Both the position numbers and the translations under genes were made by a program. The notes under the pieces were generated by a model. The model worked only from the letters and a program-made list of their open reading frames with translations. It made no database searches and had not been told where the DNA came from. Shown one piece after another: positions 1 to 64,000 of a stretch of DNA of 64,000 nt. Source of the stretch: Rhizophagus irregularis (taxonomy: Eukaryota > Glomeromycota > Glomeromycetes > Glomerales > Glomeraceae); NCBI RefSeq assembly GCF_026210795.1, contig NC_089457.1, positions 992,001 to 1,056,000 of the forward strand, read 5' to 3'. Within the stretch, counting starts at the first letter, position 1. The number at the start of each line of letters is the position of its first letter.

Positions 1-1
1 T

Positions 2-448
2 CAATTAATTTCTCTTATTTTTCAAACTTCTTCACAAAATTTTCACCATGCTATTTGCGGTGATTTCAACATGAATTTGGAGAAATTTTACCCTATATTT
101 TTGCATCAACCTCAGGTTGCCGCTAAAAGAATTCATAAATTATTTCATTATTTGCTTTCTCATAATTATGAGGATTGTACTCCTCTTAATTTATCTAGTA
201 CCTTGGGTACTTATCACCACTTGGACACTATTACCCGTATTGACTTTGTTTGGTCTTGCTCGCTTCTTCGCCATTATATGTTAACATCAACTATTTTTAA
301 TGCCTATGATTTACACATTTCTGATCATAACCCTATTATCACCTATTTTGACGCCTCTTTACTGTCAGATGCTATTAAATCTGCTCGTGCTTGTCAACTT
401 GGTCGCAATACTCGACGCATTTTTAAATATGATTCTATTTCTATGTAA
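2..448 (+). pseudogene. LINE endonuclease domain, C-terminal part
   Basis: The frame is open from base 2 and reads CGDFNMNL early, then RIDFVWS and, near the end, ISDHNPII. These are the metal/catalytic signatures (GDFN, DFVW, SDHNP) of the apurinic-endonuclease-like domain that nicks target DNA for LINE integration. The frame stops at a TAA at 446-448, and the same frame resumes at once and continues into the linker, so the stop is a nonsense mutation rather than a gene end. The N-terminal part of the domain lies before the window. Confidence 0.85.
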
Positions 449-1417
449 CAGTGGACTGCCTTTGCTGATGACTTGGATAAGTTATGTCCAATTGATCCAC
501 TTGTCTTTGATGCTTGGCCTCTTAATCAGAAATGTGAATATCTTCATTCTAGAATTATTAAAGCTGCAAAATCCCAGCTGCTCTCAGTTACTGTGGGCAA
601 TACCTATGCTCCGAAGAAGCCTAAGGATCTAGAAACTTTATGCCAATCTTATCGATTTTTGTCTAAAGTGACGAAGACTATCCGTTCCCTTCACAAAAAC
701 CCTGTTTTATATTCTGTTAGTTTTGAGTCCAAATGGTCTTCATATTATATACGTCTTAATCAACTTCTTTTTAGTTATAAACAAAATTTTGTTCCTTCTA
801 TTGTTCTTCCTTCTTTTCTTCGTGATGAACGAATTGATGATTTTGCTAATTTACTTCAAATGTTAGAGAATATGACTTTGCTTTTGCGAAGCCTACTTTT
901 GCTTAAAGAAAAAGAATTCCAAGTCTCCTCTATTCAGGCAAAAATTGATGCTTGGAATGATAACTTCACTAATGATATCTCTACTTTTATTGAATCTGCC
1001 TTGTCACGAACCAGACGACGAATCGTTCTTGATCGTGTCATTATTGATCATCCAACACGCCCTACTTTACTAACTTCTCCAGATGCTATTGATCAAGAAG
1101 TTATTGAACACTTTCAAAATTTTGTTCCAATTACCTCCACTCCTCCATCTTCCATACAGGATTTACCTGAACGATGGTCTAATGCTTATGCGCCGCTTGC
1201 TGATGTTTCCCCTGCTATTTTTGATTCACTTATGGACTCCCCTATCCTTGAAGAATGGTCTTCAACGATTTCCTCCATGCCTAATGATAAAGCCCCAGGA
1301 CCTTCTATGATCTCATATGAGATGTTGAAACATTTAGGACCTTCTGCTTCTGCTCTTCTTTTTAACCTAATTTGTGCCTGTTTATCAGATGCAAATATCC
1401 CTGATTTATGGAGATAA
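449..1417 (+). pseudogene. LINE linker and N-terminal reverse transcriptase segment
   Basis: Same frame as the endonuclease. The first part is an unassigned linker. The last 60 residues read NDKAPGPSMISYEMLKHLG, the N-terminal reverse transcriptase block (KAPGPD-type motif) of LINEs. A TAA at 1415-1417 and a TGA at 1451-1453 interrupt the frame. Between and after them the translation reads ATVFPIPKPHE, stop, KCQLKNTRPITLLE, the next conserved RT block (PIPK...RPITLL), so the frame clearly continues. The TGA most likely replaces the Trp codon common before the K in this block. Confidence 0.8.
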
Positions 1418-1495
1418 GCTACTGTCTTTCCTATTCCCAAACCGCATGAATGAAAATGCCAACTTAAAAATACTCGTCCTATTACTTTATTAGAA

Positions 1496-3445
1496 GTGAT
1501 TCGCAAGGCTTTGGTTAAGCTCTTTTACAATCACTTTGCTCCTTTGCTCGCTTTCCACCATGTTCTTCAAGGAGGAAACTTCGCAGATTTACCTGGAGAT
1601 TCCTGCCGTGATCCTATTATTACACTGGAATCTATTATCCATGATTCAGTAGTCACTAAACAATTCTTATGGATTCTCTCTCAAGACATTTCAAAGGCGT
1701 TTGATTCTGTTGATCTATCCATGTTGCGTTTTGCTTTACAACGCTTACGTCTACCAGAAAATACTATTCAATTCTTATTTTCTTTATTTATGTCACATTT
1801 TAATCGTGTCATTACTGCACATGGCCCTACTTTGCCATATAGAGTTAGAATTGGTATCAACCAAGGTGAAGTTATCTCTCCACTATTATGGGTTATTTAT
1901 TTAGACCCTTTGCTCACTGCCCTCAAAAATGAAAAGAAAGACCCTTATTGTTTGGTTTCTCCAATGGCTTCCGATATTGTTTCATCAAACTCTTGTTCTC
2001 TGGATGTTTTAGAGATTAATAATTTGGTGTTTATGGATGATTCCACTTTGATTTCTTCTTCTAAAGAGGGAATGGAACATATGTTGTCTATCACTGAAGA
2101 ATTTTATTGTTTGAACAACACTTCAGCCAATCATAATAAATATGTTCTAGCCACCAATGCAGTTGCTATTTCTCGAGATTTATCTTCTATAGCCTTTAAT
2201 TTGATGACTTCATCACTCAACACTACTACCAATATTAAGGTTACTCCTATCCCTATGTCTTCATCTTTCCATTTTTTGGGCGTTTGGTTTAATATTAATG
2301 GCTCTAGGAACTTTATTCGACAACAACTCAAGCGAGAATGTAATTCTTTCTCTGCAATTCTCCGCCCGGCGAAATTGACTGTTCAGCAAGTGGTATACCT
2401 TTATAATACTGTTTTGCTTCCGAAATTGGATTATCGAATGCAAGTTACGCATTTATCTGAGGTTGAATGTTCTACTATTACTTCTTCGATTCGTGCTTTA
2501 GTTAAACACAAGGCCAAATTATCACGTTCTGTTCCTAATGTAGTGTTATATTTAACCCAAGCTTTGGGTTTGATCAATTTATTTTCATTTCAACAACAAA
2601 GTCATTTTACTAATTTATTTTTGTTAGCAAATTCTTCTTCTGTTTTTATGAAGTTACTTTTTAATTATAGGTTGAGATTTATTCAATTTTATTGTTTAAT
2701 TCCTATTTCTCCTTTGATGGTTTTGGATTGGTCTTATTGGTCTTCTCTTATAATTTTTAAACAAGATTATATCGCTAATACTTTAGCTTCATTGCTCTCT
2801 ACTCCTTTCCGTCTGTCACGTGCTATTTTATCGCCTGTGCCTGATTTGACCTATCCTAATGGCCATACTCCCATTTATCAATGTCTTTCTCTGGATGTAT
2901 TTAAGGCCAATTTAACGAGGCTTCGGAAACGTAGCCTTTTTTACCTTTCGCAACTTTTGACACCTCAAGGAACACATTTACTCTCTTGGTCTGTCATATA
3001 TGCTAACTCTATTCAAAAGCGTGGTAATGCCCGTCTTCTCAATTGGTATAAAAATCTTTCTGCTAATGTCACGATTCCAGATAAACCTGGTTTGTTGAAA
3101 GATCAATTTATGATTAATCAACGCCCTGTGAGCCAAATTGCAAAAGAACTTGCCCTTTGTACTCCTCCTTCTGGTTATAAGAAGAATTGGATTGTCACGA
3201 TGAATGATGATGGCTTTCCTATATTTGGTAAACAGATTCAGCTTCAACCCAAGCATTCCATCTGTACTATCGTACATTGGACTTCAGACTGCTTATCTCG
3301 TCCGAGTGACTTGATCACTTTACAACCTTGTCCTGGCTGCAACTTGAATATAAACAAATCTTCGTATTCAAAGAAATTTGTTGCCACTAGCGCTGTGTCC
3401 TCTCCTATTCGGTCTCTTTTAGTCACTCATGGATTTTACCTATGA
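1496..3445 (+). pseudogene. LINE reverse transcriptase core and thumb
   Basis: Long open frame with the ordered RT signatures: SQDISKAFDSVDLSMLRF (first catalytic Asp) near residue 60, GINQGEVISPLLWVIYLDPLL near residue 125, and FMDDSTLISSS (the YADD box, here FMDD) near residue 178, followed by thumb and connection regions. The start listed is only the first Met after the upstream nonsense codon; the true coding frame runs in from the left. The stop overlaps the next frame by ATGA at 3442-3445. This could look like a stop/restart junction but is more simply a frameshift between RT and RNase H. It would copy the element RNA at the nicked target. Confidence 0.88.
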
Positions 3446-4308
3446 AGAAATCATCCATTACGAGTCATACATCCAGCTTGACTGCTACAGTATCATGGGC
3501 GGAAATCATGGATTTTGTTACTTCAATTTGTAATCCTTCAACTCGCTCAGTGTTAGCTGTTGATATTCCCAATATTTCTTTTAATACTGCTGATATAGCT
3601 TTACCTACTCCACGTTTATTTACAGCTGGCGATGTTGCCGCATCATCATCGGTCGTGCTTTCTCCAGATTCACATTACACCTTTTACACTGATGGCTCTC
3701 TTATTAATTTAGGAACTAGTGATGTTTCTATGGGATGGGGCTGGGTTCAAATTGTCAAAGACTCTGGCTTTCTTAATTCTATTGCCACTTATAAGCGGGG
3801 TATTATTCGCGACTGGCCTTTCTCTTCTCGTGCCGAAGCTACTGCTATTTATGCTGCCTTATCAGCCTCTCCTGCCAACTCTGTTGTTCATATTTATACA
3901 GATTCACAGTCTTCCATTGAGGGTTTGAAACATTGTTTCTTATCTGATTATTCAGATTCTCGTCTTTATTATAAGACTACCAATTTTGAACTTTGGGCCA
4001 TCATCCAACAACTGATTGTGGATAAACAACTCTTGGTTTTGCCTTTCAAAGTCAAAGCTCACTCTAATTTTTACTGGAATGACTTTGCTGATTCTCTTGC
4101 CAATACTGCCCATACATCTGACGATGCTGTTCTCATCTCCCGTCTCAATCTCGCCGCAGTTCATGATTATATTATGATCTATGATGACATAATCTGTGAA
4201 TCCAACCCAAGACATCTGTTTAAACAATATCATCAAATGTTGTATATGAAAGACCTTTTAGCTCTTTCTCGCTTCTGTTTTATTTCTCTTTTAACGGATC
4301 CTTCTTGA
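3442..4308 (+). pseudogene. LINE RNase H domain
   Basis: The frame contains the four acidic RNase H signatures in order: FYTDGSLI (Asp, near residue 77), RAEATAIYAAL (Glu), HIYTDSQSSIEG (Asp) and KVKAHSNFYWNDFADSLAN (His and final Asp). It belongs to the same polyprotein as the RT but lies in the next reading frame. It ends at a TGA (4306-4308), after which the same frame continues for another 240 codons, so this is again a nonsense mutation. RNase H of this type removes the RNA strand after first-strand synthesis. Confidence 0.88.
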
Positions 4309-4311
4309 TAT

Positions 4312-5124
4312 ATGGTTGACTGGGCTCTTACTTGGCATACGTTAATGTTTCAACCTAAATTTGATAACTCTTTCACTAAGGAAAATGTCTCTAGACATCA
4401 CACGCTAAAATTTCAACTTTTTCTGGAAGACCTACCCACTTTGGAATCATTGAAAAGGACACGACCTAATTTATATGTGGAAATTCTAACTTGTCGTTCT
4501 TGTGATGACCATTTAAAAGATTTTATGCATTTATTTTTATGCAAAAAGCGTCGTGTTAAATTACATCAACTTTTAACATCTTATCTTCACCACCTTACCC
4601 ATAAAATCAAAGAAGCAGGTGATAATGCCAATTGTGACTATTCTTCTTTAGTGGATAGAATTACTTCCCTTCCCTGTTGGTCTTTCTCATCTAGTAACTG
4701 GTCATCCTATAGTCTAATCCGTGGCTGTTTGCCTACCGCCTTTCTGGAAGTTTTTGAAACCCTAGGTATTCCTCGCCTCGCTGCTATGAATGTGGTTGCC
4801 GCCATACATAACAATTTTGTTAACAAATTCCGTAAACGAATTTGGAATCCGCGTTCGTATGATAAAAGATTATGGGAACATGCGATAAACATTACTTCAA
4901 CACTTAAACAATTTCCAAGGCCTAAAGGATTGCTTAAATCTTCTTATTTACCTTACTCATCTTTACCTCCTCTGACCCATGTTGATTCACGTGACTCTGG
5001 AACCGATTGGTTAAAAAACTTGATGCAATATGGATTATCTTAGTTTAATTACATTTCGGGTTTTATGGGTCGTCTAACGGTGCTACTTAATAACCGCTTT
5101 TGCAGGATAGAGTGTCGATTTTAA
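4312..5124 (+). pseudogene. LINE C-terminal region with Cys/His cluster
   Basis: Same frame as the RNase H piece. It contains CRSCDDHLKDFMHLFLC, a Cys-Cys-His-Cys spacing like the nucleic-acid-binding finger near the C-terminus of many LINE ORF2 proteins, then a conserved tail including AAIHNNFVNKFRKRIWNPRS. A TAG at 5041-5043 stops the frame where the downstream sister copy has TGG. Reading past it gives FMGRLTVLLNN and a natural stop TAA at 5122-5124, matching the sister copy, so the original C-terminus is at about 5124. Confidence 0.75.
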
Positions 5125-5392
5125 TAGTGGGCGCGTCATTCGTTATTATGTTAGTATAGTTGCTTCTACTTTGATTGGAATATATCAAGGGGAAGATCTA
5201 GGAAGTGTTAGTATTAGCGATTTTTCTTTTGAATCTTCTTTTAATTTTAATTTCTTTCTAGGAGACTATATAGCTTTGTTTTTAGTAGTTTTTATTTTAT
5301 TTTTCTTTTTCTTTTATGTAATTTTGTAAAGTTTGATAAATAATTAATAAAGATAAAGGCTGTTATGCCGTATTTGCCCGAAAGTGTGACTT

Positions 5393-5803
5393 ATGACCTG
5401 TTTTGGAGATATCTGGGGTCCTGACTTATTTATCGATTTATCTATTTCAAGACTTTCTGCGATAAAGGTTATCGCTGCCATTCATAATAATTTTGTTCAA
5501 AAATTCAGAAAACGAATTTGGAATCCGCGTTCTTATGAAAAATGTAGATGGGAAAACACGATGAATATTACCTATAAGTTGAAAACTACTTTGAAGCCAT
5601 CTAATTTGCCTTTGTCCACATACATACCTTACTCATCTTTACCACCTCCGACCCTACACGATTCACGTGACTCCAAAACCGATTGGTTGAAGAACTCGAT
5701 GAAATATGGTTTGCCTTGGTTTAATCACTTTTCGGGTTTTATGGGTCGTCTAACGGTGCTACTTAATAACAGCTTTTGCAGGATGGAGTGTCGATTTTTA
5801 TAG
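5393..5803 (+). pseudogene. LINE C-terminal tail, second 5'-truncated copy
   Basis: From about 5430 the frame repeats the tail of the upstream LINE (AAIHNNFVQKFRKRIWNPRS, YSSLPPP, DWLKNSMKYGLPW). It reads through the TGG that is mutated to TAG in the first copy and ends at TAG 5801-5803. It is only a fragment and cannot encode any enzyme. The first dozen residues have no counterpart and come from the junction. Confidence 0.85.
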
Positions 5804-6070
5804 TGGGCGCGCTATTCGTTATTTTGTTAGCATAGTTGCTTCTACTTTGGTTGGAATATATCAAGGGGGAAGATCTGGGGAAATTTAGTGTAATGCGATT
5901 TTTCTTTTTAGATTAATTTTTTACTTTATTTTTTCTTAGGAGACTATATAGCTTTGTTTTTAGTTAGTTTTATTTTTATATTTTTCTTTTTATTTTTCTT
6001 TTGTAAATTGTAAAGTTCAGATAAAATTTAATAAAGATAAAGGCTACTATGCCACGTTTGCCTAGTTTTT
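5400..6070 (+). mobile_element. 5'-truncated LINE copy in tandem with the first
   Basis: The coding tail and 3' UTR parallel 4740-5380: GGAGACTATATAGC, TTTTAGT and the terminal AATAAAGATAAAGGC are present in both. The copy ends near 6065 in the same TATGCC...TTTGCC tail. Head-to-tail arrangement of two 3' ends fits independent insertion or template switching; the short distance between the end of copy 1 and the start of homology in copy 2 is notable. Confidence 0.8.
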
Positions 6071-6598
6071 AACCAGTGTATGGTAATGTCTATAATAAAT
6101 ATAAAATATTCATTAAGATATTTATGTTAAAAATATCATTTTCTCTTTTAATCTATCTTGTGTTATTTTAATAAATTAATTTATCATAAATAATAAACTT
6201 TTTTATGATGGAATAACATTAAAAAAATGAAATACTTCATCTTCATCAATTACAGCAACCTTGGTACCGCAAGTTTCAAATACAACAGAATAATAAGTTT
6301 CTTGTCCAGTAATTAGTTCATTAGATAGTTTCTCATTTTTACTTTTACGATTTTTATTTCTGAGTCTATTTTCATTATACAATAATTTTTCTGTTCTAAT
6401 AATCTTACAATTTTCAACAAAAATTGCACGATACTGATTTGAATAAAGTTCGTGTCTATAATTGAAATTATAAATGAAGTTGAAAGAAAATGAACAACAT
6501 ATCATAAATACACGCATATATTTTTTTAGTCAGTCCTTTGTGTATGATAACTCACATAGAGGACAAGATAATATGACATCTGTTCCACTCAGTATCTC
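6071..6598. other. AT-rich spacer with weak minus-strand coding relic
   Basis: A minus-strand frame at 6203-6517 and a short Cys-x2-Cys stretch just right of it (CPLCELSYTKD) may be a remnant of a zinc-finger-type gene. I cannot assign a family, and nothing else is recognisable. Confidence 0.3.
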
Positions 6599-7106
6599 TA
6601 AGGTTGCTTGCCGAAACCTGTTTGGCTTAATGCTGAAAGGTGAAACCTCTTATATAGTGCCAAAACGCTGAAACGCCAAAACGCCGAAACCTGTCAAAAT
6701 TGCGAAACTGCCAAAACATGCCGAAACCTCTATAATAGGTTTCTCCATAGTTTCGGCATAGTTGATCATAAGATTTGCATATAGTTACGCCAAGTTACAC
6801 CAATTAATAATATAATTTAGATGATCAAATAATCTGCAGATAAAAGATTAAACTTCAATATTTTACCGTCGTCTTAGTTCTTTTAAGCTTTATCTAGTAT
6901 TAGAATTTTCATTTCTAACTCCCATATTAATATTATGATATTACACGTTTTTACAGTTTTTTTTTAAGGGGCTTATATTCATTAAAGGAAAATGCGTAAC
7001 ATGCATTTAATAAACCCAATTCCGTCATCTCCTTTAACACTGAACTAAAGTTTCTTTTACTTTCTTCCGTTTTCTTAATAATAATATTAATAATAAACTG
7101 TTTCAA

Positions 7107-9407
7107 ATGACTGATCACATAGAAGATTTACCCATTAAAATGAAAAATAGAGGAGGTCGGCCACCTAATAGCATTTGGGAAGATATTAATAAAGGAGAAG
7201 CTGTTGGTTCTGGCAAATTTGCCGCCTCCTGCAAGTACTGTAAGAATACATAGTCACGCGGTAAAGTTTCAAAGCTCGAAGAGCATCTTTCAAACCATTG
7301 TCCAGATGCGCCAGCAGCAGTTGTTAGAAGGTATATGACTAAAGTAATGGAATGGCAAGATAAGTCTAAGTCATCCAAAAAAAGAAAATACTCTGAAGGT
7401 CAAAGTAACATGGATGATTACCATGATTCAACAGAGCTTAACGAACAAAGATGTACACGAATTAATCGTGCATTAGTTAAATTTTTTATTGCGTGCGGAA
7501 TTGCGTTTAGAGTAGTGGAACATCCCTTTTTCATCAATTTTATAAAAGAGCTTAATGCCGGGTACAATACACCAACAAGGAAAGTATTAGTAAATCAACT
7601 ACTTGAACGTGAATTAGCTCAAGTGAACTTCAAAGTTAATTCTGAGCTTGAAAAGGAAACGAATTTAACGTTAGGTTTGTTAAATTAAATAGGCTATCAT
7701 ACATCATTTTTATTTAATCTTACTTACTATATAATATTAATTTATAATTTAGCCTTTGATGGTTAGACGTCTGGTACACATCGTTCAATTTGGAACTTCA
7801 TTGTAATGACTCCGTCGCGTAAAGAATATCTTTATCAACTTTCTGATTTGTCTGAAAATTTGCACACTGCAGAATATCTAGTTACGGTAATTGAAAAGGT
7901 TATAGAAGGTATTGGAGAAGATCGAATATGTGCTGTAGTTTCCGATAATGCGGCCAATGTTCGTAATGCATGAAAAATTATACATGAGAATCATCCAAAG
8001 ATTGAGAATGTGCGATGCGTTGCACATTCTATCAATTTAATTGCATGCGTCATCGTCAAGGAGAAGTTTGGGGAACATTTATTAAAACGTGTTAATATTT
8101 TGACAACCTTTTTTAGAAGTTCTCATCAGGCTAATGCAAAACTTGCTCAAATGATTAAAGAAAAAGGAATTAGTGGAGGAGGATTAAAATTATATTGCAA
8201 GACACGCTGGACTACTGCTAGTGAATCCGTAAATTCAGTAATAAATTTGGAATCAGCACTAGAAGAAATGGCCAGCGATCACGATAAAGTGCTAACAAAT
8301 GATAAAATAAAACCGATTATTCAATCGAAAATTTTTTTTTCAAATTTACGAGTTCTTGGATTTGTTTTGGATCCTCTAAGAAAAGCGGTACTTTCATTAG
8401 AATCGAGAAGAGCTACACTTGCAGATTGTTTTCTGAGCTTGGCAAGACTTGCAGTTACATTAAAAAAGTTACCCAAATCATTAAATCCTGCATTTCGAAG
8501 TCATTGTATCAAAGTAATAAATGAAAGATTTGATGAGTTCGATGATGATAAGTATATTACTTGTTTTTTTATGGATCCCAGATTTAGAAACGCGCCACTT
8601 AAAAAATGCGCCCTCATGAGAATTATCAAATGTGCAGCTTCAATCAGAAAAAATTTAGGTTTCGACCGTTACGAAGCTGAAACTTTATGTGATCAAATAC
8701 AGAAATATATTAATGAGCAAGAGCCATTTGACCTAGATATCGGTTTTGCTAAAGATAATCCCGTGAATTGGTGGAAATATATTAATACCGAACCAGAACC
8801 AGATGTCCTGCCAAGAATTGCAAGTTATCTATTTGCAATATGTCCTAACTCAGCAACTTGCGAATGTGGATTTTCGACTTTAGGATGGCTATTTCATAAA
8901 CGTCGCTTAAATCTTAATGTGGATAAACTAGAATCCATGTGCAAATTAATTTTGTATTGGAAATCCAATTCAAAAACTGAACTTGGATTTTATAAAATTG
9001 ATCAAAAAAAGAATACTCGTCTTAGTGATGATGAGATCAATATACGTATTGCAGAAGCTTTTGCAGAAGATAACGATGAGGAATATAATGAAGAGCAAGC
9101 TTCTACTCAGAGATTAACTACAAGCGGCGAAACAATACCTGAAGACAATTGTCGTGTAGTAATCGAAAGTCTATGGATTGATCAATTTGTTAATTTATCG
9201 CATGATTCAATTACTAGTGAAATTGGTGATATTCTAAGAGATATATTGGATGATTCAGATGAAAATAATGCGGAAGATGATGAAGTTGATGATAGTGGTA
9301 ATAACAAGAGACCCGGAGAAGGTGACTATGATTATGATATAGATGATGTATTAGGTATGGATGACGGTGATAATAATGACGATAATTATGATGATAATGA
9401 GGAATAA
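7107..9407 (+). pseudogene. hAT transposase (BED finger + hAT core), two exons, three nonsense codons
   Basis: Exon 1 is 7107-7674 and exon 2 is 7753-9407, joined in frame by a 78-nt GT-AG intron. Exon 1 begins with a BED-type finger (SCKYCKNT, stop, then LEEHLSNHC). Exon 2 opens with FDG-stop-TSG, the conserved hAT DGWTS block holding the first catalytic Asp, then VVSDNAANV (second Asp), VRCVAHSINLI, a helical insertion, and the C-terminal dimerisation block ICPNSATCECGFSTLGWLFHKRR with the likely catalytic Glu. A long Asp/Glu-rich tail follows. Stops are TAG 7251, TAG 7764 and TGA 7971, all at positions where Trp is expected. The protein would have cut and pasted its own element; this copy cannot make it whole. 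Confidence 0.88.
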
Positions 9408-10076
9408 TAATAATGAGAAATAATTACAATAGTTAATCCAATGAGAATTAATTCTAATATCATGTGATTTAAATAATGATACTATTTAGGAAATAAATGA
9501 TGTAATTATGCAGGGCAAAATATTCGCGATCAAAGTTCAGTTAACATATAATTATGCAGGCAATGCAGGCAATTGTAATTTTATATTATATTTTAAAACA
9601 TTGCAATCTAATTAAGGAATAAGGATAAGCATATTATATTTTAAAAATAGTGCAATTTAATTAAGGAATAAGGATAAGTATATTATATTTTAAAAATAGT
9701 GCAATTTAATTAAGGAATAAGGATAAGCATATTATATTAGAATCATTAAGTTTTAAGGACTTCGTTAATTAAATTTATTACATTAGATCAATAAATTTTA
9801 AGAACTGCGTTACAAAAAAAAATTTAGAACTGCGTTAATTAAATTTATTACATTAGAATCAAAACTGTGTTTATTTTGTTACAAATACTTTAATTATGTA
9901 GAATGTTATTATGTTCATCAGTTCATGTTTTAAACATTATAACGAATTTTAAAATTATTATAAATATTATGAAATTTGAATTTTTTTTTCGCAATTCAAA
10001 ACCAAATTGTATTTTAATTTTCAAATTGTATTTAATTTTCAAATTTCAAGTTACGAAAAAATCATAAAAATAAAAA
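9408..10076 (+). repeat. AT-rich spacer with three copies of a ~57-bp repeat
   Basis: Between 9575 and 9740 the phrase TTAAGGAATAAGGATAAG recurs three times at about 57-bp spacing, each preceded by ATATTATATTTTAAAA. Weaker related AT-rich sequence follows to about 9900. No coding potential is visible. It separates the transposase from the Myb/SANT gene inside the same element. Confidence 0.7.
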
Positions 10077-10724
10077 ATGGCAGCATTAGTACCTTTTGTC
10101 CCATCGCCACCACCAGTATTCCAATGGACGATTAACGCAGCTAGGCAATTAATCGCGGAGCAGAGAAACTTACATCAGCAATTCGAAAGAATTGCAAACT
10201 GTCATCATGTAAATGCATGGACAATAATAGCAAATAGGGTGTTTGTTGCAACGGGATTTGCAGCGACACCCAGGCAATGCCAAACAAAATGGAATGCCCT
10301 CAAACGAGGTTATAAAAACCTCAGTAGGATAATAAATAATAATGATGACGACATTCCTATTATAAGCCCAAATAGTTTCGATAGAGCGTGTTTTGCTGAT
10401 ATGAACGATGAATTCTGGTTACAAACCGGTAATTATTATTAATTATTATTTTAAATTAATTTTATTTAGGCAATTCATTCAATTCATTAATATTTTTATT
10501 GGATTTTAGATCTGTTTAGACGAGAGTATCGACGGCAGCATGCTGCGCATGATCGATGTCGATATGAATATAGATTGCGAAGGGAAAGAAGAAGGTCGCG
10601 ATCTAGGTCTCGATCAAGAAGTAGATCAAGAAGTAGAGATAGAAGACGAGATAGAAGTAGAGATAGAAGACGGGACAGTAGAGATAGAAGAAGAGGTAGA
10701 AGCAGGTCCCCACATAGAAGATAA
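10077..10724 (+). CDS. Myb/SANT-like DNA-binding protein with Arg/Ser-rich tail (two exons)
   Basis: Exon 1 (10077-10428) encodes a trihelix/Myb-SANT-like domain: W near residue 17, then ..LIAEQRNLHQQFERIA..., W of NAWTIIANRV, and RQCQTKWNALKRGYK, the hallmark third helix. A phase-1 GT-AG intron of 81 nt (10429-10509) joins exon 2 (10510-10724), which reads LFRREYRRQ and then an almost pure Arg/Ser/Asp tail ending SPHRR. The frame is intact from ATG to TAA, unlike the decayed transposase 670 bp upstream in the same element. It may bind the element's subterminal repeats or act as an RS-type nuclear adaptor; this is inference. Unspliced reading would give a shorter protein ending at 10442. Confidence 0.72.
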
Positions 10725-13014
10725 AGATATTATTAAATTTTAATTTTTATTATATTTTTAATCGTGTATTTTATTAGTTTAATATTAAATATTATAAAAT
10801 AAATATTTACATACAAAAAATCATATTGTCTTTATTCTTATAAATTGTTTAAATGCCAAAACTCTAATTAAATCATATAGAAAGTATTGCCGAAATGCCG
10901 AAACAGTTTCGGCAAGTTACGGCAGTTTCACGATTTTGATAGGTTTCGCAGTTTCGGCATTTCTTGATGATTTCACAAAACTAGTTTCGGCAGTTTCGCG
11001 TATGCCATTCTGCCGAAACCCTTTAGTTTCGGCAAGCAACCTTAACATTATTATTACAATTCTTTTAATAATAACCTAATTGCCCACATTTTTTACATTT
11101 TCGCTGTTCACAATGAAGATTTACTTTAGCTGCAGCTGTACTTGTTTCTGCATTTTGTTCATCAGTTTGATTTATATTCGTAAGTTCTTTAAAAGGCCTT
11201 TTATTTCTAGAAATTTCCACTGCACTTTTCAGTCTTTTAGGTGGACGTCCACGAACTTTATATACAATTGGATTTGGAATATAATTGGGATCATTTTGAT
11301 ATATTCCATTAGTTTGTTGAATATTAAGATGAATATGAGAAGACATAAACCTATTACATAGCCCAATTAATTCATCAACAGAATCAGTTTTAATTGCTAA
11401 ATTTAATGCTTTTGTTACACACTCATGTCCCTCAATAAATTGCTGTTTTTGTTTTGATAATTTTTTTACCAGTTCTGTATCAATAAGTTGTCCTCTTAAT
11501 GTACTTAAAATCTGACACTTTGGTATTATCGGATTATTAATATAAGATTCTTCCTGGACGATACTAATTGATTTTGTTATTAAAGTATCTATTGTTGAAT
11601 CAAAAACTTTATCATTATTAAACCATCTACGATTAATTAAGGTTATTGCAAATTGTGCATTACTTATATATCTCATTAAACAAAAAAAATGTCGACAAGG
11701 TATTCCGAAGTTAATAATTGTGAAGCATGTGTATAAAAAAGATCCATCATTTAAGATCAAAATATGATGATTCCAATTTGAAACCATAGGTCTAATAATC
11801 CACAAAGATGTAATATATTGCTGTTCTACATATTCCAATAATGTTTTCAAGTTAATTTGCAGTTTTTTATACATTTCTTCAAGATATCCTTTGGTTATAT
11901 TGTCAATTTCACCCTGTAACTAAATATTTGATTACAAATTAGTGAATAATATAGTAATTAATAAATAAAAGCAAATAAAAAGTTATCAAAGTTACTTACA
12001 TTAATATATTCTTCAAGGTTGCCATCAAATTGTTGAGCTATATATAAGAAACTTTCAGAAATCAGAATACGAATATTAGGCAACAAATAATTCTGAATTT
12101 TTTCATCAATTGATTTGTATATTGTATTATAAACTGTTAGTAATGAAACATTTAGTTATTTTTGCAATTGCTAATTAATTAAAACATTGTTTGCTTCCAA
12201 ATCACATTGGCCCATTAAAATATTAAATAATTGACAAAGTCCAGTACTTCAATTTGTATCAGATGCAATAATAGAATTTATTGCTTCTACTCGTGAAGTA
12301 CTTTGAATATCAGCAGTAAACATTTCACGATTATAACAAAGTGCCTATGCAGTTTGATTTATCTAATACTCGATTTAGAATGGATAATTATTTTTCAATT
12401 TTTCCCAATAGAAATTAAACTTTTCAACATTCAAACTGTTTTGTGCTTGATAAAAAACTTTATAAAATTGAGTAAAATTTGATCCAAGAACACTTTTTAA
12501 TTTCTTTTGAATATTTTGATCAATATGATAAATACAGATAAAATGTACTGTTGTATCAAAAACACTCTTAATAGCTTAAAACATAGCGGGATCTCCATCA
12601 GTATATATTGAATATGGCACAATATTTCTAGTAGCAATTATAATATTTTCATAAATCCATTTAAATGTTGCTTCAGTTTCATCATCAACTAAAGCACATG
12701 CAACCAATCTGATATGATTATCACAGTCAATACAAACAATAATATTTAAGGTCAAATCATAGCGATTTTTTTTGTATATTGAATCATTAATTACAACATC
12801 ATGATATCGTAACCAGAGTTGTTTTTGTGTTGGAGACATCCAAAATATTGAAGTAAGTCTTCCATTTGTTTCATCAAAACGAGCTTGATAATACCATTCT
12901 GGGTTTTTAATTTGATATTCTCTCAATAAATTAAGCAAATTTGTTGCATCATATTGTAATACAGTAGGTGTTAAAGGTTTGCATTCTTGAATAAAATTAT
13001 AAAGTGTCTTAGGA

Positions 13015-13733
13015 TAGAGTTCTGAACAGGTTGACCAAATTCAGGTAACCTGACAGGTTGACCTGAATTTATCAGGTCAGGTTTAGCAATTGCAATTCAG
13101 CATCAGTTCAGGTTGTAACATCAATATAACCTGAATGACCTGTTGACCTGAAACTATGATTTTATATAATATAAGTGATGGTATTACAATTCACTTTTTA
13201 TGTTGATTTTATATAATAAAAGTGAGTTGCGATATTAGGATTCACTTTTTTATATTGATTTTATACAATAAAAGTGAGTTGCGATATTAGGATTCACTTT
13301 TTTATATTGATTTTATATAATAAAGTGAGTTGCGATATTGGGATTCACTTTTTTATATTGATTATATATATAAAAAGTGAATTGCGGTATCGGAATTCAC
13401 TTTTTTATATTGATTTTATATATAAAAAGTGAATTGCGGTATCGGAATTCACTTTTTTATATTGATTTTATATAAAAAAAGTGAATTGCGGTATCGGAAT
13501 TCACTTTTTTATATTGATTTTATATAAAAAAAGTTAGTTGCGGTATTGCGATTCACCTTTTTGTACGATTTTAATATAAAAAAGTGAATCGCAATATTTT
13601 CAAAAAAAATGTTTTGCACCATTTTTTTTTGATATATTAATAAAAATCCTGAAAATTTTCAGGTTTCAGTTCAGGTCAGGTCAAACAGATAACCTGATAT
13701 AACCTGACCTGACCTGACCTATTTAGAACTCTA
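13015..13733. mobile_element. Non-autonomous hAT-like element inside the MULE gene, perfect 8-bp TSD
   Basis: Bounded by TSD TCTTAGGA at 13007-13014 and 13734-13741. Ends are TAGAGTTCTGAAC and its near complement. Next to each end are direct and inverted CAGGTTGACC/CAGGTCAGGT repeats, and the middle is a tandem hairpin array. No coding capacity. The terminal sequence is related to that of the 8.1-kb hAT at 41933-50018, which also carries CAGGTCAGGT repeats, so that family is a plausible source of transposase. Confidence 0.9.
13180..13600. repeat. Tandem ~52-bp palindromic repeat array
   Basis: Seven to eight units. The best copies read AAGTGAATT-GCGGTATCGG-AATTCACTT, a perfect 9-bp stem with a 10-base loop, separated by TTTTATATTGATTTTATATAA. 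Copies in the centre repeat at exactly 52 bp. It forms the body of the 719-bp element. Confidence 0.88.
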
Positions 13734-14349
13734 TCTTAGGATGTATATACTATTGTAGATACTTTGCTTGCAGCAAATTTTGAATAATTTTAGCACCAAT
13801 TGAAGGTCCACCATATGTCATATAAAATTTTATATCAGCCTTTATTTCTTCAGAAAAACATCAGTATTTTGGTGAAGTTTTGTGTATTAATGGATTTAAT
13901 GAATGATTGTGATCATCATTATATGAAGTTAAATGAATTGCAGAAGATGTTTTAAGCCAATTCAAACTAGCTTTCCAGGGATATCCAATTGAATTTAAAG
14001 TACGTTAATGCTGCTTTGATAAATCAGTTGCCTTATTTGGTCTATAATTACCTGAAAAAGTACATGAGTAAGTTTTTCTAACAAGGCATTGTGAACCATT
14101 CTCTAAAGTAATATAATCTCCTCTGCATTTTCTTATAGCAAAACCTTTTGATAATATATATTCATCAAAAAATCTATTAACTTCCTCCCATAAGTCAAAT
14201 TCTTTACCAATACTCAACACTTGTTCTTCATTTTCATTTTCTGATCCACTTTCGTAATCTTCATAATTGTTATCACCAGAACTATTATAAAGGAAGCTTA
14301 AAAAAATATATATGTGTAAATAAAGTTTCATTAGTATATAATTGATAGC

Positions 14350-14425
14350 TATTCTCTAACCCTAACCCTAATCCTAACCCTAACCTCAACATTAACTTCT
14401 TATCCTAACCTTAACTAACCCTAAG
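14350..14425. repeat. Interstitial telomere-like CCCTAA repeats
   Basis: CTAACCCTAACCCTAATCC and degenerate variants over about 75 bp. They face a TTAGGG tract at 15160-15215, so the two tracts form an inverted pair about 740 bp apart. Confidence 0.8.
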
Positions 14426-15159
14426 TTTTAGTATTTTAGATACTTTGGGTCTCTGGGATCTTATTTTACTTCACTAACTAATCTTTTTTCTTTTTTTACT
14501 TTCTTTTAGTCAGGTTTTTACCTTCTATTTTTTCTTATTAGTTGGATTTTTTACTTTCTTTTGGTTGGGTTTTAGCTTATATACAATCAAAAAATAAATA
14601 ATTTAATTCTTTTTTTTTTATATTATTTAATTATTTTAATAAAATAAATTAGCTATTTATTTTTTGGTAATAACTACGATTAACCACTGGTTATTATAAC
14701 CATCAGTTTAATAAAATTTTAAATTTTAAATTTTTAAAATTAAATTTTATAAAATTTTGAGATTTACGTAATTTGTCATGTGATGATTATGTGTCATATT
14801 TAGATTATTTTTATACTACTGATTGATTTATCAGCTTTTAAATCTTTTTCTTACGCCTTTCTTACACTCTTTCTCTTTCATTTCATTTGTTTCATTTACA
14901 TCTTCTATTTCATTTACAAATTTATTCCATTACTCATTTATTTCTATCATTAATTCATATATTTCATTTACTCTTATAAAATTGCATGAAAAAGAACATA
15001 TGATACACCTTTTTCACTCATTTTATTCATTTTTATTTTTAATATCACTACTATCCTTTAATATCGTAATTTTAACATGGCTGAATTTGATCAGGAATCT
15101 GATATAAGTATGCTTCTTATTTGCTAGAGTTTTTTTTTAGTTTTGGTTAATTAGAATTA
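14426..15159. other. AT-rich spacer between telomere-like tracts
   Basis: No gene supported. The plus-strand frame at 14823-15107 is low-complexity Phe/Ser-rich translation of T-rich DNA. Confidence 0.5.
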
Positions 15160-15215
15160 GGATAAGTTAGGGTTAGGTTAGGGTTAGGATTAGGATTAGG
15201 GTTAAGGTTACTGTA
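15160..15215. repeat. Interstitial telomere-like TTAGGG repeats
   Basis: GGGTTAGGTTAGGGTTAGG and degenerate units followed by GGGTTAAGG. Opposite orientation to 14350-14425. Confidence 0.8.
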
Positions 15216-15359
15216 AAATGCTGAACTAGAAGTTTGAAAAATCTAAAAAATGAAAAAATGGTTAACTGAAAAATAAAATATAGCGAAAAAATATATATAT
15301 AAAAAAAGAGAAGTCAATCAATAAAAAAAACACTACAAAAAAATATTAGAACTTTACTT

Positions 15360-16980
15360 GTGATAATTACAGTACAAAACAATTAATAATTTTAAATTAC
15401 AGATCGCATCTCTAACTTCAAAGATTCTAGTTTATTCAATTATGACATTCAAAAATAAAAGAAATATTAGAAAATGTTTCTAAGAAATTAATTAAAAAAC
15501 AAGTTCCTTCCAGCTTTCCCTTCTACATTATCTCGAAGTCAAGTTCGTCTAGAGCTGGCACCCTAAAAACAAAGAAAAAAATGTTTAAAACATTCAAAGA
15601 TAAATAATTGAAGTCATCCTTTTTTAAGGGTAGAGGGATTGACATGGCTGATTATATGGCTAAAAAAAAAAATCATTTTTTTTTTACTTCACTATAAAGA
15701 AACTCCCTCAATATTCTATGTAAAACTGTTTAAAAGTATTCTTTAGAAAGCTAGAGTTTCTGTCTTTCAAATAAACTTTAGCAAAGTATAGTACAAATAA
15801 GATTTATGACAAAATATTACACTATTAAGTTGTCATTAAGTTGCGAATCTCCTATGGTAAGTTGCGAATCACCTAGAGAACATATCTTCAAATCAACTTT
15901 AAACTTATGAAACTTTACAAGCTAATAGTATAATAAAAAAGAATATTTTATATCAAAAAATCATTGTGCATTACTTATTCAAATAAAATTTTTATTAATA
16001 CCATTTTATTTTTTTATTATTGGTCATATTTGCTTTTAAAAGTCCAAATACACTCAAAAAGACTAATAGCAAATGATTAAATATTTTAATAAATAAAATG
16101 AAGTGCATGTGTATACTCTTTTTAAATGTGTATTTAACAAAATTCATATGGTAGTTTGTGAGAAATCATAATCGTTTCGTGGTCACGTGATGATCTACAT
16201 TTTTTAGTCTACTATTGTATATATGTTGTGGCGTAAATACACTCTACCCTTAAATTACCTCAAAAATCTGATTCATTCAATTCTGACGCTAAAATAAAGA
16301 AACATTAGGAAATGTTTTTAAGTAAGTTAATAAAAAATAAGATCTCCTTCCACATTACCTCAAAGTCTGGTTCATACAGATCTGGCATCCTAAAATCAAA
16401 AAAAGAAACATTAGAAAATGTTTCTAAAAAAATAATAAAAAAATATGGCCTCCACCTTCCCACATTACTTCAAAATCCAGTTCTGATGTCTATAAAGTAA
16501 AAAACAATTATTAATAAAAAGTTCTTATAGAAAGTTAAATAAAAAAAATATCCTTCATTCACATTACTTTAATATTACCTCAAAGACTGAAAATTCAGCT
16601 CATTCAAGTCTGTTAGTCTGTTCTGGAAAGAAAGAAAAAGCATTAGGAAGTGTTTCTAAAAATAAATAATTAAAAAAAAGACCTCTCCCTTTCTGTATTA
16701 CCTCAAAATCCAGTTCGTTCAAATCTAGCACCCATAAAATAGAAAAACAAATATTAGTGAACGTCTTTTAAAAAAAAGTTAAATAAAATTCGTTCCACAT
16801 TTATACCTCAAAAACAAATTTAGTCCATCCTAAAAAAAGAAGAAACATTAGGAAAAGTTTCTAAAGAAAAATAACTAACAAAAAGAAACACTCTTTCAGT
16901 TCACATACCTTAAAGTCCATTCTTCAATTACCTCAAAGTCCAGCCTTTAACACAACATTAATAAAAAATTTAACATTTCA
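15360..16980 (-). repeat. Intron-like tandem array F (minus strand)
   Basis: On the minus strand, units of roughly 110-150 bp show an exon-like piece related to GCCAGATTTGAACGAACTGG ending in GATTTTGAG, then a 5' splice site (GTAATA or similar), an A/T-rich stretch, a hairpin of type GAAACATTTCCTAATGTTTC containing a CTAAT branch-like motif, a T-rich tract and AG. Around eight to ten units can be followed, more diverged than those of arrays B-D. No continuous reading frame joins the exon-like pieces. Confidence 0.6.
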
Positions 16981-16984
16981 CAGG

Positions 16985-17162
16985 ATGATCTATCCGTTTA
17001 ATCTGTTCATCAGATTCACCGAATATCTGATCCATCTATTCAATCCATTCATCGGATTCACCGGATATCTGATGAACCATCTGGTCAATTCCTGATCAAT
17101 CTGTAATCCGCATTTTTTACAGATGGTTCCAGATTGATAGAATTTGGATCATGCCTCTATCC
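16985..17162. repeat. Subterminal-repeat block ending in CTA (probable hAT-like element end)
   Basis: Short GATC-rich phrases (GGATATCTGAT, GATCCATC, TTCACCGGATATC) repeat in both orientations and the block ends TTGGATCATGCCTCTA at 17162, the complement of a TAGAGG... terminus. A similar end (GGTAATCTACACCTCTA) is at about 36116. The opposite terminus and a target duplication were not found. Confidence 0.45.
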
Positions 17163-17439
17163 AATGAGTCTTCATCAAATATTCAGACTTAATATTATAG
17201 TTACATCTGCCCCATCCATTATAATATACTTTTCTTAGTTCTACTTTGGTAATTTTTACCAATTTTCAGATTTGAAGCAGATAGCCATTTGACTTTTATG
17301 AACACTAGATTTACAATCATCTCTTAACTCATGGTCAACATAGTATGACTTGGGTACTTCTTGCCTAAATGATGTATAACCATATTTGAAGTATTGAAAG
17401 GTCTTAAAAAAAATTTGCAAAATGCCAAAAAGGTTAAAT
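17163..17439. other. Unassigned AT-rich spacer
   Basis: No recognisable gene or repeat. Confidence 0.4.
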
Positions 17440-18005
17440 AAAAAAAAAGAAATTGCCAGACAATGAGGAGGGATGTGTATTCCAGATAAATATACTAATA
17501 ATTATTTACCTATGCAATGGAAATGTACTAAAGAACATAGATGGACTGCATCATTTGATAGCATAAAAAATAAAAGGTTATGGTGTCCATATTGCATGGG
17601 ACAGGGTAAGAATACTCTCGATATTGCTAAGATGGTTGCAATTAATAAAGGTGGAGATTGTATTTCAAATAAATATATTAATGGTTCATCTCATTTGAGA
17701 TGGAAATGTGCAAGAGATTATGAATGAAATGCAACACTTGAAAATGTAAAAAATTGATATTCATGGTGCTCCATATGTGTTGGACGTAAAATCGTAACTA
17801 ACTACTCAGAAAAATTGCTGGCCGGATTTCTTAAAAACACCTAAATACTCTCGAGAATTACTTGATATATTCATCCAGAATATGGATTTGCAATCGAAGT
17901 GCAAGGAGAACAGCATGAAAATTATATAGAATTCTTTCATAGAGTAGGATCCGAATAATTTTATCAAGCACAGGATCAACTCAAGAAAGAATTATGCGCC
18001 TTAAG
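17440..18005 (+). pseudogene. Zinc-ribbon repeat / nuclease-like protein relic
   Basis: The longest frame (17473-17727) has two repeats of the form GG-C-x-KY-N....W-C...H-W....WCPYC: MQWKCTKEHRW...LWCPYC, then a second GGDCISNKYINGSSHLRWKC. Past TGA codons at 17725 and 17755 the second repeat finishes (YSWCSICVGRK), and after two frame changes a further segment reads KTPKYSRELLD and then YGFAIEVQGEQHENYIEFFH. The E-x-Q-G-x-Q-H motif resembles the active-site region of restriction/very-short-patch-repair-like nucleases that are often preceded by such treble-clef ribbons. A TGA also precedes the listed Met. The copy is dead, and its exact family is not certain. Confidence 0.6.
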
Positions 18006-18438
18006 GGTTTGTTTGGTATTACGAAGACCCATATACAGTCATTCCAAATCATCTATATAATTTTATTCCTGGAATTACATAAAAAATATTTCTCAGATAC
18101 ACATCACACATAAATGTATGTACAAAGCAAAGTTTATACCATATGGATAATCGTCTGCGTAAACAAAATATAAATACTGGCGGCCAAAAAAAATTTACTA
18201 TAAGCGGTACGCAAAAAAGGTAATACCTTTCCACCAGGAAATATATATATAAGGAATGATTTTCATGATTTTTTTTTGCTGATTGTAAACTGACCTTTTT
18301 GGGGCACAGTGTCATAATTGTATCAAATAAAACTGATTCGGAATTTGAATCAAGAAGTTAATTATTAATGTATATATAATGATTATTTTTCATAAAAGGA
18401 CAATAGTTTTCTTCTTACTTTTCTAATAGTCTTCTATT
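18006..18438. other. Spacer upstream of the kinase gene
   Basis: Nothing coding is supported. The minus-strand frame at 18049-18315 has no recognisable motif. The presumed promoter of the kinase gene lies here, but no specific site can be named. Confidence 0.4.
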
Positions 18439-20067
18439 ATGACTCAAACAGCAGGTCAAATATTAGGTCACGCCGTTCCAGATTGCCAATGGATCCCGTC
18501 CATCATTTACATTTGTAAGTTCCATTTTTATTATGTTACAATAATAAGTATTAATAATTTCAATTTAATTGTTAGTTTTTATAAAATTTTAAGAAATAAA
18601 CAAAGTAATGAGGCAAAATATTTATTGTGATAGTGCCATCGTTTGAAAGCCGAAATTCTAATTCAACTTCAACAATAGCTGCTTACCAACGGTTTCCAGA
18701 AATAGTGAGAGAATGGACCGGATTCAATCAAAATGTCAGACTTACTACTGCTGGTAGACAATTTCCCCCTCCGGGAGGACAATTTGATACATACCCAGCT
18801 ATAAATTTCCCTCTCAGACTTGAAGGAGATGTAAAAGATCGTTTTTATTTGAATGTTTTAGCGCCTGTCCAAGCATTATTCCCACCAGGAGCAATTTTTG
18901 GAGTTACATCCCCCGGATTTTTGGGCTCTTCTGATCATGTTTTAAGCACTAATAATTTCACAGTGGCCAAGATGCCTGTGGAATATAAAACGCGTCACAA
19001 TCTTAACTTAATTGGTTATCATTTCTGTCGACTTGCCGACCGGCGCCTAATCACGGATTTACGTTTTAAATTCAAGAAAAGGATCCTATCGCAGATATTT
19101 GGTCAAATGGCCTGTAATGGCCTCCATTATGGCATTTTATCAAATTATAGCGATATGTACTTTCTTAAATGAGAAGAAACATCTCCAACCACCCTGTATG
19201 TTACTCGTGTTGTTCAATCCACTGATACTGATCCAACTTTACGCGAATGCGTTTACTATATTAGCCAACTTGCCATTAATGATAATGTCGGCAATAGATT
19301 AAGACGTGTAGTGATTGCTGATATTTCATCTGATGATGATGATGATGATTCTGACTCTAGTTACCATGATCAAGATGATAATGACGACCCTTACTACCCT
19401 GATGACTCTGAATCCTCTGATGATGATGATGATGATTATTATGTTTCTTCAGGAAGAAAGAGGAAGAGAGCATCAGAGAGCAGTAGTAAATCAGTTGCAA
19501 CTGGAATTACTACTGTAGGCGAGTACATAGGCGGTGGGTCCTTCGGAAAAGTTTTTTCTGGGCATTATAATAATCAAGTTGTAGCATGGAAGACTTGTGA
19601 CGCATATAAGCAACAAGAGGAGATGAAAACGCTAAATCATGAAGCTCGTATATATTCTATTTTGAAAGAATGTCAAGGTACAATTTTTTTTCATTCATAA
19701 TATTTTGATATTTATTAACTTGTCTATTGCTATATTAATATTAGGTCGTGATATTCCACGTTTATTCTATAAAGGTTACATTTATGACAGATATCTTTTT
19801 GCATTAGCGTTACAGTTAATTGAGGACTCCCGTCATATTGATCCAGCAAGACTCACAAAAAAGGAGAAAGAGTTAATAGTCAATCAACTTAGATCAATAC
19901 ATAATCTTGGCGTCTTACACAACGATATTTCCCCAAGAAATATACTATATGAGCCAAAAAGTCGCCGTTACTTTTTTATTGATTTTGGCCTAAGTGAGAT
20001 TGTGGATAATAAATCACCAAAATTGCACAAGGAAGAAGCAAGATTAAAAAAAATTTTACAACTTTAA
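18439..20067 (+). CDS. PD-(D/E)XK-like nuclease domain fused to a protein kinase domain (three exons, one in-frame TGA)
   Basis: Model: 18439-18514, 18634-19677, 19745-20067, all GT-AG with matching phases, 481 codons in total. The N-terminal half has ..FPPPGGQFDTYPAINFPL.., SSDHVL and MPVEYKTRHNL; the spaced D ... E-x-K resembles a restriction-endonuclease-like core. A short Asp/Ser/Glu-rich linker leads to a protein kinase with GGGSFGKV (ATP loop), VAWK (Lys), LHNDISPRNIL (catalytic loop) and IDFGLSE (metal loop), ending soon after, so the C-lobe is short. Nuclease-like plus kinase fusions of this kind are known among Crinkler-related effector-like proteins expanded in Rhizophagus; that assignment is inference. 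A TGA at 19170-19172 interrupts exon 2, so this copy may be a pseudogene, or the codon is an assembly error. Confidence 0.72.
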
Positions 20068-20627
20068 ACATCTGAATGTATAGAGAAAATTTGAATCAAC
20101 TATTGGTGATTGTTCACTTCATTTCGTTGGCATTACAATTATCATTATCACGCTAGGTGAAGCATAAATAAATTTATTGCAAGCTACAATGTATATAAAA
20201 TGTAAATCATGAAATAAACAATATATTTTGCGCAACTTATTTCTTCCAATGCATATTAAAATACTAGGAAACGGGAACCGTTGGAGCGTCCGAAGTATCA
20301 CTGGTCGAATGATGAGGTATCGGGTTATAAATTATAATGATGTCCGATATGGCATGATAGGTATATTGGTATCCGTTATTATTTATAAAACTATATCGGA
20401 AAATTTTAATAGGTCATTGATATTTCTAAAATCATATCGGGAAAAGATCGACTCTACTGAATGATTATCAGTAATCTGATCTTTTTTTTATTTCTTTTAG
20501 AAACGAATTCGTTCGTTTTTTTTTCAACAATGGGGCGTGTCGTTCATTAAATTTAATATATGATCAACTATTTTTAACTATTTTAAACTAAAATTAGAAA
20601 AAAGTATCATTTATATTTTAAGAAACA
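20068..20627. other. Spacer between kinase gene and array A
   Basis: Several GATATCGG-type short phrases occur around 20310-20440, possibly a small degraded inverted-repeat element. The frame at 20228-20464 has no protein features. Confidence 0.35.
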
Positions 20628-22330
20628 ATGACTGAACGGTCAGGTCAGTCTTTCAGTAGACTTATAGGAATGCAAGAAGTGCGGAAGGTTAGTATATTTT
20701 TTGTTTTTTTTCTTTTTCTTTTTTTTATTTTTTTCACCTTATTCTTATTTCTTTAGGAACGGGTCTCTTCTCTTGGAACGGCGATTTTGGTGACTACTGA
20801 AAATGCGAAAGACACGGAAAGTTAGTATATTTTTTTTCGTTTTCTTTTTTTAATTTTATTGTTTTTTTCTTTACTTACCTAATTCTTATTTCTTTAGGAG
20901 CGAGTCTCTTCTCTTGGAACGGCGATTTTGGTGACTACTGAAAATGCGAAAGACACGGAAAGTTAGTATATTTTTTTTCGTTTTCTTTTTTTAATTTTAT
21001 TGTTTTTTTCTTTACTTACCTAATTCTTATTTCTTTAGGAACGGGTCTCTTCTCTTGGAACGGCGATTTCAGCGATTTCTAAGAATGTGAAGACGCGGAA
21101 AGTTAGTATATTTCTTTTTTTCGTTATTGTTTTTTTCTTTACCTATCTTAATTCTTATTTCTTTAGGAACGGTCTCTTCTTTCAGGATAGTGATCGGGAA
21201 TAGAAGTAAATGGGAAGTGGGTGTGTACGGGTCGGGTGTATTTATTTTAATTAAGAAACGTTCTCTTCTTTTTGTAGGATATTATTAATCAAGCTGATCT
21301 GAGTCGAGTCAAGTATCAATTTAGACTCGGATTGACTAGACTCATCGACTCGTTCGGAGCACTAGGCTTCAGTTCCGATTCTTGGGTTTGGATATATAGG
21401 TGAGGAAGCGAACTTTAAAAATTTTATTTTTTTAAAAAAATTTATTTAACCTTTTTTTTTCTTTTATTTTGTAGGTTTCGGCTTCAGTTTTTGGGTGTTG
21501 GATAGGTGAGCGAAGCTTCAACACTTTAAAACCTTCATTTTTTTTTAAAATTTATTTGATTTTTTTTTCTTTTACTTTGTAGGTATCGGCTTTTATTTTA
21601 TAGATATCGGCTTTGGCTCTTGCACGGCACGTTGGATAGGTGGGTTTCGAAGTTTCATTGCGAAACTTCTTTATTTTTTTTAAAAATTAATTAACATTTT
21701 TTCTTTTATTTTATTTTATAGAAATCGGGTTTTAGATTATTAGATGTTGGATTGGTGAGTTTTGAAGTTTCGTTTCGAAACTTCTTTAATTTTTTTAAAA
21801 ATTAATACCATTTTTCTTTTATTTTATAGATATCGGGTTTAGATTCTTGGATGTTGGATAGGTAGGTTTCGAAGTTTTGTTTCGAAACTAATTTTTTTTA
21901 CTTTTTTTTCTTTTATTTGTAGATGTTGGCTTCGGTTCTTTAACTTAGGGTAGGTGTGTTTTGAAGTTTCATTTCGAAACTTCTTTATTTTTTTTAAATC
22001 TTTATTTTTTAAAAAATTTATTAATTTTTTTTTCTTTTATTTGTAGATATCGGCTTTGATTTCAGGGTATCGGATATGTAAGTTTCGACTTTGGATAGGG
22101 TTTCGAAGTTTCATTTCGAAACGTTAATTTTTTAAAAATTTATTTTCTGTTATTTGTAGATATTGGATTTGTTGGATAGGATGAATTTTGAAACTTTAAA
22201 AAATATTAATTCTAGGCGTGATAGCATGAAGTGAGTTTTTAACAAATCTTTTATTTACTTACATTTCATTTTTTCTTTCATTTTTTTAGGTGACCAGTTC
22301 TTCGGATCTTTGGATGTGTAAATTTCTTTT
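20628..22330 (+). repeat. Intron-like tandem array A (plus strand)
   Basis: Begins with an ATG-led exon-like piece (20628-20687, MTERSGQSFSRLIGMQEVRK) followed by GTTAGTAT...TTTCTTTAG. Exon-like pieces of 64 nt at 20757 and 20898 and of 63 nt at 21039 are separated by T-rich intron-like pieces; the 77-nt intron-like pieces at 20821 and 20962 are identical and the unit is 141 bp. From 21290 a second type follows: short pieces related to GTATCGGCTT..TTGGATAG, 5' sites GTGAG/GTAGG/GTGGG, hairpins such as GAAGTTTCATTTCGAAACTTC, and TTTTGTAG/TTTATAG ends. Splicing in order shifts the frame and meets stops, so no long protein is supported. Confidence 0.72.
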
Positions 22331-22335
22331 GTAAA

Positions 22336-22400
22336 TATAATAGATAGATATTAGATAGGATATTAGATAGGACATTAGATAGGATATTAGTAGATAGGAC
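22336..22400. repeat. Short tandem repeat (ATTAGATAGGAT)n
   Basis: Five or so near-copies of ATTAGATAGGAT. It provided the insertion site of the element that starts at 22401. Confidence 0.8.
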
Positions 22401-22604
22401 TAGGGATTGGAATCGATTCCCATTATTAGAATCGATTCTAAAATCGATTAATTGCGATTAATCATTTCGCAAATACCGATTTAAGATTCGATTTTTGATT
22501 TTAACTAATCGAATTTATACTTCACAAAAAATACAATTTATGGCGCAGCAACTTTGTCAGGTTTTTTTTTTATACTATTTATAATAATAGGGGAATTAAA
22601 ATAT

Positions 22605-22813
22605 AACCCAACAGCACCCAGAAAAATTCTTTGTTCACGTGATCTGTTTTATTTATCACCTGTCTGAGTTTCACTGTTTATATTTATCTGAGGGACTTAT
22701 ATTTTTTCAAGTAGATGAAATTCTATTTGTCATGTTTTATAAATTCTTTGATCACGTGTCAGTGCATAACGTTGGTTGAGTTTGAAGAATTTTCTGGGTG
22801 CCATTGGGTAGTT
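22605..22813. mobile_element. Small MITE with AGCACCCAGAAAATTC-type inverted ends
   Basis: CCAACAGCACCCAGAAAAAT at the left is matched by the complement of GAATTTTCTGGGTGCCATTG at the right, about 200 bp apart, with CACGTGATC/GATCACGTG phrases inside. No target duplication was defined. Confidence 0.6.
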
Positions 22814-22982
22814 GGGAATTAAATGCATATCACGTGATTACAAAATTAACTGTAATTGATGAACAAATTTCCTTTTTTGAAAACTTGTACAACTTTGTGC
22901 GAAGCAACTTGAATTTTATTGGGAGATAAAATTTCCTTTTTAGGAAGTTTGTATTCTGTCACGTGATTCGTGGTTGGAATTA

Positions 22983-23760
22983 CTTTACTAAAAATGGCCA
23001 ATTTTTTGAAATGATTTTGTAATAATTTTAAAATACTATGGTGCATATCACCTAAACTCATCAATAGTCCGAATTTTTATTTTATGATGATCATTACTAA
23101 ATTAGGATTTATTACTTCTAAATAAGGCAATAGTTTAACTTTATTTAGTAATTAAAATTTTGATCACAATTTATTATAACAAATAAATAAATATAATTGG
23201 TTATAATCAATATCACATGATAGAATAATTCTGAAATTTTCTCATTTATATATAAGTTAATATAAAGATATATAAAAATATGCTAAGTTTAAACTTTAAT
23301 AACTTTTAAAATATGTTAAATAAAGAAAAAGTAATCTGATAATTTGAAAGAGAAGAACTTAAAGTGTAATTTTATCAGTTTACATTTTTAATTATCATAC
23401 AATTTTAACAAGTAGTTAGCTTTTTAAAATCACTAATTTTATTTGATGAGTTTAGGTGATATGCACCATACAAAAATACATTTAATACATCAAAATGTTT
23501 TTATTATATTTTTGCTATTATTTTGTAATTATATTGTATCTAGGTCTATAAAAATAACTCAAAATAATATCACAATAATTTTTTAATGTTTTTGTTATTA
23601 TTTTATTATTATAAATTATAATATAATTAAATCTCAAAAATATTTTAAATATATCTTGATATATTTTAAAAATTTTACAAAATAATTGCACAATTGTTTT
23701 GAAAGCCATTATATCTAGGTCTATAAAAATATTTCAAAAAATTGGCCATTTTTAGTAAAG
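22983..23760. mobile_element. MITE with CTTTACTAAAAATGGCC inverted ends, interrupted
   Basis: Inverted ends CTTTACTAAAAATGGCCA...TGGCCATTTTTAGTAAAG, about 30 bp. A second copy, inverted and uninterrupted, is at 58486-58848. This copy is split by a 430-bp TA-flanked element. Confidence 0.85.
23039..23468. mobile_element. 430-bp TA-target MITE nested in another MITE
   Basis: Inverted ends TGGTGCATATCACCTAAACT and complement (26 bp), flanked by TA on both sides (23037-38, 23469-70). The uninterrupted sister MITE at 58486 has a single TA at the matching position, so the insertion is defined to the base. TA duplication points to the Tc1/mariner/pogo group. Confidence 0.9.
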
Positions 23761-23793
23761 TATGAATTTGGCTAAAATTAACCTTGTAAACTA

Positions 23794-23985
23794 CAGTCAA
23801 ACCTTTATATAACGATATATTGGGACATATATGAAATTTTTAGAAAATATCGTTATATCAAAGTTATACCGATATTTATATATCCTCACATATAGTGGAA
23901 AAATAAAATTTTATCAGTATATCAAGTTTTTAATAGTATATCGGTATATCAAATATTGGTATATCGAGGTTAGATTATATTATAA
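23794..23985. mobile_element. Possible pogo-like MITE
   Basis: Left end CAGTCAAACCTTTATATAAC and right end the complement of a CTAACCTCGATATACC-type sequence resemble pogo/Tigger-type termini (CAGTCAAACCTC..TATAAC). Match is imperfect. Confidence 0.45.
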
Positions 23986-24256
23986 ACTAACGATACTGCG
24001 CTATAATAAGTAGATTTGATTTTTATTTAATATTTGATTTAAAATCGATTCTTATCAATTTAATTTTGATATTCTGATTTCTAGATAGGATATTAAATAG
24101 AATATTGCAATAAATATAATAAATACAATTATACATGAAACTAAAATTGGTTAATTTTGACCTCTGAAATGGTTGAAATGGTCAAAATAATTTCGACTTG
24201 AGCCCTTCCAAAAGTTGAAATGGTCAAAATTACATCATAGTCATATGATTTTATAG

Positions 24257-24480
24257 TACTTTACAGAAACTTAACATTTTTAATCAATATAGAATCGATA
24301 TCATTAAGTTTATCTTAACGGTATCATTTCGATATCATTTCGATATTATTTCAATATAGATTTAATATCGATACGATATCAAAATAAAGTATTATTTATC
24401 ATTTCGATATTATTTTAATATTAAATCAATATCAAAATGATATCAAAATGATAATTAAAATGATATCGAAATGACATCTT
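24257..24480. repeat. Left arm of a long inverted repeat rich in GATATC phrases
   Basis: TACTTTACAGAAACTT followed by CATTTCGATATCATTTCGAT phrases; the complement is at 29210-29352. The two arms bracket the hAT at 24895-28090. Confidence 0.7.
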
Positions 24481-24769
24481 TAAATTAAACTTAAAAATGT
24501 TATTTCAATGTCATTTCTATTATTATTTTGATCATATGGGCCGATTCTTGGAATCTAATTTTTTTACACAAAAATAATTTTATTAAAGCAAATATAAATT
24601 ATCATTTATATAAGAATAATAAATTTATACTAGATAATGCAAAAAAAACTAATTAATTATATAATTTTTAATATAAGATATCATTAAAATTTAAAAGATC
24701 AAATATAACTCTCATGACAAAATCATTGATAATTCTTTGTAGAAATAAGCTATACAAATAAATTTACAT

Positions 24770-24894
24770 TCATTTGAAAGAGAAAATCGAGATCTATCTA
24801 ATGAATCTAAAATCAAGTGAATTGAATCACTAGTTGTTCAGTAGTCATGTTCAGTATATTTATTGAATTTTATCTAAATTTGATCATTAATTAC
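24770..24894 (+). repeat. Direct repeat, copy 1 (copy 2 at 28310-28460)
   Basis: Begins ATTCATTTGAAAGAGAAAAT and ends near CATTAATTAC; the same phrase order recurs on the other side of the hAT element. Confidence 0.7.
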
Positions 24895-27800
24895 TAGTGT
24901 TGTTAACGGTTTGGCTTAGTTCGGCTTGAGGCCAAAGTCAAGCCAAGCCGATAAAAAGTCAAGCCAAACCAAGCCAAATCCTATCGGTTTGAAGGTTCAA
25001 GCTGAACCAAGTTGAACCAAGCCAAATTAAGCTGCGAAGCTGATAGAACTGATGGAGCTGATGGAGCCGATGGTAACCGAAGCCGATGGAACTGATGGAA
25101 CCGATGGAGCCAATGGTAAAGATTCAAGCCGTAAAGGTAATAGTCTAATAAAATATAGAACCAATAGAACCAATGGACTGAACAGAATCAATGAAATTCA
25201 ATTTAATCAATTATTAATTTATTTTATTATATATAAATTTATAATTTAATGGGTTTCAAAAAAATTAAACTTTATTTATTATAATGTAACTAGTTATAAT
25301 GTAATTACAAATGAAATGAAAAATTAATTATTTAATAACTTTATCCAAGAATTTAAACACATGCATGCTTCAATTGCACCATCCTCCAGTCTATTTCTTT
25401 TTTTACTAATTAATTTTCCAGATTTAGAAAATGCTTGCTCGCTAGGAATAGAAGTAGAAGGTATACAAATATGATCACGCGCAATTTTGACCAATATTGG
25501 ATATTGTGATTTGTGGGTTTTCCACCATTCACAAGGATCTATATCTTTAGGTTCTACAGGGATTATCAAATATTCATCAATTTCATTACGTTGCAAGTTA
25601 CCTTTTTGCTTTTTTTGAAGCATGAGTTCCATAATTCCTAATGCTTTTCTTTTTTCACCTGATGATACATCTTCATTAATTTCATTCTCAGGATGATCCA
25701 GATTCTCATAACTATTAAACTTGTCTACAAGTATTTGTTTTATCATGTCTTCACTTATATTGTTAGGAAGAATTTGTGTTTTATATCAAGAATTTAATAT
25801 TAAAGCTAAATAAGCACTTGAATTATAAAGATTCTCTTGTATAGAATCAAATTTGTTTTTCATTTCTTTAGCAATTTCTTTTATCCATAATATTCCAGAT
25901 TTTTTTATAGTTGTTGTTATATGATCTAGTAAATGGTCCAAAAAAAGAAGTAAAGTTCCAAGAGTAGGGTAATTAGAACCTGACATTACTTCAGTAAATT
26001 CAAAAAATAGTTTTAAATAATCACAAAAAAGGCTAATTTCTTTCCACTCGTCATCAGTTAAATTCAGATTCCCAAAATTATTATGTAAAGAAATTGCTGA
26101 AGTAATTATTACTTTATTTGCAAGAAAAGATTCTAGCATAGAATACATACTGTTCCACCTAGTTTTGACATCCCATATTAATTTCTTGTATTTAACTTGT
26201 AACTTTTGTGCTAAAGAAAATAATACTTCTTTTTTTTTTGGTGACCTACGTATTTCCACAACAAAAGCTCGTACTTTATCAATAACTCTTTGAAAACTTT
26301 TTAAACCAGAATTTACCACAAGAGCAATTGTGTGTGCACCACATCTAATTACATTAAGATCAACTTGTAAATTAGTTTCAAGTGCAGTTGAAAGTAATTT
26401 CATTGCAGTAACTTGATTAGCACCATTATCAATTGTAATTGTTGAAGCTTTTGTTGCAATAGAAAAATCTTTAAATATTTTAAGTGTGACTTCTTGAATT
26501 TGTTGTCCGGTATGAGGATGAGAAAATCTTTGAAAGGCAATTATCACATGTTTTAACTTCCACTCATTGTCAATCTAGTGTGCCGTAAGTACCATGTATG
26601 GTGCACCAGTGTCCGAAGTTCACATATCTGAAGTGAAAGAAATTCTTGAATCATTCTCCTAAATAATAAAAGATTTTAACTTTTAAGTCATAATTAAAAA
26701 TCAATACAATTTATAAATTAAAATAAATTTACCTGAAACATTTTTATAATGATCTTTTTATTTTGCGCATATTTATTATCAATTTTTTTACGAACAGTTT
26801 GTCGTGAAGGAACTTGAAATTCAGGATTGAAACTAGCGATCAATTCTTTAAAAGAAGGACTATCCACAACTCTAAATGCTTGACATTCTATAATTACCCA
26901 ATTAATGAAATTATCTAAAATATCTAAATGATTTTTTCCTGGCAATGTTGTACGTGTTTGAGAATTATTGAATTCTGCTTCTATGGAACCTATTCCTTTA
27001 GGCTGAATCTTAGAATGTTTTCTTTTGAAATGATCATTAAGAGTTCCTGTAGAAGTCTTTGCGCTATATTTCTGATCACAAAAATTGCACTTTACATGTA
27101 ATACAACACCTTTATCATCAATCACCTTTTCATAATACTGCCAAACAAGACTTGGTGCATGGACTGGAGGTAAGTTTGGACTGTTTGATTTTTTTTCTGA
27201 ATTTAATGAAACTTCTTCATCGGTTTTCTGTATATCAGTAATATCACCTAATTCGGAAGTTAGAATGATTAGATCCATTTCAACTTCACAAGAACCTTCT
27301 AAATTACTCATGGTAAAAAAAGTTTTCTTATTTTTATAAAGAATTTTAAATGAACGAGCAATGCAAAAAAAGATAATTTAAAAAAAAAGATAATCTTGAT
27401 TTTGATCATTTGATGATCTGATCAAGTGATCATTTTTTGCTAGACGCTCAGCAAAATCACCTACTATTTAATAAAAAACTCCTTGGCCGCTTAATAATAT
27501 AATTCTTATTTATTATTAACTTATACTGCTGTACTGCATCAAAAAAAAATTCTAAATCTGACAGGTTACAGGTATTGATATTGAGTTCTTTTCTTTTCTT
27601 TTTTTTGTTTCTTTTTGCTAATTACGAACTTCTTCTTCAGATATTTTGGCTCTTTGGCTTGGAGATGACTAAGATGAAGAGATAGAAGGTTTTTCTTTAT
27701 TATTTCCTTTTCTTTTCATTTCCTTTCGTTAATTACAAACTTTGCTTTAAGACATTTCAGTTCTTGGGCTTAGAGACAACAGAATGGACAGGTATTAAAG

Positions 27801-28090
27801 TTTTTTTCTTTTTTGCAAAACAGAATAAAGAGATTTATTTTTTTTATTGATACAATGATACAATGAGTCAATGATACATTTAAATTTAAGTTTTAATGCT
27901 TGTAAAACCTAAATCAGGTGATCAGCTCCATCGGCTCCATCAACTTAACCGGCTCAAGCCAAACCGAACCGTGGTTTAATTTCCCTCAAGCCGAGCTAAA
28001 CCAAATCAGCTTCTAACCTGAAACTGAGCTGAATTGGCTCCATTGGCTTGGTTCAGCTTGGTTCGGCGTGGCTTGGACTTAACAACACTA
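24895..28090 (-). mobile_element. hAT transposon with perfect 8-bp TSD
   Basis: TSD TTAATTAC at 24887-24894 and 28091-28098. Ends TAGTGTTGTTAACGG and complement of TAGTGTTGTTAAGTCC. Subterminal blocks repeat AAGCCAAGCC / GGCTTGGTTCGG and GATGGAGCC phrases on both sides. The minus-strand transposase lies between them. 27540-27870 inside the element holds T-rich spacers and short exon-like pieces that I cannot assign. Confidence 0.93.
25324..27311 (-). pseudogene. hAT transposase with BED finger, broken
   Basis: Minus strand. Exon 1 (27311-26733) has a BED finger: SLVWQYYEKV, VKCNFCDQKY, LNDHFKRKHS. A 75-nt GT-AG intron (26658-26732) follows. Exon 2 reads, after a one-base frame change, TSDM-stop-TSDTGAPYMVLTAH-stop-IDNEW, the hAT block with the first catalytic Asp, then IDNGANQV (second Asp region), RCGAHTIALVV and VKTRWNSMYSML. 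A TGA at 25788 sits in an ILDPRYK-like motif. The last piece (25746-25324) is the dimerisation domain CEWWKTH...STSIPSEQAFSKSGKLISKKRNRL. Stops TGA 26622 and TAG 26577 are both at Trp positions. Not functional. Confidence 0.87.
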
Positions 28091-28309
28091 TTAATTACTT
28101 TACATGTAGTGATTCAATTTGAATGATCTTTGCTCCCTAAGGTGATGCCAACCTTTATCTTTAAAATAAATTTAAAATAATTCGTTTAATATATGTAGAT
28201 GTTTAGGAATCATCAATTATATTATTAATATAAAATTTTATAAGTTTGATAAAATCTGATATAAAAAAATTTATTAAATACCTGTAGATGCAAGCTACAC
28301 GAATGAAAT

Positions 28310-28570
28310 TATATTCATTTGAAAGAGAAAATTGAGGTCTATCTAATAAGCCTAAAATCGAATGAATTGAATCACTGGATTGTGAATAATTACGTCTAAT
28401 ATATTTATTTTTAATTTTTAAATTTGATTTGACTTTGATCGTTAATTACGCCTCATCCAGTGATCCAATTTTCCTGATCTTTGATTCTTACGATAGAGCA
28501 AATTCTCAGCTTTCAAATGAATGTAAAATGATGACGTTAGCATATCTCCAGGAATAATAATGCACGATTT
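28310..28570 (+). repeat. Direct repeat, copy 2, with partial inverted continuation
   Basis: ATTCATTTGAAAGAGAAAAT to GTTAATTAC parallels 24770-24894. The tail TTCAAATGAATG near 28519 is a partial inverted copy of the start, so this block may itself be a foldback repeat. Confidence 0.6.
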
Positions 28571-29209
28571 TGTCACCTGCATAAAGTCCGATCTGAAAAT
28601 TTTATTTCTTACCAAAAAATGCTTTCATAAGAGAATCCCAAATTCTTTTACTTTATTTAAAAGATTTTATTTGCCATTTAAGGATTTTAGTAGAATAAAT
28701 CTAATAAAATAATTTTAAAAGATAAAAAACAAATATATAATTAGTTATTTTGAAAAAAAAAATATCTTATTATTCATTTTACAACTATTTTACATCATAA
28801 TTATTTTTTATTTGCATGTATTTTTTACAAAAAAAAAACAATAAATTAAAGCTAAAAATTATGAAAAAATATGTCTTATCTATGTATATAAAATATTAAG
28901 TTTTTTCTTTTACTTACCACTTAAAAATAACTGCTATATTTGCTTATAAACTTTTTTGTCATATTTAATAAAAGTGAATAGAAAAATGATGGAAAAGTGA
29001 TGGGCAGTAATGGGGAAAAAAAAGTGGTTATTACCGTTATTTTTGAATATTGATTTAAAAAATTTTTTTTATTTTTTATTAAATCAGAGTTACGTAAATA
29101 TGTAACACATATTTAATTTAGATTTGTGTAATGTTAATCTTACTAAAATATTAAATTTTTATAAAAATCTTAATTTAGACTAATTCCAAAAATTGGCACA
29201 TATGTATTA
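28571..29209. other. AT-rich spacer
   Basis: Nothing recognisable. Confidence 0.4.
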
Positions 29210-29352
29210 TTTTGATATCGATTTAATATCGAAATGATATCGAAATGATAATACTTTATTTTGATATTGTATCAATATTAAATCTATATTGAAATGATAT
29301 CAAAATGATATTGAAATGATATCACTTGAAAACTTAAAGTTTCTGTAAAGTA
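29210..29352. repeat. Right arm of the long inverted repeat
   Basis: Complement of 24257-24430, ending AAGTTTCTGTAAAGTA. Confidence 0.7.
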
Positions 29353-29820
29353 AACAATAATATTAAAATTCAAAGTTAATGAACTACGCATCTAGTAATT
29401 CAATTTTTATGATCTTTATATGGTTGGATTCAGCTCATCGAAAGGATTCCAATGATATGTATTTCATATTTGTAGCATCAATATTGACGGAGTTATTCAC
29501 ATTTAAAATTTGGTATTAAATAGTCTTATAATTTTTATATGGTGCCAGAAGTTTATACTCAACAATCACGTGACTTTGTTTCAATTTTCTCAGAACTGAA
29601 CCCTTAACCACATGACTAGAGATTAGCCAATAAAAATCTAAAATTTCTGAGATTTTCAAAAAATATGTATCACGTAAATTTTCACACGCATAATGCTCAC
29701 GCTTTTATTTTTAATTAACGGTAGTTTTTGTATTTCAACAATGCAAATACAATTAATATAACTATAGAACATAAAGCGGTTAAGTATTTATTTAATTTCT
29801 TTATTATTGTTAATTGCATT
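29353..29820. other. AT-rich spacer with a dispersed-repeat phrase
   Basis: The phrase ATTCAGCTCATCGAAAGGAT followed by a GATATG...ATATTGACGGAGTTA stretch recurs in diverged form at 38815-38880 and 38965-39045, marking an old dispersed repeat family. No gene. Confidence 0.5.
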
Positions 29821-30021
29821 TTATGTATCTAACTGCCCCATTATTTTTTCAATATTTTCAGGTAAGCGATGATGCGATTTATATTTGCTAACAGCCCACT
29901 CGGCAGTCCTACTACCTTCCAATCTCTTATTGTATGCATCCATGTACCTCCATGATTTGTGTGCAAACTTACAGATGGTTGATACAGAAACACTAATGAA
30001 AACTTTCAGAACCTGTACCAA
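29821..30021 (-). pseudogene. C-terminal fragment of a DDE-type transposase (tentative)
   Basis: Minus-strand 66 codons including CKFAHKSWRYMDAYNKRLEG and AVSKYKSHHRLPENIEKIM. I associate the RYMDAYRKG...AVKKYKSHRR pattern with the C-terminus of fungal DDE transposase-like proteins, but the catalytic region is missing, so the call is tentative. It ends in TAA at 29821. The upstream part on the right (30022-30440) gives only scraps. Confidence 0.35.
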
Positions 30022-30440
30022 TAAATCATTGAAGTTATAATTGCATAGCCATCTTGTTTCCCATTTTATAAAACCTCAGTATTGCTTTATGAAGTTACAT
30101 TTGCAATGGAACTTTGGGTAATGTTCAACAATGTATTCTGCTTTAATTATTACCTCCTCCAATATTGACCGTTGTTTACAAAAATCCGCTTGCAGTAACA
30201 TTATTCGTTATGCACAACAGTCTAGTCTTTTTAAATCAATTCCATCTTGTTTTCCAGAACACTGCTCACATGTCAAACAGATACCGTTTACTGGTCAAAG
30301 ATTTCATTCTGTAAGTACTTGTTTAATACTTTTCAGTTTTCCTTTTAGTTTATGATTGTCTGGAAATACCATCGATTGCATAATCTTATTTCCGTCTTCA
30401 TTGATGTACCAACCATCACGCATTTTAGGTTGTGCACTTC
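30022..30440. other. Degraded spacer
   Basis: A plus-strand frame at 30131-30355 has no recognisable domain. Confidence 0.3.
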
Positions 30441-30960
30441 CAGAACTCAAGTTTATTCTCGTTACAGCAATAATCTGTGATTTTGTACGTAGATTTCAGC
30501 TTTTTTTTATGTGAATTTATGCAGATGTCTGCGATTTTGCAGATTTCAGCTTTTTTTTATGTCAAAATATCAATTTGATTGCGATTTCATCACACAATTA
30601 ACTCTTAACACTTTTAACACTTAAACTTTGATTAACTTTTAAACTTTAATTAAAATTTGATTTATTACCTAAATAATTTTTTTATGACACTCTTTAAAGA
30701 AAAAAATTTACAAAACTTTAAAGAAATAATTTTTTCTACAACACTTTTTAAATTTTACAAGACTTTAAAGAAAAAATAATTTTTCTACACTTTTTACTAA
30801 AAGAAAAAACTTTACAAAATAATTTTTTCTACCACCCTTCAAAGAAAAAATTTTATAACTTTAAATAAATAATTTTTTCTATAATACTTTTTAAAAAAAT
30901 AATCTGTTAAAGATTCCAAAGAAAAAAAATTTGTTAAAATTTTTATTATTAAGCTTTGAA
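30441..30960. repeat. Subterminal-type repeats and AT-rich lead-in to array B
   Basis: GTACGTAGATTTCAGC and GATTTTGCAGATTTCAGC phrases at 30487-30560, related to AAATCTGCGCAGA phrases at 34505-34690 on the far side of array B. Between 30600 and 30960 there are imperfect repeats of AAAGAAAAAATTTTACAAAACT. Confidence 0.5.
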
Positions 30961-31199
30961 GCTTGTTAGAAAAATTTTTTTTTTAAAAAAAAAATTTATT
31001 TATGGGGTTCGGGTAAATTCGTCCAACATTCAGCACATAATCTGTAATATGCATATTGAACTAAAAAGACATCGGACTCTATTATCTCATACTTTCATAA
31101 AAAACATTTTACTTCGTAAGCAGAAGTATTCTATTTCAAAGGTATTTATTCCTTCAAATTTTTTATTAATATTATTTAACAAACGTTAGCAAATGTTCG

Positions 31200-32233
31200 T
31201 TTTATTAGTCCAGAATACCAAAGGTATATTCTGAACTCTCCATTTTTGAAGGTAACTTTCAAAATTTGTAATTTTCTTTTTGTTTCAAGTCCAGGATTCC
31301 CATTTCGAAAGTTACCTTCAAAAAAAATGTTATTCTTATTAATTTCATTAACAAACATTGTTAACGTTCGTTTATTAAGTTCTGAATGCTGAAGTACAGC
31401 TCTGGACTTTATTTTGAAAGTTGGAGTTAAAACTTCGGTAAATATTTTTATTTTTTAGGTCCTGAACGCTGAAGTACAACTCCGTACTTCATTTTTGAAG
31501 GTAAAAAACCTTCAAAATTTTTTTTTATATTTAATTTTAATGAACGTCACTAACATTTGTTTTTTATGTTTTTAAGTCCTGGACACCGAAGAACGGCTCT
31601 GGATGTTTATTTCGAAGGTAAAAATCTGAAATATTTTTTTTTTATATTTTAACTTTAACGAATGTTAGTTACGTTCGTTTTTGTATTTTATAGGTCCTGA
31701 CGCCAAAAAATGGCTCAGACTCTTATTTTGAAGAAAAAATCTTCAAAATATTTTTTATATTATTATTTCAACGAACGTTAATTAACGTTCATTTTTATAT
31801 TTTTAGGTCCTGGATGCCGAAGAACGGCTCCAGACTCTTATTGCGAAGGTAAAAATCTTTGAAATATTTTTTTTATATTTTAACTTTAACAAACGTTAGT
31901 TACATTCATTTTGTATTTTATAGGTCCTGACGCCAAAAATGACTTCAAACTTTAATTTGAAGGTAAAACCTTCGAAAAAAAAATATTTTGTTTTATTAAC
32001 TTTATTGACGAATGTTAACTAATGTTTCGTCTTATTTTTTTTAGATAAAGGAAGCTGAAACTGAGTTCTAGGCTCCTATATCAAAGGTGAAATAAACCTT
32101 CGAAAAAAAAAATTAATTTTTTTTAAAATTAATTTATATTGATGAACGTTAACTAACGTTTTGTTTTTTTTAATTAAAGGAAGCCGAAAAACAAGCCAGA
32201 CTTTCATATCGAAGGTAAAACCTTAAAAAAAAA

Positions 32234-32288
<55 letters not shown>

Positions 32289-34330
32289 TATTTTTTAACT
32301 TTATTGACGAACATTAACAATGTTCGTATTTTTTTTTTTTTTAAGTAAAGGAATCCTAAAACGAGTTCCAGTATATCAAAAGTAAATTTAACCTTCAAAT
32401 TTTTTTTTCTTTTTTATTTAAACGAACGTTTACTAACATTCGTTATTCTTTTTTTAGGTAAAGGAAAGAACTTCCATATCAAAGGTAAAATCTTCAATTT
32501 TTTTTTTATTATTTTATTTAATGAATGTTATTAATTCTAATGTTCATTTTTTTACTTTTCGTAGGTATAATGTACAAGAAACCAAAAGGCAGGTTCCGGT
32601 CTCCTATTTCGAAAGTAAGGCTTTAAAATTTCATTTTACTTTTTTTCTTTTATTTTAGTAAAACGTTTACTAATGTTTCAACTTTCTTTTTTGTAGGTCT
32701 ACGGCTTTCCAAAGCTTCATTTTGAAGGTTATATCCTTTATATCCTTCAAAAATATATTTTTTTTATTAGTTTTTTTTTTACGAACGTTAACTAACGTTC
32801 ATTTTCATTTTTGTAGGTCCAAGACACTGAAGGTACGTGTCTCGTACTTGATTTCGAAGGTAAATAACTTTCAAAAAAAAGGGAGTCTTTTTTTTTAACG
32901 AATGTTCACTAACGTTCGTTTTTCTCTTCTTTATAGGTCCAGGATGCCGAAGGACTTTAATTTTGAAGGTAAACTTCAATTTTATTTTTTATTTTTTATT
33001 CTTTTTTTATTTATTTTAACAAAACGTTATTAACGTTTCAATTTTTTTTAGGTTTCTGGCTCTTCTGAACTCTCCTGAACTGAATTTCGAAGGTATTTCT
33101 TCAAAATTCTTTTATTTCTTTGTTTTATTTTATTTTTGTAAAAGAACGTTAACGTTCTTTATTCTTTTTTTTAGATTTTCAGCTCTCTGGTTCTAGCCTG
33201 AACGGAATTTTCAATATGGTTAGTTTCGTAATGAACTTTTTGTTACGGAACTAATTTTTTTTTTATTTTATTTAAACGAAATGTTACTAACGTTTCGATT
33301 TCTTTTTCTTTTTCTGGTAGCCACCTGGATTGGGCAAAATTTTGAAGGTAAAATTTGAAATTATTTTATTTTTATTTTTTATTTGAACGAAACGTAGACT
33401 AACGTTTCAATTTTTACTTTTTGCAGGTTTACGGCTTCTGGATGGAATTTCAAAGGTAAAATTCCTTCAAAATTCTTTCATGTTTTTTTTTTATTTAGCG
33501 AAACATTTTCTAACATTTCATTTTTTTGTAGGTCATCATCATTCCCAAAAAGAATTTTGAAGGTAAAACTTCAAAATTCTTCATTTTTTTTGTTGTTTTT
33601 AATTTGCGAAATGCTTACTAACGTTTCAGTTGGTTTTTTTTGTAGGATTTTTGTTTTCTGGCTCCTGGACGAAGGAATTTCAAAGGTAAACTTCAAAATT
33701 CTTATTTTTTTGTTACTTTAATTTACGAAACGTTTACTAACGTTTCAGTTGTTTTTTTTTGCAGGATTTTGGTTCTTCGACTCCTGGATGAAAGAATTTT
33801 GAAGGTAAACCTTTAAAATTTTTTTATTTTTTATTTTATTTTTCTTTAACGAACATTCTACTAACATTCATTTTTCCTTTATTTTTTAGGTTCTGGCTCC
33901 ATTTGAAAGAACTTTGAAGGTATAACACTTTGAAGTTTCTTTTTTTTAATTTTCTTTAACGAACGTTTTACTAACGTTCATTTTCTTTTATTTTTTAATA
34001 GATCTCATCTCTCATTTGAAAGAACTTCAAAGATAATGACACTTCAAAGTTCTTTTTTTTAATTTTCTTTAACGAACATTTACTAATGTTTGTTTTTCTT
34101 CTATTTTTAGGTCTCAGACTTCCATTTGGAAGAACTTTGAAGGTAATAATACTTCGAAATTATTTTTTTATTTTTCTTTAACAAACGTTTTACTAATGTT
34201 CATTTTTCTTTATTTTTTAGATCCTGGGATTTCATTTCAAACATTTCAAAAGTAATAACTTCGAAATTTGTAACAAATATCTCTGATTTTCTATTTTGTT
34301 TTTTGTTTGTTAGAATCGAACCAACTGGAA
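31200..34330 (+). repeat. Intron-like tandem array B (plus strand, about 25 units)
   Basis: Units of 113-118 bp in the left part, e.g. exon-like starts at 31459, 31577, 31694, 31807 and 31924. A typical unit is GTCCTGGATGCCGAAGAACG...GCGAAG (42 nt), then GTAAAA with the self-complementary TTTGAAGGTAAAACCTTCGAA zone spanning the 5' site, a second hairpin of type ACGAACGTTAACTAACGTTCG containing CTAAC, a T-rich tract and TTTATAG or TTTTTAG. To the right the hairpin becomes GAAACGTTTACTAACGTTTC with a perfect TACTAAC. The last piece (from about 34312) leads to AATAAA-like sequence near 34434. Several exon-like pieces are 42 nt, but stops and indels occur. A long A-tract lies at 32238-32283. Confidence 0.85.
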
Positions 34331-34728
34331 CAATATTCCAAACCATTAACAACATGTAAATGTGCAGTAAAAAGATAATGAATAGCAATGACTAGTAATA
34401 GATTTCAATTGTATTTGTAAACTTGTTAATATATAATAAAAAAGTAATTTTGATTATATAAATAAATTAGTAATTAATGCAATAAATTAATTTGTATTAT
34501 TGTGACGCAGATTTTTACTAAAAAATTGCTGAGATATTTCGAAGGTTTTTTATTTAAAAATCTGCGCAGAACTTTGTTATTTATAAAATCTGTACAGTTT
34601 TTTATTGGATTTTTCCTCTAATGTTTTGCGCCAGGGTATAAGATCCGCGCAGATATAATTTCTGAAAATCTGCGCAGATCTGCTCCCCAAAAAATTTCGT
34701 GATAAATGATACTTCAAATGATTAATTT
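34331..34728. other. Region right of array B with AAATCTGCGCAGA repeats
   Basis: Palindromic phrases ATCTGCGCAGAT and variants at 34505, 34558, 34648 and 34670 mirror those left of array B and may be subterminal repeats of an element carrying the array. Its ends could not be fixed. Confidence 0.45.
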
Positions 34729-34995
34729 CTTCTTACTTCTTCTAATATTTTTCTTCTCACTCTTTATATGGCCTAAAAAATTATAATAAATAAAATTTAT
34801 GAAATTGAATCATAAATACACAATAACAGATAATAAAGATTTGGAACTGTAAAAATTTTCTTTTTACTTCTTTCTTCTAATATTTTTCTTCTCACTCCTT
34901 ATATGGCCTAAAAAATTATAATAAAATTTATGAAAAATTGAATCGTAAATATGCAATAACAGATAATAAAGATTTGAACTGTAAAAATTTGATTT
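34729..34995 (+). repeat. Direct duplication, two ~135-bp copies
   Basis: CTTCTAATATTTTTCTTCTC...ATATGGCCTAAAAAATTATA...AACAGATAATAAAGATTTG occurs twice in direct order with few differences. Confidence 0.85.
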
Positions 34996-35014
34996 GAAGT
35001 AATCTTCTATATAA

Positions 35015-36000
35015 AAAAGTGTCTAGTATTCACTTTACAGGTCGAACAGATGTCATTGTCGCAAAATTTGCCTGGAATTTTTCTGGCAAATTGAAAATTA
35101 TTCTGGTAAATTGGGATAAATTGTGTTACAATTTTGGAATAATGGAGGTCTTACAATTTGACAAATTTTATCAAAATGGCGCTAATCCTACAGAATTCCT
35201 AATTCAAATGTTGAGAAATTTTTCAGTAAATTATCATTAAATTGTAGGAAATTTTAGGTAAATTTTTAGCAATGTTATGTAAACGAAGTGCAAATTGTGG
35301 TGAATTTAGTCAAATTTTTAGTAATGTTATGTAAATGAAGTGCAAATTGTGGTGAATTTAGTCAAATTTTTAGTAATTTTATGTAAATGTAATGCAAATT
35401 ATGGTGAATTTAGTTAAATTTTTAGTAATGTTATGTAAATGAAATGCAAATTGTGATGAATTTAGTCAAATTTTTAGTAATGTTATGTAAACGAAGTGCA
35501 AATTGTAGTGAATTTAGTCAAATTTTTAGTAATTTTATGTAAACATAATGCAAATTGTGGTGAATTTAGTTAAATTTTTAATAATCTTATGCAAACGTAA
35601 TGCAAATTGTGGTAAATTGTAGTGTATTTTTAGTAATTTGTTGAAAATTTAGGTGAATTTTTCAGCAATGTTATGCAAATGTAATGCAAATTGTGGAAAA
35701 TTATGGAAAATTGTGGATTTTTTTTGGTAAATGTTAGCTAAATTTTTGAATAATTTAGTGAAATTTAGGATAATTTAGTGAAATTTAGGATAATTTAGTG
35801 AAATTTAGGATAATTTCGGACAATTGAGTGAAAATGTTTTACCAATTTTGAACAATTGAGTGTAAACGGTATAAATGCAACATTTTCAAAGACAATTTAG
35901 TGAAATTTTGCAATAATTTTGGACAATTGAGTGAAATTTAGTAATATTTTTAAACAATTTAGTGTAAATGCTGTGACAATTTAAAACACTGATTTAATAA
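35015..36000 (+). repeat. Minisatellite region (57-bp and shorter units)
   Basis: About six units of TTTTTAGTAATGTTATGTAA...GCAAATTGTGGTGAATTTAG at roughly 57 bp (35265-35640), followed by AATTTAGGATAATTTAGTGA repeats at 18 bp (35740-35830). Non-coding. Confidence 0.8.
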
Positions 36001-36119
36001 TTTTACATAATTTATTACAATATTATTTATTAACAAATGCACAATTATTATTATTTAATGATAATCTATATATATTTATCGGATATCTGATGATCTATGG
36101 GTAATCTACACCTCTAATT

Positions 36120-38290
36120 CAATCATGTCTAGTGCCAAAGTAAAAGACAGTAAAACCTAAAAAAAAAGAAAAAAATGAAGTGTTAATAAACGTTTTGTTG
36201 AAAAAAATCAAAATAAAGAAACATTTGAAGTATATACCTTTAAAAAATAAAAAAAATGAAACGTTAATATACATTTCATTAAAAAAAATCAAATAAAAAA
36301 AAGTATTTCGAAGTATACCTTTGAAATATTGAATTCTAGTTTGTCCAATGAGTCACCGAACCTAAAAAGATATAAAAAAAATAAAATATTAATATACGTT
36401 TCATTGAAGAAAATTAAAATAAAAAACAAACATTTCAAAATATAACTTCGAAATGTTCCTTTCGTTTTCCCCATCCCTTTCATTTTTCCATTCATTTTCA
36501 CCTTCCTCTTTCGTTTTTTCCTTTTATTTTCATTTTCTCTTCCCTTGTATTTACTCTTTTTTTTTGTTTTACCCTTTTTCCTTTCATTTCATCTATTCCT
36601 TTACGTTTACCTTTTCCTTTTCGTTTTATCCTTTCCCTTAAAGAAAAATAGAAAAAGAAACAAAAATTTAATAAATTAGATAAACAAAAAAAATGAAAAA
36701 TTCCCCTAATTCCCTTTCTCTTATTACCTTTCACCAAAGTTCAGGTCGTAATTTCATCCAGCATTCCTACAAGAAGAAAGAAAAGAAACGTCAGTTAACG
36801 TTTCTTAAAAAAAATAATTAATTATTAAGTTTCGCAACACAATGTTGCGAAACTCACTGGTTCATTTTGAACTCCATCATCAAACATCTGGCGTTCTTAT
36901 AAAAAGTAAAAGAAACATATGTTAGTATCATTTCTTTTTTAAAAAAAAATAATAATTAAAAAAATAAGTTTCGCAATATTGTGAAACTCACCGGTTTATT
37001 TCGATTTCTATTATTCAAACTTCCAGAACCTACAAAAAGTAAAATAAAGAAATGTTAGTTAACATTTTTTATAATAAAAAAAAATAAAAAATTAAGCTTT
37101 GCAATGTAATATTGTGAAACTTACTGGTCGTTTCTATCATCCTAATGTCTGGAACCTACAAAAAGTAAAATAAAGAAACGTTAGTTAATGTTTCTTATAA
37201 TAAAAAAAAATAAAAAATTAAGTTTCACAATGTAACATTGCAAAACTTACCAGTCATTTCCATCATCTTAACATCCGGAACCTACAAAAAGTAAAATAAA
37301 GAAACGTTAGTTAACGTTTTATTTAATAAAAAAAATAAAAATAAAGTTTCGCAACACAATGTTGCAAAACTCACTGGTTCGTTTCGAACTCAGAATCCAA
37401 ACATCTGGCGTTACTACAAAAAGAAAAAAGAAACGTTAGAAATGTTTTCTAAAAAAATAAAAAAAAAATTTAATTTTTTAAAAAAGGGTTTAAAGAGTTT
37501 CACAACTTACTCTTTAGTTTTCTCATTTCCCAAACTCAAACACCATAAATCTTACAAAAAAAGGAAACATCAGTAATGTTTCCTAAAAAAAAAAGAATTT
37601 AGAAAAAGTTTCAAGGTAAACGCCTCAAAACTTACCATTTCATTTTCTAAGTTGAATACGCTAAAAAGACCTATAAAAAAAAACAAAGGATCGTTAAAAA
37701 CGTTCTTTATAAAAAAAAAAATTTTTGTTTTCAAAACGAAAAGCTACCTTTCAGTTCTTCGTTTCCTAAAATCAAAATACCAGTAGCCTACACAAAAAAA
37801 AGAAAGGAAGCATTAGAAATGTTTCCTAAAAGAAATTAAAAAAAAATAAGTTTTAAAGCAAACTCGCTTCAAAACTTACCCATTTCATTTCTGAAGTCGA
37901 ATACCGAAGACCTAAAAAAAGAAAGTATAAAAAGCGTTAGAAATGCTTCTAAAAAATAAAAAAAAAATATTAAAAGTTTTGAAGCAAAATGCTTCAAAAC
38001 TTATCCATTTTCTGGCTTTCTGAAGATGAATACTAAAAGACCTAAAAAAAGAAAGTATAAGAAGCGTTAGAAATGCTTTTAAAAAATAAAAAAAAATATT
38101 AAAAGTTTCAAAGTGAAACGCTTCAAAACTTACCCATTTCCTGGCTTTTTGAAGACAAAAACTGAAAGACCTAAAAAAAGAAAGTATAAGAAGTGTTAGA
38201 ATGCTTCTAAAATTTTTTAAAAAAAAAAATATTAAAAGTTTTGAAGTGAACGCTTCAAAACTTACCATTTCGTTGGAAGATTCTGACACT
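36120..38290 (-). repeat. Intron-like tandem array D (minus strand, about 18-20 units)
   Basis: Read on the minus strand from 38290. Exon-like GTCTTTCAGTTTTTGTCTTC...GGAAATGG (37 nt) is followed by GTAAGTTTTGAAGCG...CGCTTCAAAACTT, a hairpin that begins inside the 5' splice site, then AAGCATTTCTAACGCTT (second hairpin with CTAAC), ACTTTC and TTTTTTTAG. Further on the units change to GTAAGTTTTGCAATG...CATTGTGAAACTT and GAAACATTAACTAACGTTTC, ending TACTTTTTGTAG, with exon-like pieces of 31 nt such as GTTCCGGATGTTAAGATGAT... Lengths are not multiples of three, so no protein is implied. Confidence 0.83.
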
Positions 38291-38514
38291 GATTACATAA
38301 TTAATATGGTTATTGTTAATAATAGTAGGAAGGGAAAGGGGAAAAAGGAGAGAAAGAGAGAAGGGAAAAGGCAAAGGAGAATGAGAGGGAAGGTTTTTTT
38401 AAAGTGATAAACTTACATATGCATAATATTGTGAAATTTAAAATTTAAAGTTATATAGTATATTTATTGTGCCATTGTTTGTTAATTTAAATAAAAATTT
38501 AATAATGAATTCTA

Positions 38515-38615
38515 TTTTCATTGGTGGCAATAGCTTCTTCAATTCTATAAAGTATGCTATCAATAATATTCTGGAGATATATTTATCCATGCGTCCTTAA
38601 CATGCTTTTCAAGTA
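38515..38615 (-). pseudogene. Tc1/mariner-like transposase C-terminal relic
   Basis: Minus-strand translation gives KHVKDAWINISPEYY and, after a frame change, DSILYRIEEAIATNE. This resembles the W..IP.EY...LI.SMPRR..AVI C-terminal block of Tc1/mariner transposases. Too short and broken for more. Confidence 0.5.
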
Positions 38616-38639
38616 TTTTTATCAGAAAATTTAATAAGG

Positions 38640-39739
38640 TTAAGTATTATCCATTATGAAATAATATTATATAAGATTATGGCTTGACCTATGACTACTT
38701 ACATAAACATATTATTATGTAAGTTTATGAAAATTAGCGTAAGATTATAGATTAAAATTTAAATATCGTATATCAAGAATATTTCGTTACTCAGTGATTG
38801 GATCTTCATGAATTAAGATTTGTTAGATTCGTCTCATTAAGTGGATTCGAATGGTAATAATTACATTCTCGTAGGATCGATATTTGATATGTAATTGCAC
38901 TTTAAAGATTTAAATAAATTTTATAATAAGTTTTGATCCAGTAATCGTATAGCCATGATTTTTAGCTTATTGGATTCATCTCATCGAAGCGATTCGAATG
39001 GTGGTAAATATGTGTTTATTAGATTAATATTGATAAAGTTACGTGATTTTTTTAAATCTTTTAATTTATCATCACGTAAATCATAAATTTACTCAATAAA
39101 TGGTTTATATTTCTGAAAAATTATGAAAAATATGAAAAATGTGAAGCATGGAAATTTGTTTATTGTAATTATAAATATAAAATCGTATAATATTTTTGTT
39201 ACATTAGCACATGATGATCTGCATAATTTTGGTAAAACAAAGTGGCTGGATAATTTTGATCGGCATGTGTATATCTATTAACTAATACTTTATGAAAAGT
39301 CCTTCTCTGTAAACAAATAAAGGCTATAAAGTACCTATAGGAGGAGAGCTATTGCTGCTCCTTCCGCCTGTTTATAGTGACAAAAAGAGGGTCTTCAATA
39401 GTAAGGTTTAGTACTAAATTAAATATCACAACACATCGTGTTGATACATTGTTTATATTAACAATGTGTTTAATGTTAAATAATGCATTTAGAATATAAA
39501 TATTATAAATTTAATAATGTCCGTAATTTACAAATAAATAAAAATTAACAATTTTAATGTAATTAAGTGTAATACTACATTATCCAGTATAATTGTAGTA
39601 TTTTTTTTGTGTTTTTTTAGCACAATTCTGCATTTTTTAGTGCAAAAAATATGATAATTGTGGTACTTTTTTAATGTAATGCTACATTGTCTAGTATAAT
39701 TGTGGTATTTTTTGGTGCAATTAATATAGATTTATTTTA
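38640..39739. other. AT-rich spacer with dispersed-repeat phrases
   Basis: Contains two diverged copies of the ATTCGTCTCATTAAGTGGAT...GATTCGAATGGT phrase (38830, 38965) also seen near 29420, and short GTAATACTACATT repeats at 39570-39710. No gene supported. Confidence 0.45.
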
Positions 39740-40409
39740 GGCGCTAGTATAAATCCAGAAAAATTTTATAATATTATTCTTAAAGCAGAACAAATCTGGA
39801 AAAACATGGGACATAATGAGGAATCATGTGGAAAACTACTTACTCAAATGCGAAAATACATAAAGAAAAAAGCACCATTTAACCAAAAATTTAATAAATC
39901 AGACACACCAATGATCTGGTGGGATACAGCAAATACAAAAAATGAATAGGAGTTGCAAGCCTTGGCACTTCGTCTTTTTGCTATAACTCCACATAGTGCC
40001 TCTTGTAAGCGGTCTTTTTCAGTTTTATGTTGATTTTATGGACAGAGGCGTGCCAATTTGGCTATAGATCGGGTAGAAGAGATGTGCAAATTGCACATTC
40101 ACTAGTCGAAATAAGTTAAATCGGACACGTGATAAATCAGCTGAAAATCAACTAAATTCAGTTAAAATCATTTCCGATTTATGACAATCAGAAAAATTTG
40201 CACAATTCGGCATATCTGATTTACGGTCAATAAGAAATTTGATGTACATGTGTAGAACCGAATTGCTGGTTTTTTTTTAAAGTTTAAATTAAACTAAGTT
40301 AAAAAAAAATTTAAACTTTTTCGTTCTTTTCTCTCCTTCCCTTCTTTTCCCTTTCTTCTTCCTTTCCCCCTCTTAATAACATTAAAAAACAAATTTTTTT
40401 TATTTAAAT

Positions 40410-41932
40410 TAAATTTTCTTTATTTGTTTTGTAGGTATCGGATTTGCATTGGATCAGTTAGTAAGTTTCAAAATTTCGTTTTGAAACTTTTTTATAAAAA
40501 ATTTTTTTTCTTAATTAATTTTCTTCATTTATTTTGTAGGTATCAGCTTCGCGTCTTTGGATATTTCAAATCGGTAAGTTTTGAAATTTTGTTTCAAAAC
40601 TTTTTTTAAATAATTTTTTTTTAAATTAACTTTTCTTCTATTTTGTAGGTATCAACTTCAGGACTTTGGATTTAATCGGTTAGTTTCGAAGTTTCGTTTC
40701 AAAACTAAAAATTTTTTTCATTTTTTTTTACTTAATTAATTTTTTTATTTATTTTGTAGGCTTCATGTTTTTGGATTTTAATCGGTAGGTTTCAAAGTTT
40801 CGTTTGTTTCAAAACTTTTTTAAAAAAAATTAATTTTTTTTAATTAACTTTTCTTTGTTTATTTGTAGGTATCGACTTTAAGACTTTGGATTTTATCATT
40901 CGTTTCAAAACTTAAAAAAAATAATTTTTTTTTTTAAATTAACTTTTATTTATTTATTTTGTAGATATCGGTTTAATTTCTTTGGCTTTAAATTGGTAAA
41001 TTTCAAAACAAAATACTTCAAAATTTTTTTTTTAAAAAAACTTTTTATTTAAATTAACTTTTCTTCGTTTACTTTGTAGGTATCAGCTTTAGGACTTAGA
41101 TTTTGGATCGGTAAGTTTCAAAACTTTGTTTCGAAACTTTTTAAAAAAAAATTTTTTTTAAAAAATTAATTTTTCTTTGTTTATTTTATAGGTATCGACT
41201 TTGGGTTTTTGGATTTGATCGGTAAGTTTCAAAATTTCATTTCAAAACTTTTTTTTTAAAAATATAACTTCTCTTCGTTTATTTTGTAGGTATCGGCTCT
41301 GGGTCTTTAGGTTTTGGATTAGTTGGTAAGTTTTGAAGTTTCGTTTCAAAACTTTTCTTCTTTAAAATTTTTTATTTTTTTTTATTTATAATTTTTTTTT
41401 ATTTATTTTGTAGGCTTCGCGTCTTTGAATATTTCAGATCGGTAAGTTTTGAAATTTTGTTTCAAAACTTTTTTAAAATAAATTTTTTTAAAATTGATTT
41501 TCTTCTATTTTGTAGGTATCGACTTTAGGACTTTGGATTTTGGATCGGTAAGTTTTGAAATTTCATTTCGAAACTTTTTTAAAATAATTTTTTTTAAAAA
41601 AATTAACTTTCTTCGTTTATTTTGTAGGTATCGACTTCAGATCCTTGGTTTTATACATTAAATAGGCTGGTAAATTTCAAAAAATTTTTTTTGTTGAAGA
41701 GACGATTACTAATCGTTTCTTCTTATTTTTTGTAGATTTCTTTCGAATATTGGATGAATGGTAAGTTTCGAATTTATTTCGGAACTTTTAACATTTTTTA
41801 GTTGAAGAGACGAGAGACGAATACTAACCGTTTCTTCTTTTTTTGTAGATTTTTTTCGAATATTGGATGGATAGTAAGTTTCAAATTTATTTTGGAACTT
41901 TACTTTTCTTATTTAAGAAACAATTTATTAAT
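40410..41932 (+). repeat. Intron-like tandem array C, left part (about 14 units)
   Basis: Units of about 100-125 bp. Exon-like pieces of 30-36 nt such as GTATCGACTTTGGGTTTTTG...GATCG are followed by GTAAGTTTCAAAATTTCATTTC...AAACTT, a hairpin starting inside the 5' splice site, then T/A-rich DNA, AATTAACTTTTCTTCG and ATTTTGTAG. The last units have GACGATTACTAATCGTTTCTTC before TTTTTTGTAG. The array is cut at 41932 by the 8.1-kb hAT and resumes at 50027. Confidence 0.85.
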
Positions 41933-42424
41933 TAGAGCTCCGAACGGGTCAGGTCAACCCGGGTGACCCGTCAGGTTGACCCGAAATTTTCAGGTCAGGT
42001 TGACAAATTATTAACCTGATATCGGGTCAGGTAAATTTTTTAATCTAACCGAGTCTATCCGGATCAGATTTGGGTCACATATATTAAATTATTATTACAT
42101 TTAAATGTAAAATATTTATTAAATAAATAAACCTGTTGATCGGAATAATTGAACCAAATTAGTAAATTGATTATCAATTGTTTGTTATAAATCTATGAAA
42201 ATCCTTTTTTTTGTAAAAAAAATTTTTCTTTTTTTACTTCATAAAATATAAAATGTTTAAAGAAAAACGTAAAAATAATAAAGAGTTTAAAAATAATAAT
42301 ATTCATAAATCAAAGCGTTCGCGTAAAGAAAAAATGTTATTTGATCAAGAAGAGGATGAAGTGTTATTTCAAGAAGATGAGATATTACTTCAAGAAGAAA
42401 TATTAAGTGAAAAAAGATATAAAT

Positions 42425-42590
42425 GAAGTACCACATATAAATGAAGAAGAATCATGTATAAATGAAGAAGAATTACGTATAAATGAAGAAGAACCACATA
42501 TAAATGAAGAAGAACCACATATAAATGAAGAAGAACCACATATAAATGAAGAAGAACTGCATATAAATGAAGAACTGCGTAGAAATGAAG
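42425..42590 (+). repeat. 21-bp coding minisatellite (seven-residue INEEE repeat)
   Basis: Seven or eight units of CCACATATAAATGAAGAAGAA encode [P/L/S]-[H/C/R]-INEEE. An acidic low-complexity spacer between the basic N-terminus and the BED finger of the hAT transposase. Confidence 0.9.
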
Positions 42591-42987
42591 AAGAACAAAA
42601 TATTCAAGACGAAAGTAAAGCTGATGAATCAGTTTTAAGCACATTGGACGAAAATAAAAAAGGAAGTAATGTGTGGAATCATTTTGATAAGTTTAAAGAT
42701 GAAAAGGGCGTAATATGGGCAAAATGCCGATATTGCAGGTAAAGAATTTTTATATTTCAATACAGTTAAAAAATTCCTTTATAATTTATATAATATATTA
42801 TTTAACAGTGGCGGTAAATATAATATGGGCAAAGGGAGCTCAACAGGTAATTTAAATCGCCATCTTAAGTTACATCCAAACAAAATTGATCCTCCTACTA
42901 TGAAGCAAGTAGAATTGATGAATAATTTTCTACGTGAAGATAATCAACGATTAGTAAGTATAATTTATTTATTTTATTTTTAAAGTA

Positions 42988-44851
42988 CCGTAAAGTCCTG
43001 AATATAAGCAACCCCCGAATATAAGCAACCCCTAATTTATATCTTACCCGAATATAAGCAACCTTCTGAAAAATTTGTAAAAAATATATACATATATTGA
43101 TTATATGGTAATTTTATTGAAATTAAAGCATAAATGTCATAGAATTATCAAAATTATGTATAAAATGTTTGTAAAAAATTAAATGCGAAACTATTAATAA
43201 TCCCTTTTACACCCAATATTTTTACAAAGTATCATCAATATCCGAAATTTCTAATTCTTCATGATCACTATCTAACGAATCTGTTATACCACAACTTACA
43301 AAAGAATTAATTATGGTCTCGTTAGATATATTTTCCCATGCACGTTTTACCCAATTACAAACATCACTATACTTAGCACGTCTAAGGTTTCCTGCAGTAG
43401 TTTCTCCAGCACCACCATTTGCCATCCACAAGTGCCATTCTTTATGTAATCTGTCCTTGAATGGCTTATTTATAGCGACATCAAGTGGTTGACAGATGCT
43501 TGTCAACCCACCTGGGATAACTGCTAAATCAACATTATTATCACGAAACTTTGTTTTAACAGATTTTTCAAGGTGGCCCCTAAAAGAATCATAAACAAGC
43601 ATAGTTGGATCTCTAGATCGATTATTGTTAAAATAGTCAATATAATTGATCATTAATTTTGAATCCATCCAACCATTCTCTTGGAACCAAACCACCACAC
43701 CAGATGGAATTTGTTCACCACGTCCTAATCTTTTTCCTTTGAAAATACATATTGGTGGCAGTTTGGTTCCATCTGTATTTTAAAAAAAAATTTTTAAGAT
43801 TATTTTGCTAGAAATAGGGTTTACTATAGTACTTACCAGCAGCACAAGTAAGAACAACAGTGAACCGATTTTTTTCGTTACCTGTCCCACGAATATGAAC
43901 AGTTTTTTCACCTGTTTGATTAACAGTAAAATTACTCGCCATGTCAAAATATACTGGGGTCTCATCCATATTGAAGATATTACACATTTCGTATGATTTT
44001 TCAATTCTAAGGTGAGTAACAAATCGGTAAAAACTTTCTAACAATTGTTCAGTTTGTTGTGGAAGTTTTTGTGAAATCTTTGTATGACGTCGCAAGGATA
44101 ATTTTTGTCGCTTCATAAATACATATAGCCAACGATTAGACATCTTAAAATCGTTTGTTAAATTCCCATAAAGAACTATAATATCCTGATCTCTCAAAAT
44201 TTCTAGCATCTTGACTCGTATAAGTGAATAGTTTACAGCAAAACCCTGTTTCCTTTGTTCAATTATCCAGTCTGAGAGCTTTTTCTCAACTTCAGGATAA
44301 AAAACCCTTCTCCCTGTGCCAACTTTCTTAATATTTCTGTTTATTTCATCCGTCCAGCTTATACTCGCCTTAACCTAGTGTCCAACCATACTTTTGTTAA
44401 TTCCAAAGTGAGTTGCCGCGTTATTTTTTCCATACTCCTTTGCATAATTAACAACTTCTTCTTTTTGTTTAATAGAGTATGAAGTTCGTTTAACATTACT
44501 TTTGAAGGCTTTACGTTTGACAACTCGTTTATGTTTGGCAACTTGTGGCATTATTTATTGTGGCTTTTCTCTGTGTAAAAAAATATCGTTTTTGATAACT
44601 TGATAAAAGTTATCTAAGAGTTGATCAAAAAAGTTATACGCGTTTTAAGGATATGATTGATGCTGTGCACGAATGATTCACAAAGAATTGTGAAACCGCA
44701 ATAATTGAAAATTACGTTATAAATCATTTTATTTGAAAGTTTAAGCTAAAGATTCTTTTTCCAGAATTATATTATGTCCCAATATTTAAATTTACCCGAA
44801 TATAAGCAACCTTATAACAAAAATAGGTTGCTTATATTCGGGACTTTACGG
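42988..44851 (-). mobile_element. pogo/Tigger-like DNA transposon in a hAT intron
   Basis: Inverted ends CCGTAAAGTCC(T/C)GAATATAAGC, flanked by TA at 42986-87 and 44852-53. GAATATAAGCAACC is repeated just inside both ends. The element sits between the 5' splice site (GTAAGT at 42954) and the 3' site (TTTTTCAG before 44910) of intron 2 of the host hAT gene, so it would not change that gene's mRNA if the intron still spliced. Confidence 0.93.
43222..44551 (-). pseudogene. pogo-type DDE transposase (HTH + DDE), two exons, one TAG
   Basis: Minus strand: exon 1 44551-43837, 64-nt GT-AG intron, exon 2 43772-43222; 422 codons. The N-terminus is basic, then an HTH/psq-like segment (TSYSIKQKEEVVNYAKEYGKNNAATHFGI), a CENP-B-like region (VEKKLSDWIIEQRKQGFAVN..I), and the catalytic domain with FNMDETPVYFD (first Asp), MLVYDSFRGHLEKSV (second Asp) and GLTSICQPLDVAINKPFK (third Asp), then an acidic tail. 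Only one defect is visible, TAG at 44377-44375 in GH-stop-VKASISW, where Trp is likely. This is the best-preserved transposase in the window and may be recently active. Confidence 0.9.
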
Positions 44852-45030
44852 TAATAATTTATTCATTAATTAAACCTATTTATAGATATTTACAAATGAG
44901 ATTTTTCAGGAAAAACTTGCTACATGGATCGCTGCAGATGATCTGCCATTTACCACTGTTGAATCTCCCGAGTTTGGTTATTTGATTAATATTTGTAATC
45001 CATCAGCATGTATTCCGACTGCAGATACGG

Positions 45031-46337
45031 TGTCACCCCCGTCTGCCACCCGGCGGTAAACAAAGTTCCCTGCTTCTGTTATATGTGCTCCACGAAACAT
45101 TAACATTCTTGCTTGGTTTAGTTTTATTACTACTTAACTTTCAAATTGCGATAGCTCTCGCCACCATATTTCATCCATTATCTTCTTTCAAAATACGATA
45201 GTTCTCTTTACAAAAGTTTATATTTTATTCATTTCATAATTCTTGTTATGACATTAAATTCACCATGAATTTGTCCAATTAAAATTAATTAAGCGGACAT
45301 TACAGTAAAGTTTAGGGCGAACCTATTACCTTTAAAATAACATTACACTTTACTAACAATTAATTAAACAAAATTACTTTTTCATCATAAGAAAATAGTA
45401 ACAAAAACAATCGAAACAATTAATTTTCATATCAAAGGGTATTTTATTTATTCTTCATAAAATTCACAATTAACTAATTTACTTAAAGTTTTACATCGTA
45501 TCTGACGACTGTGGAATTCACTTCCCATTCCGCTCCTATTTAAACCAACTTTCTTATTCTTTCTTTTCCTACTTCTTATTTCTTTCTAATATTTTATATG
45601 TTATCTTTTATGCGCTATCTTATATGCTATTTTATATGTTATCTTTTCTAATATGTTATACTATTTTAATATGCTATCTTTTCTTTAAAATAATCTTTCG
45701 CATATTATGTTGTAAAGATATAATCCATCTTTTGTGGCCGTGCTATCTTTTCTTTAAAATAAAATAATCTTTCAAATATTATATTGTAAAGATCCATCTT
45801 TTGTGGCTGTGCTATCTTTTCTTTAAAATAAAGTAATCTTTCAAATATTATATCGTAAAGATCCATCTTTTGTGGCTGTGCTATCTTTTCTTTAAAATAA
45901 AATAATCTTTCAAATATTATATCGTAAAGATCCATCTTTTGTGGCTGTGCTATCTTTTCTACTGCGTCTCGTCAGCTATTCTTCTACTGCGGCTGCAGTT
46001 CATCAATATTTTACATGTTCCTATTTTTTTGTTCCTTTAATTCGCTATCCTTCCTTTTTATATGATTTACCATTTGTGGCTTATGATTACTCCTCCTAAT
46101 TGTTCCTATTGTTGAACTTGATAAACTGGTTGCTAAGCCACATCGATCAACTCCCCACTTGATCTATTGGTTCTCCGTTAATCATTTAATAAACATTACA
46201 TCATGTAGATCATTCCTTCTCCTAAAAGTTTATCCTTTCCGGTTAATTTTATCCCATCATGTGACTTTCTATCGTTTGATCTTTTATTCCATATTATTCC
46301 TCCATATTATGCGATTACTCCAGTATCTATGGCTACA
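45031..46337. mobile_element. Solo LTR inserted in hAT exon 3
   Basis: Begins TGTCACC and ends GGCTACA (TG...CA) with 4-bp TSD ACGG at 45027-45030 and 46338-46341. Deleting it with one ACGG restores a 183-nt phase-0 exon of the hAT gene. No internal retrovirus-like genes are present, so it is a solo LTR, probably gypsy or copia type. Confidence 0.88.
45690..45955. repeat. ~70-bp tandem repeat inside the LTR
   Basis: Four copies of a unit containing GTGCTATCTTTTCTTTAAAA and TAAAGATCCATCTTTTGTGG. The antisense frame it creates is a by-product. Confidence 0.88.
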
Positions 46338-48834
46338 ACGGTTAAAAATGATATTTTAAAAATTTTTAAAAATTATCAAACAAAAATTCAAAATTTATTA
46401 CAGGTTAGTAAAGAATTTATAAATTTTAATTTATTATTATCATATAATTAAATTAATTTACTTACCTCTTAAAATTGAAGAACGTTCCAGGAAAAATAAG
46501 TTTTGCGTTGGATGCTTGGACCTCTCCTAATATTCTTGGATTTCTTGGCATAACATGCCATTATATTGATGCTAACTGGAAACTTAGAGATATTCTTCTT
46601 GATTTTGTTTATTTAGAGGGTTCTCATTCAGGCGAAAATCTGGCAAATGCATTTTTAAAATGCCTTGAAGAGAAAAAAATATTCACAAAGGTTAAGTATA
46701 TATTAATATATATAATGTATTATAAAGACAAAATAAAAATACTAATGATGATACTATAATACACTTAATTTAGACCCTTGGAATAACAACGGACAATACT
46801 GCTAATAACAATACCTTTCTTAAGGAATTTGAAAAGACGTGCATCAAAAATCACATTGAATTCCATCATAAGCGAAATCATGTCGGATGTATCGCTCATG
46901 TGATGAACCTTGCAGTTCAAGAGATACTAAAATATATCAAAGCGGGAGAACCACAAGATGAAGATATAATTTTAGATGATATTTTGAATAATACAAATCT
47001 TTTTACAAATAAAATAATACCTAAGGTAAGAATAAAACACTAATATTTTTTAATATTATTCTAAAATAAAAATATTTATTATTAATTTTTATTTAGCTAA
47101 GAAAGCTTATTGTAAAAATCCGAGCTTCACCACAGCGCCGTGAAAGATTTTTTCGCCAATGTAATAGTCAAAATATTAAAGAATTAAACCTTATTTTAGA
47201 TGTTAAGACGAGATAGAATTCAACGTACCTAATGTTAAAACGCGCTCTTGAACTTCAAGTGGTAAAACTATTTAAATAAACATATATAAATACAGTATAT
47301 ACTAGATATAATGTATTAATTTATTTACCTAGTATTACATTTATACAGCCTCTTGATAATATTGCAGCTATTGACCGAGAGCTAAATAATTTTTCCATCT
47401 TATCGGATGAATGGAAAATTATAGAAGAATTATGCTGAGTACTTAAAGTAATATTTATTAATTATTAAATTTATCATCACTTATTTCAATTAAATTAAGT
47501 ATAATTTTATAATTTAGATTTTCCAAGATGCTACTGAATACATGTCTCAATCAAAATTCATTACGCTTTTGGCATCAATTCCTGTGTATAATGCCTTATT
47601 AGAACATATAGAAAATCTTTTAGATGAACAAAATACAAATTACTGCCCAATTCTGGAAGTTCGTAGTGCAATAAGAATGGGGTACGAAAAACTCAAGGAA
47701 TATTATGCCAGGACGGATGATTTATACATTTATCCAATAGCAATGAGTAATTTATAAATTTTTGTATTTTACTATCTTTATAATATTGTATAAAATTTAA
47801 ATTGTTTAAATTTTATGCATCTGTAATTTTTTAGTCCTTGATCCGCGAATAAAATTAAAATATTATACCCAACAAAAATGGGAACAAGAATATATTGATG
47901 CTTCTTTAAAAATTATTAAAGAAACATACAACAATAATTATTACAAAAATACTTTTCAAAATACTGATAGTTTAGTTGAATCTGTCAGGAATGATTTTTT
48001 CTGTATGTTTGAATTGGATAACAATGATAAGGATGAAGATGAGCTGGAAGAATATCTCCGAAAACCTGCAGTGGCATTTAAAACTGATCCACTACAGTGG
48101 TGGAAAGTAAGTTATAAAAAAATTCTAATAATTCCAATAAATATTATACTGACATCTAATTATATTTGCATTATAGACACATGAAGCAACCTATCCACAT
48201 CTTGCGAACATGGCAAGAGATTTTTTAGCGATTCCAGGTGTGAATTTGTTTGATTTTATAACTTATAATTTTTTTATTTTATTTAATATAATTTTTGAAC
48301 TTTTTAGGTACGAGTGTACCTGTAGAAAGAATATTTTCTGGAGGAACCGACCTAATTACAAAGAGACGTTCTAGTTTAGGACGAGAAACTATTCAAGCAT
48401 GTATGTGTCTGAAAAACTGGATAAAAAACGATAGAGTAGAATAATATATATGTACGCAGTACGCCAAAACTTACTAATAAATCGTCATATTGCATTAATG
48501 TTGTAATTACTACATATCCCGGCAGGTTTTATAAATAACTGTATTGTTAATTTTGAAACCTAGCACATTACCGTTTATATATAAAAACAGCTCTTTTAAG
48601 TAATTAAATAAAAATATAAAATCTTTATTTTTATCAGTTGCAACTTGCAAAAAAACTTCGTTATTATTATTAAAATTCTCATAAGCCACTTTGAAATTAT
48701 ACAAAAATATTCAGGTCAGGTCGGGTACCTGACCTGACCCGACCAAAAAAAAAATCAGACTCTGATCAGTTTTGGTAATAACTGCGGTTTCAGTATCAGT
48801 TGTATGATTAACCGATAATTTTTTTTTTTAATGG

Positions 48835-49690
48835 CAAGTTATACCTTGGGTAAGTTGTAATGGAGGAAGTTTTACACCATTTACTTAAAGAAATGTTAAT
48901 AAACATTATTAACGTTTCTTTTTTATTTTATTTTTATAGGGAACGGCTTTGGAGCTTGGGTAAGTTGTAATAAAGGGATTTTTGTGTTATTATTTAAAGA
49001 AATGTAAATAAACTGAACATTCTTAATATTTCCTTTTATTTATTTGTATGGAACGGCCTTGAAGACCTTAGGTAAGTTGTAATAGGGGATTTTTGCGTTT
49101 AGAAATGTTAATAAACTGAACGTTATTAACATTTTCTTTATTTTTTTTTTAGTAAATCGTATTCTGTACAAATGTAAGGTAGATTCCTAACAAATAAACG
49201 ACCAGTTTCGCCTATAGATTCTTCATGTGGGACGTCAGCGGTTTGATAATTTGAATTGTTATTCGTCCCTTTGTTGGATATTATGTGTTCTTCATCATGA
49301 TTCATATGATAGGATAGCGTGCCTTTATCTCCCTTTTTTCTTTATCACTTTCAGTTCGCTATCGTCACTAATTCACTATCATTAGATTTGTTATCAGATG
49401 AAGTATAGGAACGGCCTTTAGATGACAGTATGTGCATTAGAGAAGGGGGTTTGATAATTTTTTTTTAGAAACGGCCTTTGGATAATGAACAGGCCACGGT
49501 ATGTGTATTAGAAAGAGAGATTTGATAATTTTTTTTAAGGAACGTTTATTAACGTTTCCTTTCTTTTTAATTTTTAGAAAATGGCCTTGGGATAACTCAG
49601 AAAGCTGAACAGGCCGTAGTATGTGTGTGAGGGGGGTTCATTAATTTTTTAAGGAACGTTTCCTTTTCTTTGTTTATAGGATTAAATCAT
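48835..49690 (+). repeat. Intron-like tandem array E (plus strand), inside the 8.1-kb hAT
   Basis: Exon-like pieces of about 20-40 nt (GGAACGGCTTTGGAGCTTGG, GAACGGCCTTGAAGACCTTA) are each followed by GTAAGTTGTAATA, a GAAATGTTAATAAAC..ATTAACGTTTC hairpin, and a T-rich tract ending TTTTTATAG or TTGTATG. Later units are looser (GTATGTGTATTAG after GCCACG). About seven or eight units. It lies between two blocks of CAGGTCAGGT repeats. Confidence 0.7.
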
Positions 49691-50026
49691 TGTAGAATTA
49701 ATTAAAATTTACAGTTATTATTAATAATAAAATTTTTCCAGTTGTATAAAATTTAACTAATTAGCATTGTTATTGATATTATTTTATATATCATAAATGA
49801 TTTCTATGGTTTTTTTATTTAGTAATAAAATACAACATAAAATATAATAACAGCAAGGTCAAAAAAAAAAAATTTTTTTAATAAAAATCAGGTCAGGTTG
49901 GATCGGGTCAGGTCAAGTTATTTTTATATTCAGGTTGACACTTAACCCGATCCGAAAAAAATGAGACAGGTCAGGCTAAGTCAATTACCTGACCCTACCT
50001 GACCCGTTCGGAGCTTTATTATTAAT

Positions 50027-50110
50027 CATTTCTTTCTTTTTTTTATAGGTTTACTGATTTTAGTTATAGTAGTAAATTTGAATTTGCATTAGAAAAATAT
50101 AGGATAATTT
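50027..50110 (+). repeat. Array C, right remnant
   Basis: CATTTCTTTCTTTTTTTTATAG followed by an exon-like piece GTTTACTGATTTTAG completes the intron that was cut at 41932. Confidence 0.8.
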
Positions 50111-50779
50111 AAAATGTGTATATTAGTCTAAATGTATAATAATAGATATTATTTTGTTAAACTTTTAAAATTGTTAAAATTAATAAATTGTTTAATTGTT
50201 TATATCTGATAAATTTTGAATGTCAAATGGTTGATTTATATCTGATTTATATCTGATTTTTTATTCTGAATTATGTCCGAGTAGCAACCACTCGGAACCC
50301 AAACGGAACATTGCCTTTTTTAAAAAATCAGCCATAATTGAGTTATAAATCAGATTAAAATCAGATGATCGATTTCTATCTGATTTGGACCATTTCGACT
50401 AGTAATTTATTATATTACAAATGCTAAATGGGAATTACCTTATTATTCAATTGATACTACTGAAAATTCATTGCGTAAAAAAATGATAAAGACTATTATG
50501 AAAATTAGTGATGAGTTAGAAAATGAAGATTTTAATTTTTTTTTATGATGAAAATGTAATTAATTCAATAATAGATATGTCTTAAACATATAATTTAGAT
50601 GTTTTATCAGATGTAGTCATGTAGATATTGGATTTCAATTTTTTAATATAGAACGAAAGGAATTTGAAGATGAAGTAATAACAGTTTGTCAAAAAAGACA
50701 AACTGTTATATTAGATCAAGAACGTGAAGATTATGATATTGAGGCATTAATGGCCAGAGAAATAGATGATAATAATTGA

Positions 50780-51600
50780 TATGATAATTAATGAATTAAA
50801 ATTTAAAATAAACAAATAAAATAATAAATAAAATAATAAATAAAGAAATAATAAATAAAAAAATGCATATAATTTAATTTTAAAATGTTTACTAGTTTCA
50901 GCTTATAGTAAAAAAAAGTTTTGGACTTTCGGCCTATAGTAAAAAATAGGTTCAGCCTATGTATAGTCTCAACCTGAGTTTCAGGTTTCAGCACTAGTTT
51001 TGGATTAGGGTTTCAGATTTTCAGATTCGGACTTATGCTCATGAGGTTTCAGCTACATGTATAATCTAATAGCTTCATGTTTTAAAAATGATTTTACAAT
51101 TGGATTAATTTTGCTGGCCTCTTTCTCAGATAATGGTTTGCATTTCTGTAATGTGAGATGAATCTATACCTCATTTATTAGGAAAGTTGGTAATTTTGCT
51201 AGCAAGTCAGAATATGTCTAGTTAAATGCCATTATATATTTATATATTACGCAAAAAAATATGGAATTTCATGGAATTTCAAAAAATGGACCACCAGGAT
51301 CAGTTTTATTATAATACAAATAATACATTTATGGCCTTTTTATAAATAAGAAGAGACATGCTAGATGGATCAAAAATTTATGTTACACATACTTAGGCCA
51401 TAAGGTGTGGATAATATATTATTTTATTAAGACAATATTCGGAATTTGGGTTAAGGACTAATCTGAAAAATTTGGCAGATGATACATTTTATATATAGCG
51501 CCTTCGACCAATTTTACTAGACGATCATGTATGCAGATTATTTAGCATAAAAAATAAAGAATAAGTTATACATTACATCTTTAGCTAAATAATATTAATT
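50780..51600. other. AT-rich spacer
   Basis: Contains TTTCAG-type short repeats at 50895-51060 (GGTTTCAGCACTAG, GGGTTTCAGATTTTCAG), possibly remnants of a hAT end. No gene. Confidence 0.35.
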
Positions 51601-51840
51601 TTCAGTTAAAAGCAATAGTCTATAATGTAGAATATTTCTCAGAATTAGTCAAATCAGTTAGACAATTGTGATTAGTGTTCCATCCCTTAATCTCAACGCA
51701 GTGCCTTTTGGCTGTTTTGCATACTAAGACGAGATAAATATTTCGCTTGTATTACTTTTGCAATTCGATAACTAATAAGAAGTTAGTGGAATCATTTCTT
51801 GCTTGGCAGGTGAAATATAAGCTGGCTCAAAATTTGGAGT

Positions 51841-52084
51841 TAAGGTTGCTTGTCTAAACCTCTTCAAAATCCTACGATTAGTTTCATCAAAATTTTACTA
51901 TAGATTTATTATAGTTTCGGCAGAGTTTCAGCAGTTTCAGCATTTATAATAAGTTTCGGCAGTTTCGCCTTTCTCCAAAGTTTCACCAGTTTTTTAATAT
52001 AACTTTAATATAGTTTTGGCAGAATTTCACTTTTTGGCAAAACGCCATTTTGCCTAAACCCCTAAGTTTCGGCAAGCAACCTTA
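51841..52084. mobile_element. 244-bp hAT MITE related to the element at 6599-11044
   Basis: Ends TAAGGTTGCTTG...and CAAGCAACCTTA match those of the 4.4-kb hAT. Inside are GTTTCGGCAG/GTTTCAGCAG repeats. TSD TTTGGAGT (51833-51840) and TTTGGAGC (52085-52092), 7 of 8. Confidence 0.88.
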
Positions 52085-52438
52085 TTTGGAGCATTTGGCA
52101 TAATATTTTCTACTATAGTTGCTTTAGTCTACGTATAAGCTTTATAGAGAATTGTACGAATATCATAATCATATGATACTGATGCCAACTTATCTTTTTC
52201 TGAGTGTGAGATAGATTAGAAGAAAAGCTCTAGGTGAAAACGCTTTAGTTTTGCCTCTTCTTGTAATATAGATTATTTATATTGCCAGATGCTAAATTCT
52301 CTACTGGAGAATTGCATTTATTCTTGCATGTTCATTTAAAATAGTATTTCCAGAAATACATCTCTTCAAGTGGTTATTTCTATAGCAATTCTCAAAATGA
52401 CCATTTGCAGGTGTGAAAACTAAGGAGTCACATACATT

Positions 52439-54835
52439 TAGTGCTCCGAACGGATCGAATCAGATCGGATTTGAGATGAATCCGATCCGATCTGAATTTG
52501 GATCAAAAAAAATTGGATTTGATCTGATCCGAATTCAGATCAAAAATAATTGGATTTGATCTGATTCAAATTCAGATCAAAAATAATTGGATTTGATCTG
52601 ATCCGAATTCGGATCAAAAATAATTGGATCCGATCCAATCCGAATCCGAAATAAACTTGATTCGATTCGGTCTAAATCCAATTCAGATAAAACCGATCCG
52701 ATCTGGATCCGATCTGAATCAGATATTAAAAAAATGTTTTGCAACATTTTTTTAAAGATTTATTTAATAAAAAACATTGTGAAATGTTTTTTATTTCATT
52801 TTAAACAAAAAAAAACCGTTGCGAAACAGTTTTTAATTTCAATTTAACAAAAAAATCTGTTTCGCAACAGGTTTTTAAGTTGTTTTAATATAAACTGTTG
52901 CGAAATGGTTTATTTAACTAAAAAAAATCCGGTTTGTACTGGATTTTTAAGTTATTTTAATATAAACCGTTGTGAAACGGTTTATTTAACAAAAAAAAAC
53001 TGGTTCACAACGGTTTTTTAACGATTATAATATAAACTGTTACGAAACGGTTTATTTAACTAAAAAAATCCATTTCGCAATAGTTTTTTAAGTTATTTTA
53101 ATATAAACTGTTGCGAAACGGTTTATTTAACAAAAAAAAACTGTTTTGCAATGGTTTTTTAACGATTTTAATATAAACTGTTGCGAAACGGTTTATTTTA
53201 ACTAAAAAAATTCGTTGCGAAATGGTTTATTTTAACTAAAAAAATCCATTTCGCAACGGTTTTTTAAGTTATTTTAATATAAACCGTTGCGAAACAGTTT
53301 ATTTAACTAAAAAAATCTGTTTCGTACTGAATTTTTAAGTTATTTTAATATAAACCGTTGCGAAACAGTTTATTTAACTAAAAAAATCCATTTTGTACCG
53401 AATTTTTAAGTTATTTTAATATAAACTGTTGCAAAATAGTTTATTTAACTAAAAAAATCCATTTCGCAATGGTTTTTTAAGTTATTTCAATATAAACTGT
53501 TGCGAAATAGTTTATTTAACAAAAAAAAACCATTTCGCAACAGTTTTTTAACGATTATAATATAAACCGTTGCAAAACGGTTTATTTAACAAAAAAAATC
53601 TGTTTCGCAATAGTTTTTTAAGTTATTTTAGTATAAACCGTTGCGAAATGGTTTATTTTAACTAAAAAAATCTGTTTTGCAACGGGTTTTTAAGTTATTT
53701 TAATATAAACCGTTGCGAAACAGTTAATTTTAACTAAAAAAAAACTGTTTCGCAACGGTTTAAGTTGTTTTAATATAAAAAAATCCATTTCGCAACGGTT
53801 TTCCAAGTTGTTTTAATAAAAACTGTTGCGAAACAGTTTATTTTAACTAAAAAAATCCGTTTCGCAACGGTTTTTTTGTTTTAATAAAAACCGTTGCAAA
53901 ACGGGTTATTTAAACTAAAAAAATCCATTTCGCAATGGTTTTTTAAGTTATTTTATTATAAACCGTTGTGAAATGGTTTATTGTAACTAAAAAAATCCAT
54001 TTCGCAACGGGTTTTTAAGTTATTTTAATATAAACCGTTGCGAAATGGTTTATTTAACTAAAAAACCATTTCGCAATGGTTTTCTAAATTGTTTTAATAT
54101 AAACTGTTGCGAAATGGTTTATTTAACTAAAAAAATCCATTTCGCAACAGTTTTTTAAGTTATTTTAATATAAACTGTTGCGAAATGGTTTATTTAACTA
54201 AAAAAACTATTTCGCAATGGTTTTTTAATTTGTTTTAATATAAACCGTTGCGAAACGGTTTATTTAACTAAAAAAATCCATTTCGCAACAGTTTTCTAAG
54301 TTGTTTTAATAAAAACCGTTGTGAAATGGTTTATTTAACTAAAAAAATCCATTTCGCAACGGTTTTTTAAGTTATTTTAATATAAATTGTTGCGAAACAG
54401 TTTATTTTAACTAAAAAAATCCGTTTCGCAACGGTTTTTTAAGTTATTTTAATATAAACTGTTGCGAAACAGTTTATTTAACTAAAAAAAACCGTTTCGC
54501 AACAGTTTTTAATTGTCTTAATAAAAAACGTTGCGCAACAGTTTTTAATTGTCTTAATAAAAAACGTTGCGCAACAGTTTTTAATTGTCTTAATAAAAAA
54601 CGTTGCGCAAAATGTTTTTTATTTTCTAAGATTCGGATCCGATCCGAATCTGTTCGAATCTGATTCGATCTGATCCGATATGAATGAATAACTGATCTGA
54701 TCTGATTCGATCTGAAATGGATCAAACTTTTTTGATTCGAATCGGATCACAGATCATAAAAAATCTGATCTGATCTGATCCGTTTCGAATCAGATCCGCA
54801 AATACGAATCGGATCGGATTTTTTTCAGAACACTA
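52439..54835. mobile_element. 2.4-kb non-autonomous hAT-like element with hairpin satellite
   Basis: TSD CATACATT (52431-52438) / CATACACT (54836-54843), 7 of 8. Ends TAGTGCTCCGAACGGATC and complement of TAGTGTTCTGAAAAAAATCC. Subterminal blocks are dense GATCCGATC/GAATCGGATC repeats (52450-52720 and 54635-54825). The interior is a tandem array. It lies in a minus-strand coding relic. Confidence 0.9.
52730..54625. repeat. Tandem ~70-bp array of paired hairpins (about 25 units)
   Basis: Each unit pairs AAACCGTTGCGAAACGGTTT with CCATTTCGCAACGGTTTTTT, separated by ATTTAACTAAAAAAAT and AAGTTATTTTAATATA. Both halves are palindromic around TTGCGAAA/TTTCGCAA. Non-coding on both strands. Confidence 0.9.
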
Positions 54836-55654
54836 CATACACTGCAATATATATAATTGATTGGATAATTATGAATCTTATCATCTACATATAGCTTTCT
54901 ATACATTGTAATATATCCATTCTTAGAAAAGATTCTTAGGTTCTCTTCTAGTATTTTCCTAAATAAATCATGAATACGAGAATATCACATTTCTGGTGTT
55001 TTATGATCATATCTTTCTGCTAAAGGCAATATTGCAACAATAATTCTTATATATTCTTCATAGCCTCCAATACTATTGTATGCATGAATTAACTTGGAAT
55101 AGGCTTTACTATCTAAATCCATATTAGCATTTTGGTAGATTATAACAGAATATTGATTTATACTATTTTTAGCAATTTTAGCCAATTTAGCAATAGTATA
55201 CTCTAATAAATATCAGATTTATTTTTATTCGATTATAAGCATACTGAGGATTTATATAGGGCCATATCTCGACTATGCTAATTTTATATTTACATGCATA
55301 TGCATAACACCTTGGCTAAATCACAAGATGATCAGCAACAGATTCTGTATAGCTAAAAAAAAGAAACGTCATAACTGAATACTATGTCACCAGGGCACAG
55401 TATTCTTTTTTTATTGCTTTAGCGCCTCTGGCTAGGACTATCATAACCCACAGATCAAGAGAATTTTATATTCACATGTATGTAGATTAATTTATACAGT
55501 ATTGCATATCATTTTCGCAGATGTATCTAAAAAGGAGAAAGGGCCAATACGGCCAAACTTTTATTATTATTTATGCATAACTACTCAAAAATGAAAAATG
55601 CTGGACACGTGTATCCACTAATTGTGCAGTAATGTGGTGTAGTAACTAATCTAA

Positions 55655-57195
55655 TTCTGTTCTGCTCTTAAAACTCTGGCAATGACATGGTCAACATTAG
55701 TATCAGACAAATTTAAAATAGACCTCATGGGAAAAGACCTAATTCATTCTATTTTCAATTTGCCAATACTATTAAAAAGCTTATAGGCTTTCTCAGACTT
55801 CCCCCACCTCTTTCGCAAAGCTTCATCAGAAAATTTTATTTCAGGAATTTATTTCCTAACTTTTTCTTCAACGAGAGCCTTTGCTCTGTTTTTATCATAA
55901 CTGGGTTTTAACTCCTTGTATCGCAAATATAAAGTTTCTCCAAAGGTAAAATATCGATTGATAACATTCTGTGTTGCATCTTCATTTTTTTCTCAGTATA
56001 GTCTATTATATCAGAGAGATATAAAAATTTCATTCAGCTTAGCGCTCCAGTATTTGATAAAGCATCCGGCACATTTGTTTTTTCCAGGACTTTGCCAGTA
56101 TTAGGGGTATTAGTTAACAGCTCTTTGATAAGCTTTTTTAGTATAGTAGAAACATCATCCTTATGTGATATCTTCTTTTTCTTGCTAGAAGACTTTTCGG
56201 CAGTAGATTCCCAAGTGCATTTTTTCTGCGCAGTATTCAAAGTCAGTTCTACTGGAAATAATTCCAAATCTTCGGCTGAACAGATAGAACACTTTTTGCA
56301 AGGATCATCAATACAGTTATAGTGCATGGCATGCTTACATGACAAAAAAATGGTATCTTTCATAAATTCTATAGAAATCTCTTCAAAGCATTTCTCACAT
56401 ATAAAGCGTTGGATTTGTCTGCTAGAAAGTTCTGAGTCATCCACATTTTCAGAATTGTCAGGGTTGGTTGCTTGGTTAGAAGTTTCTTTAGCAACCCCAG
56501 TAGTCTTGGACGATCTTTATTTCTACCTGATAATAGTACGTTCATGAGTGCTACATTGCCATTGGAGTTCACGTCTATTGGATCAGATCGTCTTCCCTCT
56601 TCTGGTATAATTGGCGAACTCAGGACAACTTTTTTACCCATCAAATTAGTTAAAACTAAAGTTCTGCTAGATTGTGATGATTGTGAACCTCTCCTAATAG
56701 AATTTGGGTCCACAATAATATCGATATTCTTTTCACAATCGGGAAATGGGCATGTGCTGAGTTTGATATATAAAAGTTGCTTTTCAATACATAGCCTATG
56801 AAAAATATGTCTGCAAGAGAGGATGGTGAGCGCTTTGATGGGTGATGTCAAAATATTGTTTTATTGTATACTCAGAACATTGCTCTAGCTCTGGAATTTC
56901 TTTATTTTCAACCATATCATTATCAAGATACTTCAGGATATTATAAGCTATATTCCTATGATTAATAAAAAACGGTTTGCAAGGTTTCGTAATCTTACTT
57001 TTTTTTCCACTACCACCACCACCATCATTATCATAATAAATTAGGTTACCCAGGTTATCGTAATCATTAGTAGTACTCAGGTTTTCGCTCTTTTGGTTTT
57101 CTATACCTGCCCACTTATCACTCTCGTGGTCAACTATCTTGCTGGCTAAAGCTAAAGATGGGGTTTTTATAGCATTTGTAAATTTTGTAGGAGAA
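55655..57195 (-). pseudogene. RING-type zinc-finger protein family member, frameshifted
   Basis: Minus strand. An N-terminal low-complexity region (57195-56870) has DHESDKWAGIENQ and ...VENKEIPELEQCSEYTIK. After a frame change, TSPIKALTILSCRHIFHRLC...CPFPDCEKNI gives the C..H..C...C..C of a RING-like finger (56851 on). A second frame change near 56520 leads to RFICEKCFEEI...CKHAMHYNCIDDPCKKCSIC, a second RING-like finger (56444-56034). The tail past 56034 reads DATQNVINRYFTFGETLYLRYKE and KFSDEALRKRWGKSEKAYKL with further stops. I recall similar double-finger proteins as an expanded lineage-specific family in Rhizophagus, of unknown role. This copy is broken. Confidence 0.55.
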
Positions 57196-58085
57196 AATAT
57201 TTCTCAGATTTTCACTAGCAATTACGCACTGCATTTCATCATTCTATTAATCCTTCTGTAAATCGATAAAAATAACTTCATGATAAGCATAGATATCTTT
57301 AATCCCATATGCGAAATATTGATTGCCAGAAAAAATATTCATACCCAAATATTGTTTTATTAATATGATAATAGCGTGGCCAGAGACATAATATGTGAAA
57401 ATAAAGTCGAAAAAATAATGTGAATATATATGCTAATCTTACATCATACAGTCCCTATTCTTTGGCAAGAATTTTACCGGCACATTTACCTTAGCGCCTT
57501 TGGCTAGGTAATCGGGTTTAGAATACTGCAGTCTCTTTTGAATAAGCCATCCACATGATTCGAAAAAAAGATATAATAATTCAGTCTATACGAATATGTG
57601 ATTTCGCTTGATAATTCTCCTGCCTTTAGCGCTTTCAGCAGGCAGTTACTGGAGAGATAATAGGACTCATCATTGAGGAGTATACATAAGGGTGAATTAG
57701 GATTAAGTAATGCCGAAATATTATGGTGATGTAATGTATTACACCACAAAATGTTAAAATGAGTCACACTACCGTAATGCCGAATTGACGAATTGACGAA
57801 TTGAATTGCACTGCCGTAATGCCGAATTAACAAAATAACGAATTGCCAAATTGCCAAATTGATAAAATAAATTATACCGTATTACCGTTGAATTACATTT
57901 TATTAAAATCATTAACTACTTTTAATTATTTACTTCAAATAATTTTTATCAAATTATAAATCTTTATCGCATAAGTTTATAATATATAAAAGCAGTATAA
58001 AAAAATTTATTATATATAAAACTACTACTCAGAAAAAAACTATTACAAATTGCCTATTTCAAAAAAAACAAAAAAAATATTACTG
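57196..58085. other. Spacer with ATGCCGAATT repeats
   Basis: 57770-57870 holds short repeats of GCCGAATTGACGAATTG/ACGAATTGCC that may be the subterminal block of another element. The minus-strand frame 57504-57857 runs through it and is not convincing as a gene. Confidence 0.4.
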
Positions 58086-58485
58086 TAATTACTGCGTTTC
58101 ATTTTCTTTAATGCTATTAACTTTAGCAAGAATATCATCTACATTAAATTCCATTTCACCATGATCAATTTTTTCAGGTTCCATTTCTTCCACAGTATGA
58201 TTTAATTTAATCAAATTACCTACTATTAAATCTGAATCATCTTCAGTTAATTGATCATTATTTCCTTCTTCATCTTCTGAAACCAAATTTTCAAAAGGAT
58301 CATTATCATTTTCTATTTCATTAATAAACATATCTGAATCTGAAGTAAGTGAATTAGTATAACTTTGCATTATTTCACTAAAGAGTCATCAGATAGATTT
58401 TTGCCAACATAATTAAGTTCTTGTTGTGCATTCAAAATATAAAATGAATGCAATCTTGCCATATTAAATACTTTTTTCACCTTAA

Positions 58486-58848
58486 CTTTACTAAAAATGG
58501 CCAATTTTTTGAAATATTTTTATAGACCTAGATACAATGGCTTTCAAAACAATTGTGCAATTATTTTGTAAAATTTTTAAAATATATCAAAATATATTTA
58601 AGATATTTTTGAGATTAAAATATTAAAATAATATCAAAGTTAATTATATTATAATAATAAAATAATAACAAAAACATTAAAAAATTATTGTGATATTATT
58701 TTAAGTTATTTTTATAGACCTAGATACAATACAATTACAAAATAATAGCAAAAATATAATAAAAACATTTTGATGTATTAAATGTATTTTTGTAGTATTT
58801 TAAAATTATTACAAAATCATTTCAAAAAATTGGCCATTTTTAGTAAAG
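58486..58848. mobile_element. 363-bp MITE, uninterrupted sister of 22983-23760
   Basis: Ends CTTTACTAAAAATGGCCA and complement. Internal sequence matches the 23-kb copy in inverted orientation, without the 430-bp insert. It lies between the last two coding parts of the hAT gene, probably in an intron. Confidence 0.88.
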
Positions 58849-58983
58849 AAGTCTAATAAATATAAAAAAGAATTTAATAAAAAAATAGAAATTTTAATAA
58901 AATAAATATTCTATAAATATACCTGCTTCGTCTTTTTTGGGTAAACCAATTTAATACTGAAAAAACACGCTCACAGCTTGCAC

Positions 58984-60582
58984 TATACATGGCCTGGTAA
59001 TTCCCTATTTTCATATAAATACGTAATACGTAATCCTAGTAATTAATTACCAGATTTTTTGAAAAATACGTAAATACGTAATTATTTATGTCATACTTAA
59101 TTAACGTAAATATTATTGGCTGATCATGGGTCATGTGCTTTTTTTATACAAAGTCATATCAGCATTTTATTGTTTTTGCATTTTTATATATATAAATGCC
59201 GGAACCATCAGTTTCAGTATTTTTTTTGCATTATACAAGTCAAAACGCCAGAACTATCAGTTTCAGCATTTTTTTTGCATCTTTACAAGTAAAAACGCCA
59301 GAACTATCAGTTTCAGCGTTTTTTTTTGCATTTTACAAGTAAAAACCTAGAACCATCAGTTTCGGCGTTTTTTTGCATTTTACAAGCAAAAATACCGGAA
59401 CCATCAATTTTGGCGTTTTTTTTTCATTTTTACTAGTAAAAATGCCAGAACTATTAGTTTCAGTGTTTTTTTTACATTTCTACTAGTAAAAATGCCGGAA
59501 CTATCAGTTTTGGTATTTTTTTTGCATTTCTACTAGTAAAAACGCTAGAACTGATAGTTCTGGCATTTTTTTTGCATTTTATAAGCAAAAATGCCAAAAC
59601 TATCAGTTTCAGCATTTTTTTGCATTTTTACTAGTAAAAATGCCGGAACTATCAGTTTTGGCATTTTTTTGCATTTTACAAGTAAAAACGCTGAAACCAT
59701 CAGTTTTGGCATTTTTTTCATTTTTACTAGTAAAAACGTTGGAACCATCAGTTTCAGCATTTTTTTTTCATTTTTACTAGTAAAACTGCCAGAACTATTA
59801 GTTTCAGCATTTTTTTTACATTTCTACTAGTAAAAACGCCAGAACTGATAGTTTCGGCATTTTTTTTGCATTTTACAAGCAAAAATGCTAGAACTATCAG
59901 TTTTGGTGTTTTTTTTGCATTTTTACTAGTAAAAATGCTGGAACTATCAGTTTCGGCATTTTTTTGCATTTCTACTAGTAAAACGCCAGAACTATCAATT
60001 TCGGCATTTTTTTGCATTTTTACTAGTAAAAATGCCGGAACCATCAGTTTTGGCATTTTTTTTTCATTTTTACTAGTAAAATGCCAGAACTATCAGTTTT
60101 AGCGTTTTTTTTTTTCATTTTTACAAGTGAAAACGCTAGAACCATCAGTTTCGGCATTTTTTTTTTCATTTCTACAAGAACGCCGGAACGATCAGTTTTG
60201 GCGATTTTTTTTTTATTATTACATGTAAAATGCTGAAACTATCAGTTTTGGCGATTTTCTTTTCATTTTTACATGTAAAACTGCTGGAACTATCAGTTTT
60301 GGCGATTTTCTTTTCATTTTTACATGTAAAACTGCCAAACTATCAGTTTCGGCATTTTTTCTCACATTTTCACATATCATGTGATTAATTACCAATAGTA
60401 TTTATGGTAATTACGTTAAATGTAATTATTTACGGGTACTTTTGACTAATTACGAAGACATTAATAATTACGATTAACGTAATTATTTATGTTATATATA
60501 ATTAATTACGAATTACATAATTATTTATGTATTTCAAATTACGAATTACGTTTTTGGCTGATGATTTACCAGGCCATGTATA
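58984..60582. mobile_element. 1.6-kb non-autonomous hAT-like element with perfect 8-bp TSD
   Basis: TSD GCTTGCAC at 58976-58983 and 60583-60590. Ends TATACATGGCCTGGTAA and complement. Subterminal ACGTAATTA/TAATTACG phrases on both sides (59020-59105, 60400-60550). The interior is a satellite. It splits the dimerisation-domain exon of the host hAT gene. Confidence 0.93.
59195..60375. repeat. Tandem ~60-bp satellite (about 20 units)
   Basis: Units of GCCAGAACTATCAGTTTCGGCATTTTTTTGCATTTTTACTAGTAAAAA type. TTTTTACTAGTAAAAA is a perfect palindrome and AGAACTGATAGTTCTGGC occurs in some copies. Repetitive frames on both strands are by-products. Confidence 0.9.
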
Positions 60583-62459
60583 GCTTGCACTATGAAGAAC
60601 AATAGAAAGAATATATAAAGCCAATTCTTGCAAATAATAATTTGATTGTTTACATTCTAACTACCATAATTGGGGAGTTTGAAGTTCGTCAATATAAGGA
60701 AAATTATAAGGAGACTTAAAATCATCATAATTATTCATTTGAACAGCAAGTGTAAATGCTAATTTTAATTCTCCGCCCATTTTTGACTATAAGGCTAAAG
60801 CTTACTTTTGGATTAATTGATAGGTCTCAAGTATAAATTCTTTTCCACAAAATTTTGGATGCAAAAAATATGCTAGTAAATATAATTCATGATCAAACGG
60901 CTTCCATCTATTATTATAAAATTGAATGCATTTTTGCCGAAACTCTTTTAATTCTTCAGTACTTTCAGTAGGTAAAGCCTTGATAGTAGTAGCTATTTGA
61001 ATGAGAGCTAAAAAAACATCAGCCATAGTTGCATTTTTACCTTCAATACTCTTTACAGCATTTTTTGCAGGTTCCAAAATAGTTGCAAGACTTTTAACAT
61101 TCAACCAAAAATTTAGATTATTTACTAAATTTCGTAAAGTTTGATTCATTGCTTTAGAATCAGCAATTAATATCTAGAAATATAATAATAAAATATTTAA
61201 TAATTTGACATTAACTTAGAAATTAACTACAATTTCACTTATATTTTTGAAAATAGTTTCTAAACGTAATACTGATGTACAGCAATCCCAAGTAGTACTC
61301 CATCTTGTTTTAACAGAACTTTTTAATCCACCTCCAACAATTAACTCTTTTTTGATTTCTTCATGAAGAGTAGCTCCAAATTGATGTGACTCAGTAAAAT
61401 AAGTAACAAATTTCTGACAGTTAATAAGTATATTATTTGAAAATGGATTTTTTTTCATAATATCAGTACAAATTAATTGCATGTGATGAGTGATATAATG
61501 AACTGGCAAAATTTTAGGATATTCTTCAGATATTAATCTCTTAGCTAATTGCATAGCGCTAGCACCATCTGACACTACTGAAGAAAAACGCTGTGAGCCT
61601 ATATCTTTAATGCTGTAAAAAGACCAGTGTGAGAGTTTTTTTGAACAGTCTTTAACTTTAATTACATATTCTTCTCATTCAGGAGTAATTACAACAAAAG
61701 AAAAATAAGAATGATGGTTGCTACTTGTCCATCCGTCCAACACTTAATATTGAAATAAAAATAATATTAATATTTATTGGAGATATAATAAATAAAAAAA
61801 AATTATTTACCAAGTGAAAGATTTTCTTGTTTTTTAAGTATTCCTTCAACATCAACGGTAATTCTTGCCACTTCATTACTAAGCCAAGTATCACTTAATG
61901 TTTTCCTGTCTGGCAATTGATAACCAGCACATAAATTCATTACAAGATCAATAAAGAATGGACTTTCTACAGTAGAAAAAAGGACGTCACAGCATACAAA
62001 AAATCTAGTCAATGCTCTATTACAAAGATATTGTTGCCCAGGATCTATTGCTGATTTTTGTAATTTAGATGTGATTTTTGGTTGAATTCCAGTTGCAATT
62101 TCTTCATTAAGTTTTCGCTTCCTTGTAGTAATTCGACCAGAAGATTGCTCATTATTTTGTGCAAAAATTCTGAAATATTGTTCTTTAACTGAAGCTTCAA
62201 CTTTTTCACATTGTAATGCTAAATGTGCCATCATATCTGGAACTACTCTTCCTCTGTTCCGAGCATTACCACAATATACACAAGTACTAGGTGAGTGGCC
62301 AAATTTTCTAGCTTCCTCTTCAATAAAATAATTCCATACATCATTTTTTTTCTTGCCAGGCTTCTTGAATTCTTCAGTTTCTGGAAGATCTGGTAATTTT
62401 ACAAAATTTAGATCTTGAAAAGATCTTGTTTCATCAAGAGAATCTGTTTCATTAGCCAT

Positions 62460-62699
62460 AATTTCTCTTTAGTTAACTTTTGTAATAGAAAATTTGAAAA
62501 AAAATAGCACTTGAAAACTTTTTCCGATAAATATTGATCAACCTGATTACATTTTAGCCAATCATTAACTGGCGTCAAACGCGTCAATCATACAAATTTT
62601 TAGGATAACGATATTAGAATTAAAAAATTTCGCCTAGAGAATATTTTATTTCTTAATCACTGGCAAAATAATTAAGTTTCGCAAATAATCATAATTTCT
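62460..62699. other. Upstream region of the hAT gene and 9-bp target site
   Basis: No ends of the host hAT element were found here. 62691-62699 (ATAATTTCT) is the target duplication of the next element. Confidence 0.5.
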
Positions 62700-63540
62700 A
62701 TAATCATGTATTCTTCCGAAGAAATTTTCCTAATTCTTCGGAATTCTACACAATCCGAAGAAAAAATTTTTACCCCTGAGAATCACCATTTTTGGATTAA
62801 GTTCGTGATGCATATGTAGAAAACTAAGTACCTGCATTATAATAAATCTATCAGATTTCAGTATATAGTATAAAAAATAAAACAACGATAAATCTAACAT
62901 TAAAGATTTATCTGATTTTCTTTTAAAGTTCTATTTTACAAAATTCCTAATAGCTAATAACCGAAAAATGTCCCTTTTTTAGCATTTATAACACGTTAAA
63001 ATGACAAATTTTCAACCCGTTTCTTACAAAAATTCTCACAATTCCGTCATAATAACGAAATGACAATATTCTATAACATGTTAACAAATTTGTATCGTGT
63101 GGGGCGAACTGAAAGAGTTTCGAATTTTGGAAATTCTAGTTCCGAATTTCACAGTTTTTTCTTGTAGTAATTCCTTTTTATGCAGGATATAAAATAATAA
63201 ATTTAATAACTAACAAAAGGTTTAATGCGAAAATTTTATTCAATTTTGAAAAATGATAGTGTTTATTAGGGACAAATTTATCCTGAACCGGGGTCCAGGT
63301 TCTTTATCCTAAACCCCCTATATAAATAAGTTTTTTCAGAGTAATCGTCACGTGATTAATACAGTTGCGGTCTAGGATAAGAACCTGAACCCCGGTCTAT
63401 TTTAAGGACACTCGTTTATTAGTTATTAAGTCACGGGTTCAATCCAAAAATGGTGATTCTCAGGGGTAAAATATTTTTTCTTCGGATTGTGTAGAATTCC
63501 GAAGAATTAGGAAAATTTTTTCGGAAGAATACATGATTAT
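62700..63540. mobile_element. 841-bp MULE-like foldback element, 9-bp TSD
   Basis: Inverted arms of about 100 bp (62700-62798 and 63442-63540), beginning ATAATCATGTATTCTTCCGA. TSD ATAATTTCT at 62691-62699 and 63541-63549 is perfect. Long arms plus a 9-bp duplication are typical of Mutator-like elements. Inside, GGATAAGAACCTGAACCCCG at 63377 and its near complement at 63282 form a second, smaller inverted pair. Confidence 0.9.
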
Positions 63541-63549
63541 ATAATTTCT

Positions 63550-63900
63550 AGTTAATCCAGTTTTATTATTCTTACTTATACAGTCTTAAATTTTCGGTTT
63601 GATAATTCATTTGAATTTTATCGATAGAAACCAAAACTGAACTGGTATATCAATAAGACACTTGGTCACGTCCCTCTCTAAAATTTTTTTTTTTAAAAAA
63701 AAGTATATATATAAATGATATTTCCAAAAATAAAAAAAAACAAGGAACCCTCTTTTGAAACATACCATAAAAAATATAGCTCAATTGCTTAAGGTGCACT
63801 CCAAGGAAAGGTAGTTTATTTTACTACTAACAATGATTCTGAAGAAAATCGAAGAAACATCCTCTTAAATCACCCTGTATTATCTAACCATCAGTCAACT
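63550..63900. other. Unassigned AT-rich spacer
   Basis: No recognisable gene. Confidence 0.4.
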
Positions 63901-64000
63901 GTCCAAGAAAGCAATATCTGAAAATAATAAAAAGAAAAAATGTTAGAAATATTTCCAAATAAAAATAATAATAAAAAAGCTTCGAATAACCATAATAAAG
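63900..64000 (-). repeat. Possible edge of another intron-like array (minus strand)
   Basis: On the minus strand GGAAATATTTCTAACATTTT, then a T-rich stretch and TTATTTTCAG before ATATTGCTTTC has the branch-site hairpin and 3' end seen in the arrays. Only one unit is visible. Confidence 0.4.

Follow-up and report, generated by a model that had tools for sequence, protein, structure and literature searches.

In this study, we show that array B, a tandem array of intron-like modules in Rhizophagus irregularis DAOM197198, is not a local satellite but makes up the interior of a DNA transposon with dispersed copies. It is likely that the array forms the body of a non-autonomous Plavaka/CACTA-like transposon which is composed of tandem spliceable modules, is spread by a partner transposase, and has been under selection for spliceability. 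The window, that is, the whole stretch of 64,000 nucleotides analyzed here, corresponds to C29:992001-1056000, and the genome searched comprises 146.7 Mb in 32 contigs. Array B gave 122 matches in its own genome, counted as pieces. The copies have common left and right ends, which are inverted (CATCGGGAAATTTTTT), and both ends were seen in 24 copies. Target-site duplications of 2 bp accompany 19 of these 24 copies and are absent in five; among 19 newly fetched end pairs the duplication is present in 15, with varied sequence and a chance expectation of 0.088 for each pair, and among five copies found earlier it is seen by eye in four (TG, AC, AA, and TA) and fails in L027. The left ends L067 and L080 had no fetched right end and were left out of the 19 pairs. 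Moreover, the end pattern occurs at 179 places in the genome when up to two mismatches are allowed, and the reversed control at none. Seven array copies contained no open frame longer than 151 residues. Since array B sits inside dispersed transposons, the likeness between its copies reflects descent.

In the window, homology to dispersed copies extends from about 30467 to 34698-34706, and the element is placed at 30467-34704 on the plus strand. Its left terminus is missing or decayed and its right terminus is decayed; a side-by-side comparison of 15 right ends identified what is left of the terminal inverted repeat on the right at 34689-34704 (+), which reads AAAAAATTTCCCGATG in better kept copies. 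Tandem Repeats Finder measured periods of 110-119 bp over 31445-34227, in agreement with the units of 113-118 bp given in the preliminary description. Alignment of the window to the paralogue L009 placed 20 introns, spanning 75-130 nt, and their exons at 31849-34220 (+); GT is kept in 19 introns, AG in 18, and both in 17 (introns 3, 4, and 19 fail), so that the earlier claim of GT-AG introns in register holds. The modules 5′ to these (31201-31848, +) appear more decayed by eye and lie outside the 20-intron alignment. Intron 15 (33563-33645, +) may serve as an example, with its GTAAAA donor, a palindrome over the exon end and donor, a TACTAAC branch site, and the acceptor TTTTTTGTAG. A putative terminal exon with a stop lies at 34314-34378 (+), and its reading ends in TTCKCAVKR, an ending also found in four of 13 public proteins inspected (P0002, P0006, P0007, and P0020).

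The paralogue L009 comprises 21 exons and 20 introns. The introns span 75-103 nt, all 20 have GT and 19 have AG, and the best branch match of L009 is CTAAC in 14 introns and TTAAC in six. Its exons (42, 40, 42, 41, 42, 33, 51, 31, 43, 32, 41, 44, 27, 29, 30, 40, 40, 30, 31, 32, and 31 nt) range from 27 to 51 nt, a wider spread than the roughly 40 nt between introns first noticed. Both GT and AG are present in 20 introns of L010, 17 of L011, 20 of L012, and 15 of L016, where three more could not be aligned. Examples of well-kept copies are those in L010 and L012, and C24:3571628-3576374 and C5:4424992-4428860 also serve as examples. The most regular copy by eye is L089, whose unit consists of a 42-nt exon and a 77-78-nt intron. 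At about 4.0-8.0 kb of L089, a further element is seen by eye within the module array, with inverted GGGCTGATCACTGACGCTCATTTC-like sequence on either side; it has open frames, and the three scanned gave no Pfam match. Other repeats were also noted. A 1.1-kb repeat lies at 28090-29208 of the window, and two copies of 98% identity flank the array at L023 (1489-2604 and 7126-8245). The window further holds transposon genes at 1496-3445, 8010-9407, 25786-26547, and 43222-43698, comprising a reverse transcriptase (PF00078), two hAT pieces which score below curated cut-offs, and a DDE_1 endonuclease (PF03184). No Rfam match was found in the window.

The scoring of units against shuffled sequence that the preliminary description had proposed was carried out with a generic fungal splice model, not trained on the arrays, and it left the non-random nature of the splice signals unrefuted. 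The score of array B was 129.8, and none of 20 whole-array dinucleotide shuffles exceeded 26.7; the corresponding values, each set against the highest of 20 shuffles, were 142.5 and 28.4 for C/D, 50.9 and 29.7 for A, 43.6 and 27.4 for E, and 36.6 and 20.3 for F. Because whole-array shuffles ignore tandem copying, single units were then shuffled and repeated. Eight of ten hand-picked units, most of them chosen as intact modules, were matched by no more than 8 of 500 shuffles. When successive units were taken without selection, and a unit was passed if at most 10 of 200 of its own shuffles reached its score, the share fell to 20 of 32 units in the array families, compared with 2 of 46 control units from six other tandem repeats read on both strands. 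The passes were 0/3 in the 141-bp part of A, 2/2 in its 115-bp part, 4/9 in B, 2/2 in C, 2/3 in D, 9/11 in E, and 1/2 in F. These counts leave the first part of A unsupported, and the generic model supports B, with its GTAAA donors and its decay, only in part. Taken individually, the introns of L089 score no better than introns in shuffles (9.37 vs. 9.74). The claim that one plan recurs in arrays A, C, D, E, and F on both strands thus stands for C/D on the minus strand and, on the plus strand, for E, F (about three units), and the second part of A, and finds no support in the first part of A. The arrays measure about 9 kb in all, slightly less than the 10 kb first estimated, and to call their unit sequences unrelated was too strong, as B and C have a common AACGTTAACTAACGTT-like core by eye.

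Like array B, the other arrays are not confined to the window. Array A (20660-22340, +), with two unit types of 141 bp and about 113 bp, was found at no fewer than 20 further places in the genome, and arrays C and D (36140-38290, -), whose modules have donor-side and branch-side hairpins, at tens of further places. Array F (48843-49155, +) holds about three modules, of which one has lost its acceptor by eye. Array E (40400-41900, +) has modules with a donor-side hairpin and relatives at many places, beside CACT(A/G)GTC ends, as homology and end motifs show; several of them terminate in CACTGGTCAGAATAGTCCA or CACTAGTCGAAATAGTCCA. Among the 19 best matches outside the window, a basis distinct from the 20-place set which holds previously noticed places, at least 12 have an inward-facing CACT(A/G)GTC end 0.39-1.21 kb beyond the array, with 100 of 156 ends considered. 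A possible left end of the E element lies at 40100-40113 (+; CACTAGTCGAAATA), the first 14 bases matching the ends of L041 and L045; the right end was not found within the window. CATCGGG pairs enclose two of the E-type matches (C15:2877731-2884730 and C19:3258190-3262418). A motif search also placed CACTAGTC at 40100 and CACTGGTC at 20299, 0.3-0.4 kb upstream of arrays E and A, as possible left ends. Seed matching within the window for inverted ends of A, C/D, and E gave nothing convincing. The ends of the A and C/D elements were sought and not found, and only B and E are therefore tied to transposon ends.

The relationship to Plavaka elements rests on shared ends. The Plavaka transposase domain PF18759 has 123 matches in the genome and none in 14 control genomes. 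Among the 100 of 179 ends listed, at least six PF18759 matches lie inside pairs of B-like ends (on C3, C5, C6, C8, C17, and C23), the ends of these potential partners being the same as, or very similar to, those of the B type, and in at least three of the pairs (C6, C8, and C23) the left and right ends are of the very subtypes found in the array elements. Transposons of the CACTA/CMC group make target-site duplications of 2-3 bp and have ends beginning with CACTA or CACTG. The B-type ends start with CATCGGG, that is, CATC and not CACT, and those of the E type with CACTGGTC or CACTAGTC. The 4.1 kb inspected of the roughly 7.0-kb C23 element (C23:931600-935700) contain a gene on the plus strand whose introns look ordinary, and no module array was found there. 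No support emerged for a derivation of the array from the plus-strand gene of such a transposase-bearing element: protein matches reach E values of 0.02 or worse, and at the DNA level the matches lie within AT-rich tandem sequence near C23:934.9-935.5 kb.

Public gene models splice these arrays. The joined exons of L089, used as a protein query, recovered five public R. irregularis proteins, and a profile built from four of these recovered at least 30 among the best 7992 candidates scored (P0001-P0030), all named R. irregularis and coming from several strains and projects. P0015 maps exactly to L011 and P0019 to L010, each with 13 GT-AG introns, and 48 of their 52 splice sites coincide with module borders; the four others are one internal donor, the same in both models, and one acceptor in each, 1 and 8 nt downstream. 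Both models skip whole modules, giving introns of up to 545 nt, and P0005 by eye reads through an intron. The annotation of this assembly was built with Illumina RNA reads and refined with Nanopore cDNA reads, according to the description in PMC10234402; this paper also gives PRJNA885267 as an accession for RNA reads. P0015 and P0019 begin in the middle of the array, differ in the modules that they skip, and leave the last intron unspliced, which makes the array models look partly ab initio. From the splice signals and these gene models we infer that the modules are spliceable and may be spliced in vivo. The public uncharacterized proteins appear to derive from transposon arrays and not to be host genes; one of them is named 'adhesive plaque matrix protein-like'.

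Three other explanations were weighed. That the array is an ordinary satellite, with splice signals that arose by chance in a single unit and were multiplied by tandem duplication, is extremely improbable. It is true that tandem copying multiplies any chance feature, and that 12 of the 32 unselected units, including all three 141-bp units of A, do not beat their shuffles. Yet units from several families pass far more often than the controls, the copies are dispersed with inverted ends and target-site duplications, which already made a satellite unlikely for array B, and the public models splice the arrays. A protein-coding gene family borne by the transposon, whose micro-exons would encode a 14-residue repeat (for example, VLDAKERLRTFISK), with skipping to vary its length and the window copy a pseudogene, is less extreme but still unlikely. 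In its favor, the 18 exons found by pattern in L089 are all 42 nt long and stop-free in frame 0, with stops in frames 1 and 2; the public model P0001 reads such exons in frame 0; models exist from several strains; and the best frame of the joined L009 exons has five stops, where letter shuffles average 11.8 with a lowest value of 5. Against it, none of the three frames is open across the joined L009 exons (5, 6, and 11 stops), and shuffling the exon order gives a mean of 5.0 in the best frame, so that order is immaterial. Changes among 26 exons of 42 nt are spread evenly over codon positions 1, 2, and 3 (26/24/28; without CpG sites 14/11/14). Exon lengths modulo 3 leave remainders 0, 1, and 2 in 8, 6, and 6 of 20 L009 exons and in 4, 5, and 1 of 10 E exons, one cut first exon having been dropped, and C/D offer three clean exons (37, 31, and 31 nt). 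None of the eight array-related proteins scanned had a Pfam match. Protein constraint on the array exons was thus not detected, and the evidence is against present constraint.

It has also to be considered that palindromes in the DNA are the functional part, through binding of a transposase or host protein or through array expansion, and that the splice signals ride along. By eye, an L089 unit has two perfect palindromes, of which the first spans the junction of exon and intron and the second lies at the branch site. Donor sites in general, and in B also branch sites, sit in palindromes; for E and C/D, the hairpin on the donor side is contained within the intron. After removal of units whose exons exceeded 80 nt or whose introns fell outside 60-110 nt (leaving 20/20 units for L009, 6/9 for C/D, and 11/12 for E), arms from the same unit paired better than swapped arms in 17/20 donor and 16/20 branch sides of L009, in 5/6 and 5/6 of C/D, where one of the six kept units is mis-parsed, and in 9/11 and 6/9 of E, where two branch sides had no splittable hairpin. 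Folding z-scores below -2 relative to shuffles were obtained for 18/20 L009, 3/6 C/D, and 4/11 E units, and on the antisense strand for 19, 4, and 8, which is no weaker; mean antisense and sense values were -4.12 and -3.59 for L009 and -2.58 and -1.19 for E, and three L090 introns folded for comparison gave -0.12 to -0.65. Broken pairs in 17 sequences, flanks included, were A.C in 553 cases and G.T in 505. Without an excess of G.T breaks there is no sign of pairing as sense RNA, and together with the equally strong antisense folding this leaves an RNA role of the hairpins unsupported. The location of the signals, the antisense folding, and the A.C breaks all speak for a function of the palindromes as DNA, but three points speak against it: in diverged units the pairing persists while the sequence changes, which is not the behavior of a fixed binding site; acceptors and T tracts are kept despite their position beyond the palindromes; and the branch-side palindrome is missing from most E modules. 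We regard this possibility as very unlikely, and retain the reading of a transposon whose modules were selected to be spliceable.

Once inserted, the copies drift without clear protection of their splice signals. In six aligned copies, changes per cell at CpG and other sites were 0.179 and 0.022 in exons and 0.135 and 0.009 in introns, and C>T or G>A accounts for 66/86 of the non-CpG changes in exons and 25/60 in introns. With base-specific rates in these six copies, observed over expected changes were 0.54 for donors, 0.97 for acceptors, and 0.89 for branch sites, with counts of only 5, 5, and 6, and 1.22 for exons, 0.92 for introns, and 0.65 for the 3′ flank. Hence the conservation of signals between diverged units would date from the active lineage. 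The earlier suggestion that the units are or were spliced holds to the extent that full signal sets lie in register beyond chance in most families and that public models splice at module borders.

These findings suggest the following course of events. An exon-intron module inside an ancestral element would have been amplified head to tail, and whole elements then spread by the transposase of full-size elements with the same ends. In an RNA polymerase II transcript, the modules would be removed as ordinary spliceosomal introns, with whole modules variably skipped, turning a 4-kb repeat into a short mRNA-like product, sometimes with an open frame. In the active lineage, selection may have kept the spliceability of the units and not a protein, and each copy would decay after insertion, above all through CpG loss. 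It is a more speculative and rather unlikely idea that the lineage, by spreading spliceable arrays whose skipping assembles new open reading frames, supplies strain-specific orphan genes and ready-made introns, with the paired donor and branch palindromes setting module use. In PMC11075540, some two thirds of the transposable elements of R. irregularis are called unclassified; for one such group, the present analysis provides an identity, points to a likely partner transposase family, and reveals a clear structure. A set of public 'uncharacterized' proteins likewise finds its explanation in transposon arrays. Should the modules be spliced in vivo, they would provide a natural laboratory for introns and orphan genes arising from tandem duplication and transposition, with about 20 related introns per transcript.

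No description of an element of this kind emerged from the literature searches, which covered open-licence papers. Micro-exon genes of Schistosoma have many tiny symmetric coding exons and vary their products by skipping. The arrays resemble them in their many tiny exons and in the skipping seen in models, but the array exons are asymmetric, their lengths not being multiples of three, and without coding constraint, which makes this near idea of the preliminary description a poor fit and places the arrays outside that class. SP7-like effectors are described as R. irregularis repeat proteins in which a conserved intron precedes the repeats (PMC11333574); the array-related proteins are also R. 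irregularis proteins with repeats, and the SP7 repeat-end motif Y[KR]Rx[AP]x[AP] occurs in none of 30 of them. Introners, the other near idea, are mobile DNA with spliceosomal sites, and many families are reported to show inverted ends or target-site duplications (PMC9860276; PMC4457414). The array elements are mobile DNA with spliceosomal sites as well, yet they fit this class poorly, because an introner is one intron landing in a gene and one array element holds about 20 introns plus their exons. Plavaka has been placed in the CACTA/CMC/EnSpm superfamily and reported as prevalent in DAOM197198 and other R. irregularis strains (PMC11075540). With these transposons the array elements share inverted ends, a 2-bp duplication, and ends common to PF18759-holding elements; unlike them, they have a module array as interior, ends of the CATCGGG type in B, and, in the seven copies read, only short frames. 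Tgm-Express is described as a CACTA element with captured gene fragments, and splicing of this cargo gives new combinations of exons (PMC1947982). The array elements are probably also CACTA-like, with a cargo that can probably be spliced, but in place of gene fragments this cargo consists of a single module type repeated in tandem.
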